From: Natranaeroarchaeum sulfidigenes
GTDB lineage: Archaea > Halobacteriota > Halobacteria > Halobacteriales > Natronoarchaeaceae
Length of the DNA: 64,000 bases
Assembly (NCBI RefSeq): GCF_017094485.1
Contig: NZ_CP064786.1
Coordinates: forward strand, 310,001 to 374,000
Direction of reading: 5' to 3'
Shown: piece by piece, positions 1 to 64,000 of the stretch
How positions within the stretch are numbered: the first letter of the stretch is position 1
Layout: every line of letters starts with the position of its first letter
Translations under genes and position numbers: made by a program
The notes under the pieces: generated by a model
Databases searched by the model: none
The model's input: the letters and a program-made list of their open reading frames with translations, nothing else
What the model was told of the DNA's origin: nothing

Positions 1-948
1 GCCGTCGTCGCCGACCCGGACGCCGACGGACTGGCCTGTGTCGCTCTCTTGCAGGAAGTGTACGGCGAGGCCGCCCTGATCCCCGCCGGCCCCCACGACC
101 TCGAAGACGGGATGGAGTACGTGGCCGAGTACGGCGAAGAGGGGATCACAGCCTTCGTCTGTGACCTCTGTCCGGACAGGTTCGAGTACGTCGACGAGGA
201 GCTCGACGCCCTGCTCGACAGAGCCAGCGAAGTGCGCTGGTTCGACCACCACCAGTGGGACGACGAAGTCGCCGCGGCCGTCCGTGATGCCGGGGTCGAC
301 CTCGTTGTCGGCGACTCCGACGAGGAGTGTACTGCCGATGTCGCCCTCCGCTCGCTCGATTACGACTTCCCCGAACACCTGCGCGACCTCGCGGTCGTCA
401 CGCGCGATCACGACCTCTGGATCCGTGAGGACGAGCGCAGCGACGACCTGGCCGACTACTCCTACTGGTCGGAGCCCGAGGAGTACGTCGCGACGGTTGC
501 CGAGTACGGGGCGGATCTGCCCGAAGACGTCCTCGACTTTCTCGAAGAACAGCGCATCGAGAAGAACGATCTTATCGACCGTGCGGTCAACCGCGCGGAG
601 TTCGTCGAGATCGGCCCGTGGACGGTTGGGGTCACCTACGGCCGATGCTCACAGAACGAGGTCGCCGAAGCGATGCGCGAACAGGATGCGGACGCGTCGG
701 TGATCGTCAAACCGGCCGGATCGGCGTCGATCCGCGGGACCGACGGCTTCGAGCGCTGCCACGAGGTCGCCGGACAGGTAAACGGCGGCGGCCACCCCAA
801 GGCCGCGGGCTGTAAGCCAGATATCTACGACGACATGCTCGATTACGCCCACCACTGGACGAGCCGCGGCGCGACGACGAAGCAGGTGATTCTGGACGCC
901 TTCCGGAACCTGGACTGGGAGGACGACGCCGCCGAGAACGACGAGTAG
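1..948 (+). CDS. DHH-family phosphoesterase (5' end outside window)
   Basis: The reading frame is open from base 1, so the true start lies upstream of the window. The first residues carry a DPDADG motif (DHH motif I), followed by a DHH motif in WFDHHQWDD (about residue 81 of the visible frame) and a C-terminal GGGHPKAAG motif typical of the DHHA1 domain. Such proteins are Mn-dependent phosphoesterases acting on small nucleotides, oligoribonucleotides or ssDNA. A TTG at 49 could be mistaken for a start, but starting there would remove motif I. About 316 residues are visible, near the usual length for the short archaeal members. The exact substrate cannot be told from sequence. The family assignment is firm. 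Confidence 0.9.
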   Translation, partial: AVVADPDADGLACVALLQEVYGEAALIPAGPHDLEDGMEYVAEYGEEGITAFVCDLCPDRFEYVDEELDALLDRASEVRWFDHHQWDDEVAAAVRDAGVDLVVGDSDEECTADVALRSLDYDFPEHLRDLAVVTRDHDLWIREDERSDDLADYSYWSEPEEYVATVAEYGADLPEDVLDFLEEQRIEKNDLIDRAVNRAEFVEIGPWTVGVTYGRCSQNEVAEAMREQDADASVIVKPAGSASIRGTDGFERCHEVAGQVNGGGHPKAAGCKPDIYDDMLDYAHHWTSRGATTKQVILDAFRNLDWEDDAAENDE

Positions 949-954
949 GGCGGA

Positions 955-1641
955 TCAGTCCCGCGCCATCACTCGGAGGACGAGTTGCAGGACGTGGACG
1001 AACACGCCAGCGATGGCGATGTAGACGCCGATAGCGCTAAGAAACTCCGACGTGCCGCGGCGCTCGCGGATCCGCCAGATCTCCCAGCCGAGCCGGAGCA
1101 GGAAGCCGAAGAAGATGAAGACGAAGCCGAGCAGCGAGACGATCGGGATCAGCATGCCGACGCCGACGCCGACGACGCCCAGGATGAACGAGCCGTTGGC
1201 GTAGGTGCTCCAGCGATCGAAGCTCTTCGATCGGGCGTAGACGTAGGTGGCGATCAGGAAGGTGATCAGGACGGTAATGACACCGGCAATCCCCAGCGCG
1301 GTGACCTGCACGTCACGCGGGGCAAACGAAAGGATGCCTGCGCCGAGCGTCCCGAAGGCCAGCTGGAGTAACGCGACACCCGCGAGTGCAGTTCCCATGT
1401 TTCCGTTCTTGACGCCCTTTTCGGCGATAATCTCGCCGACCATCAGTGCGGCACCGTAGACGAGGACGCCGACGATCGGGGCGGCAAAGAGGTAGTCGTT
1501 GACCACCGCGAGCGGCGTCAGGACGAAGGCGTACATCAGCGCGACGTTGATCGTCATCAGCAGCGTCGCCATCCCGACGATGCGCCACTCACGGCTGTTC
1601 ATCAGGAACCCCCGACTGGTCGCCTGTGGATGCTGACTCAT
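955..1641 (-). CDS. Multi-spanning membrane protein, unknown function
   Basis: A 228-residue protein with about six to seven hydrophobic segments separated by short loops; the C-terminus ends in a hydrophobic stretch and a charged tail (LRVMARD). I chose the ATG at 1641 because it overlaps the stop of the upstream gene in an ATGA junction; a longer ORF start at 1665 would run deeper into that gene. The overall pattern (a first helix after MNSREWRI, then regularly spaced helices) resembles small BI-1/YccA-like or other haloarchaeal membrane families, but no diagnostic motif was seen. It is probably co-transcribed with the DUF5807-like gene. Confidence 0.75.
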   Translation of the reverse strand: MSQHPQATSRGFLMNSREWRIVGMATLLMTINVALMYAFVLTPLAVVNDYLFAAPIVGVLVYGAALMVGEIIAEKGVKNGNMGTALAGVALLQLAFGTLGAGILSFAPRDVQVTALGIAGVITVLITFLIATYVYARSKSFDRWSTYANGSFILGVVGVGVGMLIPIVSLLGFVFIFFGFLLRLGWEIWRIRERRGTSEFLSAIGVYIAIAGVFVHVLQLVLRVMARD

Positions 1642-2066
1642 TCGTCTCGCTCCCCGACCACCCACTTGTGTGAGTAAGCGGTCCCACAGTCACACTGGGC
1701 GTAGGCGTGGATCACGTCACCCTCGCCGTAGAGTCCGCCGACCTCCTCGTTCTGTTCCTCGGCGAAGGCAAAGACGAAGCGCACGTCGTGGTCCGCACCG
1801 TCCGGACAGGTCCCGCCGGTGAGCGAGCGGTCGATCTCGCCCTCGGTGCCCATCGCTTTCTTTGCAAAGCCCATCGCGTCGGTACCGGTCGCCGACTGGA
1901 ACGCCGCCCGACCAGCCTCGCCGTCGACGATCAGCAGATGCCCCCCGTCGACGCGCTCGCCGAACCCGTCGAGTTTGTCAGGGTTGTCGACCGCCTCGTC
2001 GGCCAGGAAGAAGGCGACGTCCTCGGTTCGCTCGCCCGCCAGAAACTCCGCGCGTGCCTCGGTCAT
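1638..2066 (-). CDS. DUF5807-like haloarchaeal protein
   Basis: A 142-residue acidic soluble protein beginning MTEARAEFLAGERTEDV. It has one Cys in the middle (GGTCPDGADHD) and a C-terminal CDCG near the end, which might bind a metal. The sequence resembles the haloarchaeal family I know as DUF5807; function is not known. It is the first gene of a two-gene minus-strand unit: its stop overlaps the start of the membrane protein by 4 nt. The intergenic region upstream (2067-2291) contains a triple 22-bp repeat that could control it or the divergent gene at 2292. Confidence 0.7.
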   Translation of the reverse strand: MTEARAEFLAGERTEDVAFFLADEAVDNPDKLDGFGERVDGGHLLIVDGEAGRAAFQSATGTDAMGFAKKAMGTEGEIDRSLTGGTCPDGADHDVRFVFAFAEEQNEEVGGLYGEGDVIHAYAQCDCGTAYSHKWVVGERDE

Positions 2067-2135
2067 ACCCGCCTTTCTCCTTCGACCTTCAAAAGGCCCG
2101 CGACAGCGAGCGAGATCGGTGGAAAGACGCTATAC

Positions 2136-2201
2136 TTCGAAAACTATAGTAATTCGCTTCGAATAGTATAGTACATAGATTCGAATATTGTAGTACATTG
2201 C
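2136..2201. repeat. Three tandem 22-bp repeats in a divergent intergenic region
   Basis: Units at 2136-2157, 2158-2179 and 2180-2201 each begin TTCGAA and carry a TAGTA core; units 2 and 3 share TTCGAATA at the start and TAGTACAT near the end. The repeat sits between the divergent genes at 2066 (minus) and 2292 (plus) in an otherwise GC-rich region. A 22-bp period is two helical turns, so three copies would face the same side of the DNA, as in an operator array. This is inference; no regulator is encoded next to it. Confidence 0.65.
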
Positions 2202-2291
2202 TGTCTCCGATCAACTTTGGTATTGACATGACCCGACCAGCCGATCGATCCAACCCGAACCTATTTTGGATTCGCCGGGAACCTCTCATGT

Positions 2292-2744
2292 ATGCCCTCC
2301 AACAACTCGAGATTGCGCGTCCTCGAAGCGACGCTCGCGGTCGGCCTGCTGGGACTGATTGCGGTGACGGTCGAACTGATACCGGGTATGAGGATGCTGG
2401 AAACCACACTGGGCACCGTATCGGCCCCGGGAACACTGGGGCCAATGCTCATTTTCGCTCCGCCCACCGCGCTCGCGCTCGCCGCACTCGCGAACGCGCT
2501 ACTGAATGGACCGAGCGCTGGCTCCCTTCTCGCCGGAGCGCTGGCAGTCGTGACCCTCGGGCTGACGGTTCTGAGCCTCGCCACACTGTTGTTCCCGCCG
2601 GACGGCGGCGGCGTTTTTATGGGTCACATTCTGGTCGCTGTCGTCGCCATCCCGCTTGCGGTCGTCGTACTGGTACGTCCGATCGTTGACCGCGTCGTCC
2701 ACGAGGAGTTGACGCCACGGCTTCGCAGTCGACTCGGGCACTGA
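2292..2744 (+). CDS. Small membrane protein, unknown function
   Basis: A 150-residue protein with four predicted hydrophobic helices (roughly residues 10-30, 45-70, 78-100 and 108-130) and a basic C-terminal tail (LRSRLGH). There are no catalytic motifs. It is divergent from the DUF5807-like gene, with the triple 22-bp repeat about 90-155 bp upstream of its ATG. Codon use and GC match the neighbours, so it looks resident rather than recently acquired. I do not recognise the family. Confidence 0.65.
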   Translation: MPSNNSRLRVLEATLAVGLLGLIAVTVELIPGMRMLETTLGTVSAPGTLGPMLIFAPPTALALAALANALLNGPSAGSLLAGALAVVTLGLTVLSLATLLFPPDGGGVFMGHILVAVVAIPLAVVVLVRPIVDRVVHEELTPRLRSRLGH

Positions 2745-3002
2745 CCGACTGCGGACGTCGATCGGCCCGCACCGCGTCGGTGGCGATCTCGTCGTGCTCG
2801 CTACGGCATCCGCCACCGGCGCGCGTGAGCCAGCGATCGCCCGGAGCGGCGCTCGATTGCACCGGGTGGCCGGTGACGCGCGAGAGGACCGGAGAAACTC
2901 CAGTTAATTCGGCTTAATCGTCGGGACAACCAGTTAATTGCCGCAAATTCGGATTGAGCGCTTCAGGTGGTTAAGTGTCTGCCACTCCCCGATCCGGATG
3001 CA

Positions 3003-3368
3003 ATGAACGCTCGAACACTACTGACGGTCGCGCTCGCCGCGGTCGTCCTGATCGGCGGTGCAGCGGCAGTCGGAGCCGCCGCCCCCGCGGACGCATCGAA
3101 CGCAAACGAAACGGCAGACGATCACGCAGTCGAGGACCCTGGACCGGCAGCCGGTGACGACGCCGGACTGCCCGGGTCGCTCCCCGAGCAGGTGCCTGAC
3201 CACGTGAGCGAGATCCACGACACGATCGGTGAGCATCTCGACAGCGGGACCGACAGACTCGGCGACGCGGTGAGCAGTATCGCCTCTTCGGCCGACGACA
3301 TCGGTAGCGGTGACGTCGCTGACGACGCCGATGATGAGGCCGAAGACGCTGTCGACCGGATGCTATAA
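3003..3368 (+). CDS. Secreted acidic protein, unknown function
   Basis: A 121-residue protein: an N-terminal Sec-type signal (MNARTLLTVALAAVVLIGG...) is followed by a highly acidic Asp/Ala/Ser-rich mature part without Cys or recognisable domain. The ATG at 3003 is chosen over a start at 2967 because the signal peptide begins there and a TATA-like GGTTAAG lies about 35 nt upstream. Two copies of CCAGTTAATT precede the promoter (about 2902 and 2931). It is followed 47 bp later by a DUF4382 lipoprotein gene and may be transcribed with it. Function unknown. Confidence 0.6.
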   Translation: MNARTLLTVALAAVVLIGGAAAVGAAAPADASNANETADDHAVEDPGPAAGDDAGLPGSLPEQVPDHVSEIHDTIGEHLDSGTDRLGDAVSSIASSADDIGSGDVADDADDEAEDAVDRML

Positions 3369-3415
3369 CACGGCCAGAAAACACTTCCAACTATCCAACC
3401 AGAACTCCAATAGCA

Positions 3416-4018
3416 ATGACTAACGACATCCACACGACTGACAGACGGACGTATCTCAAACTGACTGGCGGCGCAGCGGCCATCACCACGACCGGACTGG
3501 CTGGCTGCCTCGGCGACGCAACCGGAACGCTCGCGACCAGCGTCACCGACCAGCCAGAAGACATCGGCGACTTCGAGTCCTGTATCGTCACGATCGAGGG
3601 GATCTGGCTCGGCCCCGACGACGCCGACGCTGGCGACACTGGGGACGACGAGAACGGAGAGCCCTCCGGGCGTGAGTACTACGAGTTTGACGAGCCACAG
3701 GAAGCCGACCTGGTCCAGCTCCAGGGTGAGGAAACCCAGCTGATCGACGAGCGTGAGCTCGATACGGCCGAGTACGAGTTCCTACAGCTCGACATCTCCG
3801 AGATCGAGGGGACGCTTGAAGACGGCGAACTGGCCGAGATGGACACCCCCGGCGAAGCTCCGCTGACGTTCAACGAACCGTTCGAGATCCGGGAGGACGT
3901 CCGGACCTCTTTCACGGCGGACTTCGCGCCCGTCCGCCAGGGACAGACAGATCGGTACCTCCTCCGACCGGTTCCCGAGGGAATCCGGGTCCACTACGAC
4001 GACGAAGACGACGAATAA
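3416..4018 (+). CDS. DUF4382-type exported lipoprotein
   Basis: A 200-residue protein. The N-terminus carries a Tat-like DRRTYLKLTGG region and a lipobox LAGC (Cys about residue 31), indicating export and lipid anchoring to the outer face of the membrane. The mature part reads LATSVTDQPEDIGDFESCIVTI..., the beta-rich arrangement of DUF4382 proteins, with an Asp/Glu-rich insertion near residues 65-85. The molecular role of DUF4382 is not known. It lies just downstream of another small secreted protein. The family call is fairly secure; the function is open. Confidence 0.75.
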   Translation: MTNDIHTTDRRTYLKLTGGAAAITTTGLAGCLGDATGTLATSVTDQPEDIGDFESCIVTIEGIWLGPDDADAGDTGDDENGEPSGREYYEFDEPQEADLVQLQGEETQLIDERELDTAEYEFLQLDISEIEGTLEDGELAEMDTPGEAPLTFNEPFEIREDVRTSFTADFAPVRQGQTDRYLLRPVPEGIRVHYDDEDDE

Positions 4019-4123
4019 CGGTACGGTCCCGCTGGCGCTGCTGACTCTCCGACCGATTTTCGGAACGTACTCGCTGGCGAGCGACACAGAGGTCGCTCGC
4101 CGTGTTGTTCGCGCAAAATGTAG

Positions 4124-4348
4124 CGTCCGGACGGAGTCTCACGCGAGCGCAGCGAAGCGTGAGGCACGTCCGGACGGAGTATCGCGTGAGCTGTAGCGAA
4201 CGCGATGCACGGGCGACCTCCGGTCGCCCGGAGATTTGAACTCGTTCAGACGTGCTCGCGTTGCTGCGCGCGTCTGATCTGCTCAAATCTCCTTTGTCGT
4301 CCTTCACGGCGCAAGCTCCTCGCTACGCTCGTCGTTTAGCGCCGTGAA
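4124..4348 (-). repeat. Array of tRNA-Arg 3'-end copies and hairpins
   Basis: On the minus strand, directly downstream of tRNA-Arg: (1) a hairpin with perfect 10-bp arms, 4303-4312 and 4339-4348; (2) a large hairpin closed by GGAGATTTGA (4230-4239) and TCAAATCTCC (4283-4292), the inverted and direct copies of the tRNA T-arm, with inner CAGACG/CGTCTG arms; (3) GGGCGACC/GGTCGCCC at 4211-4229; (4) two exact copies of the 13-nt acceptor end CGTCCGGACGGAG at 4167-4179 and 4124-4136 (native copy 4352-4364), each next to a further hairpin. No protein is encoded. See the findings for the pattern shared with other tRNAs. Confidence 0.85.
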
Positions 4349-4351
4349 GAA

Positions 4352-4424
4352 CGTCCGGACGGAGATTTGAACTCCGGTCCCTGGCTCCGCAAGCCAAGAG
4401 GATAGTCCACTACCCTACCCGGAC
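4352..4424 (-). tRNA. tRNA-Arg(GCG)
   Basis: Read on the minus strand, the acceptor GTCCGGG (from 4424) pairs with TCCGGAC, with G as the discriminator base at 4352. The anticodon stem TTGGC/GCCAG encloses the loop TTGCGGA, giving anticodon GCG (Arg, CGC/CGU codons). The T-arm is CGGAG-TTCAAAT-CTCCG. It is 73 nt with no intron, and CCA is not encoded. Its downstream side is packed with partial copies of its own 3' end. Confidence 0.95.
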
Positions 4425-4675
4425 TCATCTCTACGTATCGCCGACCCACGTAAAGCGGTTACGATCCGTGGCGTCTCTGTCAACGCCTGACGGAGCCGGA
4501 GGTTTATACACGAGTCCGAGGCAATCGGTGACCATGCCGACCCAGAGAAACCCGCAGCACCCACACTATGACCCACAGACGGCGTCCAGAATACTCAACA
4601 AAACCCCCAGACAGCACCGCCACCTGCGGCAAGGACAACGCTTAACCGGGGGCCAAACTACCACACCGTACTAGA

Positions 4676-6124
4676 ATGGGTGCTATCGAGGACGTATACG
4701 AGGATCTGGAGGCGGACGTCCCCCAGGAGAAGTTCCGCGAGGCCGTGGAGGCCAAGGTGGAACAGATGGGGGGGTTAGCGGACGAGGAGACCGCTGCGAT
4801 GCTCGTTGCACACGAGATTGCGGACAGCGAGGTGAACGGAATCGCGGATATCGAACCGGGGATGGAGGAGGTGAAGTTCCTCGCCAAGGTCATGGGGGTC
4901 GGTGAGGTTCGGACCTTCGACCGCGACGACGAAGAACAGCCCGAAGGACAGGTCGTCAACGTCGAGTTAGCCGACGAGACCGGCAGCCTGCGCGCGGCGT
5001 TCTGGGACGGACAGGCCGAGGCCGCCCGGGAGGAACTGGAAGTCGGCGACGTGTTGCGGGTGAAAGGCCGACCGAAGGACGGTTACAATGGCCTCGAAGT
5101 GAGCGTCGAGGACGCCGAGCCGGACGACGAGATCGAGATCGATGTTTCCGTGACCGACACCTATCAGGTCGAGGATCTCTCGATGGGTCTCTCCGATGTG
5201 GATCTGGCGGGGCTCGTGCTCGATACCGAGCCGGTACGGACGTTCGACCGCGACGACGGAAGCGAGGGGAAAGTGTCGAACCTCGTGCTGGGGGATCCGA
5301 CGGGACGTATCAGGGTCACGCTGTGGGACGAGAAGGCCGACCGCGCGACGGAGATCGAGTCGGGGACGAGCGTCGAGGTCGTGGACGGCTACGTTCGTGA
5401 ACGCGACGGTGACATCGAGCTGCACGTCGGGGATCGCGGCGCTGTCGAGGAGATCGACGAGGAGATCGAGTACGAGCCCGAGCGAACGCCGATCGAGACG
5501 CTCGAAATCGGACAGACCGTCGATATTGCGGGTGTGGTACGCTCTGCCGACCCGAAACGGACGTTTGACCGGGACGACGGCAGCGAGGGGCAGGTCCGGA
5601 ACATTCGCGTTCAGGACGATACTGGAGACATCCGGGTCGCGCTGTGGGGCGAGAAGGCCGACAAAGAGATCGCGCCGGGCGACGAGGTGGCGCTCGCGGA
5701 TGTCGAGATTCAGGACGGGTGGCAAGACGACCTCGAAGCTTCTGCTGGCTGGCAGTCATCGGTGACCATACTCGGCGATACGACCACACAGACCGAGGAC
5801 GCAACAGCAGACGGCGATGCGACGCTGGGATCGTTTGACGGCGGTGACGACAGCACGGCATCGGGTGATACCGAAGCCACATCGACACCGGCTGAAGATA
5901 CCGGTGGGGCCACTGCGAGCGAAGGGGGCGCTGCGACGGCGATGGCCGACGGTGAACGAACCGAGTTTACTGGAACGGTCGTGCAGGCCGGAAATCCGGT
6001 CGTGCTCGACAATGGGGAGGAGACGGTCAGTGTCGAGACAGAGACGGAGGTCCACCTCGGACAGGAGGTTACCGCCCGCGGGCTGTTACAGGACGGTCGG
6101 CTCGACGCTGACGATGTCGTATAG
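4676..6124 (+). CDS. rpa2: Replication protein A / ssDNA-binding protein with OB folds
   Basis: A 482-residue protein with an N-terminal helical segment and three OB-fold units. Each unit contains a recurring VRTFDRDD or KRTFDRDD block (near residues 79, 186 and 293) followed by a beta pattern ending in FWDG, LWDE or LWGE. A Ser/Thr/Asp-rich linker follows, then a short C-terminal OB-like segment (TVVQAGNPVVLDNGEE). This is the architecture of the haloarchaeal RPA called Rpa2, which coats ssDNA in replication and repair. As in other haloarchaea, histone and deacetylase genes follow. The ATG at 4676 has a CTTAACC box about 36 nt upstream. Gene symbol by resemblance. Confidence 0.88.
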   Translation: MGAIEDVYEDLEADVPQEKFREAVEAKVEQMGGLADEETAAMLVAHEIADSEVNGIADIEPGMEEVKFLAKVMGVGEVRTFDRDDEEQPEGQVVNVELADETGSLRAAFWDGQAEAAREELEVGDVLRVKGRPKDGYNGLEVSVEDAEPDDEIEIDVSVTDTYQVEDLSMGLSDVDLAGLVLDTEPVRTFDRDDGSEGKVSNLVLGDPTGRIRVTLWDEKADRATEIESGTSVEVVDGYVRERDGDIELHVGDRGAVEEIDEEIEYEPERTPIETLEIGQTVDIAGVVRSADPKRTFDRDDGSEGQVRNIRVQDDTGDIRVALWGEKADKEIAPGDEVALADVEIQDGWQDDLEASAGWQSSVTILGDTTTQTEDATADGDATLGSFDGGDDSTASGDTEATSTPAEDTGGATASEGGAATAMADGERTEFTGTVVQAGNPVVLDNGEETVSVETETEVHLGQEVTARGLLQDGRLDADDVV

Positions 6125-6186
6125 CGACGAGTTCCCAGAGCGCCGGGACGGAAAAGGTTAAGGTGCCGACTTGCCCGAAATTGGGT

Positions 6187-6618
6187 ATGAGCGTTGAGTT
6201 ACCGTTTGCTCCCGTGGACACTATTATTCGACGGAACGCCGGGCAGTTGCGCGTAAGTGCCGAGGCCGCAGAGGAACTCGCACGCCGGATCCAGACACAC
6301 GGGGCTGATCTCGCAGCCGACGCCGCGATCGAGGCCACCAGAGACGGCCGGAAGACGTTGATGGCCGAGGACTTTGGCGTCGAGCAGGTTATCGACAAGG
6401 ACGACCTCGAACTACCGGTCGCACCGATCGACCGGATCGCGCGCCTCGATATCGACGATTCCTATCGCGTCTCGATGAACGCGCGAATCGCACTCGCGGA
6501 CATTCTCGAAGACTACGCGGACAACGTCGCAACTGCGGCCGCGACACTCGCCAGACATGCGGACCGCCGAACAGTAAAGGCCGAAGACATTCAAACGTAC
6601 TTCGAGCTGTTCGAATGA
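6187..6618 (+). CDS. hstA: Archaeal histone, two fused histone folds
   Basis: A 143-residue protein containing two histone folds in tandem: LPFAPVDTIIRRNAG...AEDFGVEQVI, then LPVAPIDRIARLDID...VKAEDIQTYFELFE. Haloarchaeal histones are fused dimers of this kind, each half supplying one fold so that a single chain forms the pseudo-dimer. The start at 6187 (MSVELPFAPV) is chosen rather than an ORF start at 6163 because a TATA-like GGTTAAGG sits about 29 nt upstream, giving a leaderless transcript. It lies 62 bp after RPA and only 1 bp before the deacetylase gene. Confidence 0.92.
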   Translation: MSVELPFAPVDTIIRRNAGQLRVSAEAAEELARRIQTHGADLAADAAIEATRDGRKTLMAEDFGVEQVIDKDDLELPVAPIDRIARLDIDDSYRVSMNARIALADILEDYADNVATAAATLARHADRRTVKAEDIQTYFELFE

Positions 6619-6619
6619 G

Positions 6620-7639
6620 ATGAACTTCGGCTACAGCGAGACGTGCCTCGACCACGACACCGGCGAGCGCCACCCGGAGGCAGCCGACCGGCTACTGGCA
6701 GTTCGTGAAGGGCTCAAGCGAAAACACGGCGTCGAGTACGTCGATATATCCCCAGCGTCGGTCGATTCGGTCACAGCCGTTCACGACGACGCGTATATCG
6801 AGGAACTACGGCAGTTCTGTGCGGACGGGGGCGGTGACTGGGATCCGGATACAGTCGCGGTCGAGGAATCGTGGGATGCGATTCTCCAGAGCGCCGGACT
6901 GGCATCGTGGGCTGCAGAGCGTGCACTCGCAGGGGATGACGGTCGCGACACGCCGTTCTCGCTCGGTCGACCGCCTGGACATCACGCTGTCACCGACAAC
7001 GCGATGGGGTTCTGTTTCGTCAACAACGTGGCGGTTGCCGCCCAGCACGCACTCGATACCACCGACGCCGAGTCGGTTGCAATCCTCGACTGGGACGTCC
7101 ACCACGGGAACGGTACCCAGGAGATATTTTATGATCGCGAGGATGTCCTCGTCGCTTCGGTTCACGAGGACGGGATCTATCCCGGCACGGGACGGGCTGG
7201 CGAGACGGGGACGGCGGCGGGCGAGTGGTCGACGCTCAACGTTCCGCTTCCGGCGGGTGGCGGCGATGCTGAGTACGTGGCAGTGTTCGAGCAGTTGCTT
7301 GAACCGGCGATAGAGGAGTTCGACCCGGACCTGCTGCTTATCAGCGCTGGCTTCGACGCCCACCGGCACGATCCCATCTCGCGGATGCGACTTACGACTG
7401 AGGGCTACGGCGTGCTCACCCAGCGGATGCGCATCCTCACGGAACGAATCGGAACAGCGCTTGCGTTCGTCCTCGAAGGTGGCTATGGGCTCGATGTTCT
7501 CGCTGACGGCGTCGTGATGGTTCACGAGGTCTTCGATGGACTCGACCCGTCGATGCCTGACGGTGACGTGGACGAAGACGTCGAAGCCCTGATCGGCGAC
7601 ATCCAGACCCGACACCGCGGCGTCACGCCGCCGAACTAG
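6620..7639 (+). CDS. Histone deacetylase-family amidohydrolase
   Basis: A 339-residue Zn-dependent deacetylase. The family residues are present: the His pair of PGHHA (H121, H122), the GFCFVNN block, DWDVHHGNG with D157, D159 and H161 (metal and charge relay), the GFDAH Asp (D246) and the GGY Tyr (Y289) that stabilises the oxyanion. It begins 1 nt after the histone stop, so the two are translationally linked. The natural substrate in haloarchaea is not established: acetylated lysines on proteins, or a polyamine as in acetylpolyamine amidohydrolases. The 3' end overlaps the convergent CCA enzyme gene by 4 bp. Confidence 0.92.
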   Translation: MNFGYSETCLDHDTGERHPEAADRLLAVREGLKRKHGVEYVDISPASVDSVTAVHDDAYIEELRQFCADGGGDWDPDTVAVEESWDAILQSAGLASWAAERALAGDDGRDTPFSLGRPPGHHAVTDNAMGFCFVNNVAVAAQHALDTTDAESVAILDWDVHHGNGTQEIFYDREDVLVASVHEDGIYPGTGRAGETGTAAGEWSTLNVPLPAGGGDAEYVAVFEQLLEPAIEEFDPDLLLISAGFDAHRHDPISRMRLTTEGYGVLTQRMRILTERIGTALAFVLEGGYGLDVLADGVVMVHEVFDGLDPSMPDGDVDEDVEALIGDIQTRHRGVTPPN

Positions 7640-8994
7640 GGTGACGGGTCGAAGTACGCGGCGAGTTCGACGCCGAACTCGTCGATAAGCACCGTGATTT
7701 CTTCTCCGACGAGTACATCGTACCCCGAGTCGAGCGCCGTCTCGACGTGTGTCCCCAGCCGTACGGTAAAGAGATCATCGCTGTTCAGGAACGCCTCGGC
7801 AGTCGTGTACTCTCTGGAACGCTCCACGACGTATCTGTCCCCCTCGATGAACGGCCCATACGCGTCAGTTCCCTCGTACTTCCGGAAGAAGCCTTCGGCG
7901 TGGTCCCGTACGTGAACAGGTGGTCCGACGTGACGCTCGACCCGCGGCCGTTCGGTGACGGCGAGCTCGGCGAACAGGACGGCCGTCTCGTCGGCGATCG
8001 CCATCGAACGGCAGACAGTGAAGCCGCGCCGGTCGAGTTCCTCGATGATACCCAGCCGGGATCGTCTGAGCTGCGGGTATAGCTGATCTTCGACAATATC
8101 AGGGGCATCGAACCTGATTGCTACCGGTGTCGTCCCCCGATTCTGGAGCTGCTCTCGGAGTGCGTGCTCGTCCAGCGGGTCGGGTTCGACCGCCGCGAAC
8201 AACTCGGTCCGTGGGTCGTCGAGTAACTCGCGAGCGTAATGCTGGAGTCGGGCGACGTTGTCGGCCGAGAGGACTGCAGCGACGTTCCGGCCTGGATCCG
8301 TCGGATCGATAACGGTGAGCGGGTCGTCGAAAGTCACCCGGCCGTGATCCTCCGGATCGAGTTCGATCGGCGGATGCCACGCCGCGGCGGCTTCGACCAT
8401 GGGCCGGAAGCCGCCGTATTCGAGGACGAGTAGTTCCGTCAGGTAGCCGCTGAACCCCTCCGTCCTGAGGTCGCTGCCGTAGACACCGATCCCGGTGAAA
8501 AACTGCTTTGCGAGGCGGACGTCTCGTGCGAGCTCGTCCGTGAGTCGTGACTGGACGTACTCGGCATGGAACGGGGTTCGATCCACCGAGGATTTGATCT
8601 CCCCGGGATCGTCGACGGCGTAACACGGGACGAGGTCGATATCGAACCCATCGACGGTACTTTTGACGTAGGGATGTTCGGCGAACTCCTCGGTTCCGTC
8701 GGGCAACACCTCGTGTCCAACGGCGAGACCGTACTTCTCTAGCGCGTCACGTTCGATCGAGGGCGAAAAGCGGACGAACAGATCGATATCCCGGTCGCCG
8801 CTGATCCACGTCTCGCGAGCGGTGGAGCCGACGCGAACGACATCTGCCTCGACCGGCAGCGTTTCGATTGCTGCCTCGACCCGACCGATCAGCGCGGTCG
8901 CCACTCGTTCCATGCGCTCTACCTCTTCGGGCGACGGATCGACCGACTCGCTGACGGCAGCTACGACCTCTTCGAACGTCTCGGCCTCGCTCAT
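7636..8994 (-). CDS. cca: CCA tRNA nucleotidyltransferase (archaeal class I)
   Basis: A 452-residue protein with the class I nucleotidyltransferase signature RVGSTARETW and GDRDIDLF (G56-S57, D69 and D71 of the catalytic pair), followed by the archaeal middle, tail and beta-strand regions (VDLVPCYAV, GFSGYLTELL, HVGPPVHV). It adds CCA to tRNA 3' ends without a template. That fits a genome whose tRNA genes do not encode CCA, as all five tRNAs here show. Two ATGs are adjacent (8997 and 8994); I chose 8994 because MSEAETFEEVV matches the usual N-terminus. Confidence 0.92.
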   Translation of the reverse strand: MSEAETFEEVVAAVSESVDPSPEEVERMERVATALIGRVEAAIETLPVEADVVRVGSTARETWISGDRDIDLFVRFSPSIERDALEKYGLAVGHEVLPDGTEEFAEHPYVKSTVDGFDIDLVPCYAVDDPGEIKSSVDRTPFHAEYVQSRLTDELARDVRLAKQFFTGIGVYGSDLRTEGFSGYLTELLVLEYGGFRPMVEAAAAWHPPIELDPEDHGRVTFDDPLTVIDPTDPGRNVAAVLSADNVARLQHYARELLDDPRTELFAAVEPDPLDEHALREQLQNRGTTPVAIRFDAPDIVEDQLYPQLRRSRLGIIEELDRRGFTVCRSMAIADETAVLFAELAVTERPRVERHVGPPVHVRDHAEGFFRKYEGTDAYGPFIEGDRYVVERSREYTTAEAFLNSDDLFTVRLGTHVETALDSGYDVLVGEEITVLIDEFGVELAAYFDPSP

Positions 8995-9096
8995 CATCGT
9001 CCCGTTCACGCTTGGTGAGGGAAAGGATACCGGTGTACGGCCGGGTGAAAACGAAAGCCATTTCAAAAGACGTCGACTACGGTGAGATGCGCACGG

Positions 9097-9169
9097 GCCG
9101 CCGTAGCTCAGTTGGTAGAGCACCTGGTTGTTACCCAGGTTGTCCCAGGTTCGAGCCCTGGCGGCGGCG
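9097..9169 (+). tRNA. tRNA-Asn(GTT)
   Basis: Acceptor GCCGCCG pairs with CGGCGGC, discriminator G at 9169. The anticodon stem CCTGG/CCAGG holds loop TTGTTAC, anticodon GTT. The T-arm is CCAGG-TTCGAGC-CCTGG. It is 73 nt, intronless, no encoded CCA. Unlike the other four tRNAs in the window, no extra 3'-end copy follows it. Confidence 0.96.
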
Positions 9170-9269
9170 TATCTTCTGCGGTACTCGGTGATTGTAGTAT
9201 CTGCTGTCGATCAGACGGTGCGTTCGGATGCGACAGGTCTTAGTTTCAGGTCCATCAACTGGTGACCGA

Positions 9270-9344
9270 GGGCCCGTATCTCAGTCTGGTTAGAGAGAGC
9301 GGCTCATAACCGCTTCGTCCTTGGTTCAAATCCGAGCGGGCCCA
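9270..9344 (+). tRNA. tRNA with CAT anticodon, probably tRNA-Ile2
   Basis: Acceptor GGGCCCG pairs with CGGGCCC, discriminator A at 9344. Anticodon stem AGCGG/CCGCT encloses CTCATAA, anticodon CAT. It lacks an intron, whereas haloarchaeal elongator tRNA-Met genes I know carry one, and it lacks the A1-U72 pair and GGG/CCC anticodon stem of initiator tRNA. That favours tRNA-Ile2, whose C34 is modified to read AUA. Elongator Met remains possible. It is 75 nt. Confidence 0.85.
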
Positions 9345-9349
9345 TGTTA

Positions 9350-9457
9350 CTGTCGCGAGCTACTCCGCGAGCGACAGCTACTGGATGAGCGAGGATTTGA
9401 AGTAGAAAACGCCGAACGAAGTGAGGCGTTTGCGTAGTTCAAATCCGATCGGGCCCC
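9350..9457 (+). repeat. Hairpins and partial copy of the CAT-tRNA 3' end
   Basis: Immediately after the tRNA there is a CTGTCGC/GCGACAG hairpin (9350-9356, 9371-9377). It is followed by GGATTTGAA (9393-9401), the inverted T-arm, an inner AAACGCC/GGCGTTT stem (9407-9413, 9425-9431) around GAACGAAGTGA, and a direct copy of the T-loop and acceptor end (9437-9457, 19 of 21 positions identical to 9324-9344). It has the same organisation as the tracts after tRNA-Arg, tRNA-Lys and tRNA-Leu. Confidence 0.85.
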
Positions 9458-10081
9458 TTGATCCTGTGAGCGGCGGACGCGACTCTGGGAGTTCACAACG
9501 TCCTCATACCACGTTCTTCGGGTGGCAAAGAAGGCCTGAGTAACGGACAGTCGCGACGTTGCCGAGCTCCTGGAGGCGCGCGTCGAGTGGCTGAACGCGG
9601 ACGGGGATCGGCGGCAGAGTCGGGTGCGTTCGCTCACCCGGTAGCGCCCGACAGTTGAGTGGCAACGCTATTCTTCGACCCCAGTAGTTCAACTGGAGTT
9701 GCAGTTTTCGGATACTTAGGTATAGTTTACTTTACTTACAGGCAGTGGCTACGCGGTGATCGGGCCGATCGGGGAGATCTCCAGACGGGAGTGTTCCCAC
9801 CGAGCGGGACACACCCCTTAGGGAGTGTGCCTAAGGGCACTGGCCAAAAAAAGTACCCCGCACCGCTGAGTTCCAGTTGATCCACGAGAAACGGGGGTCG
9901 GATGACATAGACGTTTCAGTAGGAAATCTTGCACAGTGACAGTTTCCAGTGATCGTGCTGAATACAGGGGGCGAATGCTGTATAGATCAGAACTCGACCA
10001 ACGAGCATCCAGATCATTCAATATAAGATGGTGTACAAATTACTCCCAAAAACACTTGTTAATTGAACATATACTCATCGT
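9458..10081. other. Intergenic, no convincing gene
   Basis: This 624-bp stretch has no ORF I trust. A 31-codon run on the plus strand near 9552-9644 (reading SRDVAELLEARVEWLNADG...) looks protein-like and ends in a stop, so it may be a decayed gene. Around 9815-9840 there is CCTTAGG facing CCTAAGG, a short inverted repeat. GC drops toward 10 kb, marking the transition into lower-GC accessory DNA. Confidence 0.5.
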
Positions 10082-10486
10082 ATGAAACGGCGCTCTTTTG
10101 TTTTTGGCACGATTCCTCTCTGCTCGGGGCTTGCTGGATGTACAGGACTGTTCTCCGATTCTCCAATGCTCTCCGTGGCCGTTTTTAATCAGGCCGAGAG
10201 TTCCTACACAATCGAAATGGCTTTTTCACGAACAGATGGCGATCTTTCCAGAAGCGAAGCCCGAGTGTTCTCAGGGCGGATCGATATTGAACCAGACGAG
10301 CACAGTATCAGCGAAGACGTTGCCGAACAACAGCGGTATCTTATAGAGTACAGTCTCTATGAGAACAATACCACTCTAACAGAACAAGATCACTTCTACT
10401 ACTATCCGGGAGACGAGGATGAGAGCGACAATCTGACATTTGATATTCGTTCATCAGGGGTCTTGACGCGAAGGTGGGCTGTTTAA
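10082..10486 (+). CDS. Predicted lipoprotein, unknown function
   Basis: A 134-residue protein with an N-terminal KRR, a short hydrophobic stretch and a lipobox LAGC (Cys about residue 20), hence a membrane-anchored exported lipoprotein, probably via Tat. The mature part is beta-rich (FNQAESSYTIEMAF..., YYYPGDEDE...) and ends RRWAV. An AT-rich promoter (CATATACTC just before the ATG) and lower GC than the left flank suggest acquired DNA. I do not recognise the domain. Confidence 0.65.
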   Translation: MKRRSFVFGTIPLCSGLAGCTGLFSDSPMLSVAVFNQAESSYTIEMAFSRTDGDLSRSEARVFSGRIDIEPDEHSISEDVAEQQRYLIEYSLYENNTTLTEQDHFYYYPGDEDESDNLTFDIRSSGVLTRRWAV

Positions 10487-10898
10487 ACGTTTACTGATCT
10501 GCTGCTTCAGCTGAACCGCTTGGAACCACCAGTATCGGTTTGCTGCATCTATCCTCTGTATTCAGGATGCGATTTTTGTTGATTTCTGAAAATTTAGATC
10601 AGCCAGATTTCGGCAGTTGCCACTAAGGTGGTGGACAATGCGGCCGGACCAGAACGGTCCGGCCTTACCGCCACCGCAGCGGTGGGAAACCGAATCGGCT
10701 ACTGTGGATAGTCTGGGACGCTGTAACGCGGTGCAGGACCGTAAGGTGCCCTGAGAAGACGCTTTATCAGATATGCTTAGAAAGGTGTTCAATCCAATGT
10801 AGAAAACCATTCAATATAGCTGGATTGCAGATTGATCCTACCAACTGGAAGATCACCCAGCGCTGATTTATTCATCAATAGGATGCTGCGGATATGAT
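10487..10898. other. Intergenic, no convincing gene
   Basis: The region contains a GC-rich patch (about 10640-10750) with CGGCCGGACC/GGTCCGGCC as an inverted repeat at about 10643-10665, flanked by AT-rich sequence. The ORF shadows on both strands lack family resemblance. It may be the worn remains of a mobile element, but I cannot name it. Confidence 0.4.
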
Positions 10899-11876
10899 CT
10901 ATCTGATTTCCTCAATAGCCTTCTTGTTTTGCTTATTTTGTAACATGGTATGTATTAGGAACACGCTCTGGTTCATACAGAAGATCTCTACACACAGGTC
11001 TCGAATTTCACAGAATGGTAGTGTATCGACGGGTTCCTCCTCATATTTGAACTCAACCTGATTCTCAATTGGGAGAACAAGGTAATCGTTATGAGCTATT
11101 GAATTGCGGTATTCGTTGTCAACTGAATCTGCAAAATCATTGATCCGTGATCGACTTTTAGCCGAAACCATGTCAATATAATTACCAAGCCGTTTGCCCG
11201 TCAAATCACCAAGATCTACCTCACGATCATTTAGCAATTCACATGAGAAAATCAAGATAGGAACAGTCGTCTTGAAAATCTCACATTGTCGCTCATACAT
11301 CCGAAGGTAGGTTTCGACGGTCTCGGCATTTTGTATTTCTGGATTTTCCAAGATGAGTTCCAGCTTCTCATCATAGCTGCTGAGTACACGCTGGAGGAAC
11401 AATCTCATATCGTATGGAAAAGACTCATCAATTGCTTCCATAAACTCGGTTGCCTTTCCTTCATAAATTAGCTCTTCACAAGTTGAGTCTACAATATCAT
11501 AGTATTCAGGATATCCAAGTATCTCATGGCACTCTCTCATGTCATTCATTATCCCCTCAATCTGTTCGTAGATTTCAATAAAATCAGCAAGTGGATCCTC
11601 GTTTGAGGGCTCCATTCCCAGTATTTCACCTGAAATCTTAGAATATTTGGTAAGCATAAATTCCGTTATCTCCTCATCGTTCTCTTTTGATTCTGCAACT
11701 TGTATCCAATCTTCGAGAAGTTCTGAAACTTGATCTTCCGCACTTTGGAGTTGTTCTTCGGTCGTCTGTGAAGGAATATCTTGACCGAAGATTTGAGAAA
11801 ATAACCGCATACACTCTTGAGTAAGTTCTTCAGATACCTCTTCGATGTCTATCTCAGCAGAGTTCGTGTCATTCAC
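10899..11876 (-). CDS. HEPN-like protein (candidate RNase), unknown family
   Basis: A 325-residue, acidic, almost entirely helical protein of clearly lower GC than its surroundings. Near the C-terminus YRNSIAHNDY contains R257 and H262 in the R-X4-H spacing of HEPN ribonucleases, preceded by a long helical segment and followed by a helix rich in hydrophobics. Many abortive-infection and toxin proteins have RNSIAH in this place. The N-terminal 240 residues are helical and unrecognised. There is no adjacent antitoxin-like (MNT) gene, so a stand-alone defence or stress protein is possible. Divergent from the HNH gene at 12088. HEPN assignment is moderate. Confidence 0.55.
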   Translation of the reverse strand: MNDTNSAEIDIEEVSEELTQECMRLFSQIFGQDIPSQTTEEQLQSAEDQVSELLEDWIQVAESKENDEEITEFMLTKYSKISGEILGMEPSNEDPLADFIEIYEQIEGIMNDMRECHEILGYPEYYDIVDSTCEELIYEGKATEFMEAIDESFPYDMRLFLQRVLSSYDEKLELILENPEIQNAETVETYLRMYERQCEIFKTTVPILIFSCELLNDREVDLGDLTGKRLGNYIDMVSAKSRSRINDFADSVDNEYRNSIAHNDYLVLPIENQVEFKYEEEPVDTLPFCEIRDLCVEIFCMNQSVFLIHTMLQNKQNKKAIEEIR

Positions 11877-12087
11877 AACTGGTTATTGTCTGGAAGAATT
11901 TTATAATTTAGGTGCCTATAATGTGGCTTTGATTATAAGATACCTTGTTGATTTCAACCTCTATTAATTGTATCTCTGTCTATTCGGTTCCACGGTGATC
12001 ACCGACCCGTCCTACCGAACCAAATTGTACAGGTGCGTGTAGAATTTTCAACTAGTTATTTGTATGTGAGGTATATGACGTAGTTAT

Positions 12088-12912
12088 ATGGGTGTCGTCC
12101 GTCGGGAAAATGATTGGCGTCTCGAAAAACGGGAAGACGGACTCTATGAGATCACATATCAGAAAGACCTCCGAATGAAGATCCTGACCCCCGATTACAA
12201 ACAGGGAATGATGGATAATCCGAGGCTTGATGCAGTACCTGTTAGAGAGGTCGGTTCATATTCTGAAGCCGAGGGATTATTTGAGGAAATGGCAAACGGT
12301 GATGCCGCACCAGTTTCTGGACCTACGATTGTAGGAAGTACAGCCACTGGAACAGAGAGTACTTTGGGAGGTGAACTCGACAGTGGTGGTTTCGGCTCAG
12401 AGGAGGAAAATAATCTGCCGGCAGGAGGTCTTGCTTTAGTCCTCATAGTGGCTGGTGTATTTGTGATGCGCAGTGCAGGGTTCGCACCCACTTCAGTCGT
12501 GTTCTTAAGTGGCGTTGTCTCGGCGATCATCGGTGTAGCTATTTTTGCGTGGGCTGGGTTGCTGTACAAGAAGCATGGCTGGTCGGACGCACTGGAATTT
12601 TTGATAACTGTTGACGACGACTTAACATCTTCAGAAGAAACGGATAAGCCCGAAAAGACACCACCAACGCCAGAGAAACTGAAGAACAGGCTGATCTTTG
12701 ATAGAGCAGGCCAGAAGTGTGAATGGTGTGAAGAGAGTTTTGACCACCCACATGTACACCATATTAAGCCGCGTCGAGAGGGAGGACCGAACGAACCTGA
12801 AAACCTCATAGTCCTCTGTCCAAATTGCCATGAGAAAGCAGATCGAGAAGCGATTCCACGATCAAAATTGAAGGCCAAAGTGAAACGATTACCGAGTCTC
12901 TCTACTCAGTAA
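12088..12912 (+). CDS. Membrane-anchored HNH endonuclease-like protein
   Basis: A 274-residue protein. Residues 1-70 form a soluble N-terminal part, 111-128 and 136-160 are two transmembrane helices, and 197-260 is an HNH domain: C211-X2-C214, the H224-H225 pair in VHHIKPRREGG, then N240 and C244-X2-C247-H248. The fold binds zinc through the four Cys and uses the HH pair to cut nucleic acid. Membrane-tethered HNH proteins are seen in defence islands. GC is lower than core genes. Its target and role are unknown; membrane tethering of a nuclease is the notable point. Confidence 0.72.
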   Translation: MGVVRRENDWRLEKREDGLYEITYQKDLRMKILTPDYKQGMMDNPRLDAVPVREVGSYSEAEGLFEEMANGDAAPVSGPTIVGSTATGTESTLGGELDSGGFGSEEENNLPAGGLALVLIVAGVFVMRSAGFAPTSVVFLSGVVSAIIGVAIFAWAGLLYKKHGWSDALEFLITVDDDLTSSEETDKPEKTPPTPEKLKNRLIFDRAGQKCEWCEESFDHPHVHHIKPRREGGPNEPENLIVLCPNCHEKADREAIPRSKLKAKVKRLPSLSTQ

Positions 12913-12954
12913 AGTTCTCTTGGCGTTACTGAATTCATCCCACAAGGCAAGTAG

Positions 12955-13329
12955 TTAGAAGATGTCGTCAATTGCGATCTTACTCTGTTTAGTCCCACGG
13001 TGATCACCGCCTCCGTGCCACAGGTGCAGCGGGAGACCGCCCGCACGTACCATCCTGTCGTCGAGGACAGTGCAGCCGCTTCGACCGTGGGGCCGATACA
13101 CCACAAAACAGTACCACCCGTCCGCTCGCCGGAGCTTCTCGTGGTATTCCCGATACACCTTGAAGTTAACCGGCTGGCCATCCGAATGCTCTCGCATCGT
13201 GTTCTTGATCTCGAAGGGCGTCCCGTTCTGAAACCTCGCATCGTGCCAGCTCGCTCCAGCGAGAACCGGCGTTTCTTCGCCATTCGCTTCTCGCAGATCG
13301 TGCCGAAGTGGTTCCTCGCTTACTCCGGT
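12955..13329 (-). pseudogene. 5'-truncated copy of a PD-(D/E)XK-like nuclease gene
   Basis: Read on the minus strand this gives about 124 codons homologous to the intact gene at 14026-14463: LREANGEETPVLAGASWHDARFQNGTPFEIKNT... through ...DDRMVRAGGLPLHLWHGG to a TAA stop. The conserved D and E-X-K are kept (DARFQNGTPFEIK). Upstream, a TGA at 13330-13332 closes the frame and no ATG, GTG or TTG occurs before the conserved block, so the start region is lost. An internal ATG at 13197 would drop the E-X-K motif. Together with the intact copy it flanks a VapBC pair. Confidence 0.75.
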
Positions 13330-13485
13330 TCATCGGTGGCTCTCCAGCGGTGATCGTTTCGGACGGTCGCCCGAAGCACCACGATCGTGAACCAGCCGGA
13401 CACGATCGAAGCGATCCACTCCCCGGAGACCGCGGGTGTCGGTCTCACCACCAAGCTTTTGCAGATCCCAGAGCAAGCAGTACGT

Positions 13486-13638
13486 ATGAGTCTTACCACC
13501 GACGATTTCGCCGAGTTCCTTGCGGAGGATCCAGAGGACGATACCGATGTCCCACTCGGAACGGCACTGAGCGAGCTGGCTGTTGATGTTGAGACTGACT
13601 CTGTTGAGGCAGTTCGAGATGTCCGCGAGCGGCTATGA
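13486..13638 (+). CDS. VapB-like antitoxin
   Basis: A 50-residue acidic protein (MSLTTDDFAEFLAEDPEDDTD...) whose stop overlaps the VapC start in an ATGA junction at 13635-13638. The position, size and charge are those of an antitoxin of a type II PIN toxin; no classical AbrB or RHH motif is obvious. A GTG-initiated longer form from 13387 (83 residues) is possible, but the segment 13387-13485 reads poorly. The antitoxin would neutralise the toxin and may repress its own promoter. Confidence 0.7.
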   Translation: MSLTTDDFAEFLAEDPEDDTDVPLGTALSELAVDVETDSVEAVRDVRERL

Positions 13639-14024
13639 GGCTCTTCCTCGATACGAACATTCTCGTTGCAGCCGTCACTGACGACACTGATCGAACCGAG
13701 CAGGCAATCGAACTACTTGACGAGTCCAATGATGTTTTTGTATCCGTTCTGAGCCTCATGGAACTCCGGAGCGTACTGACGAAGAAAAAACAGTTCGAGC
13801 GGGATCGAATTGAGCAGATCGAAAACCGGATCACCTCCCGTGCTACCATCTCGTTTCTTGACTCGTCCGACGTGATGGATGCAAACCGTCTCCAGTCCGA
13901 GACGCTACTGTATCCATTGGATGCACTTCTTGTGGCAGCTGCGGACGCCGTCGACGCGACGCTGATCACGTTCGATAGCGAACTTCTTGAACACGGGGCA
14001 AAGCGACCGCAAGACGTGTTGTAA
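13635..14024 (+). CDS. vapC: VapC-type PIN-domain ribonuclease toxin
   Basis: A 129-residue PIN domain: MRLFLDTNILV places the first catalytic Asp at residue 6, a conserved Glu occurs in LMELRSVL, and further acidic residues are in PLDALLVAAADAVDATLITFD. PIN toxins are Mg-dependent RNases that cut tRNA or rRNA. The gene is translationally coupled to the antitoxin. The pair sits between a broken and an intact copy of a PD-(D/E)XK-like gene. Confidence 0.88.
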   Translation: MRLFLDTNILVAAVTDDTDRTEQAIELLDESNDVFVSVLSLMELRSVLTKKKQFERDRIEQIENRITSRATISFLDSSDVMDANRLQSETLLYPLDALLVAAADAVDATLITFDSELLEHGAKRPQDVL

Positions 14025-14025
14025 G

Positions 14026-14463
14026 TTAGAAAATGTCGCTGATCGATATTTTCGCCTGCTCGGTCCCGCGATGATCACCGCCCCCATGCCACCGTAGCAG
14101 CGGAAGATCTCCCGCCCGGACCATCCTGTCGTCGAGGACGGTGCAGCCGCTTCGACCGTGGGGCCGGTAGACGACGAAACAGTACCAGCCGTCTGCTCGC
14201 CTGAGCTTCTCGTGATACTGCTTGTAGACCTCGAAGTTCCCCGGCTGGCCCTCCGAGTGCTCGCGCATCGTGCTTTTGATCTCGACTGGCGTCCCGTTCT
14301 GAAACCTCGCATCGTGCCAGCACGCTCCAGCGAGAACCGGCACTTCTTGGCCATCCGCTTCTCGCAGATCGTCGTTCGAGCCAGTGTCCCACGACTGGAC
14401 CCGCCCGCGTGGCATCTCCAGCTCCGACGAGAGCGCGCTGGAGTCACTGTCGGCAGGCCGCAT
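14026..14463 (-). CDS. PD-(D/E)XK-like nuclease, uncharacterised
   Basis: A 145-residue basic protein. DARFQNGTPVEIKS gives D51, E61 and K63, the D-X9-E-X-K pattern of the PD-(D/E)XK nuclease core, followed by a helix and a YCFVVYRPHGRSG strand-turn. The ATG at 14463 is chosen as the first plausible start; ATG 14412 is the alternative (MPRGRVQSW). A second, 5'-truncated copy lies at 12955-13329 in the same orientation. Its 3' end is 1 bp from the convergent vapC. The role could be a restriction-like, resolvase-like or repair function; the fold call rests on the motif alone. Confidence 0.6.
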   Translation of the reverse strand: MRPADSDSSALSSELEMPRGRVQSWDTGSNDDLREADGQEVPVLAGACWHDARFQNGTPVEIKSTMREHSEGQPGNFEVYKQYHEKLRRADGWYCFVVYRPHGRSGCTVLDDRMVRAGDLPLLRWHGGGDHRGTEQAKISISDIF

Positions 14464-14512
14464 ACAACGAAACTCATAAGCAATTGAACTAAGATATATC
14501 TGAATGAGATAA

Positions 14513-14923
14513 ATGGACTCCGACCAGATTGACGGGCGGGCGATAGCGCTGGGGAGTACCGTTGGTGGGATAACGGTAGCCGCCCCGTTGTTGCTCGCTG
14601 GTGCCCGACTGGCCGACCCGTACACGATGTTGGCAGTGGTTTCCAGTGTCGGGATCGCTGCCGGTGGAATCAGCGGTGCCGTGGCCGGGTACACGAGCTC
14701 TATCGGATTGAAGCCGATGCATGAGGGTATGATAGCCGCCATGATCGGGTTCTGCGCTGGACTGTCGATCTGGGTGGCCATCAATAGCTATCAGGGTGTA
14801 CTGCATCCTGCTGACACCGCTCTTGTCCACCTGTTTATTCTTGCACTACCGGTGACGATGGCGTTCCCATTTGTCCTTCTTGCGGGGGCCGTACTCGGGG
14901 AACGAGCGCTCTTTGCGAAGTAG
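14513..14923 (+). CDS. Membrane protein with four helices, unknown function
   Basis: A 136-residue protein with hydrophobic segments at about residues 15-32, 42-63, 77-93 and 103-125 and short polar loops; the N-terminus MDSDQIDGRAIALG is cytosolic-looking. GC and codon use return toward core values. No family was recognised. It is divergent from the nuclease gene at 14463 with about 50 bp between them, so the two promoters overlap. Confidence 0.6.
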   Translation: MDSDQIDGRAIALGSTVGGITVAAPLLLAGARLADPYTMLAVVSSVGIAAGGISGAVAGYTSSIGLKPMHEGMIAAMIGFCAGLSIWVAINSYQGVLHPADTALVHLFILALPVTMAFPFVLLAGAVLGERALFAK

Positions 14924-15336
14924 TCCGCTGCAGGAGTGCGACGTGCTGGCTGCGGATCAGGACCACACAGTGTGCGTGTATCAGTTGTTGGCACTGTGAT
15001 CTCCGTTATCTGATCAGCGGCCCCGCCAGCCCTGTCCCAGAACCGTCGTTCGGAGGCATCGTCGCGGTCGATCCAGAAACGGGACGGCGGGACGTGCCCG
15101 CCCGCGAGGATTCGCGTATTACGCCCGATGCCACATCACGGTTGCCGAACGCGAGGATACACGTATTGATATGGCATCCCAGCGAGCGCTGGCATGCTAG
15201 GGTATGTCACTGAGAGATAAAGAACCTTTGCTACACCGGGTCCCATCCTGAAACACCCGCTGGTGGGGGGACGACACCAGTGTAGACCGTTCGCGGAAAA
15301 GTAATCGTTATACGGTACGCGTTCCACCTGGCACAT
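14924..15336. other. Intergenic with a long-armed inverted repeat
   Basis: No gene seen. GATGCCACAT (15128-15137) faces ATATGGCATC (about 15169-15178), a 10-bp inverted repeat with one mismatch. Between and before the arms, GCGAGGAT...CGTATT occurs twice (about 15106 and 15153). The promoter of the next gene is at the right end: GTTATACGG about 28 nt before the ATG at 15337. Confidence 0.5.
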
Positions 15337-16134
15337 ATGCAACGACGAGCAGCGGCCGGATACGTCGCGCTCTTCCTCGTCATCGCGGTCGGAGCTTACG
15401 GGCTCGCAGTGACAGCCGAAAGTCCTGAAATAACGCTTGAAGACCCCGAGTATGACGTCGAGGAGGGTGATCAGTTCGAGGCCGAGGGCGTGACCTACAC
15501 GCTCACGGAAGTGACGCGTGACGACGGTGTCCCGACTGGGACACTGGAGTGGAACATCACCGTTGACGAAGAAGAGAGCTGGGAACATGGAGACGTAATA
15601 GAGTATCAGGAGTCGGATTACGAGGTTCTCATTCCGAACGAGACCGATCCCTCCGAGTTCACGCTCCGTGAGGAGCCCGGCGACGACCTCGATGTCCGCG
15701 GCGAAGGTGACGATCGTGTGATCCGCGTCGAGGAAGACGGCGAAGAGGAGTTCGTTCCGATCGACGAGTACGAGCCGCTCGACCGCCAGACGTTCGCCGA
15801 AGGTGACGCTATCGAGTACGATGAACACGACGCTACCGTTGCCGAAGTGACGGAGGACGAAGTCCGGATCGAGTGGACCGAAGAAGCGACCGACGATCTC
15901 ACGCTCCGTGAAGGTCTTGAGGTCGCACAGCTATCCGAAGACCAGACCTACATCGCACACTTTACCGCTGGTGATCGATTACAGTTGACGTCTGACCACG
16001 AGTCCTACAACGAACAGGCCGACGAAATCGCGTACTTCGAGGAGCGGACGGACGGCCTGACGGTTGCGACGATTCTCTCCGGACTGACCGCGTTCCTGCT
16101 GGTCGGGATGGCGTACCTGCCGCGCAAGGAGTAG
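15337..16134 (+). CDS. Membrane-anchored extracellular acidic protein
   Basis: A 265-residue protein. An N-terminal helix (about residues 8-27) acts as signal or anchor; a large, very acidic beta-rich domain follows (LEDPEYDVEEGDQFEAEG... repeated as VRVEEDGEEEFVPIDEYE...), and a C-terminal helix (LSGLTAFLLVGMAYL) ends in PRKE. The motif QTFAEGDAIEYDEHDATVAEV echoes the earlier QFEAEGVTYTLTEV, suggesting an internal duplication. It is probably a surface-exposed protein held at both ends. Function unknown. Confidence 0.65.
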   Translation: MQRRAAAGYVALFLVIAVGAYGLAVTAESPEITLEDPEYDVEEGDQFEAEGVTYTLTEVTRDDGVPTGTLEWNITVDEEESWEHGDVIEYQESDYEVLIPNETDPSEFTLREEPGDDLDVRGEGDDRVIRVEEDGEEEFVPIDEYEPLDRQTFAEGDAIEYDEHDATVAEVTEDEVRIEWTEEATDDLTLREGLEVAQLSEDQTYIAHFTAGDRLQLTSDHESYNEQADEIAYFEERTDGLTVATILSGLTAFLLVGMAYLPRKE

Positions 16135-16424
16135 CCGCGTTCTGCTGTCTTTTTCGAGTTGCGATGGGTGGCCGTTCGCAATTTTCGAGCACCATCTGGA
16201 CCGGCGCGACTCTGTTCGATGATCGCACTGTAACCTGTCGTTCAGGTGGGACAGCCCGACGAGTCCGGGAGTTCTGTGCCGGAGAAAGGTTGAAGCTGAT
16301 ACTAGACTCCCTTCGTCTCGTATGATTCAACACCATCGCACACGGGCCGCTCGTCACGGTTGTTCACTGCAGTGTCCAGCGCTTCACGCCGTCGCTCACG
16401 CCATTCGCGACGACGTCGCAGAAG

Positions 16425-16496
16425 CGGGCCGGGACGGAGTTGAACCGAGTGGAGACGTGCTCACTACGTTGCGCGCGACTGGCAGGGTTCAACTCC
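16425..16496 (-). repeat. Copy of tRNA-Lys 3' end closing a T-arm hairpin
   Basis: 16425-16446 matches the tRNA-Lys 3' end at 16546-16567 in 21 of 22 positions. Its GGAGTTGAACC (16436-16446) pairs perfectly with GGTTCAACTCC (16486-16496), an inverted T-arm copy, around a core that reads GCGCGCAACGTAGTGAGC on the minus strand. The tRNA and copy are in the same orientation, the copy being about 100 nt downstream of the tRNA. Confidence 0.85.
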
Positions 16497-16545
16497 TTCC
16501 TACCGGTTCACTCTCCGCCTCGTTGTCACTCGACGGTTCGTTGTA

Positions 16546-16619
16546 CGGGCCGGGAGGGAGTTGAACCCTCGACCGTCTGGTTAAAAGCCAGACGCTCTCC
16601 CTAACTGAGCTACCGGCCC
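16546..16619 (-). tRNA. tRNA-Lys(TTT)
   Basis: On the minus strand the acceptor GGGCCGG (from 16619) pairs with CCGGCCC, discriminator G at 16546. Anticodon stem GTCTGG/CCAGAC holds CTTTTAA, anticodon TTT. The T-arm is GAGGG-TTCAACT-CCCTC. It is 74 nt, intronless, no encoded CCA. Confidence 0.95.
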
Positions 16620-16670
16620 AACACCACTCGATTGGGGAAGGGACAATTAAACCCTTATGATGCGCGACGG

Positions 16671-17384
16671 TCAGTGATCCCGAAACTCGGTATCGAGTGC
16701 GCGATAAACGAGCTGATCGGGAGACACACCCTCGTTTGCAGCACGTCGGCGAAGTTCGCGGTAGACATGGGGTGGGAGCCGGAGCGATATCTCGCCGAGG
16801 TGAATCCCGTGTGCGTCGAGGGCCTCTTCGGCACTGCTCCCGTCGTTAATCTCGCTTGCGAGCGTCCGAATCTCCCTGACGGTGAGATCGTTGTCGAGCG
16901 CGGCCCATGCGAGGTCGAACCGGGCGGTCCCGCTGACGCGGGCGATGTGCTTCGCGGCGGTCGGCGCGATATGTCCCATCGCGACGTGACGGCGGATCGA
17001 CTGGGGAAGGTCGTGGACCCGTGCCCACTTGCGGATGAACGCAACCGTCGCCTCGCCACCTGCGCGTTCGGCGGCGACCTTGTACGACCCCTCGCCTCTG
17101 ACGAGGGCTGCACACGCTGCCGCACCACGGAGCATGTAGACGTTGTCGGGGGCACCTGCCGTGTTCTCCGCGAACGCGGCGACGGTTTCCGCAGCACGTT
17201 CGAGACTCTCGGGGTCGTCGGGATCGAACTGGACCGCCTCGTCGGCGTGCTCACCAGTAACGCGCTCGTCGCCACGGACGACTGGATCTCCGACCGGTTC
17301 CTCACGGTCCGCGGGTGGAGTCTGCGCCCCCCGCGTGCGCTCGTATGGATCGTCACTCTGGTCTTCCGACCAGTCAGCAGTCAT
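16671..17384 (-). CDS. Conserved haloarchaeal protein with ParB/HTH-like helices (DUF7119-like)
   Basis: A 237-residue soluble protein. Residues 1-60 are acidic and probably disordered. The middle contains a helical block (SYKVAAERAGGEATVAFIRKWARVH) and then HIAPTAAKHIARVSG...ALDNDLTVREIRTLASEINDG, which resembles the helix-turn-helix/KorB part of ParB-like proteins. The C-terminus (ISLRLPPHVYRELRRRAANEG) looks like a ribbon-helix-helix DNA-binding segment. I believe it belongs to the family named DUF7119; function is not established. It begins just past tRNA-Lys on the same strand. DNA binding is inferred. Confidence 0.65.
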   Translation of the reverse strand: MTADWSEDQSDDPYERTRGAQTPPADREEPVGDPVVRGDERVTGEHADEAVQFDPDDPESLERAAETVAAFAENTAGAPDNVYMLRGAAACAALVRGEGSYKVAAERAGGEATVAFIRKWARVHDLPQSIRRHVAMGHIAPTAAKHIARVSGTARFDLAWAALDNDLTVREIRTLASEINDGSSAEEALDAHGIHLGEISLRLPPHVYRELRRRAANEGVSPDQLVYRALDTEFRDH

Positions 17385-17453
17385 TATCGTTCCATAGCAG
17401 TGGCAGCATAGAAAAACCTTCCACTCTCCCGAGGGTCAGGAGCGTGCGCGGAC

Positions 17454-17585
17454 TCACGACTCTTCGCGCTGCTCGGAGAGGTGCTCCCAAATTTCGGTGC
17501 AGCCTGCCCCTTCTTCGATATCTGCGAGATGGTCGTCCTGCTGTGTGTCGTCCTCGTCCGGCTCCGTCATCGTCGTGTTAGTCAT
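17454..17585 (-). CDS. Small acidic protein (43 aa), unknown function
   Basis: An ORF of 43 codons: it begins MTNTTMTEPDEDD, continues DDHLADIEEGAGCTEIW and ends EHLSEQREES before TGA at 17454-17456. The start overlaps the stop of an upstream 35-codon ORF in an ATGA junction, a strong sign that both are translated. The acidic, ordered CTEIWEHLSEQ end looks like a short helix. Too short for ordinary gene calling. An alternative start is the inner ATG (MTEPDEDD). Function unknown. Confidence 0.6.
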   Translation of the reverse strand: MTNTTMTEPDEDDTQQDDHLADIEEGAGCTEIWEHLSEQREES

Positions 17586-17689
17586 GAGCTCACCTCCAGT
17601 GCATCCGACTCGTAGAGTTCGGGTGCGACATCTGCTGATGTATGTTGGCTGGCCGGTACCCGGTCGATATCCGACTCGTCTGTCATCAT
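17582..17689 (-). CDS. Small protein (35 aa), unknown function
   Basis: A 35-codon ORF with two adjacent ATGs at 17689 and 17686; it begins MMTDESDIDRVPASQH and ends SDALEVSS. A TATA-like CTTTTAAGC on the minus strand (about 17712-17720) sits about 25-30 nt upstream, which fits a leaderless transcript. Its stop overlaps the start of the 43-residue ORF by 4 nt, so the two form a mini-operon. No homologue is recognised. Confidence 0.55.
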   Translation of the reverse strand: MMTDESDIDRVPASQHTSADVAPELYESDALEVSS

Positions 17690-17777
17690 TCGATTGTTGT
17701 ACGGGTATCCGCTTAAAAGGGCGCTCAGCAACAATCCCTACCCGAACTCCAGATTACCAGTATACATTTCCGGCATC

Positions 17778-17801
17778 TCTGACGCCCAGTATAGCGTCAG
17801 A
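17778..17801. promoter_or_regulatory. Perfect 8-bp inverted repeat
   Basis: TCTGACGC (17778-17785) and GCGTCAGA (17794-17801) are perfect inverted arms around CCAGTATA. It lies upstream of both the small-protein mini-operon (minus) and the gene at 17904 (plus), so it could be an operator; a chance hairpin cannot be excluded. Confidence 0.35.
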
Positions 17802-17903
17802 TACACCGCTGTACGTCGTTTTCGTCGTGTTTTTATCGTCACAGCTCCGGTAAGCATTGTTATCGACGAGTCGCTAAGGGTCCCGGAGCGTCTGTGAACA
17901 GCT

Positions 17904-18257
17904 ATGGTAGTCTCCGTGCGGACGCTCGACGACGGGGCCTGGATCAGCGTCAACGACTCGCGGGCCGTCGGTGTGAGCCAGATCTGGCCCATCGCTCGAC
18001 ACGACTTTTGTGAGTGCGAAGTCGCACATCTGTTGCTGGAAGCGTTCTACGATGTCGGGGTTGACGACCATCGGATCGTCGCAGGCGTCGTCGGGCAGTG
18101 TATTGACTGCGGTACTGAAGGGTCGATAGACACGCTGCCGGTCGGTCGGATCATCGACGGGGAGTTCTACGCGTATGACCCCGGTCAGGTTCAGTCACTG
18201 CTCGAACCCGTCGAGAACCCCATCGCAGGAGAACACCGACTCTCCGGCCGGTACTGA
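17904..18257 (+). CDS. Hypothetical protein with possible metal-binding cysteines
   Basis: A 117-residue soluble protein. FCECEVAHLLL and QCIDCGTEGSID place C-X-C and C-X2-C pairs about 40 residues apart, a plausible zinc site. A rubredoxin-like or zinc-ribbon fold cannot be claimed. An ATG at 17904 (MVVSVRTLDD) is the only reasonable start. It ends 126 bp before the nitrite/sulfite reductase gene, on the same strand. No function is recognised. Confidence 0.55.
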   Translation: MVVSVRTLDDGAWISVNDSRAVGVSQIWPIARHDFCECEVAHLLLEAFYDVGVDDHRIVAGVVGQCIDCGTEGSIDTLPVGRIIDGEFYAYDPGQVQSLLEPVENPIAGEHRLSGRY

Positions 18258-18383
18258 TCACGACGAAGTCCCGGTTCGTGGCATGTGGTCTCGTGTCAGG
18301 CAAAGATTTCCGCTACACTGTAGATGTGGGGAGAACTGACGCGAGGCGGTGTGGTATATGAAAGGGGTTCGTATGGCGCGTAT

Positions 18384-20126
18384 ATGCCAACTGACGTCGA
18401 GAAGTGGAAAGACGAGATCTACGGCAACGAGATCAGGGAGCACCTGATGGAGTTCGCCGAGGAGGGCTGGGAGTCGATCCCGGAGGAGGAACACGACGAG
18501 TGGTTCGAGCGCTTCAAATGGTGGGGTCTCTACCACCAGCGCGCAGGCCAGGAGAGCTACTTCATGATGCGGATCGGGACGCCAAACGGCGTGCTCGAAC
18601 CGGGCCAGACCGAGGTCGTCGCCGAAGTCGCAAACGAGTACGCGACCGGGCCGGCGTCGAACCCGGAGTTCGGGAACGCCTACGTCGACTGGACGACGCG
18701 CCAGTCGATCCAGCTCCACTGGATCCGGCTCGAGGATATTCCGGACGTCTTCGAGAAACTCGAATCAGTCGGCCTCTCGACCCAGCAGGCCTGTGGTGAC
18801 TCCTGGCGCAACATCGTCGGCAACCCGATGGCCGGGAAAGCGCCGGAGTTCGTCGACGCGCTGCCAGTCATCATGGAGCTCAACGAGCGGTTCAAGGGTA
18901 ACGACGACCACTCGAATCTCCCACGCAAGTGGAAGGTGTCAGTCACCGGCGCGTCCGACGGCTCCGGACAGGGCGATATCAACGACCTCGCCCTCGAACC
19001 GGCGTTCAAGGAGATCGACGGGGAGGAAGTCCGTGGGTTCAACGTCCGCGTCGGCGGCGGCCTCTCGCGGAATGAACCCCGACTTGCCCGTGAGCTGGAT
19101 GTCTTTACCCGCCCCGAGAACGCCGCGGACGTCGCCGCGGGTATCTCCGCCCTCTTCCGCGAACACGGCGACCGCGAGAACCGCTACAACGCCCGCATCA
19201 AGTTCCTGATGGACGAGTGGGGCCCTGAGAAGTTCCGTCGCGTCCTTCAGGACGACTTCGTGGACTTCGAGCTCGAAACCGCAGGGACTGATCTCCGCGA
19301 GCAGTACACCTACAACGCGGGTGGCAACGAACACGGCGACCTGATCGGCGTCCACGAGCAACGCGACGGCAACTACTACGTCGGCCTCAACGTACTCGTC
19401 GGCCGGATGGGTGCGGACGATACCCACGAACTCGCCCGCCTCGCCGAGGAGTACGGCTCCGGCGAGGTCCGGATCTCCCAGCGACAGAACGTCATCATCA
19501 CCGACGTTTCCGAGGACGACCTCGACGCCCTGCTCGGAGAGGACCTGCTCGAGGACTACTCGCCCGATCCGCATCCGTTCATGCGCGGCTCGGTCGCCTG
19601 CACGGGAACGGAGTTCTGCTCGCTCTCGATCGTCGAGACGAAGAACCGGCAGGTCCGGTACGCCCGCTGGCTCAAGGAGAACGTCGAGCTTCCCGAGGGC
19701 GTCGAGGACTTCCACATCCACCTCTCGGGCTGTACGGCCTCGTGTGCCCAGCCGCAGATCGCCGACGTCTCGCTGCGTGGCATGAAAACGCGCAAGGACG
19801 GCGAGCCGGTCGAGGCGCTCGACATTGGCCTCGGCGGCGGCCTCGGCGAGAATCCGCAGTTCGCCCAGTGGGTCGCCGAGCGCGTCCCGGCCGACGAGGT
19901 GCCCGGTGCCATCGAGAACCTCCTGGCCACGTTCGAGGACGAGCGCAACGGTGATGAGACGTTCCGCGATTACATCGCCCGGCTCGACGACGAGACGCTC
20001 GATGACCTCGTCGAGCCCGAGGAGACGAGCTACGAGGACCCGTATATGCACAACACCAAGCGGACCTGGTACCCCTACGCCGAAGACGACAGCCTCGACG
20101 CCAGTCCGTCCCCTGCCGACGACTGA
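18384..20126 (+). CDS. Ferredoxin-dependent nitrite/sulfite reductase
   Basis: A 580-residue protein with two repeated ferredoxin-like half domains and the siroheme/4Fe-4S signature: C406-X5-C412 (in VACTGTEFCSLS) and C450-X3-C454 (in SGCTASCAQP). The enzyme moves six electrons from ferredoxin to nitrite (to ammonia) or sulfite (to sulfide) in the cytosol. ATG 18384 is chosen because a GGTATATG box lies about 29 nt upstream; a start at 18324 would add a non-conserved leader. No nitrate transporter or nitrate reductase gene is adjacent, so the substrate is unresolved; sulfite assimilation is as likely as nitrite. Confidence 0.9.
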   Translation: MPTDVEKWKDEIYGNEIREHLMEFAEEGWESIPEEEHDEWFERFKWWGLYHQRAGQESYFMMRIGTPNGVLEPGQTEVVAEVANEYATGPASNPEFGNAYVDWTTRQSIQLHWIRLEDIPDVFEKLESVGLSTQQACGDSWRNIVGNPMAGKAPEFVDALPVIMELNERFKGNDDHSNLPRKWKVSVTGASDGSGQGDINDLALEPAFKEIDGEEVRGFNVRVGGGLSRNEPRLARELDVFTRPENAADVAAGISALFREHGDRENRYNARIKFLMDEWGPEKFRRVLQDDFVDFELETAGTDLREQYTYNAGGNEHGDLIGVHEQRDGNYYVGLNVLVGRMGADDTHELARLAEEYGSGEVRISQRQNVIITDVSEDDLDALLGEDLLEDYSPDPHPFMRGSVACTGTEFCSLSIVETKNRQVRYARWLKENVELPEGVEDFHIHLSGCTASCAQPQIADVSLRGMKTRKDGEPVEALDIGLGGGLGENPQFAQWVAERVPADEVPGAIENLLATFEDERNGDETFRDYIARLDDETLDDLVEPEETSYEDPYMHNTKRTWYPYAEDDSLDASPSPADD

Positions 20127-20197
20127 GAGGGTCGAACGGATCCGCCCGATCCTCCGTGCGGACAAGACAGTAGGTCCTGCAGTACGACGGTACTGAT

Positions 20198-21784
20198 ATG
20201 TCATCGTTCACGCCGTCAGCAGTGCTCGCCGATTCGACGCTCACTCACGATCGTCTTGACGACCTCGCCGAGCGAGTCCGAACGGTCGGAGAGCGATCCT
20301 CCATCGACGTCAGAACGCCAGCGACCGACGAGCGCGTCGGTGTAGTTCCTGCCTGTGAGGCGGCCGATGTCGACGTCGCGGTCGAGCGCGCACGGAGCGC
20401 ACAGGTCGCGTGGGCGGAGCGTACTCCCCGAGAGCGAGCAGCGGTTCTCTTTCGGTTCGCGGACCTCGTACTGGATCTCCGCGAGGAGTTGCTCGATGCG
20501 ATCCAGATCGAGACGGCAAAAGCGCGCGAACACGCCTTCGAGGAGGTGCTCGATGTCGTCAACACCGCTGGCTACTACGGCAAAGACGGTCCAGGACTGC
20601 TCGACGACCGCAATCGGACGGGCCCTGCACCGTTCCTGACCAGCGCTGTCGAGACCTACGAACCGGTTGGCGTCGTCGGCGTGATTAGCCCGTGGAACTA
20701 TCCGATGACGTTGTCGATGGCCGATGTGTTACCCGCCCTGCTCACTGGGAACGCCGTGGTCTGTAAACCAGACGAACGGACCCCCTTTGCCACGCTCTTG
20801 TTGGCCGAGCTGCTCGAAGCTGCGGGACTGCCCGAAGACGTCTTCTCGGTCGTTACCGGTGAGGGAAGCGTTGTCGGCCCCGCACTCATTGACCGGGTCG
20901 ACTACGTCGCCTTCACCGGCGGCACCGAGACGGGGCGGGTCGTCGCCGAACGAGCAGGCAAGAACCTGATCGACTGCTCGCTGGAACTCGGCGGCAAGAA
21001 CCCCATGCTCGTCCTCGACGACGCCGACGTCGAGACAGCAGCCCGCGGCGCGGTAAAAGGGGCGTTTACGAACGCTGGCCAGCTCTGTCTCGCCCCTGAA
21101 CGGATCTACGTCGACGAGACGGTCTACGACGAGTTCCTCGATGCATTCGTCGGTAAGACGCGCGAACTCACGCTGGGCGTCGGAGTGGGCTACCAGGGCG
21201 ATGTGGGGTCGCTGATCGACGAGCGACAGCTTGACCGGGTTCGCGAGCACGTCGACGGTGCAGTCGAGGACGGCGCGTCGGTGCTCACCGGCGGTCGGCA
21301 TCGTCCGGACGTCGGGCCGTTCTGTTACGAACCGACGATCCTCGAAGGCGTCGAGCCGGACTCACAGGTCGCCTGCGAGGAGACGTTCGGCCCAGTGGTG
21401 TCCGTGTACCCCGTTTCGGGCGTCGAGGAAGCAGTCAGCCGTGCCAACGACTCCGAGTACGGGCTGAACGCGAGTGTCTACACCCGCGACACGAAGCGCG
21501 GGCGGGCCGTTGCCCGGCAGATCGACTGCGGGACCGTCTGTGTCAATGACCCCTTCACCGTGGGCTGGGCGTCGATGGACGCGCCGATGGGTGGATTCGG
21601 TGACTCCGGGCTCGGCCGTCGCCACGGCGAGGTCGGCCTTCTCCAGTATGTCGAATCGCGTACGATCGCCACCTCGGCGTTCGGGCCGATGGAACGGCCA
21701 GCGTCGCTCCCCGGACGGTGGTTCATCCGGCTCTCGTCGGGGGCCCTTCGGGTACAGACCCGGATTCGACGGTGGTTGTCATGA
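20198..21784 (+). CDS. NAD(P)-dependent aldehyde dehydrogenase
   Basis: A 528-residue protein of the ALDH superfamily. It has the proton relay PWNYP, FTGGTETGR (nucleotide binding), LELGGKNP with general base E263, and NAGQLCLA with nucleophile C297. It oxidises an aldehyde to the acid; the closest resemblance is to succinate-semialdehyde and broad-specificity ALDHs, but the substrate is not given. The C-terminal extension beyond about residue 495 is basic (RIRRWLS). Its stop overlaps the start of the next gene by 4 nt (ATGA at 21781), so the two are co-expressed. No close TATA box was seen; it may follow the reductase gene. Confidence 0.9.
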   Translation: MSSFTPSAVLADSTLTHDRLDDLAERVRTVGERSSIDVRTPATDERVGVVPACEAADVDVAVERARSAQVAWAERTPRERAAVLFRFADLVLDLREELLDAIQIETAKAREHAFEEVLDVVNTAGYYGKDGPGLLDDRNRTGPAPFLTSAVETYEPVGVVGVISPWNYPMTLSMADVLPALLTGNAVVCKPDERTPFATLLLAELLEAAGLPEDVFSVVTGEGSVVGPALIDRVDYVAFTGGTETGRVVAERAGKNLIDCSLELGGKNPMLVLDDADVETAARGAVKGAFTNAGQLCLAPERIYVDETVYDEFLDAFVGKTRELTLGVGVGYQGDVGSLIDERQLDRVREHVDGAVEDGASVLTGGRHRPDVGPFCYEPTILEGVEPDSQVACEETFGPVVSVYPVSGVEEAVSRANDSEYGLNASVYTRDTKRGRAVARQIDCGTVCVNDPFTVGWASMDAPMGGFGDSGLGRRHGEVGLLQYVESRTIATSAFGPMERPASLPGRWFIRLSSGALRVQTRIRRWLS

Positions 21785-22854
21785 CCGACTCCCGAGTGCT
21801 TCTCACGGGATTTCCGGGCTTTCTGGGGTCGGCGCTGGTAGAACGTCTGCTGGAGCGGGGTGATGGTCCGATCGCCTGTATTGTGGAGCCGAGATACCGC
21901 GACCGCGCACAGCGACGTGTGGACGAACTCACAGCGAACGTCGACGAAGACGACTCGATCCGGCTATTCGAGGGAGACATCACGGAGACGCGGCTTGGGA
22001 TCGACGACCCCGGTGAGACGTTCGAGCACGTCGAGGAACTGTATCACCTCGCCGCAGTCTACGATCTCGCTGTCGACGCCGAACTCGCCGATCAGGTGAA
22101 CGTCCAGGGCACCCGGCACGTCCTCGATGTTGCCGAGGCAATCGACGTAGACCAGTTCCACTACGTCAGTACTTGCTACGTAAGTGGTCGATACGACGGC
22201 GTGTTTACCGAAGAGCATCTGCAGGAAGGCCAGGAGTTCAACAACCACTACGAGGAGTCGAAGTATCGTGCCGAAGTCGCGGTGCAGGAACGTATGGAGG
22301 GGGGGTTTCCGGGGACGATCTATCGGCCATCGATCGTCGTCGGCGACAGCGAGACCGGAGAGACGGACAAATACGACGGTCCGTACTATCTGCTTTCGCT
22401 GCTACTGGCTCAGCCGAAATGGGGATCACTGTTGTTCACAGTACTGGGATCGGAAAACGCCGAGCTAAACGTCGTGCCGCGTGATTTCGTCGTCGACGCC
22501 ATCGCGGAGATTCGAACGCAAAACGGCTCGGTCGGCGAGGTCTACCAGCTCTGTGATCCCGCTCCACTCCCGGTTCCGGCGTTCATCGACACGATAGCCG
22601 CTACGGCGGGTCACCGTACGGTTATGCTCCCGACGACAAAGCCAGTCGCTCGAACGGTATCGGGTTTGCTCCAGAGGTACGGGATCAATGTCGAACCGGC
22701 AGCACTCGATTATTTCGACCACCCGACCCGGTACGCCTGCCCGAACACGCGCAGGGCGCTCTCGGGGACCGGGGTCGAGGCACCACCGTTCGAATCGTAC
22801 GCCGATCGGCTCGTCGAGTTTGCAATGACGGACGCTGCTGGGCAACGGCGATAA
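21781..22854 (+). CDS. NAD(P)-dependent reductase, SDR / acyl-reductase-like
   Basis: A 357-residue Rossmann protein: VLLTGFPGFLGSAL is the TGxxGxxG nucleotide motif; YHLAAVYDL follows the NNAG-like position, and YEESKYRAE contains the active YxxxK. The fold and the DITE...EELYHLAA pattern are those of NAD-binding_4 (fatty-acyl reductase/male-sterility) or extended SDR proteins. An activated acid or aldehyde substrate would fit the overlapping ALDH gene. The start is set by the ATGA overlap rather than the ORF start at 21718. Specific reaction unknown. Confidence 0.82.
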   Translation: MTDSRVLLTGFPGFLGSALVERLLERGDGPIACIVEPRYRDRAQRRVDELTANVDEDDSIRLFEGDITETRLGIDDPGETFEHVEELYHLAAVYDLAVDAELADQVNVQGTRHVLDVAEAIDVDQFHYVSTCYVSGRYDGVFTEEHLQEGQEFNNHYEESKYRAEVAVQERMEGGFPGTIYRPSIVVGDSETGETDKYDGPYYLLSLLLAQPKWGSLLFTVLGSENAELNVVPRDFVVDAIAEIRTQNGSVGEVYQLCDPAPLPVPAFIDTIAATAGHRTVMLPTTKPVARTVSGLLQRYGINVEPAALDYFDHPTRYACPNTRRALSGTGVEAPPFESYADRLVEFAMTDAAGQRR

Positions 22855-22947
22855 ACACGGTCTCTCACCGACACCATCGCTATGGGAAGCACCCACAATC
22901 TTTATTTCACCCAGTTGTGACTATGTATTCGAAGCGCAGGTGTCGGC

Positions 22948-23628
22948 GTGTCCAGAGTCAAAGATATCGACGAAATCAGGACGGAATTCCCCGAGGACGC
23001 CAGTGTACTCGTTACTGGCACGTGTACCGAAACGATCGGGTCGCTCCATCAGGAGCTGCTCTGGAGCGCCGTCGACGACGACGAGGCGGCAGTCGTCGTC
23101 ACGACCGAGGACACGGCTGAGGGCATCCGGCGCCGGTTCGATCGCTCGGCCGCGTTCACGTCGACAGCCGGACTGGCAGTCGTCGACGGAACACCGAAGG
23201 ATCGCCGACACGCAGAGCCAGAGCGGAACGTCTGGAAGACGAGCTCGCCAGTCGATTTCGGCGGGGCGATGCTCGCACTTCGGCGCGGCTACGAATCACT
23301 CGCCGTCGAGTACGATACCATCCATCTACTGTTCGACACGTTAACGACGCCACTGCTTGCCACTGACTCGTCCACTCTCATGCGGTTCGCCCATCAGGTG
23401 ATGCTCGAAGGCGGGTCGAAGACCGGACTCCAGCTCTTCCCCGTGTGTACGAACGTTACTTCGAACAGCGACGTCACGAAACTCAAACACCTCTCGGAAG
23501 GGATGATCGAGGTCAGAAAGCGAGGGGGAACACGTCAGGTTCGGCTCCGGGGACCGCCCGAAACACCGAACGAGTGGCTCGACCTCTCTGAACAGGGACA
23601 CGAGTTCGACGTACGAGGGTTCGTCTAG
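22948..23628 (+). CDS. Haloarchaeal RecA-fold-like protein without Walker A (DUF7504-like)
   Basis: A 226-residue soluble protein. SVLVTGTCTETIGSLH occupies the place of a P-loop but lacks GxxGxGK[ST], so ATP binding is doubtful. Later YDTIHLLFDTLTTPLL and HLSEGMIEVRKRGGTRQVRLRG resemble the later strands of RecA/KaiC-like proteins. I think this matches the haloarchaeal family DUF7504, of unknown role. It begins with GTG at 22948; no in-frame ATG precedes it. The fold is inferred by pattern. Confidence 0.55.
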   Translation: MSRVKDIDEIRTEFPEDASVLVTGTCTETIGSLHQELLWSAVDDDEAAVVVTTEDTAEGIRRRFDRSAAFTSTAGLAVVDGTPKDRRHAEPERNVWKTSSPVDFGGAMLALRRGYESLAVEYDTIHLLFDTLTTPLLATDSSTLMRFAHQVMLEGGSKTGLQLFPVCTNVTSNSDVTKLKHLSEGMIEVRKRGGTRQVRLRGPPETPNEWLDLSEQGHEFDVRGFV

Positions 23629-23689
23629 GGACTTCTCACGAACCGGGGACGCGCCGAACCCTTTTGACCGCTCGTGGTAATGGCCGCGT

Positions 23690-24097
23690 ATGGACGAGTC
23701 GAAACGCGAGCGACTACTCAAGCGGATCAACAGACAGAGTTCGACGATCGGTGCGAAGACGCCCGACACGATCACGGTCAACGGGGAAGAACTCGACCTC
23801 CAGGAGTTCCTCATCGAAACGCGCCGCGTGGAGGGGATTCCCGAGGACGCAAAGGAGCTGGTGCTGGAGACCAAGCGGGCCCTGAAAGCCGAGCGCAAGG
23901 AACTGGTCGGGCGGCTGGAGACCGAAGAAATGAGCTACGAGGAGGGCAAGGAACTCGCCGATACCATCGTCGGGATTGACCGCGCGCTGAACGCGCTCGA
24001 TAGCCTGCGTGGTCGTCGGTACGGCGAGCGATCCCGAGCGGTCAACGTCAACGACCACAAGCAGTGGCTTGATTTCCTCGAATCCGTTTCCGGGTAA
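23690..24097 (+). CDS. DUF5788-like haloarchaeal protein
   Basis: A 135-residue, highly charged helical protein (MDESKRERLLKRINRQSSTIG...). It has a short beta segment (TITVNGEELDLQEFLIE) and then long amphipathic helices with heptad-like leucines (ELVLETKRALKAERKELVGRL...). The sequence resembles the haloarchaeal family DUF5788; function unknown. A coiled-coil dimer is likely from the helix pattern. Confidence 0.65.
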   Translation: MDESKRERLLKRINRQSSTIGAKTPDTITVNGEELDLQEFLIETRRVEGIPEDAKELVLETKRALKAERKELVGRLETEEMSYEEGKELADTIVGIDRALNALDSLRGRRYGERSRAVNVNDHKQWLDFLESVSG

Positions 24098-24141
24098 CTG
24101 TGAATCGAGGAGACGGGGCACGACTCAGGGGTAGGTAGGTC

Positions 24142-24429
24142 TCAGGGCAATCGCTCGTCGTCGATATCCAGCGCAGCTGCGACTGTCGCACGGAGGTCTG
24201 CCTCCGAAGCAGCCTCGGCCTCGTCAACTACCTCCCTCAGCATCGCTTCGAGTGTCTCGATACGATCCTCGATCCCGTCGAGATCGAGCACCCGGTCGGC
24301 GATCGTCAGATAGGTCTGTTCGTCGTACTCGACACGGTCCTCGTCAGTGAGCTCGATCTCAGATGAGTCCTCGTTCGAAATCGGCAGCCCGATGACCGAA
24401 ATCGGGTCCGCGATAATAATCGCCGTCAC
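24142..24429 (-). CDS. Small acidic helical protein
   Basis: A 95-residue protein with a GTG start at 24429 that overlaps the TGA of the ATP-grasp gene by 4 nt (GTGA). The N-terminus (MTAIIIADPISVIGLPIS) is a beta strand and the rest is helical and acidic with leucine spacing (IEDRIETLEAMLREVVDEAE), suggesting a coiled coil. It is translationally coupled to the ligase, so it may be a partner or regulator of that enzyme. No family recognised. Confidence 0.6.
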   Translation of the reverse strand: MTAIIIADPISVIGLPISNEDSSEIELTDEDRVEYDEQTYLTIADRVLDLDGIEDRIETLEAMLREVVDEAEAASEADLRATVAAALDIDDERLP

Positions 24430-25619
24430 TCCAACAGTGGAACAACGCTTTTTGCATCCCTGAGGAACGGCCCCGGATCGGTGAGACTGAGATAATCGAA
24501 GTTCGGCTCCTCGTAGACCGACACGGCGACTTCTCGGAGGGCTTCGGTGAACGGCGGTGGATCGACCAGCGGAAACTCGTCACGGAGCACGCTGTGGAGA
24601 TGAACTGCCTCGCCGCGAAGGAGATGCGTTGCGACGCCGTCCTCGTACGAGGGCACGCTGTTGACCGTCTCTCCCCCGGCAAGCTGCCAGAACAGCTGCG
24701 GAAAGTCGAGTCCGGCGACGACCGGACAGGACAGTGAGAGCCAGAATCGGGGGTTCACCTCCAGCAGCGTGAACTCGCCAGTCCGCTCGTCCCTGACGAA
24801 CTGGACCGACGCGGGACCGTCGTACTCCAGCGCGTCGAGCACTGCCCGACCAGCACGCTCCAGTGCGGGGATCGACGTCGTCTCTCGGGCGATGCTCGTC
24901 CCGCCGCTGTACTTGTAGGCTCGCAACTGGTGTTTTCCGCAGGTCGCTACGGCTTCGCCGTCGTCGTACAGCGCCCAGAGCGCATACTCCGAGCCCGGGA
25001 CGTACTCCTGAACGATCGGTTCGTGACCCATCTGGTTGCGAAGTTGTTCTCGATCGGGCTCGACACCCGGCTGGAGGAGTTCCGCCGAGCCCGGACTGCC
25101 GAGCCGGTCCGGTGGCATCGTTTCGTTGTACTCCTCGGCCAGCAGCGCGAACCGCGGCTTGACGACCTGCTGTCGCTCCCAGTCGTCGACGTCACCGAGC
25201 AGGTACGTCTCCGGCGTCGCCACGCCAGCGTCTGCCGCGATCTCGACCAGCCGTGTCCGATCATGGATCTCCCGAAGCGTCTCTAAGTCGGGCCAGGTCG
25301 GTAGCAGATGGTCGGTGAAATCGGACCGATACCGTGCCAACGTGAACACGTCCACCTCGCGCATCGGCGCGATCGCTCTGACGTCTGCACGTGCTGCAAG
25401 ATCGAGCAGTTCGTCCCGGAAACCGGCCCTGTCTTCTTTCGGATCCGGGACGATCCGACGCTCTGTACAGTACTTCGAAGCGAGTGCGGGTGCCTGCTCC
25501 GATTCCGAGATCCCGATCGTCCGGATCCCGTGCTCGCCGAGCGCCCGGAGGCAGGCGACCGAGCTTGCACCCCCATCCGGTACGACTACCGTCTCTCCAA
25601 ACTTGCGTTCTGCTTGCAT
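24426..25619 (-). CDS. ATP-grasp carboxylate-amine ligase
   Basis: A 397-residue ATP-grasp enzyme related to carbamoyl-phosphate-synthase-like ligases. It has a preATP-grasp domain (VVVPDGGASSVACLRALGEHG), a central domain (QQVVKPRFALL, IVQEYVPGSEYAL), the lid, and the Mg site LEVNPRFWLSLS with E and N. Such enzymes join an acid to an amine through an acyl phosphate. Substrate unknown. It is coupled to a small helical protein gene downstream. Confidence 0.85.
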   Translation of the reverse strand: MQAERKFGETVVVPDGGASSVACLRALGEHGIRTIGISESEQAPALASKYCTERRIVPDPKEDRAGFRDELLDLAARADVRAIAPMREVDVFTLARYRSDFTDHLLPTWPDLETLREIHDRTRLVEIAADAGVATPETYLLGDVDDWERQQVVKPRFALLAEEYNETMPPDRLGSPGSAELLQPGVEPDREQLRNQMGHEPIVQEYVPGSEYALWALYDDGEAVATCGKHQLRAYKYSGGTSIARETTSIPALERAGRAVLDALEYDGPASVQFVRDERTGEFTLLEVNPRFWLSLSCPVVAGLDFPQLFWQLAGGETVNSVPSYEDGVATHLLRGEAVHLHSVLRDEFPLVDPPPFTEALREVAVSVYEEPNFDYLSLTDPGPFLRDAKSVVPLLE

Positions 25620-25800
25620 CAGTGTCTCCCTGTCTCGATATCCGTTGCGTGACGGTCATTCGTTTGCACCAGTTAGTTGCAGGTCAATTGCCAGCTATCT
25701 TCTTATAGTGAGAGAACCCCGCCGTTCATGGCGAGGAGGATGTCACGTACGGAAAAACAGCCTGACGATCACCCGGCAACTTCCGGACAGAACGCCGCAG

Positions 25801-26110
25801 TCCTACTCCTCGAAGATAAACTGGCCGTCTTTTTGCACCACTTCTCCGTCCACTTCGATCTTCGAGTTCTCGCTCCGACCTTTTTTCGCTCGGGATGCGC
25901 AAGCGCACCGCTCGCGAAAAAATCTCGGCCAAAAAGCCGCTCGCTACGCTCGCGGTCCTACTCCTCGAAGATGAACTGCCCGTCTTTTTGCACCACTTCT
26001 CCGTCCACTTCGATCTTCGAGTTCTCGCTCCGACCTTTTTTCGCTCGGGATGCGCAAGCGCACCGCTCGCGAAAAAATCTCGGCCAAAAAGCCGCTCGCT
26101 ACGCTCGCGG
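25801..26110 (-). repeat. Two extra 155-bp copies of the aminopeptidase gene 3' end
   Basis: The last 75 bp of the M29 gene (26111-26185) recur at 25801-25875 (identical) and 25956-26030 (two differences). Between them are two identical 80-bp spacers (25876-25955 and 26031-26110). The period is 155 bp. On the minus strand the spacer carries GCGAGCGTAGCGAGCGG and a hairpin whose arms are TTTTTTCGC and GCGAAAAAA around a TGCGC/GCGCA stem, terminator-like in both directions. ORFs crossing this area are products of the repeat, not genes. Confidence 0.95.
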
Positions 26111-26112
26111 TC

Positions 26113-27192
26113 CTACTCCTCGAAGATAAACTGGCCGTCTTTTTGCACCACTTCTCCGTCCACTTCGATCTTCGAGTTCTCGCTCATGTCGACGATCATA
26201 TCGACGTGGACCGCGCTGTCGTTCTGTTCGTTGTCCTCGCCGACGGTATCCTCGTAGGCGCGTCCGACCGCCATGTGGACGGTATCGCCCATCTTCTCGT
26301 CGAACAGCATGTTGTAGGTGAACTGGTCGATCTCGCGGTTCATCCCGATCCCGAGTTCGCCGAGCCGACGCGCTCCTTCGTCCGTTTCGAGCACTTCGGT
26401 CAGGACCTCTTCGTTCTTCTCGGCGGCGTGGTCGACGACCTTTCCGTCCTCGAATTCGAGGTAGACGCCGGTGACCTCGCGGCCCTGATGGTAGAGCGGC
26501 TTGTCGAACAGCACCTCGCCCTCGACGCTGTCGGGGACCGGCGCGGTAAAGACCTCGCCGCCGGGGAGATTCTTTTCGCCGTAATCGTTGAGCACGGGGT
26601 TGCCCGCGACCGACATCGTGACGTCGGTGGTGTCGCCGCTTTTGATCCGGACCTCGTCGGCGGGGTCGAGAATCTCGACCATGTTGGCCTGGAACTCGCG
26701 CTGTTCGTCCCAGTCCTTGTTGACGGCGTCCCAGACGAAGTTCTCGTAGCCCTCGGTGGAGAGTTCGGCGAGCTGGGCGTTCGCGGGCGCGGGGAACTGC
26801 GTGAGACACCAGCGCTTCGAGAGCCGCTCTGCGGTGATCGGCTTCTGTGCGCGGCGGTAGGCGGCGTTGATCTCGGCATCGACATCGCTGGTCTCGGTGA
26901 CGTTTTCGTTTGCCCGGATGGCGATGTAGACGTCCGTCTCCTCGATCAGCGCTTCCGTATGCGCGGGCGTCTCGAAGTCGTCTTCCTCACTCGCGCGGAG
27001 ATACGCACGCTGGGCGCGGTCGTCGCTGGAGAGGCTGATCGGATTTGCGCCCACGTCGCCGATGACCTCGTGGAGCGCAACGACCAGGTCTTCGGCGACC
27101 GGCGGCGCGGTGATGACGACGTCGTCGCCAGCCTCCAGGTCGACGGAGTGATGTGCGATGATCTCTGCGTGCTCGCGGATTCGCGGGTCCAT
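26113..27192 (-). CDS. Aminopeptidase, M29 family
   Basis: A 359-residue protein matching the aminopeptidase T/PepS family, two-metal exopeptidases. Recognisable stretches include VVITAPPVAEDLV at the N-terminus, VYLEFEDGKVVDH, RRLGELGIGMN (metal-site Glu region), DTVHMAVGRAYED (His region) and VHVDMIVD near the C-terminus. The start ATG at 27192 was chosen from conserved MDPRIREHAEII; a longer ORF start at 27354 would cross the divergent threonine aldolase promoter. Its 3' end is the source of the 155-bp tandem repeat. It likely trims N-terminal residues from peptides in the cytosol. Confidence 0.88.
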   Translation of the reverse strand: MDPRIREHAEIIAHHSVDLEAGDDVVITAPPVAEDLVVALHEVIGDVGANPISLSSDDRAQRAYLRASEEDDFETPAHTEALIEETDVYIAIRANENVTETSDVDAEINAAYRRAQKPITAERLSKRWCLTQFPAPANAQLAELSTEGYENFVWDAVNKDWDEQREFQANMVEILDPADEVRIKSGDTTDVTMSVAGNPVLNDYGEKNLPGGEVFTAPVPDSVEGEVLFDKPLYHQGREVTGVYLEFEDGKVVDHAAEKNEEVLTEVLETDEGARRLGELGIGMNREIDQFTYNMLFDEKMGDTVHMAVGRAYEDTVGEDNEQNDSAVHVDMIVDMSENSKIEVDGEVVQKDGQFIFEE

Positions 27193-27251
27193 ACACCGAA
27201 CTCGCGGGGCAGGTGAAAAACCGTTTACGTTTTCGGCGACCCAGTGCAGGT

Positions 27252-28286
27252 ATGATCGATCTCCGCAGCGATACGGTGACGACACCCGACGAGTCGATGC
27301 GCGCCACCGCGGCAGATGCCGATGTCGGCGACGACGTCTACGAAGAGGACCCAACGGTCGCCGAGCTAGAGCGTCGGGCGGCCGAGATCACGGACTTCGA
27401 GGCGGCGCTGTTCGTGCCCAGCGGGACGATGGGTAACCAGATCGCCGTGCGCGTCCACACCCAGCGCGGACAGGAAGTGCTCGTCGAGCAGGAGAGTCAC
27501 GTCTACAAGTGGGAACTGGGCGGGCTGGCCCAGCACGCACAGGTACAGACACGCCCCCTCGACGGTGGTGATCGGGGGATTCCCTCGCCCGACGCGATCC
27601 GGGCGGGCCACGTCGCGGAGGACCTGCACCGCCCCGGTACCGGCTTGCTGACGCTCGAAAACACCCACAATAGCAGGGGTGGGATCGCCATCGCTCCGGG
27701 GCGGATCGACGCCGCCGCGGATGCAGCCCACGAACTGGAGGTTCCGGTCCACCTCGACGGCGCGCGCCTGTTCAACGCCGCGACCGCCCACGACGTCCCG
27801 GCCGAGCGGCTCACCCGGGAGGTCGATTCGGTCATGTTCTGTCTCTCGAAGGGGCTGGGCGCGCCAGTGGGTTCGATGCTCGCCGGGAGCGAGTCGTTCA
27901 TCGCCGAGGCCCGACGCGTGCGAAAGCTGTTCGGTGGCGGGATGCGTCAGGCGGGGATCATCGCCGCGCCGGGGCTAGAGGCGCTGGCGAACCGACACCG
28001 GCTGGAGGTCGATCACGAGCACGCTGACTTGCTCGCAGGGGGACTGGCGACAGTCGAGGGACTCGCTGTGCAGGAGCCCGAAACAAACATCGTGCTCGCC
28101 GAGACGAGCGGGCTGGGACTGGGTACCGCGGCCTTCTGTGACGCGCTCGAAGATCACGGCGTGCTGGCGAGCGAGTTCGGCGAGTCGACAGTCCGGTTCT
28201 GTACGCATCTTGACATCGACCGTGAGGATATCGAGCAGGCTGTCGATGCCGTCGAGACGGTAGCGGCGACAGTCGGAAAACAGTAG
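27252..28286 (+). CDS. Low-specificity L-threonine aldolase
   Basis: A 344-residue fold-type I PLP enzyme. It begins MIDLRSDTVTTPDESM, has FVPSGTMGNQIA (phosphate grip), LENTHNSRGG (substrate/PLP region), HLDGARLFNA (PLP ring Asp), and SKGLGAPVGSM with Schiff-base K200. It splits L-threonine or allo-threonine to glycine and acetaldehyde, or runs the reverse. Start ATG 27252 matches the conserved N-terminus. The gene is divergent from the aminopeptidase with about 60 bp between starts. Confidence 0.93.
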   Translation: MIDLRSDTVTTPDESMRATAADADVGDDVYEEDPTVAELERRAAEITDFEAALFVPSGTMGNQIAVRVHTQRGQEVLVEQESHVYKWELGGLAQHAQVQTRPLDGGDRGIPSPDAIRAGHVAEDLHRPGTGLLTLENTHNSRGGIAIAPGRIDAAADAAHELEVPVHLDGARLFNAATAHDVPAERLTREVDSVMFCLSKGLGAPVGSMLAGSESFIAEARRVRKLFGGGMRQAGIIAAPGLEALANRHRLEVDHEHADLLAGGLATVEGLAVQEPETNIVLAETSGLGLGTAAFCDALEDHGVLASEFGESTVRFCTHLDIDREDIEQAVDAVETVAATVGKQ

Positions 28287-28292
28287 CGCGCC

Positions 28293-28418
28293 TCAGCGCT
28301 GTGACTCGTCGACGCCCTCTTTAAACGACATCACTGTCCGGCGAATGAGCAGGAAAAAGAACAGAAACAGGCCAACGAAGATGCCGATGAGGCCGAGGAA
28401 GAATGGGTCTGTAAGCAT
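28293..28418 (-). CDS. Small membrane protein (41 aa)
   Basis: A 41-residue ORF: MLTDPFFLGLIGIFVG, then a hydrophobic run with several Phe, then RRTVMSFKEGVDESQR. It is a single transmembrane helix with a basic-acidic cytosolic tail. The composition and the ATG position in the gap between convergent and divergent neighbours support translation. Similar tiny haloarchaeal membrane proteins exist, but function is not known. Confidence 0.6.
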   Translation of the reverse strand: MLTDPFFLGLIGIFVGLFLFFFLLIRRTVMSFKEGVDESQR

Positions 28419-28507
28419 ACTACCGAGTTCATCCGGGCCGAACTAATGCGTTTCGGCACACTGTAGCGTGCAGAAAATTCATGCCGCTAGACCGTCGAAT
28501 CGGTAGT

Positions 28508-29287
28508 ATGGCCGATCTACTGCCCTCCTTCCCCGACACCTCCGCGGCCGACGACGGAGCCCCCAGAGTAGTCGGGATCGACAGCGACGAAGCCGACGAC
28601 GTGCTCGCCGCCCTCTCGGCGAACACCGCGCGGCAGCTGCTGACCGCCCTGCACGAGGATCCCGGAACGCCCTCGGAGCTGGCCAATCGCGTGGATACCT
28701 CCCTGCAGAACGCACAGTACCACCTCGGCAAACTGGAGGATGCAAACGTGGTCCGGGTGATCGACACCGCCTACTCCGAGAAGGGTCGGGAGATGAACGT
28801 CTACGGCCCGACCGACCAGCCGCTGGTCGTCTTCGCGGGCGACGAATCAAAAGAGACCGGCCTGCGTGCCGCGCTCAAACGACTTGTCGGCGGGATCGGC
28901 GCGCTCGCGGCCGGAAGCCTGTTCGTGCAGGCGCTCGCGGGAGAAGGGATTCTGGGCGGCGCGGACGACGGCGCTCCTGCGACCGCCGAGGACGACGAGC
29001 AACCACCGGAAGACGAGGAGGCTCCCCCGGAAGAGGAGGAGTTTGACATCGCAACGGAGGAGGAAGACGCCCCGGACGGCGACGATGCGCCCACTGAGGA
29101 CGTGGAGGAAGACGATGATGCCGAGCCGACGACAGCAGAAGACGATGGGTTCGACATCCCGTTCGTCGAGGACGACTTCGGCCTGATCGGTATCTCTGGC
29201 CTACCGCCGGGTGCGCTCTTCTTCGCGGGTGGGGCGACCGTCATGGCTGCCTGGTTCGTGCTCTGGTACGTCCGGATCAATAGGTGA
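28508..29287 (+). CDS. Winged-helix regulator with C-terminal membrane helix
   Basis: A 259-residue protein. Residues 30-95 form a winged helix (ALSANTARQLLTALHEDPGTPSELA, then NAQYHLGKLEDANVVRV), of the ArsR/TrmB-like type. A helical hydrophobic segment near 125-145 and a long Asp/Glu-rich linker lead to a C-terminal helix (LPPGALFFAGGATVMAAWFVLWYVRINR). The layout is a membrane-tethered DNA-binding protein. The start at 28508 (MADLLPSF) is chosen over 28481. No target is known. Confidence 0.75.
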   Translation: MADLLPSFPDTSAADDGAPRVVGIDSDEADDVLAALSANTARQLLTALHEDPGTPSELANRVDTSLQNAQYHLGKLEDANVVRVIDTAYSEKGREMNVYGPTDQPLVVFAGDESKETGLRAALKRLVGGIGALAAGSLFVQALAGEGILGGADDGAPATAEDDEQPPEDEEAPPEEEEFDIATEEEDAPDGDDAPTEDVEEDDDAEPTTAEDDGFDIPFVEDDFGLIGISGLPPGALFFAGGATVMAAWFVLWYVRINR

Positions 29288-29530
29288 AACTGTCATTTGA
29301 GTCTACGGTGGCTATTTTTCCCCTGTACTCGTATACATCGTTGCGTCCGATACTGGACGTAGCTGCCGACCGGCTCTCCGTACGGCCGTCTACCTGACCC
29401 TGACAGCAACAAGCGGCTGTGGCCGCCCATCTCCGCTGCCCGCAGCCCTCCACCTCGCGGCCCGCCGTCGCCGCTGGCCCGCTGTGACGTGCGGGCCGCG
29501 CTGGTCTCACCTGAGTGGTCCTCGCTGACG

Positions 29531-30040
29531 CTACGGCTCGATTCTGAACTCCTCGAAGACGGTTCCATCCGGCTGGCAGAGCCGCCCATCCAATCCACCA
29601 GCAGCTGGTTCCAGTTCGGCATGACCCGGCCGATTCCCCCGCGGGTCGGCGTGACTTCCCGGATTGAGTAGCGTGAGCCCGTCCGCGTCGACGACCGAGG
29701 GCTGGTGGGAATGACCCGAGACGACGACGTCGGCCTCGCGCTGGCGACCGAACAGCGAGAGCGCGGTCGCCCCGCCACGCTTGCGATGCGTGACGGCGAA
29801 TCTGATACCCTCGTACTCGACGATTCGGGCGGTCGGGAGCCGGTCCCGAACGGCCATCCGGTCGGCGTTCCCGTGGACCGCGTCGAGCCGTTTGGCCTCG
29901 TCCTGAAACGCGTCGAGGGCGCTCGTCGACGTGAAATCTCCGGCGTGGATCACCTGGTCAGCCTCGCGGACCGCTTCGAGGGTCCGACCTGTCAGTGCGT
30001 GGCCATCCAGGCTGTGTGTGTCCGAACAGATGGTGAGCAT
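29531..30040 (-). CDS. YfcE/MJ0936-family phosphodiesterase
   Basis: A 169-residue calcineurin-like metallophosphoesterase: ICSDTHS (first Asp and His), VIHAGDFTS (bridging Asp), HGNAD (Asn), THRKRG and GHSHQPS (metal His). The metal centre hydrolyses phosphodiester bonds; physiological substrate unknown in archaea. ATG 30040 is chosen because MLTICSDTH is the standard start; the ORF start at 30199 would cross the next gene. Confidence 0.88.
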   Translation of the reverse strand: MLTICSDTHSLDGHALTGRTLEAVREADQVIHAGDFTSTSALDAFQDEAKRLDAVHGNADRMAVRDRLPTARIVEYEGIRFAVTHRKRGGATALSLFGRQREADVVVSGHSHQPSVVDADGLTLLNPGSHADPRGNRPGHAELEPAAGGLDGRLCQPDGTVFEEFRIEP

Positions 30041-30102
30041 AGCTGGAGAGTGGGTCGGGACCGAAACCTGTCTTTCGGCTTGCGTCGGGAACCCGAAGGT
30101 CC

Positions 30103-30702
30103 ATGAGCGCGGCCCCAAAACGGGCGCGTATGCCGACCGAGGGCGAGGAGACGGCGCTCGACCACGCCGACCAGGTACTCGCGGCGTTCGAGGATGCAAC
30201 GCCGCAAACAGCCGAGGGCGTCGCCGAAGAAGTCGGGCTGGATGTCGAAACTGTCCGGGCGACCCTCTCGGCGCTGGTCGAGCGCGAGGCGCTGTGTCAC
30301 AAAGCGGTACGCGGCCGTGACGACCCCGAGCAGCGACTCACGAGCGAGGAGCTCGACGCGCTTACTGTCGAGCTATGGTACCTCCCCGAAGAACGACTCG
30401 CCGGGGGCTCTGTCAACCTCGTGGTTGACGATAGCGAGGCGATCGAGGACGCGCTGGACGAGTTGTCGTTCCCGGGGGCAAGCGAGCTGATGCGCGAGTG
30501 GCGACGTGACGCCGTCCGAGCGGCTTACGAGTACCTGCGCGAGCGCGAACCGGTCGACGCAGAGGCGTTCCGCGAGGACGTTTACCCAGCACACCGCGCG
30601 GGGTACGCCGGCGACAACACGTGGTGGGACTGCATCGAACCGCGGCTCGTCGAACTCCCCGGTGTCGAGCGGGACGATGGGACGTGGCGGATCGCCGATT
30701 GA
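30103..30702 (+). CDS. Hypothetical protein with winged-helix-like N-terminus
   Basis: A 199-residue protein whose residues about 20-65 form a helix-turn-helix pattern ([43 protein letters not shown]). The rest contains conserved-looking tryptophans ([23 protein letters not shown]) and ends [10 protein letters not shown] later ATG at 30130 (MPTEGEE) could be the true start. It lies upstream of alaS on the same strand. Function not recognised. Confidence 0.6.
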
Positions 30703-30808
30703 TCTGTGGCTGACTGCCATTGCCAATCGAATTCCACTCGACGACGCCGTCACGCCGGTCAGCGCCGGTGCGGAACTGTTTTACTCTCCGCGAAGCCACG
30801 TGCGAGTA

Positions 30809-33586
30809 ATGAGTCAACTGGAGGAGGCGTACCGCCTCGAGTATTTTGAGGAGGAGGATTTCGTCCGCAAGGAGTGTCCGGAGTGTGGTGCGCACTTCTG
30901 GACTCGTGATCACGATCGGGAGACGTGCGGAGAGCCGCCGTGTGGGGAGTACTCCTTCATGGACGACACCGGCTTCGACGAGGAGTTCAGCCTGACCGAG
31001 ATGCGCGAGCAGTTCCTCACCTACTTCGAGGAGCAGGGCCACGGTCGGATTGAGCCGTATCCGGTCGCCGCGAACCGCTGGCGCGACGACGTCTTGCTCA
31101 CTCAGGCGTCGATCTACGACTTCCAGCCGCTGGTCACGAGCGGACAGACGCCGCCGCCTGCGAACCCACTGTGCATCAGCCAGCCGTGTATTCGCATGCA
31201 AGACATCGACAACGTGGGGAAGACGGGCCGACACACGATGGCCTTCGAGATGATGGCCCATCACGCGTTCAACACGAAAGACGAGGTCGACGAGGACGAG
31301 TACGCCTACCACGGCGAGGTCTACTGGAAAGACGAGACCGTCGAGTACTGTGACGGCCTCTTCGAGGCGGTTGGCGTCGATCTGGACGAGGTAATCTACA
31401 TCGAGGATCCGTGGGTCGGGGGCGGCAACGCCGGTCCCGCCATCGAAGTCATCTACCGGGGCGTCGAACTCGCGACGCTCGTCTTCATGTCGCTCGAGCA
31501 GGATCCCGACGGCGAGTACGAGATGAAAGACGGCAACCGCTACTCCGAGATGGATACCTACGTCGTCGACACGGGTTACGGGCTCGAACGGTGGACCTGG
31601 GTCAGTCAGGGCACGCCGACCGTCTACGAGGCCGTCTATCCCGAGACGATCGAGTTCCTGAAAGAGAACGCGGGGATCGACCACACCGACGAGGAGGCAC
31701 AGGTCGTCCACGAGGCCTCGAAGCTCGCCGGGAAGATGGACATCGACGAGGCCGAGGATCTCGAAGCGGCCCGCGGGGAGATCGCCGAACAGGTCGGCGT
31801 CGACGTCGAGGAGCTAGAGGCCTTGCTCGAACCGCTGGAAGATATCTACGCCATCGCAGACCACTGTCGGACACTTGCGTACATGCTCGGTGACGAGATC
31901 GTTCCCTCGAACGTCGGGACGGGCTATCTGGCGCGGATGGTACTTCGGCGGACGAAACGGCTAGTCGACAGCGTCGGCGTCGACGCCCCGCTCGACGAAC
32001 TCGTCGACATGCAGGCCGAGCGGCTGGGCTACGAGAACCGCGATACGATCCGCGACGTGGTCCGGAGCGAGGTCGAGAAGTACCGCGAGACGCTCGAACG
32101 CGGCTCCCGACGGGTCGAACAGCTCGCCGAGGAGTACAGCGAGCGTGGCGAAGCGATCCCGACAGAGGAGCTGATCGAACTCTACGACTCCCATGGCATC
32201 CAGCCCGATATGGTCGAGGAGATCGCCGTCGAGAAGGGCGCAAGCGTCGCTGTGCCCGATGACTTCTACAGTCTCGTCGCCGAGCGCCACGACGACGCGA
32301 GCGCGAGCGGGCTGGCGGCAGAGGGGATCGACGACCGCTTTGAGGACCTGCCAGAAACCGAGAAGCTCTACTACGACGACCAGCAGGGAACCGAGTTCGA
32401 GGCGGTCGTCCTCGACGTCTTCGAGCGCGAGGAGGGCTACGATATCGTGCTCGACCAGACGATGTTCTACCCCGAGGGCGGTGGCCAGCCCGGCGACGTC
32501 GGGACGCTCTCGACCGACGACGCGACGGTGACCGTCACGGACACCCAGAGCGAGAACGGCGTCATTCGCCACCACACCGATGAGCCGCTTGACCGGGGTT
32601 CGATGGTGCGTGGCCAGCTGGACGGTGACCGTCGACGACAGCTCATGCGAAACCATACGGCGACCCACCTCGTCATCCACAGCGCTCGGCGTGTCCTCGG
32701 CGAGCACATCCGACAGGCTGGCGCGCAGAAGGGCGTCGACTCCTCGCGGATCGATATGCGTCACTACGAGCGGATCACCCGCGAAGACGTCAAAGAGATC
32801 GAGCGCGTCGCCAACGACCTCGTGATGGGCAACCACCAGATCACACAGGAGTGGCCCCACCGCAACGACGCGGAGGCCGAGTACGGTTTCGATCTCTATC
32901 AGGGCGGCATCCCGCCGGGCGAGCAGATTCGCCTGATCCACGTCGAAGACGACGTGCAGGCCTGCGGTGGCACGCACGTCAGTCGCACCGGCGAGATCGG
33001 CACGATCAAGATCCGGTCGGCAGAACGCGTCCAGGACGGCGTCGAGCGACTCGTGTTCTCGGCCGGACAGGCCGCGATAGAGGGCACCCAGAAGACCGAA
33101 GACGCCCTCTACGAGGCCGCCGAGATTCTCGACGTGACGCCGACCGAGGTGCCCGAGACCGCCGACCGCTTCTTTACGGAGTGGAAAGAGCGCGGCAAGC
33201 GCATCGAGGACCTCCAGGAAGAGCTCGCGGAAGTGCGAGCTGGCGGCGGTGCGGACGCCTCGGAGTTCGAGGTCGGCGACGTGACTGCCGTCGTCCAGCG
33301 CCTCGACGGCGATGTCGACGAGCTCCGTGCAACGGCGAACGCCATCGTCGAGGAAGGGAAGGTCGCGGTGCTCGGCAGTAGCGCGGACGGCGCACAGTTC
33401 GTCGTCGCAGTCCCCGACGACGTCGCGGTCAACGCCGGAGAGGTGGTCAGCCAACTCGCGAGCGAGGTCGGTGGGGGCGGCGGTGGCCCGCCGGACTTCG
33501 CACAGGGTGGCGGTCCCGACACGGACAAGCTGGAGGACGCACTCGCCAGCGCCCCGGACGTGCTCCAGCAGGTGCAGGACGCCTGA
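30809..33586 (+). CDS. alaS: Alanyl-tRNA synthetase
   Basis: A 925-residue archaeal AlaRS, attaching alanine to tRNA-Ala. The N-terminal segment contains a zinc-binding KECPECG and a class II core ([31 protein letters not shown]); the editing domain carries [13 protein letters not shown] (HxxxH) and [13 protein letters not shown] (Cys and His of the zinc site); and a Gly-rich C-terminal C-Ala region ends near [14 protein letters not shown] 30809 has a TTTTACT box about 29 nt upstream, indicating a leaderless mRNA. The length fits the archaeal family. Confidence 0.96.
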
Positions 33587-33587
33587 G

Positions 33588-33890
33588 ATGGAACTCGATA
33601 CCAGAGCCGCCTACGACGCGCTGATCGACGACCTCGTGGCCGACGCCAGAGCGCGGGCCGAGCCACCGGAAAACGAGGACGTCTGGGCGAGCGTGAGCGA
33701 TCGGGTCCCCGAGCTGACCGGCGATGTCTGTGACCGGATTCTAACGCTCTCGACGACTGCGCCGGACGCCGAACTCGTCGAGGAAGTGACGGCCGCACGG
33801 GACTCGACCGAAGCCGAACGGAAGCGGGCGCAGGCACTGACAGTGCTGGTTCAGGACGTCGAGACGCGCCTCGACGAGCGGACGGACTGA
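33588..33890 (+). CDS. Small acidic helical protein downstream of alaS
   Basis: A 100-residue protein (MELDTRAAYDALIDDLVADA...). It is all-helical with a strongly acidic beginning and a coiled-coil-like end (TEAERKRAQALTVLVQDVETRLDE). It begins 1 nt after the AlaRS stop, so it is probably co-translated. A single Cys (DVCDRIL). No family recognised. Whether it helps AlaRS is speculation. Confidence 0.65.
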   Translation: MELDTRAAYDALIDDLVADARARAEPPENEDVWASVSDRVPELTGDVCDRILTLSTTAPDAELVEEVTAARDSTEAERKRAQALTVLVQDVETRLDERTD

Positions 33891-33997
33891 GAACGAAGTG
33901 ACGTGGCGTACGGGTTCTGTTCTCACTATGGCGTCGCGTCCGTGTTCTCCGACTCACTTCTCGTCAGAATAGGACTCTGATCGGTGGGGCAGCGGGC

Positions 33998-34031
33998 GTG
34001 TAACGTTGTAAATTATGTTACAATGTTACAC
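33998..34031. promoter_or_regulatory. 14-bp inverted repeat, candidate operator
   Basis: GTGTAACGTTGTAA (33998-34011) and TTACAATGTTACAC (34018-34031) form an inverted repeat with one mismatch and a 6-bp spacer. It lies in a non-coding stretch, 87 bp upstream of the membrane-protein gene at 34118, and is the strongest short palindrome seen away from the tRNA tracts. It could bind a dimeric regulator or form a terminator stem after the AlaRS-linked gene. Confidence 0.55.
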
Positions 34032-34117
34032 TTCCGTGATCGAAAACGGGCTGGGACCGACCACGTCGGCCAGCGGGGATAGCGGATTTTATCACGGTTC
34101 GGCGAGCAGACGCGGGC

Positions 34118-34537
34118 ATGAACATCTTCCGGCTCCAAGGACTCCTCGTCACGATCGTCGCGATGATCGCTGCAGCGCTCGCGTATGCGGCGATCGCACA
34201 GACGCTTCCCTACGGTATCACCCCGGCGACGGCGGATGCGATCGGGCTCTCGCTGGTCGTCGTCCCGATCGTCTTTTTCGGTACGCTGGTGACCGGGCAG
34301 TTCCCGTTTCGGGAGTACCACGACGACAAGGGGATCGACGGGATTCTCACGGACGCCGCCGTCATCCTCGTTGTCTGTCTGCTCGCGACGCTGCTGACTG
34401 CCCAGATGTCACAGGTCGTCGATGTCGGTGGCACCGCGCGACTGCTGGGCATCGGCGTGATCGGATACTTCACCGCGTTCGGCGTTTTCAGCGCCAGAAA
34501 CTTGCGCTATTACGCCGCCGCGAAGGCGTCCGAGTAG
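34118..34537 (+). CDS. Membrane protein with four helices
   Basis: A 139-residue protein with helices at about residues 6-28, 40-60, 78-97 and 104-128, linked by short loops (QFPFREYHDDKGIDG is the longest). It has a TATA-like GATTTTATCA about 33 nt before the ATG and no catalytic motif. It is probably expressed alone. A palindrome at 33998-34031 lies upstream. Family not recognised. Confidence 0.6.
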   Translation: MNIFRLQGLLVTIVAMIAAALAYAAIAQTLPYGITPATADAIGLSLVVVPIVFFGTLVTGQFPFREYHDDKGIDGILTDAAVILVVCLLATLLTAQMSQVVDVGGTARLLGIGVIGYFTAFGVFSARNLRYYAAAKASE

Positions 34538-34582
34538 GCTCTCGGCCGGGATATATCTGGCTCGAAGCCGAAGTAGCACGGG

Positions 34583-35119
34583 ATGGGTGTCAGGATCCGT
34601 CCAGCACGACCCGAGGACATTCCCGCGGTTCAGCGCGTGGTCAGCGACTCGTGGCGGGCCGCCTACGCCGAACTTCTGCCGCCCGATGCGCTCTCGTTCA
34701 TCGGGGACGAGGAACGGTTCCTTCCTGCGGCGTCGCTGGATCGGGTGATCGAGATGGACGAGCTGTGGTTTCTGGTTGCGGTTATCGACGGTACAGTCGT
34801 GGGTGAGATCCAGTTTGCTACCGGGTCGGAGACACACTCGTTCGTCGCGCCCGACGAAGGCGAGACACAGCTCCAGTCGCTGTACGTCGACCCGGATCAC
34901 TGGCGGGCGGGCGTGGGGTCGGCGCTGGTCGCGTCGGGTATCGAACGGCTGGACGACGACGCGGCCGCCGTGCTCGTCGAAGTACTCAGCGAAAACGCGA
35001 CGGGACGGCGGTTCTACCGCTCGGAAGGCTTCGAGCGAATCGGCGAGCGCGTTCTCGAACTGTTCGGAATTCCCTACCCGTCGACGATCATGCGGCGACC
35101 GCTAGGGGCCGTTCAGTAG
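34583..35119 (+). CDS. GNAT-family N-acetyltransferase
   Basis: A 178-residue GNAT protein: RIRPARPEDIPAVQRVV at the start, LQSLYVDPDHWRAGVGSALV as the acetyl-CoA pyrophosphate loop (Q/R-x-x-G-x-G/A type), and VEVLSENATGRRFYRSEGFERIG as the C-terminal part. It transfers an acetyl group from acetyl-CoA to an amine; acceptor unknown. It is convergent with the PINA-like gene, 10 bp away. Confidence 0.88.
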   Translation: MGVRIRPARPEDIPAVQRVVSDSWRAAYAELLPPDALSFIGDEERFLPAASLDRVIEMDELWFLVAVIDGTVVGEIQFATGSETHSFVAPDEGETQLQSLYVDPDHWRAGVGSALVASGIERLDDDAAAVLVEVLSENATGRRFYRSEGFERIGERVLELFGIPYPSTIMRRPLGAVQ

Positions 35120-35129
35120 TCGCCCCCGA

Positions 35130-36989
35130 TCAGGACGGCGTGACGGTGATCTGCTGTTTGCGGTCGATCGCCAGTTCCAGTTCCTCGGCGATGGCGCTGC
35201 CCCGGGAGACCTGCACCTCGCCGCCACGGCCGACCGTCGCGGTAAACAGGTACTCGCCGTCGGCCTCGACTTCGACGGTCTCTCCGGCCTCGCCGTCGAC
35301 CGGGACGACGATGTGCCGGGACGTGATCTCCGGCTGGACGATCTGGCCGGTGCGATCGGCTGCGGCGGGTGACGTGCCTCCTGCCCCGCCACTTCCGGCG
35401 CTACTGTTTGGCTTTTCGTCGTGGGTTCGCACGTCGATGTCGATTCCCAGCCTGTTCTCGACGTCCGTGATTCGTCCACCGCCCTTGCCGATGACCGAGG
35501 AGATGTCCCGGTCCTCGACGTAGACGACCGCCGTATTCGGTCCCTTGAGATCGACGTCGACGTGGCCCTGCGCGATCGAGCGGATCTCACGTTCGATCTC
35601 CTGTCGGGCGATCCGATCGACGCCGGTCGATTCGTTCTCGCCGTCGTTCAGTGGGACCGTGACGACCTGCCGATTGAACGTGTAGATCTCGTAGGCGGGT
35701 TCGCCGGTCTCGAAGTCCCTGATGACGATCACCGGCCGGGCGAGATCCTCCTCCATCAGGCCGTGGGGAACCTTGACCTCGGTCGTCACGTCGTAGACGG
35801 TGTGGACCTCGCCGTCCTCGATGTAGACGACGGTATCGACGACCTGCGGGATCATCCCGAGCTCGACGCGCCCGACGAGTCGCTGGAGGGCGTCGATTGC
35901 GCGAGTCGCGTGGACGACGCCGATCATCCCGACACCCGCCAGACGCATGTCCGCAAACACCTCGAAGTCGTCGGTCTTTCTGACTTCGTCGTAGATCGTG
36001 TAGTCCGGCCGGACCATCAGCAGGGAGTCGGCGGTCAGCGACATCTGGCCGTCGAGTTCGGTGTACTGGGTGATCTCCGGGCCGACCTGCAGGTCCCGTG
36101 GCTTCTCCATCGTCTTGACCGAGTAATCGCTATCGGCGAGGAATCGAGCGACCGCCTGCGCGAAGGTCGATTTTCCGGCTCCAGGGGAGCCCGAAATCAG
36201 GACGCCGCGTTGCTGTTCGAGCAGTCGATCGCGCAGTTCCTGATCGTACTCGTAGTCGTCCAGATCGGTCTGGACGATCGGTCGGACCGCGGTGATCTCG
36301 ATCCCGTCCGAAAACGGCGGGCGCGCGATCGCGATCCGGTAGTCCCGGAACTGGACGATCGTCATGCCCGGTTCGGAGAGTTCGATGAAGCCATCGGGCG
36401 ATTCCTTGGCACTGCTTTCGATCTCGTTGGCGTACTCTTTCATGTCCGCTTCCGAGAGGATGTCCTCGCGGATCTCCTCGTAGTGCATCTCGCCGATCTC
36501 GCCGCGTTTGGCCATCGGCACGACGCCAGTCTTGAGATGGACGCTCATCGTCAGCTCGTCGAAGTACTCCTCGATCGAGAGCGTCCCCACATCCTCAACG
36601 CGCGGGGAAATGTACTCGACATCCAGCCCTTTCGCCTCGGCGACCTCGCTCTGGACGATGTCGCTCGTGACGAAGGTCGCGCCCATGTCGTCGGCCAGAT
36701 CGCGGATCAGCGCGTCGATCTCGCCCTCGCTGGCGTGGCCGCGCTCGATTGCGTCGGGGCGCTCGCCGACGTATTCGAGCGTGACCTCGCCGCCGTCGGC
36801 CAGTTCAGCCAGCCGCTGCAGTTCGGAGAGACCGTCCCAGCCGCTCTCGATGCCATCGTTCGCCTGTGCTTCCAGCTCGGCGACGACAGCTTCGGGGATC
36901 GAAATCGTGGCCCCGGCAAACGTGTCGTCTTCCACTTGATCGGACACGCGGCCGTCGATGACCACGCTCGTGTCCGGTACAACGTTCAT
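35130..36989 (-). CDS. PIN-domain ATPase of the PINA type
   Basis: A 619-residue protein. It begins with a PIN domain (VVPDTSVVIDGRVSD, D6 and D12), followed by a connector and an ATPase of the VirB11/PilT type with Walker A GSPGAGKST (residues 267-275). A KH-like domain with IGKGGGRITD follows, and a C-terminal beta segment. This is the archaeal PINA family, hexameric ATPases reported to act on Holliday junctions. The start at 36989 is set by the strongly conserved N-terminus. It probably works in recombination or fork processing. Confidence 0.88.
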   Translation of the reverse strand: MNVVPDTSVVIDGRVSDQVEDDTFAGATISIPEAVVAELEAQANDGIESGWDGLSELQRLAELADGGEVTLEYVGERPDAIERGHASEGEIDALIRDLADDMGATFVTSDIVQSEVAEAKGLDVEYISPRVEDVGTLSIEEYFDELTMSVHLKTGVVPMAKRGEIGEMHYEEIREDILSEADMKEYANEIESSAKESPDGFIELSEPGMTIVQFRDYRIAIARPPFSDGIEITAVRPIVQTDLDDYEYDQELRDRLLEQQRGVLISGSPGAGKSTFAQAVARFLADSDYSVKTMEKPRDLQVGPEITQYTELDGQMSLTADSLLMVRPDYTIYDEVRKTDDFEVFADMRLAGVGMIGVVHATRAIDALQRLVGRVELGMIPQVVDTVVYIEDGEVHTVYDVTTEVKVPHGLMEEDLARPVIVIRDFETGEPAYEIYTFNRQVVTVPLNDGENESTGVDRIARQEIEREIRSIAQGHVDVDLKGPNTAVVYVEDRDISSVIGKGGGRITDVENRLGIDIDVRTHDEKPNSSAGSGGAGGTSPAAADRTGQIVQPEITSRHIVVPVDGEAGETVEVEADGEYLFTATVGRGGEVQVSRGSAIAEELELAIDRKQQITVTPS

Positions 36990-37042
36990 ACCCCCGCTTT
37001 GCTCCGCGTGGTGAAAAGGGTTTCAAGCGGCGGACGGCACAG

Positions 37043-37648
37043 TCAGAGCCGGTGGGCGGGCGGCATGCTCTGTTCGCGTTCCGTGCGCTTGCCGCTCCCG
37101 AGCGCCGTTCGCGCTACTCCTCCAAGTCCGACGACCGTGAGCAAGAGCCCGAACGCCGCGCCGACGATCGGGATCAGGGCGAGAACTGCGGCGATTGCGA
37201 CGCCGACGATTAGACCGACCCAGTTGTGATCGACGCCCAGTCGGGCGATAATCGTGTTTCCAAGGGCGATAAAGCCGATCGCGCGGGCGATAAACGTCGT
37301 TCCGAGGACGAGCAGGGCGAGTGGGTACGCAGCCAGCCACCCCAGCATTACCTGCGAGTAGATCCACGCGGACGCGCCGAGCAAAACGAGCGCTACAGCG
37401 ACCAGCACGCCGAAAAACCCGGAGACGAAGGTGCTTCCCCGGGCCGTCTCGATGGCCGAGGTTCCCCAGGAAGGGAACAGGCCGAGGATGGCGATCCCCA
37501 TGAACAGCACCACGCTCGTCTCGATCGCAACCCGTTCGATCAGGGTCAACTCGACGAGTGACTCCGTCGGAACGCTCTGTGCGGCCACAATAGAGGGCAT
37601 CACTGCCAGCAGCCCGACAGCGACGAATCCCCCGACTCGCCAGTTCAT
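37043..37648 (-). CDS. Membrane protein with signal-like N-terminus
   Basis: A 201-residue protein with a cleavable or anchor N-terminal helix (RVGGFVAVGLLAVMPSIVAAQ), then four or more helices (VVLFMGIAILGLF, FFGVLVAVALVLLGASAWI, LALLVLGTTFIARAIGFIALG, LIVGVAIAAVLALIPIVGAAFGLLL). The C-terminal tail is basic. A TATA-like TTTATAATC on the minus strand, about 17-25 nt before the ATG, implies a leaderless transcript. Function unknown. Confidence 0.65.
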   Translation of the reverse strand: MNWRVGGFVAVGLLAVMPSIVAAQSVPTESLVELTLIERVAIETSVVLFMGIAILGLFPSWGTSAIETARGSTFVSGFFGVLVAVALVLLGASAWIYSQVMLGWLAAYPLALLVLGTTFIARAIGFIALGNTIIARLGVDHNWVGLIVGVAIAAVLALIPIVGAAFGLLLTVVGLGGVARTALGSGKRTEREQSMPPAHRL

Positions 37649-37754
37649 GTTCTATACTTGCTCGGTGATTATAAATAACGTATGGTTAATGAAAGAAAAC
37701 CCGAGAGGTGTATGACGTCCGTCGGATGCTACCGGCCATGAGTATCGGCCCCCT

Positions 37755-38690
37755 CTACAGGCTCGCGTCGACGGTGTTGTCCTCGCCGGTCTCCGCGACG
37801 ACCTCGAAGGCGCTCCGGTCCGGATTCTTGATCGTGTACGCGAGCAGACTGGAGAAGCCGTCGGGCGTCGGATGGAGGCCGAGACCGCTTCCTGCACCGA
37901 TCAGCCCCGGCGGCTCGACGCCGAGGCGCTCGTGCCACCATTCGGACTCGAAAAACAGCGAGGCGATCTCCATGTGTTTTGCCTCGTGGGTGAACAGCGC
38001 ACAGTCGTCCCCGAGCAACGGCCAGAGCCCTTCGATAGCGGTCTCGGCCGATGACCGGAGTCCGACATCGAGAAACACGAGCGCGACCGGGTCGTCGTAC
38101 GTGGGGATCGTTGTATCGAAGTAGCCCGGATAGAACGTACAGATCGATGGGTCGCCGTACCGCTCGACGTTCGATTTCGCTTCTTCCAGGGGCGCACTCC
38201 AGGAATCGGCTTCGTACGTGTGGACTCGCTCCGAGGCGACTAGCAGGTGCTCTGTGTCATCCTCGTCCGGATCGGGCATCCCCTCGAAGGAGTCGAACAC
38301 GACCAGTTCGCGGTCACAGAGCCCGGCGACCAGCGAGAGGTTCGCCGTGCTCCCGCCCTTGTAACAGCCACACTCGGTGATAGCTCCCTCGACGTCACGG
38401 GGAATCGACAGGATTCGCGTCGCTATCGCAAGGTGTTCGACAAAGGAAGAGCCAGTCTCGATCGATCGGTTGTTCCGGATCATCCGCGCGATCAGAAGCA
38501 GTTTGTCGGTGAAGCCGACGCCGTACTGTCTGCCGGTCTCACGGGCGAAGTACGTCGAGAGAAGAACGGGGAGACTGAGGACGAGCAGTCCCAGACGGTA
38601 CAGTCGCAAGACCGTATCGAGCAGTGACCGGTTCGCGGTAGCTGGGCGTGATTCGTCGGTCTCCGGTTCCGTTCGCTGTTGGGATTGCAT
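37755..38690 (-). CDS. TylF/macrocin O-methyltransferase-like protein
   Basis: A 311-residue protein with the TylF pattern: ITECGCYKGGSTANLS (SAM-binding loop), LVVFDSFEGMPDPDEDD, VHTYEADSW and VALVFLDVGLRSSAETAIEGLW. Such enzymes methylate sugars or other small molecules. A hydrophobic stretch near residues 28-45 (LYRLGLLVLSLPVLLSTYF) may attach it to the membrane. The start MQSQQRTE at 38690 is chosen because the upstream extension is not conserved. It lies next to a GNAT gene on the same strand, a setting reminiscent of surface glycan loci, but no glycosyltransferase is nearby. Confidence 0.8.
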   Translation of the reverse strand: MQSQQRTEPETDESRPATANRSLLDTVLRLYRLGLLVLSLPVLLSTYFARETGRQYGVGFTDKLLLIARMIRNNRSIETGSSFVEHLAIATRILSIPRDVEGAITECGCYKGGSTANLSLVAGLCDRELVVFDSFEGMPDPDEDDTEHLLVASERVHTYEADSWSAPLEEAKSNVERYGDPSICTFYPGYFDTTIPTYDDPVALVFLDVGLRSSAETAIEGLWPLLGDDCALFTHEAKHMEIASLFFESEWWHERLGVEPPGLIGAGSGLGLHPTPDGFSSLLAYTIKNPDRSAFEVVAETGEDNTVDASL

Positions 38691-38845
38691 TACAGGCTGG
38701 ACGGAGCCAGTGGGGTTTGTAACGAAGGGGTTTGTTACGGTGTGGATCGCGTTACCGGTAGTTACGATGAGGCTAGAACCTCGCTGTCCCATGGATACAT
38801 CCAGCTTACCAGTGGATTGCCCGAGCATCACGCCGGGCGAGGATG

Positions 38846-39958
38846 TCACGTCGTGTCGCGTTCCGCGTAGGTCAGTGTCCAGTTCCCGGCGTCGTCGAGC
38901 GTTCGGTCGTCGAGCGTCCACGAGACGCCGTCGACGGGACGGGAGACCAGTGTACAGCGATGGCCGGAAAACGAGGACAGCGGGAGTCGGTCGTCCGGCC
39001 GGAAGCCGTACGTTTTCAGTAGCTCCGCGGGTACGACCGTCCCCGTGATGGCAATGAGATCAGAGCTTCGATGATCGTCCAAAACGGCATCGAACAGATG
39101 TGAGAGTGCGGTCTCCCACGCCTGCCCGCCGGTCATCGGGACGATATCCACGATCTGTGTGATCGTCACGGCGTCGCTCGTCCGGCGGGTACGGACGATC
39201 AGGGCAGCGACCTGGTCGCCATCCTCTCTGGCAACGTACGTCGATCGGGACCAGACGGGACTGTCAAAACGCCACTCGTAGAACCGACGTGTTCGGTGTG
39301 CGTGGATAGCGTCGGGTGGTCGCCGCTCGTATAACTCGACGAGCTCGTCGACAGCCAGGCCGGGTGTCACTTCGACGTATACGTCGGAATCAGGGTCAGA
39401 TGACGCCCCACGACGGTCGTAGTAGTTCCTGAGCAACGGCCCGAACAGAACGCCGAGGACCCGTGCCACGTCCGAGTTGACGTACTCGGGGGCGAGCGAT
39501 TCGGGATGTTGCACCCGGTAGTACGTTCGCTTGTCGTCGATCTGTCGCCAGCCGAGCTTCTCGTACCCCGGGAGCGATGCCTCGTTCGGGAAGTTGAAGA
39601 AAAAGTCGGCGTTCGTCCCCTGATAGTATTCGATCGCATGTTCAGTCATCCGGGTAAACACTCCACGTCGGCGATGCTCCGGGTGAACCATCGTATCAGA
39701 CGGCTGTAATGCAAGGACAGTACCGCCGTTCGTCCGCATCTCAAAGGCCATGAACGGACGCGCACCGACGACTTCACCGTCGTTGCGGACGACAAACAGC
39801 GGCGTGTGATCTACGTAGGGGTTCTGGCGGTACTTCCAGTCGAGCCAGTCGGCCCCACGGTCCCGGTCCCAGACGAGCGAGTCGAGGGCGAGGACGCCGT
39901 CGCGGTCTCCAGGACGGTACTGACGTATCTGATAGTCCGTGAGAACGTTGCCAGCCAT
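38846..39958 (-). CDS. GNAT-family N-acetyltransferase (long, Eis-like)
   Basis: A 370-residue protein. The N-terminal GNAT domain starts YQIRQYRPGDRDGVLAL and has MVHPEHRRRGVFTRMTEH as the acetyl-CoA loop. A second domain (DELVELYERRPPDAIHAH..., VPMTGGQAWETALS) lies downstream. The length and two-part build resemble Eis-like or polysaccharide-related GNAT proteins. The start at 39958 (MAGNVLTDYQ) is preferred; ATG 39967 is possible. Substrate unknown. Confidence 0.8.
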   Translation of the reverse strand: MAGNVLTDYQIRQYRPGDRDGVLALDSLVWDRDRGADWLDWKYRQNPYVDHTPLFVVRNDGEVVGARPFMAFEMRTNGGTVLALQPSDTMVHPEHRRRGVFTRMTEHAIEYYQGTNADFFFNFPNEASLPGYEKLGWRQIDDKRTYYRVQHPESLAPEYVNSDVARVLGVLFGPLLRNYYDRRGASSDPDSDVYVEVTPGLAVDELVELYERRPPDAIHAHRTRRFYEWRFDSPVWSRSTYVAREDGDQVAALIVRTRRTSDAVTITQIVDIVPMTGGQAWETALSHLFDAVLDDHRSSDLIAITGTVVPAELLKTYGFRPDDRLPLSSFSGHRCTLVSRPVDGVSWTLDDRTLDDAGNWTLTYAERDTT

Positions 39959-40178
39959 TATCTCCACTGGGTCCGTGATCTACATAGTAATCATCGGCGT
40001 AGTATTACAGTGAAATCGGTAGCCGGAGTACCGATCGCTGATGTTCGTGGCCTAGTAGTCGGGAACCTTACCCTACCCGCACCCATAACTGAGTAACGGT
40101 TCACTATCCCGATACGGAACAGCCAGTACGGACCGCCGGTTGCAGGAGATTGATAGGTAGTGGCCCGAAACAAAAGAT

Positions 40179-41693
40179 ATGGCCACGGATGCTGCCGCCG
40201 AGACGGAGCGATCGGAGTACGAACGGTTCCTCGAACGGATTCAACGCTACACGAACGTCGGGAACGCCGCGGGCGTCCTCAGATGGGATCAGGAAGTCGT
40301 GATGCCCGAAGGGGGGACTCCGGCGCGCTCCCAGCAGCTCTCTGCGCTCTCTGCAGTCTCCCACGAGATGCTGACCGACGAGGAGACGGGTGACCACCTC
40401 GACGCGCTCGAAGATGCCGATCTCGACCAAGAACAAACGGCCGTCGTCCGGGAGGTGCGACGGGAGTACGACCGGGCAACCAGCGTCCCGACCGAACTCG
40501 TCGAGGAGATCTCGAAGACCACCAGCGAGGCCCATCCGAAGTGGAAGCGAGCGAAAGAGGAAGACGACTTCTCGATCTTCGCACCGACCCTGGAGACGCT
40601 GGTCGAACTCAAGCGCGAGTACGCCGAGCACGTCGACCCCGACGCCGACCCCTACGCCGTCCTGTTTGCGGAGTACGAGCCGTATCTCGATCTCGGCACG
40701 GCGGATCTCGTCCTGACGCAACTCAGGGAGGAGCTCGTCCCGCTGATCGACGACATTGCCGACAGTGACGCCGATCTCGCTACCAGTGCTTTTTCGGGCC
40801 AGTTCCCGGAGGACGAGCAGGAGTCGTTCGTCCGGGACGTCCTCGACGAACTCGGCTACGACTGGGAGCGCGGGCGGCTCGACACCGCGCCGCATCCATT
40901 TTCGTCGGGGACGCAGTTCGACGCCCGCGTCACGACGCGCTTTGACGAGTCAGACCCGCTCGGTGCGCTGACGAGCACGATTCACGAGTTCGGCCACGCC
41001 ACCTACACGCAGGGGCTGCCCGACGACCAGTACGGAACGCCGCTGGGCCAGTCGCGCGACCTCTCGGTCCACGAGTCCCAGTCTCGCTTCTGGGAGAATC
41101 ATGTCGGGCGCACGCGGGCGTTCTGGGAGCTCATTTTGCCAAAGATGCAAGCGGAGTTCCCCGAACTGAACGACGTGACGGTGGAGGAGGCCTACGAGGC
41201 CGCCAATCAGGTGTACGACGACAACCTCATTCGAGTGGAGGCGGACGAGCTGACCTACCACATGCACATCATCATCCGGTACGAGGTCGAGCAGGCGCTG
41301 ATCAGCGGTGATCTCGACGTCGAGGACGTCCCCGAAGTGTGGAACGACAAGTACGAGGAGTATCTGGGGATCCGACCGGACACCGACGCGGAGGGCTGTC
41401 TACAGGACATCCACTGGAGCCATGGGAGCTTCGGCTACTTCCCCACCTACTCGCTCGGGAGCGTGCTGGCCGCCCAGATCGACGCGACGATGCGGGAGGA
41501 ACTCGACGTCGACGCGCTGGTGCGGGACGGCGAGTTCGACGAGATCATGGACTACCTCAACGAGCACGTCCACGGGCACGGCTGTCTGTACACCACCGAC
41601 GACCTGATCGAAGAAGCCACCGGCGAGCCCTTCACTGCCGACTACTTCGTCGAGTACGCCGAGGAGAAATTTGGGGAACTGTACGACGTTTGA
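40179..41693 (+). CDS. Carboxypeptidase Taq (M32 metallopeptidase)
   Basis: A 504-residue M32 carboxypeptidase. IHEFGHATY holds the HExxH zinc site (H269, E270, H273), and HESQSRFWENHVGR supplies the third zinc ligand. The characteristic helices (RWDQEVVMPEGGTPARSQQLSALS near residue 35 and HIIIRYEVEQALI near 365) are in place. It removes residues from peptide C-termini. ATG 40179 is the only good start. It is a single gene with no partner; the type of haloarchaeal protein turnover it serves is not shown. Confidence 0.94.
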   Translation: MATDAAAETERSEYERFLERIQRYTNVGNAAGVLRWDQEVVMPEGGTPARSQQLSALSAVSHEMLTDEETGDHLDALEDADLDQEQTAVVREVRREYDRATSVPTELVEEISKTTSEAHPKWKRAKEEDDFSIFAPTLETLVELKREYAEHVDPDADPYAVLFAEYEPYLDLGTADLVLTQLREELVPLIDDIADSDADLATSAFSGQFPEDEQESFVRDVLDELGYDWERGRLDTAPHPFSSGTQFDARVTTRFDESDPLGALTSTIHEFGHATYTQGLPDDQYGTPLGQSRDLSVHESQSRFWENHVGRTRAFWELILPKMQAEFPELNDVTVEEAYEAANQVYDDNLIRVEADELTYHMHIIIRYEVEQALISGDLDVEDVPEVWNDKYEEYLGIRPDTDAEGCLQDIHWSHGSFGYFPTYSLGSVLAAQIDATMREELDVDALVRDGEFDEIMDYLNEHVHGHGCLYTTDDLIEEATGEPFTADYFVEYAEEKFGELYDV

Positions 41694-41751
41694 GGTGGCT
41701 CCCGGCGACACATTCTTGTGCGAAGCCACTGTATTCATACTCAAGGAGAGT

Positions 41752-42054
41752 ATGAGCAAATCAGATTCTGAAAAAGTAGTCTCTGTATCTGCACGGGGGC
41801 AGGCCACCATCCCGAAGGAGTTCCGGGAGGAACTCGGGATTGACGCGCCAGGACGCGTCAAGTTTATTCGCACTGAGGGGGGAGAGGTCGTGGTCCGCCC
41901 GATCCGATCGGTGACCGATCTGCGTGGCGTCCTCACGGGGGAGACGGACGACAGGGGTCGTGCAGCGACCGACCGCCTCCAGGACGAGCGCGAACGCGAC
42001 CGCGCCAGTGAGGCAGCTCTGGAGCAGAAGTATGCCGGGGACAGTGATCGATGA
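41752..42054 (+). CDS. vapB: AbrB-family antitoxin (VapB)
   Basis: A 100-residue protein with a swapped-hairpin AbrB DNA-binding domain at the N-terminus (VVSVSARGQATIPKEFREELGI, then GRVKFIRTEGGEVVVRPI). The acidic-basic C-terminal tail would wrap the toxin. The ATG at 41752 overlaps no upstream gene, while the 3' end overlaps vapC in an ATGA junction. It should repress its own operon and neutralise the toxin. Confidence 0.9.
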   Translation: MSKSDSEKVVSVSARGQATIPKEFREELGIDAPGRVKFIRTEGGEVVVRPIRSVTDLRGVLTGETDDRGRAATDRLQDERERDRASEAALEQKYAGDSDR

Positions 42055-42470
42055 GCGGGTATCCGGAGTCGATCGTCTTCGACACCGAACCGCTCGTCGC
42101 GTATTTCTGTAACGAACCGGGAAGCGATACCGTCGAACGCCATCTCGCGGCCGTCGAAAGAGCGAGCGACGGGTATATCTCCGCAGTCAACCTCGCAGAA
42201 CTGCACTACGTTGTCCGGTCAATCGTTGGCAAAGAGCGTGCTGACACGGTTGTCGATGTCCTTGAAGAGAGCGGAATCGAGCGCGTCGACACCGATGAGA
42301 CGTGGCCGACAGCGGCAGGCTTCAAATCCCGGTACTCGCCCGCGCTCGGCGATGCGTTCGCATTGGCGACAGCCGCACATGTCGACGGAACGCTGTTAAT
42401 CGGCGCTGACGACGACTACGACGATGTAGCGGATATCGACCTCGTTCGATTCCGGACGGATGGGGTTTGA
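42051..42470 (+). CDS. vapC: VapC-type PIN-domain toxin
   Basis: A 139-residue PIN domain: SIVFDTEPLVAYF (D11), LAELHYVV (Glu) and GDAFALATAAHVDGTLLIGADDDYDDV (Asp residues). Toxins of this type are RNases. Coupled to the AbrB antitoxin by a 4-nt overlap, it is a standard intact VapBC module, distinct in sequence from the pair at 13486-14024. Confidence 0.92.
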   Translation: MSGYPESIVFDTEPLVAYFCNEPGSDTVERHLAAVERASDGYISAVNLAELHYVVRSIVGKERADTVVDVLEESGIERVDTDETWPTAAGFKSRYSPALGDAFALATAAHVDGTLLIGADDDYDDVADIDLVRFRTDGV

Positions 42471-42572
42471 GATCCGTCCACTGCTAACACCGTGGGCTCT
42501 CTCCTCTGTTCTCTGTAACCACTGGTTGTGCTGGCGTCAGCGTTTAGCCCTCCCCGACCGTACGCCCATCCG

Positions 42573-43496
42573 ATGAACGTCGTCTCCCTGCTCCCCTCAG
42601 CTACCGAGATCTGTTATGCCCTCGGGATCGAGCCAGTTGGCGTCTCCCACGAGTGTGACGTCCCGCCCGGGGCCACCGACCAGCCCTCGATCAACTACGC
42701 GCACGTCGATCCGACAGCCAGCAGCGGGGAGATCGACGCGCAGGTGCTCGAAGCCGAGGCCGAACACGGCGGCGTCTACGGCATCGATGTCGACGCGCTG
42801 GACCGGGCCGACCCGGACCTGATCGTCACGCAGGGGATCTGTGACGTCTGTGCGGTCGACGAGGTGCTGGTGGCCGACGCCATCGAGGAGATCGAGGCCG
42901 ATCCAGAGGTACTGACGACCGATCCCCACAGCGTGGGGGACGTGCTCGACGATATCCGGACAGTGGGCGCGGCGACGGGCCGCGAGGAGCGCGCCGCGGA
43001 ACTGGTTACCGATCTGGAGGCGCGAATCGAGCGCGTCCGGGCAGCCACCGCCGAGGTCAAAGAGCGCCCCGAGGTCGCCATCCTCGACTGGCTCGATCCC
43101 GTGATGGTTGCGGGCCACTGGATGCCCGAGCTCGTCGAGTGGGCTGGTGGGGAGTACGGACTTGCTGACAACGGCCAGCGTTCGACGCCGCGAGAGTGGA
43201 GCCAGATTATAGAGTACGACCCGGACGTGCTGATCGCCGCTCCTTGCGGGTTCGACCTCGAACAGACCTCCGAAAACCAGTCGGATCTGACCGAGCGATC
43301 GGGCTGGGCGGAACTTCGGGCGGTCGAAACGGGTCGTGTCTACGCGATGGACGGCCACCACTATGTCAATCGGCCGGGGCCGCGTCTCGTCGATACCCTC
43401 GAACACCTCGCAGGCGTGTTACACCCGGGCGTGGTGGACGCGCCCCCGGAGGACGTCGCCACGGCCTTTGGCGGGCCCGAACTGCGGACACTCTGA
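42573..43496 (+). CDS. BtuF-like cobalamin-binding protein without signal peptide
   Basis: A 307-residue periplasmic-binding-fold protein: MNVVSLLPSATEICYALG, VGVSHECDVP, PDLIVTQGICDVC, LDWLDPVMVAGHWMPELVEWAGG and a C-terminal VDTLEHLAGVLHP, all marks of the BtuF/FecB vitamin B12-binding group. The N-terminus is already the first beta strand, with no signal peptide or lipobox, so the protein is probably cytosolic. No BtuC or BtuD transporter gene is adjacent. Cobamide salvage or a redox-metal role is possible. ATG 42573 has a CGTTTAGCC box 33 nt upstream. Confidence 0.86.
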   Translation: MNVVSLLPSATEICYALGIEPVGVSHECDVPPGATDQPSINYAHVDPTASSGEIDAQVLEAEAEHGGVYGIDVDALDRADPDLIVTQGICDVCAVDEVLVADAIEEIEADPEVLTTDPHSVGDVLDDIRTVGAATGREERAAELVTDLEARIERVRAATAEVKERPEVAILDWLDPVMVAGHWMPELVEWAGGEYGLADNGQRSTPREWSQIIEYDPDVLIAAPCGFDLEQTSENQSDLTERSGWAELRAVETGRVYAMDGHHYVNRPGPRLVDTLEHLAGVLHPGVVDAPPEDVATAFGGPELRTL

Positions 43497-43544
43497 CCGA
43501 CTGGACTACAAGCCTTTTTCCCGTCGACGCCCCTCGGTACTGGT

Positions 43545-44060
43545 ATGAGCGAACTGACTGCGACGATCCACACGAACCGCGGCGACATCGAGGTCGAACT
43601 CTACGAGGACAAAAAACCCGAGACAGTCGGGAACTTCGTCGGCCTCGCCACTGGCGAGAAAGAGTGGGAAGATCCAGAGACGGGCGAGACGATCGACGGC
43701 GAACCCCTCTACGACGACGTCGAGTTCCACCGCGTCATCGACGGCTTCATGCTCCAGACCGGTGACCCAACCGGTACCGGCCGCGGTGGCCCGGGCTACA
43801 CCTTCGACGACGAGTTCGACGACGAACTCTCCCACGATGGCCCCGGCATCCTCTCGATGGCGAATCGTGGCCCCGACACGAACGGCTCGCAGTTTTTCAT
43901 CACACTGGATGCCCAGCCCCACCTCGACGGGAAACACTCCGTCTTCGGGCAAGTCGTCGACGGGATGGACGTCGTCGAGGAAATCGGCAACCTGCCGACT
44001 GATCGGAACGACAAGCCCCAGAAGGAAGCTGTCATGGAGTCGGTAACGATCCACGACTGA
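43545..44060 (+). CDS. Cyclophilin-type peptidyl-prolyl isomerase
   Basis: A 171-residue cyclophilin: TIHTNRGDIEVELYEDKKPETVGNFV, the active-site run FHRVIDGFMLQTGDPTGTG, then SMANRGPDTNGSQFFIT and HSVFGQVVDGMDVV. It speeds cis-trans isomerisation of prolyl bonds during folding. It appears cytosolic, with no signal. ATG 43545 is well supported. It lies just before a ferredoxin gene. Confidence 0.95.
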   Translation: MSELTATIHTNRGDIEVELYEDKKPETVGNFVGLATGEKEWEDPETGETIDGEPLYDDVEFHRVIDGFMLQTGDPTGTGRGGPGYTFDDEFDDELSHDGPGILSMANRGPDTNGSQFFITLDAQPHLDGKHSVFGQVVDGMDVVEEIGNLPTDRNDKPQKEAVMESVTIHD

Positions 44061-44101
44061 GACCGTAAGCCGAAAGACACTCCGATTCCTGATTCTATCC
44101 A

Positions 44102-44446
44102 ATGAGCGATCTCGACGCCGAACTGCAGGACCCGTCTACGTTCGGGGACAGCGATGCGCCGCCAGCCGATGAGAAGCCGTACAAGATAATCTTCGACGCC
44201 AGCGCGTGTTTCGGTGCCGGCAAGTGCGCCGAGGTGGCGAAAAACTGGGAAATGGACATCAAAAGCGGGATGGCAAAGCCCCGATCGTACTACATCGGCG
44301 AGGACGACCTCGACGAGAACGTCCGTGCTGCGGAGGTCTGTCCTGCCAACAAGGGCGCTGGCTGTATCTATGTCATCGACCGCCGCACCGACGAGGAGGT
44401 CGCGCCGGATCCACATGGCGACGGAACGTTCAGTCTGGAGCGGTAA
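44102..44446 (+). CDS. Ferredoxin-like iron-sulfur protein
   Basis: A 114-residue protein. CFGAGKC and, about 40 residues later, ENVRAAEVCPANKGAGC carry the Cys ligands for a single [3Fe-4S] or [4Fe-4S] cluster of the monocluster type; the usual fourth ligand position is not clear, so a 3Fe-4S cluster is likely. The negatively charged N-terminus is typical of haloarchaeal ferredoxin-like proteins. It could serve the ferredoxin reductases in the window, but there is no direct evidence. Confidence 0.75.
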   Translation: MSDLDAELQDPSTFGDSDAPPADEKPYKIIFDASACFGAGKCAEVAKNWEMDIKSGMAKPRSYYIGEDDLDENVRAAEVCPANKGAGCIYVIDRRTDEEVAPDPHGDGTFSLER

Positions 44447-44501
44447 GTCGGGTAACGAAACCCACTTGTCATAGTGGGCAGTACCGACGAGTGCATCCTG
44501 C

Positions 44502-44586
44502 GCGAGGGTGGCTGAGCCAGGCCAAAGGCGGCGGGCTTAAGACCCGCTCTCGTAGGAGTTCCTGGGTTCGAATCCCAGCCCTCGCA
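44502..44586 (+). tRNA. tRNA-Leu(TAA)
   Basis: Acceptor GCGAGGG pairs with CCCTCGC, discriminator A at 44586. The anticodon stem GCGGG/CCCGC holds CTTAAGA, anticodon TAA (Leu, UUA/UUG codons). The long variable arm (TCTCGTAGGAGTTC) is the class II form of tRNA-Leu. It is 85 nt. Two exact copies of its last 20 nt follow downstream. Confidence 0.96.
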
Positions 44587-44866
44587 CTCGTCACGAGCAT
44601 ATTCGCGAGTGACGAGTACGTAATGTGGGATTCGAAGAGGCGAGTCGCAGCGCGAACGAATGTGAGCGACCGTCTGGACGTGTTCGAATCCCAGCCCTCG
44701 CATTTTCCGGCTCGACCGTACGGGAGAGCCGTGAAAATCTAACAATGGGATTCGAGCAGACGAGTCGCAGCGCGAACGACTGTGAGCGACCGTCTCGACG
44801 TGTTCGAATCCCAGCCCTCGCATTTTCCGGCTCGAACGGACGTGAGAGGCGTGAAAACCTGTGTTG
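44586..44866 (+). repeat. Two tandem 120-bp units carrying tRNA-Leu 3'-end copies
   Basis: A hairpin (ACTCGTCAC 44586-44594, GTGACGAGT 44609-44617) follows the tRNA. Units 44627-44746 and 44747-44866 then repeat with about ten mismatches in the first 112 positions. Each begins GGGATTCGA, an inverted T-arm, contains AGCGCGAACGA and TGTGAGCGACCGTCT, and then has the exact 20-nt tRNA 3' end TTCGAATCCCAGCCCTCGCA (44683-44702 and 44803-44822; native 44567-44586), followed by a TTTTCCGGCTC...GAAAA hairpin. No gene lies here. The right unit abuts the stop of the pilin-like gene. Confidence 0.92.
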
Positions 44867-44867
44867 G

Positions 44868-45872
44868 TTAGCAGGACTCCCCATCGATCGTTGAGTCGCC
44901 ACTGCAATCGATACGGGCATCCTCGATATCTGTCCCCCCACGGATGTGGCTATCATCGAGATTGAGCTCCGTATTGCCAGCGGTATCGATTACGTCCCCG
45001 CCGATCTGACTCTCTTCGTCCAGGTCGACGGTTCCCTCCGCGCTAACATCGCCGTGAATCGTTGCCTGATCGGCCTCCTCGGCCATGTCGATATCTCCTC
45101 CAGCATCTACATTGCCGTGAATTTCGCTGTCCTCCTGGATTTCGACTTCACCGTCGGACGTGACATCGCCACCAATCTCTCCCCCACCATCTACCTCAAC
45201 TTCGTCGTCGGACACAATATCGTCTCCAATCAGATACCCACCATCAACATCAACTTCATCGGTAATGTAGACGTCACCGATCAATATCCCATCCTCTTCG
45301 ATTTCTAACTCCGCGTCCCAGCGATCCCCGGAGGAGCCGATGTCACAGGCGACAGTATCGCCTTCGTCAATCTCGATATCGTCGTCTTCGCGATCGATAT
45401 CGTACGACTCACAATTGTCATCCGCAAGTGTCACCTCCTCCCCGCGCAGTTCGTACGAGTCGATAATCGCCGACCGGGACTCCGTGTCGTCGGTCCAGAT
45501 CACCTGAATCGTATCGCCCTCTTCGAGGTCCTCCCCGTCACAGTACGATAGGATCGTCTCGTCGCCTGTGCTGATAGCACCGTTCCCTCCCCAGTCTTCA
45601 CATTGGGTCCCGTCGTCGAGCTGGAACTCGATGTTGCCGGAATCGACCTCCTCACCGGTATCCATGACGACTTGCACGCCAACGCCTGCCGCCCCCTCCT
45701 CAATATATGCCATCTCGGTGTCTGGTGGGGCCTGGGTCGGCGAGAATCCCAGGACGAACGCGCCGATCACCGCGGCCATCGTGACGAAGATGCCGATCAT
45801 CAGCACGACACCGATCACCGGGGAGACGCCGCGGTCATCACCGGGAAGTGATGATTTTCTGGGGGAAGACAT
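44868..45872 (-). CDS. Type IV pilin-like protein with bactofilin-like beta-helix domain
   Basis: A 334-residue protein. The N-terminus MSSPRKSSLPGDDRGVSPVIGVVLMIGIFVTMAAVIGAFVLGF is a class III signal followed by the pilin helix; cleavage before GVSP is expected by the archaeal prepilin peptidase. After a beta-rich segment (residues about 55-200), repeated short blocks such as GGDVTSDGEVEI, HGNVDAGGDIDM and HGDVSAEGTVDL resemble bactofilin/polymer-forming right-handed beta-helix repeats. The fusion suggests a surface filament with a self-assembling head. A TATA-like TTTATTACT lies about 25 nt before the ATG. Confidence 0.75.
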   Translation of the reverse strand: MSSPRKSSLPGDDRGVSPVIGVVLMIGIFVTMAAVIGAFVLGFSPTQAPPDTEMAYIEEGAAGVGVQVVMDTGEEVDSGNIEFQLDDGTQCEDWGGNGAISTGDETILSYCDGEDLEEGDTIQVIWTDDTESRSAIIDSYELRGEEVTLADDNCESYDIDREDDDIEIDEGDTVACDIGSSGDRWDAELEIEEDGILIGDVYITDEVDVDGGYLIGDDIVSDDEVEVDGGGEIGGDVTSDGEVEIQEDSEIHGNVDAGGDIDMAEEADQATIHGDVSAEGTVDLDEESQIGGDVIDTAGNTELNLDDSHIRGGTDIEDARIDCSGDSTIDGESC

Positions 45873-45934
45873 ACAACCTACATATTATTGGACAGTAATA
45901 AATCCCGGCCGAGGCCCTGCGGTCGCCTTGACCT

Positions 45935-46834
45935 CTACAGCGCTTTGACCCAGCCCGGAACCGACGCCATGCCGTCTTTGTCCTCCCAGCCGTTCTCGCG
46001 GAGGTACTCGGGAAGCGTGGTGAACTCGAAGCCAAATCGCTCGGGAAGCGCGTCGATGTCTGCCTCGTAGCCGACCTCGTTGAACCACTCGCACATGACG
46101 GTGAACTCCTCGCCGAAGCTCTCGTAGGCGTCTTCGATGGGGACGTGGTACGGCTCGACGTCGAGGCCGGTCACCTCCGAGAGGACGGCCGCAGTCTCGG
46201 CGAGCGTCAGTTCGTCGCCCGCGAGGTCGATGCGCTCCCCGACAAACTCGTCAGGGCGCTCGAAGGCGACCGCCGCGGCGTGGCCCACGTCGTCGACGTC
46301 GATCATCTGCAGCGGGACGCCCTCGGCGAGCGGGAGCGCGATGGTGCCGTCCTCGACGATGTCCTCGGCGAACGCTTCGAGGTTCTGGAAGAAGAACACG
46401 GGCTGGAGCGTGGTCAGCGGGAGATCGAGCTCCTGTGCGTGCGTCTCGATCTCGTCTGCCGAGTCGAAGTGGGGGATGCCGGTGTCTTTGTGATGGCTGC
46501 CGACGCCGCTGAAGACGAACTGCTCGACGCCTTCCTCGTTGGCGACATCTGCGAGGTTCTTGCCCTGTTGCACCTGGGCCTCGTAGCCCTGTGTCCAGAA
46601 GTTCGTGACTGCGAAGACGGCATCGGCCGTGGCGACGTGCGCCCGGAACGAGTCGGGGTCGTTCAGGTTCCCCTCGACCATCTCGACGCCCCGATCCGCA
46701 AGGGCCACTGCCGCGTCACTGTCGGCGTCACGCGTAAGGCCGAGCACGTCGAACGATTCCTCGGAAGCGAGGAGGTGGTCAACTACGGCCCCGCCCTGAT
46801 TGCCGGTCGCGCCGGTGACGAGCACGCTCGTCAT
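45935..46834 (-). CDS. NmrA-family NAD(P)-binding protein
   Basis: A 299-residue atypical SDR: VLVTGATGNQGGAVVDHLL (GxxGxxG), GLTRDADSD, and the long substrate half with QFVFSGVGSHHKDTGIPHF and VPLQMIDVDDVGHAAAVAF. The Tyr-x-x-x-Lys pair is absent, as in NmrA-like and HSCARG-like redox sensors. It may sense NADPH rather than catalyse. It is divergent from the cupin gene, with a palindromic intergenic region. Confidence 0.88.
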   Translation of the reverse strand: MTSVLVTGATGNQGGAVVDHLLASEESFDVLGLTRDADSDAAVALADRGVEMVEGNLNDPDSFRAHVATADAVFAVTNFWTQGYEAQVQQGKNLADVANEEGVEQFVFSGVGSHHKDTGIPHFDSADEIETHAQELDLPLTTLQPVFFFQNLEAFAEDIVEDGTIALPLAEGVPLQMIDVDDVGHAAAVAFERPDEFVGERIDLAGDELTLAETAAVLSEVTGLDVEPYHVPIEDAYESFGEEFTVMCEWFNEVGYEADIDALPERFGFEFTTLPEYLRENGWEDKDGMASVPGWVKAL

Positions 46835-46879
46835 TTCAGAGCCCCTCCATCGCCGTGTTGGTCGCTGTCGTCGATACGG

Positions 46880-46974
46880 GCTGTTGTGCGGGTCCGAAAG
46901 TCAGTTTCATTACGTTACTTAGTTCGTTCTGAAACTACTATATGCGTTTGGCGACAGTGGAGTTACTACGTAAC
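46880..46974. promoter_or_regulatory. Divergent intergenic region with palindromes
   Basis: Between the NmrA gene (start 46834) and the cupin gene (start 47033) lie AGTTTCA facing TGAAACT (about 46901-46938) and the perfect GTTAC-TAC-GTAAC palindrome at 46962-46974. Such sites often serve shared control of divergent redox genes. No regulator gene is adjacent. Confidence 0.4.
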
Positions 46975-47032
46975 ACGAGTGTTACCGAGCAATCAGTACA
47001 GACACAAGTGGCTGGACTGCGACGGTTATCGC

Positions 47033-47506
47033 ATGAAAATCAATGAGTCGGAGCTCGACTGGACCGAGTACGATCGTGGAGACGCCACCTTCCGCCGCAA
47101 GCAGCTTTCGGATGCAGTCGACAGTCAGCAGCTCGGGTGTAGCCTCTATGAACTACCACCGGGGAATCGCTCGTGGCCGTATCACTACCACACCGCGAAC
47201 GAGGAAGCGCTCTACGTACTTTCGGGGGCTGGGAGCGTGAAACGCGAGAGCGGCCTCGAACCGCTCCAGCCCGGCGACTTCGTGACGTTCCTGGCGGACA
47301 AGCGGGGCGGCCACCGAATCGTCAACGATGGCGAGGAGACGCTCCGGTACCTGATGCTCTCGACGATGAACGAACCCGACGTGACGATCTATCCCGAGTC
47401 CGAGCGTTTTGGCGTCTTCGTCGGATCGCCCCCCGGTGGACGCGAGGAGCGCTCCCTGCACGGCTACTACGAGATGGACGATGACGTCGAGTACTGGGAG
47501 GAGTAG
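47033..47506 (+). CDS. Cupin-domain protein
   Basis: A 157-residue single-cupin protein: LGCSLYELPPGNRSWPYHYHTANEEALYVLSG contains the HxH...E metal ligands of motif 1, and PGDFVTFLADKRGGHRIVNDGEETL contains motif 2 with the His. Cupins hold one divalent metal and act as small-molecule enzymes or sensors. ATG 47033 was picked because the N-terminal extension of the long ORF is not conserved. It is convergent with the Taw2 gene, end to end. Confidence 0.88.
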   Translation: MKINESELDWTEYDRGDATFRRKQLSDAVDSQQLGCSLYELPPGNRSWPYHYHTANEEALYVLSGAGSVKRESGLEPLQPGDFVTFLADKRGGHRIVNDGEETLRYLMLSTMNEPDVTIYPESERFGVFVGSPPGGREERSLHGYYEMDDDVEYWEE

Positions 47507-48589
47507 CTACCCAATCCGAACGTCACAGACGACGTGCCAGACGCCTTCGGAGTGGCTCTTGACGCGCCGCTTTTCCAGGATCTCGACGTCACGTCCAGCC
47601 CGATCTGCGGCCGCTTCGATCCGCTCGGTGGGCCGCTCCCAGAGGCAGGACTCGGGCGTCGCCGCGTGGACGTGGACGATGCCACCCGGCGCAACCGCGT
47701 CGAAGGCGGTGTCTAAGAACTCGTGGGCTTCCAGCGAGCGCGATTCGTCCTCCTCGGTCTCGACGCCGTAGTAGCCCATCACCACGCGGTCGGCGTCCGA
47801 GACCTCGACGTCACGGCAGTCCGCACGGTAGGCCTCGACGTTCGCCGTCACGTCGTTGAGCACGGCGTTCTCGATCAGGAAGTGATAGGCTGTGGAGTTG
47901 ATTTCGGCCGCGGTGACCCGTGCGCCAGCGCGAGCCATGGGGAGCGTGAAGTAGCCGATCCCGGCAAACATGTCGAAGACGCGCTCGGGACCATCGGTGT
48001 CGGTCTCCGGTTCGGGTCCCTCTTCGCCTGCGACGACCGCGCCCATCCGGGCGCGTTCGGCCTTGTTCCCCGGCGAGAACATCACCGTGCGGAGATCCAG
48101 CGCGTACCGGGTGCCGTGTTCGGTGTGGATCGTCTCGGTATCTTCGACGCCAGCAATAATCCGCCCGCTCGGCTCGCGGTGAACGCCCGAAACACCGCCG
48201 TCCGCGAGCACAGTGTCGGCCTCGCCGTGAAGCTCCAGCAGCGCCTCGCCGACCTCTCCCTCCCGGGGACAGTCCTCGTCGAGGGTCACGAGGAGGACAC
48301 TGCCGATCACCGCCCACGAGCCGGGAGCGAGTTCCAGTTCCGCCTCGGTCCAGCCCCGCTCGGCCAGTAGATCGATGAGGTCGGGTGCACGGAGTTCCAG
48401 GTCGGTCTGGCGCATGACGTCGAGGACGTCCGTCTCCTGTGGCGGCTCGGTCACCGGGAGCGCGACTGTGCCGTCGTCGTGGTCCGTAACCCGTCGACCG
48501 TCGTCGTAGACGCCCTCATCCCGGAGCGACTCGATCGCGATCTCTGCGTGGGGTTTCTCGACGAGGGCGGCGAGGGCGTCCTCACTCAT
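47507..48589 (-). CDS. Taw2-like SAM-dependent tRNA wyosine aminocarboxypropyltransferase
   Basis: A 360-residue class I SAM-binding protein with FDMFAGIGYFTLPMARAGARVTAAEINSTAYHFL, the TYW2/Taw2-type motif, and an N-terminal domain shared with Trm5. Taw2 transfers the aminocarboxypropyl group of SAM to the imidazoline-type guanosine at position 37 of tRNA-Phe. Trm5-like methylation is the alternative. The start at 48589 overlaps the NMD3 stop by 8 bp, implying translation from the same mRNA. Confidence 0.78.
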   Translation of the reverse strand: MSEDALAALVEKPHAEIAIESLRDEGVYDDGRRVTDHDDGTVALPVTEPPQETDVLDVMRQTDLELRAPDLIDLLAERGWTEAELELAPGSWAVIGSVLLVTLDEDCPREGEVGEALLELHGEADTVLADGGVSGVHREPSGRIIAGVEDTETIHTEHGTRYALDLRTVMFSPGNKAERARMGAVVAGEEGPEPETDTDGPERVFDMFAGIGYFTLPMARAGARVTAAEINSTAYHFLIENAVLNDVTANVEAYRADCRDVEVSDADRVVMGYYGVETEEDESRSLEAHEFLDTAFDAVAPGGIVHVHAATPESCLWERPTERIEAAADRAGRDVEILEKRRVKSHSEGVWHVVCDVRIG

Positions 48590-49715
48590 CAGTACGCTGG
48601 CGTTGCGATCGCCCGTCTTCAGGGAGGACGTGCAATCCCGCACGGCTCTTGAGCACGGTTACCGTCTCGGCATCGGGGTCGAGATAGTCGGGCCGTGCGA
48701 TCGTCTTCGCGCGGTAGGTCTCGGGGTCGAGCACCTGCACTGCGTGGTCATCCTCGACCGTCACGAGGGTGGTCTCCTCGCCGTCCTCGACGCTGCCGAG
48801 TCGGCGGGCGTCCGGTGAATCGCCGTCCTCGTAGGACGCCTCGTAGCGCTCGCCGGTGGTGAGGTAGGTCCCTTTCAGGTTACCGCGGGCGCTGGTCACG
48901 AGCACCGGCCCTTCGTCGTCGTCTTTCGGGTCAATGATGTGGCCCGGCCGATAGGGAGGGAGACGGATCGCGTAGGTTACCCGGTAGACCTCGTTGCCGT
49001 CGGAATCCTCGGTGACCAGCGTTTCGGCGTCGTTGAAGCTCCCGCCGAACTCGTCGACGACACGCTGGGATACCTTCATCCCGATCTTGTTCGTTGACAG
49101 GCGGATGTTCAGCCCGTCGTCGTTCTCTTTCATTTCCGTAACAAACGCATCCCGGTCGCCCGTGGCCTCCATCTCGGCGACGACTTCGTTGGCGATCTCT
49201 TTCGTCCGGCTGATCTCCTCGGCGGTCGGCGTCCGATCGACTCCGCGCAGCTGGACGATGCTGGCGTAGTAATCGCCCGAGATGCGCCCGCAGCGCTGGC
49301 AGGTCTGGCGGGAGATCCTGACCGGGACGGTCACCTGTTCCTCGACCGGTTCCTCCCCGACGAGGCCGGTGAAGTAACAGTGCATCCGGATCGTTGTCTC
49401 GTCGACCTGCTCGGGCTCGACCTGCCAGGAGAACTCGTCGACGTCGATGTGGACCGCGAGCGCCTCGGTCACCTCGTCGATGGCCACGTCGGTGTAGTCC
49501 TCCGCGCCGATGTCGATCCAGCGGTTGCCCCGGTGGACCGCGCCACAGGTCGCACACACGAGCACCTGCACGCGGTCGGGTGCGTCGATCAGCTCGAACT
49601 CCTCGAAGTAACAGTCATCACAGAGGGCGGCGTCGCCGCGGCGGGCCTCCCGCACTTCGAGTGGCGTCTCGATGGAGTCGCCACAGCGCGGGCAGAAGGC
49701 ACGGGATTCGCTCAT
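48582..49715 (-). CDS. NMD3-family protein
   Basis: A 377-residue protein: an N-terminal zinc-binding region with CPRCG, CDDC, CATCG and CQRCG pairs, then a domain reading YYASIVQLRG and a beta-rich domain (YRVTYAIRLPPYRPGHIIDPKDDDEGPVLVTSARGN). This is the archaeal counterpart of eukaryotic NMD3, which binds the large ribosomal subunit. In archaea it probably acts in 50S assembly or quality control. It begins with MSESRAFCPRCG at 49715; no TATA box is evident close by. Confidence 0.88.
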   Translation of the reverse strand: MSESRAFCPRCGDSIETPLEVREARRGDAALCDDCYFEEFELIDAPDRVQVLVCATCGAVHRGNRWIDIGAEDYTDVAIDEVTEALAVHIDVDEFSWQVEPEQVDETTIRMHCYFTGLVGEEPVEEQVTVPVRISRQTCQRCGRISGDYYASIVQLRGVDRTPTAEEISRTKEIANEVVAEMEATGDRDAFVTEMKENDDGLNIRLSTNKIGMKVSQRVVDEFGGSFNDAETLVTEDSDGNEVYRVTYAIRLPPYRPGHIIDPKDDDEGPVLVTSARGNLKGTYLTTGERYEASYEDGDSPDARRLGSVEDGEETTLVTVEDDHAVQVLDPETYRAKTIARPDYLDPDAETVTVLKSRAGLHVLPEDGRSQRQRTDE

Positions 49716-49879
49716 GGAGCGGTCGTACGCCCCAATCCGTGTTAAACGCCGCGTTCTGTCCGGTCCAGGTTGGCCGGAGCGATAGGATGATACCAGACGA
49801 CCGTGACCCCGTCGCGGGCGAGGGTACGCAAGATCGGTAACTCCCTGATGATACAAATTCGTGTGGGCGTATTACACGT

Positions 49880-50103
49880 ATGGGCACGAAGACTCTAACC
49901 ATCTCCGAGGAGGCGTATGAGCGTCTCAAAGCACACAAACGAGACGATGAGGGCTTCACGGACACGATCCTACGCCTTACCGAGAGCGAGGGTGACGTGA
50001 TGAAGGGGTCGGAGCAATGCGTGATGACGAGGGGTTCCGTGACGCGGTGACATCGACTCGTGAGGAGCTGGACGCCGATCTTCGGGAGCGTGACACGTGG
50101 TGA
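49880..50103 (+). pseudogene. Frameshifted VapB-type antitoxin remnant
   Basis: The ORF reads MGTKTLTISEEAYERLKAHKRDDEGFTDTILRLTESEGDVMKG, then shifts frame: the original frame ends in TGA after 56 codons, while a +1 frame continues as VGAMRDDEGFRDAVTSTREELDADLRERDTW to a TGA at 50101-50103. The N-terminal part is typical of an antitoxin of the VapB/DUF217 type. One inserted or deleted base in AAGGGGTCGG is the likely cause. It lies immediately before the split vapC and shares its fate. Confidence 0.8.
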
Positions 50104-50329
50104 TCGCTCTGGACACTACGTTTCTCCTGGACTATCTCGACGGTGAGCCTGCCGCAGGGGAATTTCTCGAATCACGCACCAACAAACCGGTCCATGCACC
50201 GTCGCTTGCGCTGTTCGAGACGTATCGCGGAGCAGCCACGTCATCGGGTTCTGACGGGCTATATCGGGTCACGACCCGTCTCGACTGGATCGAGCCGCTG
50301 GCGGTGACCGACGGGGCCGCTCGGGAGGC
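50097..50329 (+). pseudogene. VapC PIN toxin, N-terminal half, interrupted by an IS
   Basis: MVIALDTTFLLDYLDGEP starts a PIN domain (Asp 6 in the GTG-started reading) and runs to AVTDGAAREAV, where the frame ends in TAA after 81 codons, just inside an IS6-like end. The natural continuation is found 5.3 kb away at 55678-55836. The two halves together give about 130 residues, the normal PIN length. The catalytic C-terminal acidic residues are separated, so no active toxin can be made. Confidence 0.85.
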
Positions 50330-50790
50330 GGTGTTCAGATAAGGACGAAGGGTGAGGCGGTGTGATTTGCTAGTGCCTACGCCAGAAACCACCCGCCTCA
50401 ACGGATGTACTGGCTGGATCGACTTGGATTGTATTGAGCGAGAAGCGACACCGGAGGAGCTGATGCAGCTTGGTATTCAGTTGCACGTCGGCAGTATTTC
50501 ACTTTCGAATACTGTATATGTACTTGATAGGTTTGGTGTCAATCGCTGCCGATCAACAGTTCATAACTAGGTACAGAAGGCCGATCTACAGCCGCTCGAT
50601 GGAGCAAACCTGGATCACGTCGCGGTTGACGAAACCGTGATCCAACTGAATGACGAACGGTTCTGGCTGTATGCTGCGGTCGATCCCAAGACGAACCGCT
50701 TGTTGCACGTGAAGCTTGTTCCGACGAGAAACATCTCGTCGATGACGCGCTCCAGAGCCCCGCGCTCACCAGTTCTTGAGATGTCGGGCT
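50330..50790 (+). mobile_element. IS6-family transposase, N-terminal part (degenerate)
   Basis: The left end GTGTTCAGATAAG (50331-50343) matches the right end of the same insertion in inverted form. The ORF from 50384 reads PETTRLNGCTGWIDLDCIE...GIQLHVGSISLSNTVYVLDRFGVNRCRSTVHN, then TAG replaces the expected Trp codon, and the frame resumes as VQKADLQPLDGANLDHVAVDETVIQLNDERFWLYAAVDPKTNRLLHVKL before further decay (KHLVDDAL near 50725). The family is IS6 by its D-x-x catalytic and WLYAAVDP pattern. Nonfunctional. Confidence 0.85.
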
Positions 50791-51257
50791 TCGGTTATTG
50801 CTGCTCATCGTGGGTCTGATGCCGCAGAATATCTGGTGATATCTCCACTGGATGTACGTGGCGGTGCCCCACCGTGAGGTCACCGCCTCTGGAAGTGGTC
50901 GTTCACGGAGTTCTGTGAAATGACAGTTCGTACTACCTGGACAGCTCTCGGTGTGTGCAGAGGGGTCCCAGCAAACCTACCACTTGACCATCGGTTCTTG
51001 CGGTAGCTGTCCCTGTTGAAGCAGCGGTGGTGAATGGCGATACTGTCATGTCAGCGGCGATCAGCCGCCGATAACGGTTGTTCAGTGCCGAAACTCACCG
51101 CCACCCATTTCTTGGAGACGGCCCGAGCACAGTTCAAGCAGATTCAGTGCCTACTGGACGAGATAGTACGGCTGTTGATATGATTGACTGAGTATAGCGA
51201 TTCACTATATACACCGATAGTGACTAAATTTAATATATAGCGTTCACATCTGATTAT
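50791..51257. other. Degenerate mobile-element DNA, no intact gene
   Basis: The reading frames are broken. Stretches such as TATHFLETARAQFKQIQCLL on the plus strand (about 51091-51150) look like the worn end of another transposase. CGGTGGTGAATGGCGATACTG (51025-51045) recurs as a close copy at 54641-54661, near the other side of the LamG gene pair. Confidence 0.5.
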
Positions 51258-51536
51258 ATGGACAGCATCCTAAGGCTTGCACGAGGCGCTGGGTGGGCAG
51301 TGGCGTTTATTGGTGCGTGCGTGATTCTTTATCCAGTTTTCAGCTTTTTGGCACGGTTTGGCGTTAGGAGTCTCGACGAGACCTTCGGAGGAACCTATCT
51401 AGTAACCGGGAGTTTTCTCCACCTACCGGTAATCCTCGTTCTTGGTTTTGTGATAGTTATCGCGGGATTCCATCTCCTCGGTTGGATTGATAACCTAGAA
51501 AAGAGGAAATTCAATTCGAATGAAGACGCTCATTGA
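51258..51536 (+). CDS. Small membrane protein, unknown function
   Basis: A 92-residue protein with two hydrophobic helices (about residues 14-35 and 53-74) and a basic C-terminal tail. A TATA-like TTTAATATATAG lies about 28 nt before the ATG, so it is probably expressed. It lies inside the nested insertion; the low GC of its promoter suits acquired DNA. No family recognised. Confidence 0.6.
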   Translation: MDSILRLARGAGWAVAFIGACVILYPVFSFLARFGVRSLDETFGGTYLVTGSFLHLPVILVLGFVIVIAGFHLLGWIDNLEKRKFNSNEDAH

Positions 51537-51626
51537 GAGGGTCTGCGTCAAGACATTTACCGCATACTGTGTACCGCCCTTCGGTTGCGCCGGTGAATCC
51601 GTACAACAGACTGCACGAGATCGGTG

Positions 51627-52670
51627 CTAGATCTCGGCCTTTTTCGCATTCGCGGCGTTTTCAATTGCGCCTTCGATCCGGGTCGTGATCGAGAACGCTT
51701 TACTGTCCTTGAGAGAGCTGCGCCCGTTCTGGCGCGCTTCGAAATTGTTCAGAAACGCTCCAAGTTGTTGAGTTGCAGTGTTGAGAGCGTTATTCGCCTG
51801 ACGTGAGTGCTTATCTTTGATCTCATCCAGAGCACGTTGAAGACTATTTTCAGATGCCTCAAGCTGACTAACCAATGAATTTTCCAATCCACCGGTGATC
51901 GAATCGTCATCCCTGATCTGGTCTCGAACTGTCGCGACAATTTCGAGCGCCCCTTCAGCCAAGGCTTTTTTATCATTGACTGTGAACAAGAGCTCCTCTT
52001 CAGCGTTAGCCCCATCTTCGTCAGTAACCTCGAAAACTACCGTCGTTTCCTGCGCTTTTTCAAATTGGATCGTGACAGGTTCGGTGATTTCGTTTCCTGC
52101 TTCGAGGTTACCTATATCGAACTGTTCTGGCTCAGGTGACGCCTGAGAGTCGGCTTTGACAAACACGGATGTCGCCGGTTCATTGCCAGCATTTTCGATG
52201 GTCAGCGAGACAGTGACTTTCTGTCCTTTCAGATAGGGACCACCGTCTGTAGACGTTGAGACGACCAACGAAGCTGGAACGTCCATTGCCGTGAGAACCT
52301 GCTCAACGTCGTTTGATTGTTCATTGAGTGCTCCGTTGAACTCCCGGAGCTGATCGATTGCTTTTATCACTTCAGTAGCGGGTACCTCGTCTGGGTCAGC
52401 GACATACATCGAACCAGCGGTGAGCAGTGCTCCACGAGTAAGTTCGACACTACTAAGCGTTCCATCATACGTTGCGAGAGTCTCAGCTTGGGCCGGTTCC
52501 AGTGGTCTGTTCCGTCTAACGCTCCGTGACTGGGCAGATAACTGTCTTTCTGTGAGTTCCGCCTCTTCGAAAGCAGTATCTAGCTCATCGAGTAAGTTTG
52601 CCGTCTGTTCTCTATCGTCCGCCTTGATCGCTTCTTTGAAATCGGTCAGAATATTATCAGTTTCTGTCAT
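51627..52670 (-). CDS. CARDB-like domain protein without signal peptide
   Basis: A 347-residue protein with helical ends and a central beta-sandwich (ASLVVSTSTDGGPYLKGQKVTVSLTIENAGNEPATSVFVK...) that has the CARDB/DUF11 look, and a strongly acidic N-terminus. No signal peptide is seen although beta-sandwich proteins of this sort are usually exported, so it may be cytosolic or exported with its partner. It starts 3 nt after the stop of the LamG-like gene, indicating co-translation. Function unknown. Confidence 0.65.
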   Translation of the reverse strand: MTETDNILTDFKEAIKADDREQTANLLDELDTAFEEAELTERQLSAQSRSVRRNRPLEPAQAETLATYDGTLSSVELTRGALLTAGSMYVADPDEVPATEVIKAIDQLREFNGALNEQSNDVEQVLTAMDVPASLVVSTSTDGGPYLKGQKVTVSLTIENAGNEPATSVFVKADSQASPEPEQFDIGNLEAGNEITEPVTIQFEKAQETTVVFEVTDEDGANAEEELLFTVNDKKALAEGALEIVATVRDQIRDDDSITGGLENSLVSQLEASENSLQRALDEIKDKHSRQANNALNTATQQLGAFLNNFEARQNGRSSLKDSKAFSITTRIEGAIENAANAKKAEI

Positions 52671-52673
52671 TGT

Positions 52674-54497
52674 TTACACCCCCGGTTGACCGTTGATGAC
52701 AGCACCGATGGAGTCATTGTGGGTTCGGTGGGCTCGCCGAATTCCGTCCAGACCAACTGCAACCCCCCCGAGAGCGGCTGCGACTGAGATCACTAATTCA
52801 ACAAGTGAAAGTGCGAGCCCGATAGCAGACCCCCAGCCGCTAACAACGAGTGCAGTTGCTGCAACACCGAGAAAGCTAGCGATGGTCAGTCCGTTCTCAA
52901 TTCGGTTGATTGTCTGTTCAGTGTCCTCAAGTGTTTCCTCGATATTTTCAACCGCTTTTTTATTGGCTCTTCGGGCATTTTCAGTCGTACCCTCAAATGT
53001 AGGTCCACCGTCTGCTGGCCCCAGGGTTTGATCAAGCCTTGCCAGATCGTCGCTGACCGTTCTTCCTGGGATCAGTTGTTCGTAAAACTGCAGCACAAGA
53101 TCGCCTCCTTGCTCACGGGCACCTTCGACACGACTAGCGAGTTCATCTGCGAGGGTCGCTCCGGTAGTAATTCCGCCATCGATAATCAACTCTCTGAGGA
53201 AAGTCCCCGTTTGGTTAGCCCGAGTATGAACGAATCGCGAAACCCGGCTGGAGGCACCCACCAGCGTATCGACAGCCTTGTCGATTCCACGTTTAATTCG
53301 ATCCTTCGCGGATCCCAACCGGCTTCCAAGCCGACCCCAACCGACGAAGTTCGCAACCCGACCGATAGCAGCTGCGCCAATTAATCCTTGGGCACCAGCC
53401 GTGATTGCGAGTCCGGTAATTTCGCCACCAGTATCGAAGTTGCTTGTATCTCTTGGACTCAATCCACCAACATACGAGCGTGTAGTGGACTCTCCAATCT
53501 GCTTGCGCTTGATTGCTTCCGATGCGCGATCAGCACTGATTTCACCATCATCGACGTTGCGTTCGAGATTTGTGAGTGTTCTCTTCACCTGTGGTTGCTC
53601 ATTCAATGTCGCACCAACGTCATCGATCTCTCCCGCAAGTGCGATTTTGTCGTCAATCAGCGGTTCTATTTGAATCTGCTCTTTAGGCTCGTTGTTTATC
53701 GAGTCTCCCTCTCCTTCTTCGAGATCAAGCTGGAGGTGTTCAGAATCAACTCGGTCGGCGTCGCCAGGAAGCACTACGTTGTTTGCCCATGCAAAGTACC
53801 GGTAGTTGATGAGGGTAGGACTCCCACTCTTACGACCCATGATTCTGAAGTCATCGCTCGTCACGAATCCACTACCATCGTAGAACACTTCGGCAATTTC
53901 GTCCCCATTGATGAACACTATGTACGTATTCTCATCGGCGTCAAGGACGATTCTGATCTTGTACCATTTTCCATCCTGGAAATCATCATTGACAAAGATG
54001 TCGTCACCGCCGAAGGGGTTCCTAAAGAATAGGCCGTTTCCGGCAATGCCATTCGTGAAAGCCCGGAAACCGAATTGGGTGCTGTCAAGATCATTGAACA
54101 GGTACGCAAGCTGGTCACCCGAATGATGACGCCAAATTATGTCCGCTGTTAGATCACCCTCAGTTTCGTACTGAAAATTGAAATTGACACCGCCATCATC
54201 GCTGAGTCGCAACGCTGTCGTGTCATCTCCGTGTTCATCCGGTTCAACATCGATCCATTCGAACTCCGAAGCTTCAATTGTCGCGTTCGGTGGATCGTCT
54301 GGATTGGTGGAAGACGTACTTACTCCTTCTACTGTAGAGGTTACTCCCTTCTCAATCGGATTTCCGAGATCGTCTACTTCACTGTAATCAAATCTTTCTG
54401 TTTCATCGTCCGCCGTTACAGCTCCAGCCGCCCCGAAACTAGCGATAGTCGTTGAAGTACTACACAGAATGAACTTTCGACGGTTAATCTCTTTCAT
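52674..54497 (-). CDS. Exported LamG-like protein with C-terminal membrane region
   Basis: A 607-residue protein from ATG 54497. The Tat-type signal INRRKFILCSTSTTIASFGAAGAV is followed by a concanavalin-like (LamG) domain (FNFQYETEGDLTADIIWRHHS...WYKIRIVLDADENTYIVFINGDEI), a long helical central part, and near the C-terminus two hydrophobic helices (LTIASFLGVAATALVVSGWGSAIGLALSLVELVISVAAALGG). This suggests surface display and membrane anchoring, with sugar or protein binding. An earlier ATG at 54518 would add residues before the twin arginines. Cargo-like, lying within the insertion. Confidence 0.7.
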   Translation of the reverse strand: MKEINRRKFILCSTSTTIASFGAAGAVTADDETERFDYSEVDDLGNPIEKGVTSTVEGVSTSSTNPDDPPNATIEASEFEWIDVEPDEHGDDTTALRLSDDGGVNFNFQYETEGDLTADIIWRHHSGDQLAYLFNDLDSTQFGFRAFTNGIAGNGLFFRNPFGGDDIFVNDDFQDGKWYKIRIVLDADENTYIVFINGDEIAEVFYDGSGFVTSDDFRIMGRKSGSPTLINYRYFAWANNVVLPGDADRVDSEHLQLDLEEGEGDSINNEPKEQIQIEPLIDDKIALAGEIDDVGATLNEQPQVKRTLTNLERNVDDGEISADRASEAIKRKQIGESTTRSYVGGLSPRDTSNFDTGGEITGLAITAGAQGLIGAAAIGRVANFVGWGRLGSRLGSAKDRIKRGIDKAVDTLVGASSRVSRFVHTRANQTGTFLRELIIDGGITTGATLADELASRVEGAREQGGDLVLQFYEQLIPGRTVSDDLARLDQTLGPADGGPTFEGTTENARRANKKAVENIEETLEDTEQTINRIENGLTIASFLGVAATALVVSGWGSAIGLALSLVELVISVAAALGGVAVGLDGIRRAHRTHNDSIGAVINGQPGV

Positions 54498-54897
54498 AGT
54501 TTCTTTAACTATATACATAATTTTTAGCCTAGCTTAATAATACTTTCTAATAACTATTTCAGATGATTCAGATGAGTTCACACAATCCAACATCGTCCGG
54601 CAGTCAGTGTCCGTGGAACCAGCTTCTTATGTAGATAGGGCCGTGGTGAATCGCCATACTGCGGTGGGATTCAACATGTGATAACACGCTTGATTTTGTA
54701 GACAAATACGTCAGATTAAATTACAGGTCACCCGATACTGACATCATTCTGTTGAAAACACTGAAATCGCTTGCGTGGTGTTATTTTTGATGATGTCGAT
54801 AGCCTATTAGTTGTCCGATTAAGTCTCAGTCGATCACATCGGGTTTGAGTGAAAGTGTCCGCTTTTCGAAAGTGTACAACGAATACAAAAAACAGCG
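54498..54897. other. AT-rich intergenic with repeat traces
   Basis: No gene seen. TATATAATT-rich sequence near 54510-54530 supplies the minus-strand promoter of the LamG gene. The region near 54641 repeats 51025 (about 20 of 21 positions with two mismatches), which may mark ends of one mobile unit. Confidence 0.5.
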
Positions 54898-55590
54898 AGA
54901 TAAAAAAGCACCCTCCTAATTTTACCGTCAACAGCCTCGGGGACGATTTTCCGCTTGAGCTTGGAGAGAACGTTGAGGTCACGACGGGTAAGCTCTAGGA
55001 GGTCCTCGCCGGCACCAGCGACTGCGATATTTCTATCAATCACGTCTACGAGATGACCGATGACTCGCCAAACGCCAATACCGTCCGTGAACACCTCACC
55101 GATCAATTCGATCCTTAAACCGTCGAGACCGTTGGCAACGCGCTCTTACAAATGGATGTCATTGAGATGCTTTTAGATCGCCCAGTGGAGGTTGTCGCCG
55201 ACCTCCTCCTCAATCCCTACTACGGTGACGAGGACGAGACAAAAGCGGTGTATTTCTCATAGGCGAAACGAGAAACCACTGCGTTCTACGCCTGTATGAC
55301 GCTGTGCGCGCGGGTGCGCAACAAGAGACATACGCTGGTGGTTTGCCAACTGGTTGCTGGCAAAACTACCAGTGATACCTTCAATAAGTTCTTCGAACAC
55401 CTTGACGGCCTTGAACAGCGCGTCAAGGCCATCTACCTTGACCGCAGATCCTACAACAGCACTGCCTCAAACTGCTGTACGCGCACAACTACGACGATAT
55501 CATGTAAATCGTCAAGTGGGGAGAAATGTTCGATACCAATCAGGGACGAACCGTCATTGGCCAAACTGTACCCCGACGTCGGTACCTTAC
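54898..55590 (+). mobile_element. ISH3-family transposase remnant
   Basis: The reading gives KKHPPNFTVNSLGDDFPLELGENVEVTTGKL, stop, EVLAGTSDCDISINHVYEMTDDSPNANTVREHLTDQFDP, stop, TVETVGNALLQMDVIEMLLDRPVEVVADLLLNPYYGDEDETKAVYFS, stop, AKRETTAFYACMTLCARVRNKRHTL...LEQRVKAIYLDRRSYNSTA. These are the conserved blocks of haloarchaeal ISH3/ISH8-type transposases, with at least three stop codons and frame breaks. The C-terminal part is missing, cut by the IS6 end at about 55590. Nonfunctional. Confidence 0.88.
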
Positions 55591-55677
55591 ATTAGACAGC
55601 CACACTGAAGCAAACACCGTCGAAAATTGGCTTCAAGAGTTCGCATTCGCATGGAATCAGCTTATCTAAACACTACC
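55590..55677 (+). mobile_element. IS6-family transposase C-terminal end and right terminal repeat
   Basis: 55595-55669 reads DSHTEANTVENWLQEFAFAWNQLI then TAA, the characteristic end of the same IS6 transposase whose front part lies at 50330-50790. CTTATCTAAACAC (55661-55673) is the inverted partner of GTGTTCAGATAAG (50331-50343), 12 of 13 positions. GGAGGC flanks both ends (50324-50329 and 55678-55683) and may be a target-site duplication. Confidence 0.85.
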
Positions 55678-55836
55678 GGAGGCCGCAACTATTGAGGTAG
55701 AATACTCGCTGCGGGAACCCCGATCAATCTTGGAGACGTACTCATCGCTGGAGTCTGTCGGCAAAATGGTGCGCGCCTCGTCACTCGTGACGGCGACTTC
55801 GACCACGTTGACGGTCTTCAGACTGTACGCTACTGA
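55678..55836 (+). pseudogene. VapC PIN toxin, C-terminal half
   Basis: After the IS end, GAGGCCGCAACTATTGAG reads EAATIEVEY; then a frameshift, then AGTPINLGDVLIAGVCRQNGARLVTRDGDFDHVDGLQTVRY to TGA at 55834-55836. This is the PIN C-terminus with its acidic residues, completing the N-terminal half at 50097. The promoter is far away and the frame broken, so it is inactive. Confidence 0.85.
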
Positions 55837-55905
55837 TTGATATTGCCCCCGTCAGCCTCAGTCGATGTAGGACGCCTTAATGTCGTCGAGTACGTACTTC
55901 CGGCC

Positions 55906-56781
55906 ATGCAGTGGAAAGCCGACTGGGGTCTCCGCGCCCGAATGGGTCTCACTATGTTCCTCCTGTTCGCCCTCTATATCGTCTTCTTCGCGGCGATCTG
56001 GGCCTACACCGGGGGGAGCATCGTCATCGCCGCCATGCTGATCGGCGGCTTCTCCTTTGTCCAGTACTTCTACAGTGACAAGTTAGCTCTCCGGAGTATG
56101 GGTGCAAAGACCGTAAGCGAAGAGGACTACCCGCAGTTGCACGCACAGGTCGCCCGGCTCTCTCAACAGGCCAACCTGCCAAAGCCGAAAGTCGCGGTTG
56201 CCGACGATCGGGTACCCAACGCCTTCGCGACCGGGCGGAACCAGCGCAACGCAGCGGTCTGTGTGACGACCGGGCTTCTCAAACAGTTGAACGACGACGA
56301 GCTGGAGGGCGTGATCGCCCACGAACTCGCCCACATCAAGAACCGGGACGTCATGGTGATGACCATCGCCTCGTTCCTCTCGACGCTCGCCTTTATGATC
56401 GTCCGATGGGGCGCGATCTTCGGCGGCGGGCGAAATCGTCAGGGCGGCGGTATCATCGTTGCGATCCTGATCTCGCTGGTCGTCTGGATCATCAGCTACA
56501 TCCTGATCCGGGCGCTGAGTCGCTACCGCGAGTACGCGGCCGACCGCGGCGCGGCGTCGATCACGGGCAAGCCCGACGCGCTGGCCTCGGCGCTGATGAC
56601 GATCTCGGGTGAGATGGAGAAGATTCCGACCAACGACATGCGCGACGAGGCCGAAATGAACGCCTTCTTCATCATCCCGATCTCGAAGGGCTCGATCGCC
56701 AAACTGTTCAGTACGCACCCGCCGACCGAGAAGCGCATCGAGCAGCTGAATCAGCTCAGCGCCGAAATGAGCGGGCGGTAA
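55906..56781 (+). CDS. htpX: Zinc metalloprotease HtpX
   Basis: A 291-residue membrane M48 peptidase. IAHELAHIKNRD holds HExxH (H139, E140, H143), with the third ligand Glu in YREYAADRGA. Two N-terminal helices (MFLLFALYIVFFAAIWAYTGG, IVIAAMLIGGFSFVQYF) and two central helices place the active site on the cytosolic side. It degrades misfolded membrane proteins. The start at 55906 (MQWKADWGLRAR) avoids the PIN-remnant leader seen in the longer ORF. It begins the core region right of the insertion. Confidence 0.93.
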   Translation: MQWKADWGLRARMGLTMFLLFALYIVFFAAIWAYTGGSIVIAAMLIGGFSFVQYFYSDKLALRSMGAKTVSEEDYPQLHAQVARLSQQANLPKPKVAVADDRVPNAFATGRNQRNAAVCVTTGLLKQLNDDELEGVIAHELAHIKNRDVMVMTIASFLSTLAFMIVRWGAIFGGGRNRQGGGIIVAILISLVVWIISYILIRALSRYREYAADRGAASITGKPDALASALMTISGEMEKIPTNDMRDEAEMNAFFIIPISKGSIAKLFSTHPPTEKRIEQLNQLSAEMSGR

Positions 56782-56829
56782 GTCGGCGATTCACAGCGCT
56801 TAAGCGCGCGTCGGCGCTATCCACTTTTA

Positions 56830-57381
56830 ATGAGAGTAATCGGTACCGTCGGCCTCGCCGGAAGCGGCAAGGGCGAAGCCGCGACCGTCGCCGAGGAACA
56901 GGGCGTCCCCGTCGTGACGATGGGCGACGTGATCCGCGAGGAGTGTCGGGACCGGGGGCTCGATCCGGCCACCCAGCACGGCACCGTCGCGCAGGCGTTG
57001 CGCGAGGAGAACGGTCCCGCGGCCGTCGCCGAGCGCTCCCTGCCGCTGCTCCGGGAGGCTCTGGATGAGCACGACACCGTTCTCGTCGACGGCATCCGTA
57101 GCGGCGTCGAGGTCGACGTCTTCGAGGACGCGTTCGGCGAGGACTTTTTCCTCGTCAGCATCGAGGCACCCTTCGAAGTGCGAGCCGAACGAATCACCGA
57201 CCGGGGACGCGATGCAGACGCAGAAAACGGCGGTGAGGCGCTCCGCGAGCGCGACGAGCGCGAACTCGGCTTCGGGATGGACGACGCGATGGATCGGGCG
57301 GACCTGACAATCGAGAACACCGACAGTCTGGAGGCGTTTCGCGAGCAAGTTACGGGCGTCATCGAGGGGGAACTCGTATGA
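56830..57381 (+). CDS. UPF0200-type nucleotide kinase-like protein
   Basis: A 183-residue P-loop kinase: VGLAGSGKGEAA is an altered Walker A (GSGKGE, related to dephospho-CoA kinase and adenylate-kinase-like proteins). VTMGDVIREECRDRG follows the first loop. The archaeal UPF0200 family has this structure and an uncertain substrate. A CTTAAGCGCG TATA-like box about 30 nt upstream gives a leaderless start. The stop overlaps the next gene by 4 nt, indicating an operon. Confidence 0.85.
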   Translation: MRVIGTVGLAGSGKGEAATVAEEQGVPVVTMGDVIREECRDRGLDPATQHGTVAQALREENGPAAVAERSLPLLREALDEHDTVLVDGIRSGVEVDVFEDAFGEDFFLVSIEAPFEVRAERITDRGRDADAENGGEALRERDERELGFGMDDAMDRADLTIENTDSLEAFREQVTGVIEGELV

Positions 57382-57794
57382 TATACAGCATCGACGTCGA
57401 GATCACGGCACCAGTACGGGATACTGAAGTCACCGACCGCGTGAGCGACGCGGTGACCAACCTCTTCCCCGAGGCAGAGGTAACTGAGGCACACGGCGAG
57501 ATCCGCGGCGAAGCGCACTCGATGGATCACTTCTCCGAACAGCTCCACCGCCAGGAGATCCTCGATACCGCCCGTGGGGCGTTCTTCGAGAACCATAACC
57601 GCGATGTCTTCACCTTCGAGCTGAAGAAAGGCCCCGCATTCGAGGGACGGGTCAACTTCGCCGTCGGCAATCCCGACGAGCTGGGCGATATGCACGTTCG
57701 GGTCTACGTCGACGAGCCGTCAGTCGAGGAGTTTATCGATGCCGTTGCGCCGCCGACCGAGGACGGGAAGCCGATCACGAGCGACGAGCACTAG
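57378..57794 (+). CDS. UPF0201-family protein
   Basis: A 138-residue protein (MIYSIDVEITAPVRDTEVTDRVSDAVTNLFPEAE...) of the archaeal UPF0201 family, an RNA-binding-like alpha/beta fold. The conserved pair with UPF0200 is found in many archaea. No catalytic residues are seen. The start at 57378 overlaps the kinase stop (ATGA). Co-expression with a nucleotide kinase hints at an RNA or coenzyme-linked role, unproven. Confidence 0.85.
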   Translation: MIYSIDVEITAPVRDTEVTDRVSDAVTNLFPEAEVTEAHGEIRGEAHSMDHFSEQLHRQEILDTARGAFFENHNRDVFTFELKKGPAFEGRVNFAVGNPDELGDMHVRVYVDEPSVEEFIDAVAPPTEDGKPITSDEH

Positions 57795-58753
57795 ACGACC
57801 AGCAACAGCGCGACGGTCAGGCTGATAAAGACGATTTTCAACACGGTGTTGACGATGATCACTTTCGTCCCGAACTCAGCACCCCAGATGCTGTACTGAA
57901 ACGGGATCGATCGTCTGAACGTCGAGAACGCAAAAGAGACTACTCCTCCGACGAGCATGGCGACCACTGCCTGCGTAGCAGTAAAGGGATCACCGAGCTG
58001 TGGCGCGATGGCGACCGCCCCGGCAGTCGTGTCGACGGCGTAAATCGCGATCACCGGGATCGCCTCGGGCGGGAGCTCGAGCAGGCCCGACAGCGGCGCG
58101 GCGAAATCGAGCGCTTCTGCGATGTCGTAGGACTCGATCAGGACGACCACGACGGCGTAGATTATCGCCAGACGTGGGACGATCTTCCGGAGCAGTTTCC
58201 AGGTGCGTTGGAGTGCGCTCCGAACCTTTTCACGGCGCGATCGTGGCTCGTCATCTGGCCCCTCGACCGACTCCATCGCAGTCGGATCGACGTTGCGCTC
58301 GGTGAGCAAGAGCGCCCCGGCGAGAATCCCGGTGAGCGTGATCGCCAGCGCGATGCCAGCGCGTGCACCGACGTAGAGCACGCCGACCTGGACGCCGAGG
58401 ATGGGGATGAGGACTGGAATGTAGAAGGTGAAGATGTGCTGGACGAAGCCGAAGAACGTGTTGATGGTGACGGCGACGAGGGTCGCCCGGTCGTCGAGCA
58501 GGCCGGATTCGCGAAACTCCGCGAGCATGCCGTAGCCCGCGGTTGTCGAGGTTGCGGTGGTGAGGATAGCCGTGCCGACCTCGTTTGGGAGGTTCGCCGG
58601 ACCAGTGAGTGGTTTCGAGAGGACAGCGATGTACTCGACTGCGCCGAACTCGACGGCGAGGTTCGCGAGCGTGACGCCGACGCCGATTGCGAGGGCGATG
58701 GTGAGGATTCGGGGGAGGACGTCAGAGAGGAGGAGGGTGGAGAGGGTTGTCAC
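57791..58753 (-). CDS. Nucleoside-recognition (Gate) domain membrane protein
   Basis: A 320-residue membrane protein of about eight helices with the Gate-domain pattern (VEYIAVLSKPLTGPANLPNEVGTAILTTATSTTAGYGMLAEF and the mirror-like second half PEAIPVIAIYAVDTTAGAVAIAPQLGDPFTATQAVVAML). It is predicted to transport or sense nucleosides or ions. The start is GTG at 58753. The 3' end overlaps the UPF0201 stop on the other strand by 4 nt. Confidence 0.85.
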   Translation of the reverse strand: MTTLSTLLLSDVLPRILTIALAIGVGVTLANLAVEFGAVEYIAVLSKPLTGPANLPNEVGTAILTTATSTTAGYGMLAEFRESGLLDDRATLVAVTINTFFGFVQHIFTFYIPVLIPILGVQVGVLYVGARAGIALAITLTGILAGALLLTERNVDPTAMESVEGPDDEPRSRREKVRSALQRTWKLLRKIVPRLAIIYAVVVVLIESYDIAEALDFAAPLSGLLELPPEAIPVIAIYAVDTTAGAVAIAPQLGDPFTATQAVVAMLVGGVVSFAFSTFRRSIPFQYSIWGAEFGTKVIIVNTVLKIVFISLTVALLLVV

Positions 58754-58804
58754 TGAATAATTTAGAGGACGGAGGTTGAATAGGGGTACTGATTTATACT
58801 AATT

Positions 58805-59584
58805 CTATGGTAGAGTTACCGAATCGGATGTAACTTCATCACCATCATCATTAACTAGAACCACAGTCACAGTATCTCCCGATCTGCCATTACTGTCTCT
58901 GTAGTCGTCTTCATTCTGTGGTAGACCATCCTCAATAAGATCATCGTTAACGCGGAACTCTACTGAACCACCCTCAATGATCGGATCTGTTGTCCACGAG
59001 TAGTCTCGATTATCACTGTTCCCCGACCGGTTGTCGAACGACAGGGTGATTTCTGCGTCTTCCTCATCACCTTCTTCTGGAGGGTCCTCATCGTCATCAT
59101 TGCCACCACCAGGGCCAGGATTTGTTACCCCGATACCATCTCGACTGAGTGAAACCGATTCCCCATTTTGTCCGGATACATCTACATCAAACGAAATTTC
59201 ATCAGCCTCATTGTGGCCACCCCCATCGATATCTATGTTGATTTGCTGACTCTCTTCGGACCCAGGATCAACTGCCACAGTTGCAAAGTTACCCTCTTCT
59301 TCACCGTTTATAACCAAATTAAAATCTTCTTTAGATGCATCGCCAGTTAATTCGATAGTGAAGTCAAATGTATTATTAAAATTGTTAGTAACAGTGAGAA
59401 GTTCATTCAGGCTATTCGATTCAACCTCGTCTGCGATATCAAGCCCCACAAGTGCTGCAGGGTCGTCAGACGCGCTCATAGAAATTCCTCGCCCGGCGGA
59501 GACAGAGCTAAACGCGCCAGTGCTGTACAGCGCACCGACACCAACCGAAGTAGCCCCCAGTCCTAGGAACGCCCGCCGCTTCAT
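58805..59584 (-). CDS. DUF1102/TasA-like exported protein with Asp-rich region
   Basis: A 259-residue protein starting MKRRAFLGLGATSVGVGALYSTGAFSSVSAGR, a twin-Arg-type signal with a TGAFSSV cleavage region. The mature part has SASDDPAALVGLDIADEVESN and a beta-sandwich (FTIELTGDASKEDFNLVING...). A Gly/Asp/Glu-rich linker (GPGGGNDDDEDPPEEGDEED) leads to a second beta domain. The signal and first domain are shared with 61041-61547 and 61989-62573; the family resembles DUF1102 and the TasA/camelysin-like fibre subunits. It is probably surface-exposed. Confidence 0.75.
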   Translation of the reverse strand: MKRRAFLGLGATSVGVGALYSTGAFSSVSAGRGISMSASDDPAALVGLDIADEVESNSLNELLTVTNNFNNTFDFTIELTGDASKEDFNLVINGEEEGNFATVAVDPGSEESQQINIDIDGGGHNEADEISFDVDVSGQNGESVSLSRDGIGVTNPGPGGGNDDDEDPPEEGDEEDAEITLSFDNRSGNSDNRDYSWTTDPIIEGGSVEFRVNDDLIEDGLPQNEDDYRDSNGRSGDTVTVVLVNDDGDEVTSDSVTLP

Positions 59585-59689
59585 TACCAGATAGTACATT
59601 CTCAACCATCATAACTGCTGTGAACATACCTATTCAGAAACTAAACTACAAATACACAATATAGCATCGCCTTCGACCAAATTAGGGAC

Positions 59690-60220
59690 TCACGGCGGCC
59701 GTTCCATCTCTCCAAGCCGATTCTGTCGCCCCTGATAGACGTGATAGGCCGCCGACCCGGCAAACAGCATCAGCACCGCAAACGCCCATCCGACTTCCGG
59801 CACAGTCTCAGTAGGGAGCACCTCGAACCAGACTCCAGCCAACACCAGCGCACCGATAACCGACAACCCGAGGTAGTACTCACCCCAGGGGATCGAATCG
59901 CCGGGGACGATGTCCATGTAGACCTCCATTCGTTCAGCCTGCTCGGTCAGCGTCACCTCGCCGTTCTCGTAGACGACCATCCCCGCGTCGTCGAGCGTTG
60001 GCAGATGAGTCTGCTGGAGGGAGGTGTAGACGCGCTTTCGCTCCGCGGAGTCGATCTCTGCGATCTCCTTGTCGAGTTCCCAGGCCGCGACTTGCTCGGC
60101 GAGATCCGAGACCGTCACTGTCTCGCCTTGCTGCTTGCAGAAGTGGATGGTGTACCGACGGCGGTGGTTGCTCAGAAGATCGAAGATCTCGCCCCGGTCG
60201 GGCAACTCGTCGGCAGACAT
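59690..60220 (-). CDS. Winged-helix protein with membrane tail (DUF7344-like)
   Basis: A 176-residue protein. Residues 5-85 form a winged helix (EIFDLLSNHRRRYTIHFCKQQGETVTVSDLAEQVAAW...RKRVYTSLQQTHLPTLDDAGMV) of the haloarchaeal DUF7344 type. The C-terminal half has two transmembrane helices (YYLGLSVIGALVLAGVWFEVL, VGWAFAVLMLFAGSAAYHVY). Membrane-bound regulators of this family are common in haloarchaea. It sits among TasA-like genes, so control of them is a fair guess only. Confidence 0.82.
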   Translation of the reverse strand: MSADELPDRGEIFDLLSNHRRRYTIHFCKQQGETVTVSDLAEQVAAWELDKEIAEIDSAERKRVYTSLQQTHLPTLDDAGMVVYENGEVTLTEQAERMEVYMDIVPGDSIPWGEYYLGLSVIGALVLAGVWFEVLPTETVPEVGWAFAVLMLFAGSAAYHVYQGRQNRLGEMERPP

Positions 60221-60299
60221 ACGGGTTATTGCGGGAGATGTGAGGATGGTTGTTAGTTGTTTCGGGTCGCAGAATGATTTGTTTACGTGATTGGCTCTG

Positions 60300-60490
60300 T
60301 TTCTAACGGTACTAACAGCCCGAAAGCCCCTGCCCGGCTCCGGTCGAGGGGCTCGCTGCGCGCGGGACTGCGTCCCGTGCTTGCGTCGCCCGTCGTCCCG
60401 GACCCGGCCAGCCCCTTTCAGTCCCCCCCGCGTTCTTGTGTGGGCGAGTACTGTCGTGGGGAAGACGGGGTGGCAGAAATCTGCGGGTGG
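60300..60490 (-). other. GC-rich non-coding tract after a gene 3' end
   Basis: On the minus strand, directly after the stop of the deoxyribosyltransferase-like gene (60503), comes a GC-rich stretch with runs of G, then GGACTGAAAGGGGCTGGCC (about 60403-60421) and CGGGACGCAGTCCCGCG (about 60359-60375), a hairpin-like block. Similar GACTGAAAGGGGCTGGC sequences occur in other haloarchaeal genomes by my recollection. No ORF there is convincing. Confidence 0.45.
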
Positions 60491-60502
60491 TCCTACGGCA
60501 GC

Positions 60503-60925
60503 TCAGACGTGCTGGCTCAGGAACGCGTCTATCGTTGGTCTGGCGTCGTCGAGCGTCTCGTACTCGACCACTTCAACATCGGGATTCCCGCGGACCATCG
60601 CCGACAGCTCGTGATCTGCGTCGGGGCGATACAGCGCAAGTACCGGTTTGTCCCAGGCGACAGCCCGACCGAGTTCGTAGCCTACGCCGAGGCTGGGGGT
60701 GGTTACTTCGGCGATCACGGCGTCGGCTTCGCGAAGCCAATAGACATCCTGATTGTAGATGTCGGCGTCCGTGAGTCCCTGGGCCTGTTCTTTGGCTTCG
60801 ACGTCCTGCTCGCCGATGTGCTCGGTGAGGACGTCGCCGTGCCTGTTGAGGTGGTTGATCAGGTCGGCGTAGAGGTCGACATCGTCGCGGCCGCCGCGGA
60901 TCGAGGCGCTGAAAAATAGGTTCAT
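60503..60925 (-). CDS. Nucleoside 2-deoxyribosyltransferase-like protein
   Basis: A 140-residue protein of the nucleoside 2-deoxyribosyltransferase fold: FFSASIRGGRDD at the N-terminus, ADAVIAEVTTPSLGVGYELGRAV (the conserved ExxxPSLGVGYE block with the catalytic Glu) and KPVLALYRPDADHE. It may cleave the N-glycosidic bond of (deoxy)nucleotides, as in DNPH1/RCL proteins, limiting damaged nucleotides. An ATATATTATATG box about 20-30 nt upstream supports the ATG at 60925. Confidence 0.82.
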   Translation of the reverse strand: MNLFFSASIRGGRDDVDLYADLINHLNRHGDVLTEHIGEQDVEAKEQAQGLTDADIYNQDVYWLREADAVIAEVTTPSLGVGYELGRAVAWDKPVLALYRPDADHELSAMVRGNPDVEVVEYETLDDARPTIDAFLSQHV

Positions 60926-61040
60926 ATAAAAATTCGAGCTAAGTCATATAATATATGCTGTTAAAAATATTTATAAGGGGTTTATAAGTTATAAAAACTA
61001 AATAATTAATTAAATTACAGATGGTGATGGTGGCCTTGCT

Positions 61041-61547
61041 TTATTCCGTGTTTGCTGAAACAGTAATTGAGCCTGGAATGTCATCATCATCGCCAAGTAC
61101 AAATACGACTTCAAGTTCTCTATCATCTTCCGTTGTAACAGTTAATTCATCTCCGGAAACCTCGCTTGTGACAAAATACATTCCATTCCCATCGTCGTCA
61201 TCAGCGCTATCCGCAAGTTCGGCGGTCCCGTCACTGCCTGAAATTGTTACAGTAACCTCTTCAGAGCCGTCATTACCAATCCGTAGTCCCGGATCGAACC
61301 TTGTCACTCCGTCCGTGTTCAGTGAGTCTTGATTGAATTCGATAGTATTTCCGTCGCCGTCGGCACCATCATGGAGCGAGTCACTCAGTATTTCTAACTG
61401 AAGTAGAGCGGCCGCGTCGCCTTCTGTGCTCACTTCCACCTGCCGCTCCGCCTCAACACTACTAAACGCGCCCGTGCCGAATACTGCGCCGCCGCCGACT
61501 GTCAGTGCACCGAGTCCGATCAGAACGCTTCGTCGATTGGATTTCAT
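61041..61547 (-). CDS. DUF1102/TasA-like exported protein
   Basis: A 168-residue protein starting MKSNRRSVLIGLGALTVGGGAVFGTGAFSSVEAERQVEV, a Tat-like signal with the GTGAFSSV cleavage area. The mature part is a beta-sandwich (STEGDAAALLQLEI..., VTVTISGSDGTAELADSAD..., ELEVVFVLGDDD) ending SVSANTE. It resembles the DUF1102/TasA group of secreted fibre-forming proteins. Two homologues lie within 3 kb. No lipobox or anchor is present, so it would be released or assembled outside. Confidence 0.78.
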   Translation of the reverse strand: MKSNRRSVLIGLGALTVGGGAVFGTGAFSSVEAERQVEVSTEGDAAALLQLEILSDSLHDGADGDGNTIEFNQDSLNTDGVTRFDPGLRIGNDGSEEVTVTISGSDGTAELADSADDDDGNGMYFVTSEVSGDELTVTTEDDRELEVVFVLGDDDDIPGSITVSANTE

Positions 61548-61594
61548 GGTTGAATCTTGTTGCGCTTAGTTTGCGCTTACCCAGTACGAGAAAC

Positions 61595-61925
61595 CCTACC
61601 CACATTGTATTAGGGTGCTTGAAGCATGGATTGACGAGCAATATATTTTTCAAGCTGGGCTTGAACCCGCCGGAGTACTGCAATTCCTCCAAAACACCGC
61701 CTCGACAACCATGGCCAACAGCACCACGCATTCGGGAGAAAAACGGCACAAAACCGCTACAATGTGTGGAATGTGTAGAAATTGTACCGTGCAGACGGCT
61801 CGATTGCGCCCGCCGACCCAGCTCAATCGCGGATCGAACGCAGCAAAACAACCCTTCAAGCCCACCTTTCCGACAGATGGGGCAGCGATGACTAGGTTCA
61901 AGCTACTCAATACAAAGTGGGTAGG
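61595..61925. mobile_element. MITE-like element with 29-bp terminal inverted repeats
   Basis: Left CCTACCCACATTGTATT... (61595-61623) and right (61897-61925, read inverted CCTACCCACTTTGTATT...) agree in 24 of 29 positions. The 331-bp interior has no gene, only ORF shadows. No target-site duplication is clear. It lies between two DUF1102-like genes facing apart. No transposase relative was identified. Confidence 0.65.
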
Positions 61926-61988
61926 ACGTTGAGTACTGGTACAACAGTCGAGCGGTAACCACAGCTTAGACACGGATCGGACACACCA

Positions 61989-62573
61989 ATGGGAACAAGT
62001 CGACGAAAGATGATGCTCGGTCTCGGCGCGCTCACAGTGAGCGGTAGCGCCATCTTCGGCTCGGGGGCGCTCACGCAGACCGAAGCCCAGCGTGGCCTGC
62101 AGGTCGAAGTGCATACCGAGGCCGGGATTGCAGAGCGCTTCGCCGACGTGCTCCTGCAGTCCGAACCCTACAGCAGCGCGGGATTCAATGCCTCCGAGGA
62201 CGAGGCGACGAACCTCTTTCCGGAACAGAACGACTACGAGGATGTCGACGGGTTCAGCTCATCCGGCGAGGAAGTCAGTATCCTGAACGAGGACGTCACA
62301 ATCGAGTTCGGCTCCCTCCTGGGGAGCGCGAGGAACGCGTACAACGATCTGTTCCGGATCGTGAACCTCGACGACGGCGAGGACTCCCGGGCCTTCGACG
62401 TGAGCTTTCACGTGGACGCCGACGAGGTCGACATCGAGATCAACGACGGAAACGACATCGAGAACGTGGGTGTCGACACGACCGAACAGATCGACGTCTC
62501 GATTAGTCCCGAGAGCGGCGTCGACGAGATAACCGAGGGAACGCTCATCATCGAGATCAGTGCATCCCAGTAA
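61989..62573 (+). CDS. DUF1102/TasA-like exported protein, longer form
   Basis: A 194-residue protein starting MGTSRRKMMLGLGALTVSGSAIFGSGALTQTEAQRGLQVEV, a Tat-type signal. The mature part is a beta-sandwich with an acidic insertion (FNASEDEATNLFPEQNDYEDVDG) and NLDDGEDSRAFDVSFHVDADEVDIEINDGND. It is related to the proteins at 61041-61547 and 58805-59584. The CARDB membrane protein gene follows 37 bp later and the signal peptidase gene after that, as in TasA/SipW-type loci. Confidence 0.78.
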   Translation: MGTSRRKMMLGLGALTVSGSAIFGSGALTQTEAQRGLQVEVHTEAGIAERFADVLLQSEPYSSAGFNASEDEATNLFPEQNDYEDVDGFSSSGEEVSILNEDVTIEFGSLLGSARNAYNDLFRIVNLDDGEDSRAFDVSFHVDADEVDIEINDGNDIENVGVDTTEQIDVSISPESGVDEITEGTLIIEISASQ

Positions 62574-62610
62574 GACTCGACCACAGAGTGAATGAACACC
62601 TGAATCGACT

Positions 62611-63756
62611 ATGCGAAGAACAAACCTCCTGCTCATTGCCGCGGTCTGCCTGTTGGCGCTGTTCGCAGCGCCGACTGTGGTGGCAGGGGAGGACTCGCCG
62701 TCGGATACGATCACTATCGAGGCGACCGACGACAGCGTGGCGACGATCGAGGACAGCGAGATCAGGATCGACGCCGACACGCTGCCATACGCAACGGGGA
62801 GCGTCGACGAGGCGTTCCAGATCCGCTCGACCGGAGACACCGAGCAGCGCGTCTGGGTGACAAGCGACGTCGAGGGCGTCGAATTCCACCGGAGCGACAC
62901 CGGCGAGCCGGTCGAAGAAGTGACCCTGAACCCCGGCGAGTCGGTGGGCGTGGGCCTCGAAGTCGATAGCTCGAAGGATCTGGATGGCGACGTGTTCACG
63001 ATTCGCGTCGAGACCGAAGAGGAGGATAGTGAGTCATCCTCGATTTCGGTGACCGATGTCGACGTCGACCCGCGGGAGGTAGAGACCGGAGAGTCCTCGA
63101 CGGTGACCGCGACGGTCGAGAACAGCGGTGACGGGCCGGGCTCGACGCGGGTTGGGCTGTCCGTCGACGGGACGATCGTCTCCCAGCAACTCGTCAGTCT
63201 TCGCGCGGGCGAGACCACAGCGGTGACGTTCGATCGCACGTTCCAGCAGTCCGGCGAGTACGAGATCGCGGTGACGAACCGCCCCGGCGTGACGGTCTAC
63301 ACGACCGATGCAGGGACGGTAACTGTCACGGACCCACCCAGTGGTCCCTCCTTCGAGGTGACTGACGCGGCTGTGTCGGCGACCGAAATCGACCCCGGCG
63401 AGAACGTCGACGTCACGGCCACCGTCGCGAACGTCGGCGACGAGGACGGGACTTTCACAGCGGAACTCGCGATTGCTGGTATCGTCTTCCAGAGCCAGCA
63501 GGTCGACGTGGCGGCTGGCGAGGAGGAGACGGTCACCTTCACCCGCGGGTTTGCCGACGAAGGCACCTTCGCAGTGAGCGTCAGCGGCAGCGACGCCAGC
63601 GAGGTAACCGTCGGGTCGCCGGGCGAGACCGTTGTCGAGACCACACAACGATATCTGAGTAATCCGGCGACGGCAAGCGTCGGGCTGGCCGCGCTGGTCG
63701 GACTGCTTGCGATCGGTCGCAGCAGCATCTGGGAGCTGGCCCGCCGGTACGTCTGA
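62611..63756 (+). CDS. Exported CARDB-repeat protein with C-terminal anchor
   Basis: A 381-residue protein: Sec signal (LLIAAVCLLALFAAPTVVAG), a first beta domain (ATDDSVATIEDSEIRI...), then two CARDB-like beta-sandwich repeats (VDVDPREVETGESSTVTATVENSGDG and DAAVSATEIDPGENVDVTATVANVGDE), and a C-terminal membrane helix (ASVGLAALVGLLAIGRSS) with a basic tail. It may anchor or scaffold the neighbouring TasA-like proteins. It is on the same strand as the signal peptidase gene. Confidence 0.78.
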   Translation: MRRTNLLLIAAVCLLALFAAPTVVAGEDSPSDTITIEATDDSVATIEDSEIRIDADTLPYATGSVDEAFQIRSTGDTEQRVWVTSDVEGVEFHRSDTGEPVEEVTLNPGESVGVGLEVDSSKDLDGDVFTIRVETEEEDSESSSISVTDVDVDPREVETGESSTVTATVENSGDGPGSTRVGLSVDGTIVSQQLVSLRAGETTAVTFDRTFQQSGEYEIAVTNRPGVTVYTTDAGTVTVTDPPSGPSFEVTDAAVSATEIDPGENVDVTATVANVGDEDGTFTAELAIAGIVFQSQQVDVAAGEEETVTFTRGFADEGTFAVSVSGSDASEVTVGSPGETVVETTQRYLSNPATASVGLAALVGLLAIGRSSIWELARRYV

Positions 63757-63853
63757 GGAACAAATATATCACCGTTGCTAGCCCACACCTCTGTATGCAG
63801 AATACTTCCCGGATACGTATGGGCCAGCCCAGCCCGGGAAGCGCGGGGGAACT

Positions 63854-64000
63854 ATGACGCTCAGGTCCTACGTGGAGTGGGCGCTCGGTATTCTGCTGGT
63901 TGTCGTCGTGCTTGCGCTCTTGCTTGGCCAGTTGCTCGGCCAGCCGGTCTTGCTTGGCTTCGTCTCGACGGGTAGCATGGAGCCGACGATGAGCGCTGGC
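63854..64000 (+). CDS. Signal peptidase I (3' end outside window)
   Basis: The first 49 residues are visible: an N-terminal helix (ALGILLVVVVLALLLGQLLG), then FVSTGSMEPTMSAG, where SMEPTM holds the catalytic Ser of the archaeal/SipW type signal peptidase (S26B). The gene continues past the end of the window. Its place after TasA-like proteins and a CARDB protein recalls SipW next to TasA in bacteria, so it may be dedicated to these substrates. Confidence 0.9.
   Translation, partial: MTLRSYVEWALGILLVVVVLALLLGQLLGQPVLLGFVSTGSMEPTMSAG

Follow-up and report, generated by a model that had tools for sequence, protein, structure and literature searches.

Hairpin units bounded by copies of the T-arm follow tRNA genes across an order of haloarchaea

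Introduction

Why should a tRNA gene be followed by tandem units that each reproduce the 3' end of that same tRNA? The question is raised by tRNA-Leu(UAA) of Natranaeroarchaeum sulfidigenes, which lies in a window of 64,000 nucleotides (contig NZ_CP064786.1, positions 310,001 to 374,000), the whole stretch of DNA analysed here. A preliminary description of the locus proposed a dedicated element as opposed to scars of integrase activity. tRNA 3' ends are the usual targets of archaeal integrases, which leave direct copies there, and related reviews cover integrase att sites alone (PMC8371274). We found no published description of the units in the open-access literature and no Rfam family either.

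Results

The anchor gene, tRNA-Leu(TAA), occupies 44502..44586 (ARAGORN; Rfam RF00005, 51.5 bits), and behind it stand two tandem units of ~120 bp, each reading, in order, a T-rich hairpin (module H1), an inverted T-arm, a 46-nt core hairpin and tRNA positions 54-73 copied exactly, all on the plus strand. In unit 1, H1 stands directly 3' of the tRNA (CTCGTCAC...GTGACGAG; 44587..44625; inverted repeat and unit parsing) and is followed by the inverted T-arm TGGGATTCGAA, the reverse complement of tRNA positions 54-64 (44626..44636; unit parsing), by a core with a tandem G.A mismatch in ...GCGCGAACGAATGTGAGCG... (44637..44682; GA hairpin detected at 44651-44668) and by the direct copy (44683..44702; direct-repeat family and unit parsing). 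Unit 2 consists of its own H1 (TTTTCCGGCTC...GAGCCGTGAAAA; 44703..44745; congener flank comparison and unit parsing), the inverted T-arm TGGGATTCGAG (44746..44756; unit parsing), a core closely related to that of unit 1 (44757..44802; repeat search, parsing and core clustering) and a second direct copy (44803..44822; direct-repeat family), so that both exact copies of the tRNA 3' end lie where the preliminary description had placed them. A trailing H1-like hairpin (44823..44862, with a GA hairpin at 44831-44848) resembles the H1 of unit 2 (blastn, 237-274 versus 1-38, 87% identity) and is the remnant of a further unit. Repeat searches returned the same architecture: the 21-mer GTTCGAATCCCAGCCCTCGCA is present three times (44566, 44682 and 44802), the inverted arm GGGATTCGA twice (44627 and 44747), two 115-nt copies with starts 120 bp apart are 91% identical, and TRF reports a period of 120 over 44626-44857. 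In an Rfam scan of 43000-46000 only the tRNA reached the gathering score, with two sub-threshold matches elsewhere.

The same layout, each time with its own arm sequence, was found behind three more tRNAs of the window. The unit behind tRNA-Met(CAT) (9270-9344) comprises H1, GAGGATTTGAA, a core and a T copy (9345..9457, plus strand) and is absent from the congeneric genome G046; that of tRNA-Lys(TTT) (16425..16545, minus strand) has the arm AAGGAGTTGAA, which matches its own T-arm TTCAACTCC; and that of tRNA-Arg(GCG) (4221..4351, minus strand) has a direct copy limited to the T-arm half, after which come acceptor-only copies (4124-4211). These last belong to a second class, in which copying is confined to the end of the acceptor strand; the copies are direct, in some cases also inverted, and flank a hairpin whose strand polarity is opposite (for example TGGACTCGTCG...TCGCAAAC..GTTTGCTCA...CGACGAGTCCA). 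Further members of this class stand behind tRNA-Ala(CGC), Asp, Gly(TCC) and Arg(TCT) in this genome (L007, L025, L008 and L001).

We then took the 44 Rfam tRNA matches of this genome (G000) with their flanks. A direct copy of the last 20 nt (up to 3 mismatches) lies within 400 bp downstream of 21 of the 44 tRNAs and an inverted T-arm 12-mer (up to 2 mismatches) within the same distance of 25, while reversed-sequence controls over the same flanks gave 0 direct and 0 inverted copies. At all 21 direct-copy loci the tRNA's own 3' end fits the flank better than that of every other tRNA. All pattern sites of the genome stand behind a tRNA, including one at 14839 behind tRNA-Gln(CTG), which is not among the 44. 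Units are missing behind about half of the tRNAs, and which tRNAs these are differs between congeners; Leu(CAG) and Ser(GCT), which run into ribosomal-protein operons, lack one and are 97% collinear between G000 and G046.

Beyond this genome, we searched for the strict arm-core-arm pattern GATTYGAA-N(26-56)-GTTCRAATC. Within the order, 179 of 195 genomes contain it, as do 149 of the 157 good-quality ones, and 61 of 66 genera are represented; the backwards pattern had zero matches in every genome listed. In the rest of the phylum, 4 of ~125 genomes had one or two matches, a chance-like level. Units follow tRNA-Leu(TAA) at orthologous loci in Natrinema, Natronolimnohabitans, Halopiger, Haloferax, Halobellus, Halogeometricum, Halorubrum, Halonotius, Halarchaeum and Salinigranum, and the orthologous locus is without units in Halocatena marina and in Haloquadratum walsbyi J07HQW1. 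Some tandem arrays contain three to five units. The pattern is thus an order-wide feature of which tRNA-Leu(UAA) is a local case, and the controls in this genome, together with the scans of order and phylum, rule out a local chance duplication. The dedicated element of the preliminary description is borne out as a recurrent, defined structure; its active mobility is a property that we infer.

Several observations accompany this distribution. The strict pattern is missing from the nearly complete genomes G064, G134, G128, G140, G179, G060, G010 and G096 of the order, and some pattern-free genomes are congeneric with unit-rich ones. Megaplasmids of Haladaptatus, Halococcus and Natrinema (L279-L282) carry extra tRNA-Leu(TAA)-like genes without downstream units. 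At tRNA-Leu(TAA) of Haloferax prahovense (L047), the inverted arm reproduces the reverse complement of the tRNA 3' end without a mismatch (~24 bp with flank), which it does only imperfectly in other Haloferax; the L047 arm looks as though a hairpin template had recently corrected it.

In the mean of three genomes, the direct copy matches the tRNA with an identity of 0.86-1.00 at positions 60-73, 0.7-0.9 at 53-59 and ~0.5 beyond 73. One point of the preliminary description is corrected: the direct copy runs from position 53/54 to 73, the inverted copy from 54 to ~63 only; the two meet at T54 and form arms of ~9-10 bp. Across a parsed set of 160 units at 107 loci, a hairpin with tandem GA/GA mismatches occurs on the tRNA strand in 82 of 144 H1 modules and in 86 of 141 cores, against 2 and 0 of the reverse TC/TC type and ~3 in shuffles, and RNA folding is more stable for the tRNA strand than for the opposite one (H1 48:10, p 1e-6; H2 51:13, p 4e-8); many modules are homologous, so that neither the mismatch nor the folding counts are independent, but the polarity is unmistakable. 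Given that the GA mismatch is almost restricted to the tRNA strand, one strand must be recognised, as RNA or as single-stranded DNA. Mismatches in the arms are A.C in 41 cases and G.T in 35, with no excess of G.U, and nothing therefore points to arms kept as RNA pairs; single mismatches inside the H1 and core stems are too few to separate RNA from DNA selection. A kink-turn was considered and rejected, the tandem GA lying in a symmetric 2x2 loop without a 3-nt bulge.

Units are modular. Arms match the tRNA that they follow, while cores are common to several tRNA types: as the preliminary description had expected, cores cluster by similarity, with clusters spanning different tRNA types, the largest of which holds 11 units at 6 types. 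H1 modules are mostly tied to one tRNA, yet common to different species; at Glu(UUC), H1 is identical between species and the core differs. Within arrays, 5 pairs of units share H1 and differ in core and 5 differ in H1 and share the core, and H1 and core modules thus shuffle independently. CRISPR-like growth, in which a repeat is duplicated with a new core, had been suggested by early tandem cases and was rejected, as the two types of pair are equally frequent.

Turnover of whole units is visible within the genus. Comparing flanks of G000 and G046 by blastn, we found collinear DNA that is offset, at the end nearest the tRNA, by roughly the length of a unit. At no fewer than seven loci one of the two genomes has a whole unit (97-119 bp) that the other lacks, with occupied/empty pairs at Cys (+97 bp), His (+116), Val(UAC) (+110), Gly(CCC) (+104), Leu(UAA) (+116), Ser(GGA) (+119) and Val(CAC) (+107). 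Behind tRNA-Leu(UAA) of G046 only the second unit is present, its H1 adjoining the tRNA directly, and module order differs between the two genomes at Ser(CGA), Ser(GGA) and His. The direction of these differences is mostly unpolarised; at Gly(CCC), a related H1 in a third genome, G054, suggests a loss in G046.

Elsewhere in the window (25792-26185, minus strand), the 3' end of an M29-type aminopeptidase gene, comprising its last ~72 nt with the stop codon, occurs three times with a period of 155 bp and 97% identity, the copies being separated by a GA hairpin with T5 and by a T-run/A-run hairpin; in G046 the GA hairpin is present and the 3' end is single-copy. This gene is the sole case of its kind in the window, and we rejected the GA hairpin as a general gene terminator in this genome.

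Discussion

Our preferred reading, to which we tentatively assign a probability of about 0.45, is that the units are non-coding, modular cassettes and that recombination at tRNA T-arms exchanges them, with a mobility that we infer. Exchange would take place at the T-arm sequence, at G53^TTC and its inverted partner, and the recognised form would be a hairpin of tRNA-strand DNA, acted upon by a putative enzyme in trans. New units would be placed next to the tRNA, which would play the role of attI in a layout like that of integron arrays, and because each unit brings its own copy of positions 54-73, the tRNA would stay intact on gain or loss. However, the integron integrase model TIGR02249 stayed below cut-off in all six genomes searched, no excised form was seen, and two tested core patterns were absent from viral collections. 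Every genome searched encodes PF00589 integrases, but their numbers do not track those of units: the unit-rich G012 and G039 have 4 and 5, the pattern-free G064 and G134 have 9 and 14. Dosage of integrases or Y1 transposases, neither of which correlates with unit counts, was accordingly rejected as an explanation. Gain and loss are also mostly unpolarised, with Gly(CCC) pointing to loss, and homologous recombination at the 20-nt direct repeats could delete, duplicate and shuffle units as well. Such recombination could account for a large part of within-locus turnover, but not for cores common to different loci or for polar hairpins.

The polarity of the hairpins would also be expected if they acted as RNA, as 3'-trailer structures of the pre-tRNA (terminators, 3'-processing or decay signals) selected on the transcript, with their variation reflecting turnover of redundant terminators. 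This is consistent with the better folding of the sense strand, with T-rich sequence after each tRNA end and each copy, with the lack of units at Leu(CAG) and Ser(GCT), and with the same GA hairpin followed by T5 behind the aminopeptidase stop codon. In Haloferax volcanii, moreover, termination sites have hairpins nearby, and two 3' ends lie downstream of tRNA-Pro (PMC7237163). Strand polarity and absence from operons are thereby explained, but arms that copy the host tRNA and the exact copy of 54-73 are not; the arm mismatches show no G.U excess as expected under selection on RNA pairs, and about half of the tRNAs do without units, in sets that differ between congeners. We regard an explanation by function at the RNA level as unlikely. 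The arms would be better accounted for by a mutational process, in which template switching during replication or repair at the palindromic T-arm would produce both inverted and direct copies of the tRNA end, to be built into arrays by unequal recombination, with no mobility and no function. Copies do alternate direct, inverted and direct, arms always come from the local tRNA, the perfected arm of Haloferax prahovense is what quasi-palindrome correction would produce, and the aminopeptidase 3' end with its GA hairpin is triplicated in this genome and single-copy in the congener. Template switching nevertheless predicts neither conserved, strand-polar GA hairpins nor core types common to several tRNA loci, neither the exact end at position 73 nor, T-arms being universal, restriction to one archaeal order, and we judge it to be quite unlikely.

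Attachment-site scars of proviruses or integrative plasmids, the alternative that the preliminary description had set aside, we consider very improbable. Use of tRNA 3' ends by integrases (PMC8371274) and the PF00589 integrases in every genome searched would fit such scars, but these would carry no inverted arm, no conserved core and no runs of three to five tandem units, and integrase counts do not follow unit counts. The two tested core patterns had 0 and 1 matches in IMG/VR, a chance level, and blastn of the window unit against phage records gave no match; a scan with a generic AT-rich viral pattern was uninformative. With nothing real in the viral searches and no units behind the plasmid tRNA-Leu genes, a viral or plasmid origin was rejected.

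A structure that stands behind about half of the tRNA genes, is conserved order-wide and turns over within a genus must be one of three things: a functional part of tRNA expression, a recombination system that propagates itself, or what an unusual mutational process has left behind. Each would be new, and all three answers are testable in Haloferax volcanii. The outcome bears on why tRNA 3' ends so often serve as integration sites in haloarchaea.

Among known systems, duplications left by tyrosine integrases (SNJ2, pNOB8 and SSV types) share with the tRNA units the target region and a direct 3'-end copy that restores the tRNA. In contrast, the inserts described here are ~100 bp long, gene-free and tandem, with an inverted T-arm and conserved hairpins; they are short hairpin units in which no remnants of viral or plasmid genes were found. 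REP/BIME and IS200/IS605-type elements are short hairpins without coding content, which frequently occur in clusters and whose mismatches are specific to one strand. The tRNA units are likewise strand-specific imperfect hairpins, but they are bounded by tRNA-specific direct and inverted copies, and the Y1 (HUH) transposase profile PF01797 had no match in G000 or in the unit-bearing G072, G146 and G139. CRISPR arrays alternate repeat-like and variable segments, grow at one end, and have inverted repeats at segment ends. The alternation and the inverted repeats at segment ends recur in tRNA-unit arrays, as may growth at one end; their cores, however, are hairpins of a few recurrent types and not foreign spacers, and H1 and core vary independently.

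Integrons have a layout close to that of the cassettes that we favour. Their attC sites act as folded single strands, 57-142 nt long and strand-selective, whose ends are complementary over 9-11 nt, and the preferred place of insertion by IntI is the proximal attI (PMC2727003). Given that no IntI exceeded the TIGR02249 cut-off in six genomes, including G000 and the unit-rich G012, G039 and G154, and that units of 97-119 bp hold H1, arm, core and T copy only and no gene, the tRNA units are not integrons; they also differ in having a tRNA gene as anchor, many anchors per genome and arms that are different for each tRNA. The likeness lies in units that end in an imperfect, strand-selective hairpin with complementary ends, in gain or loss beside a fixed anchor, and in reordering. 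A stronger form of the comparison, which we think rather unlikely, would be a gene-free, integron-like system with many parallel tRNA anchors, in which single-stranded hairpin cassettes would be inserted, excised and re-cored by a putative host enzyme, and which would have been kept through the history of the order.
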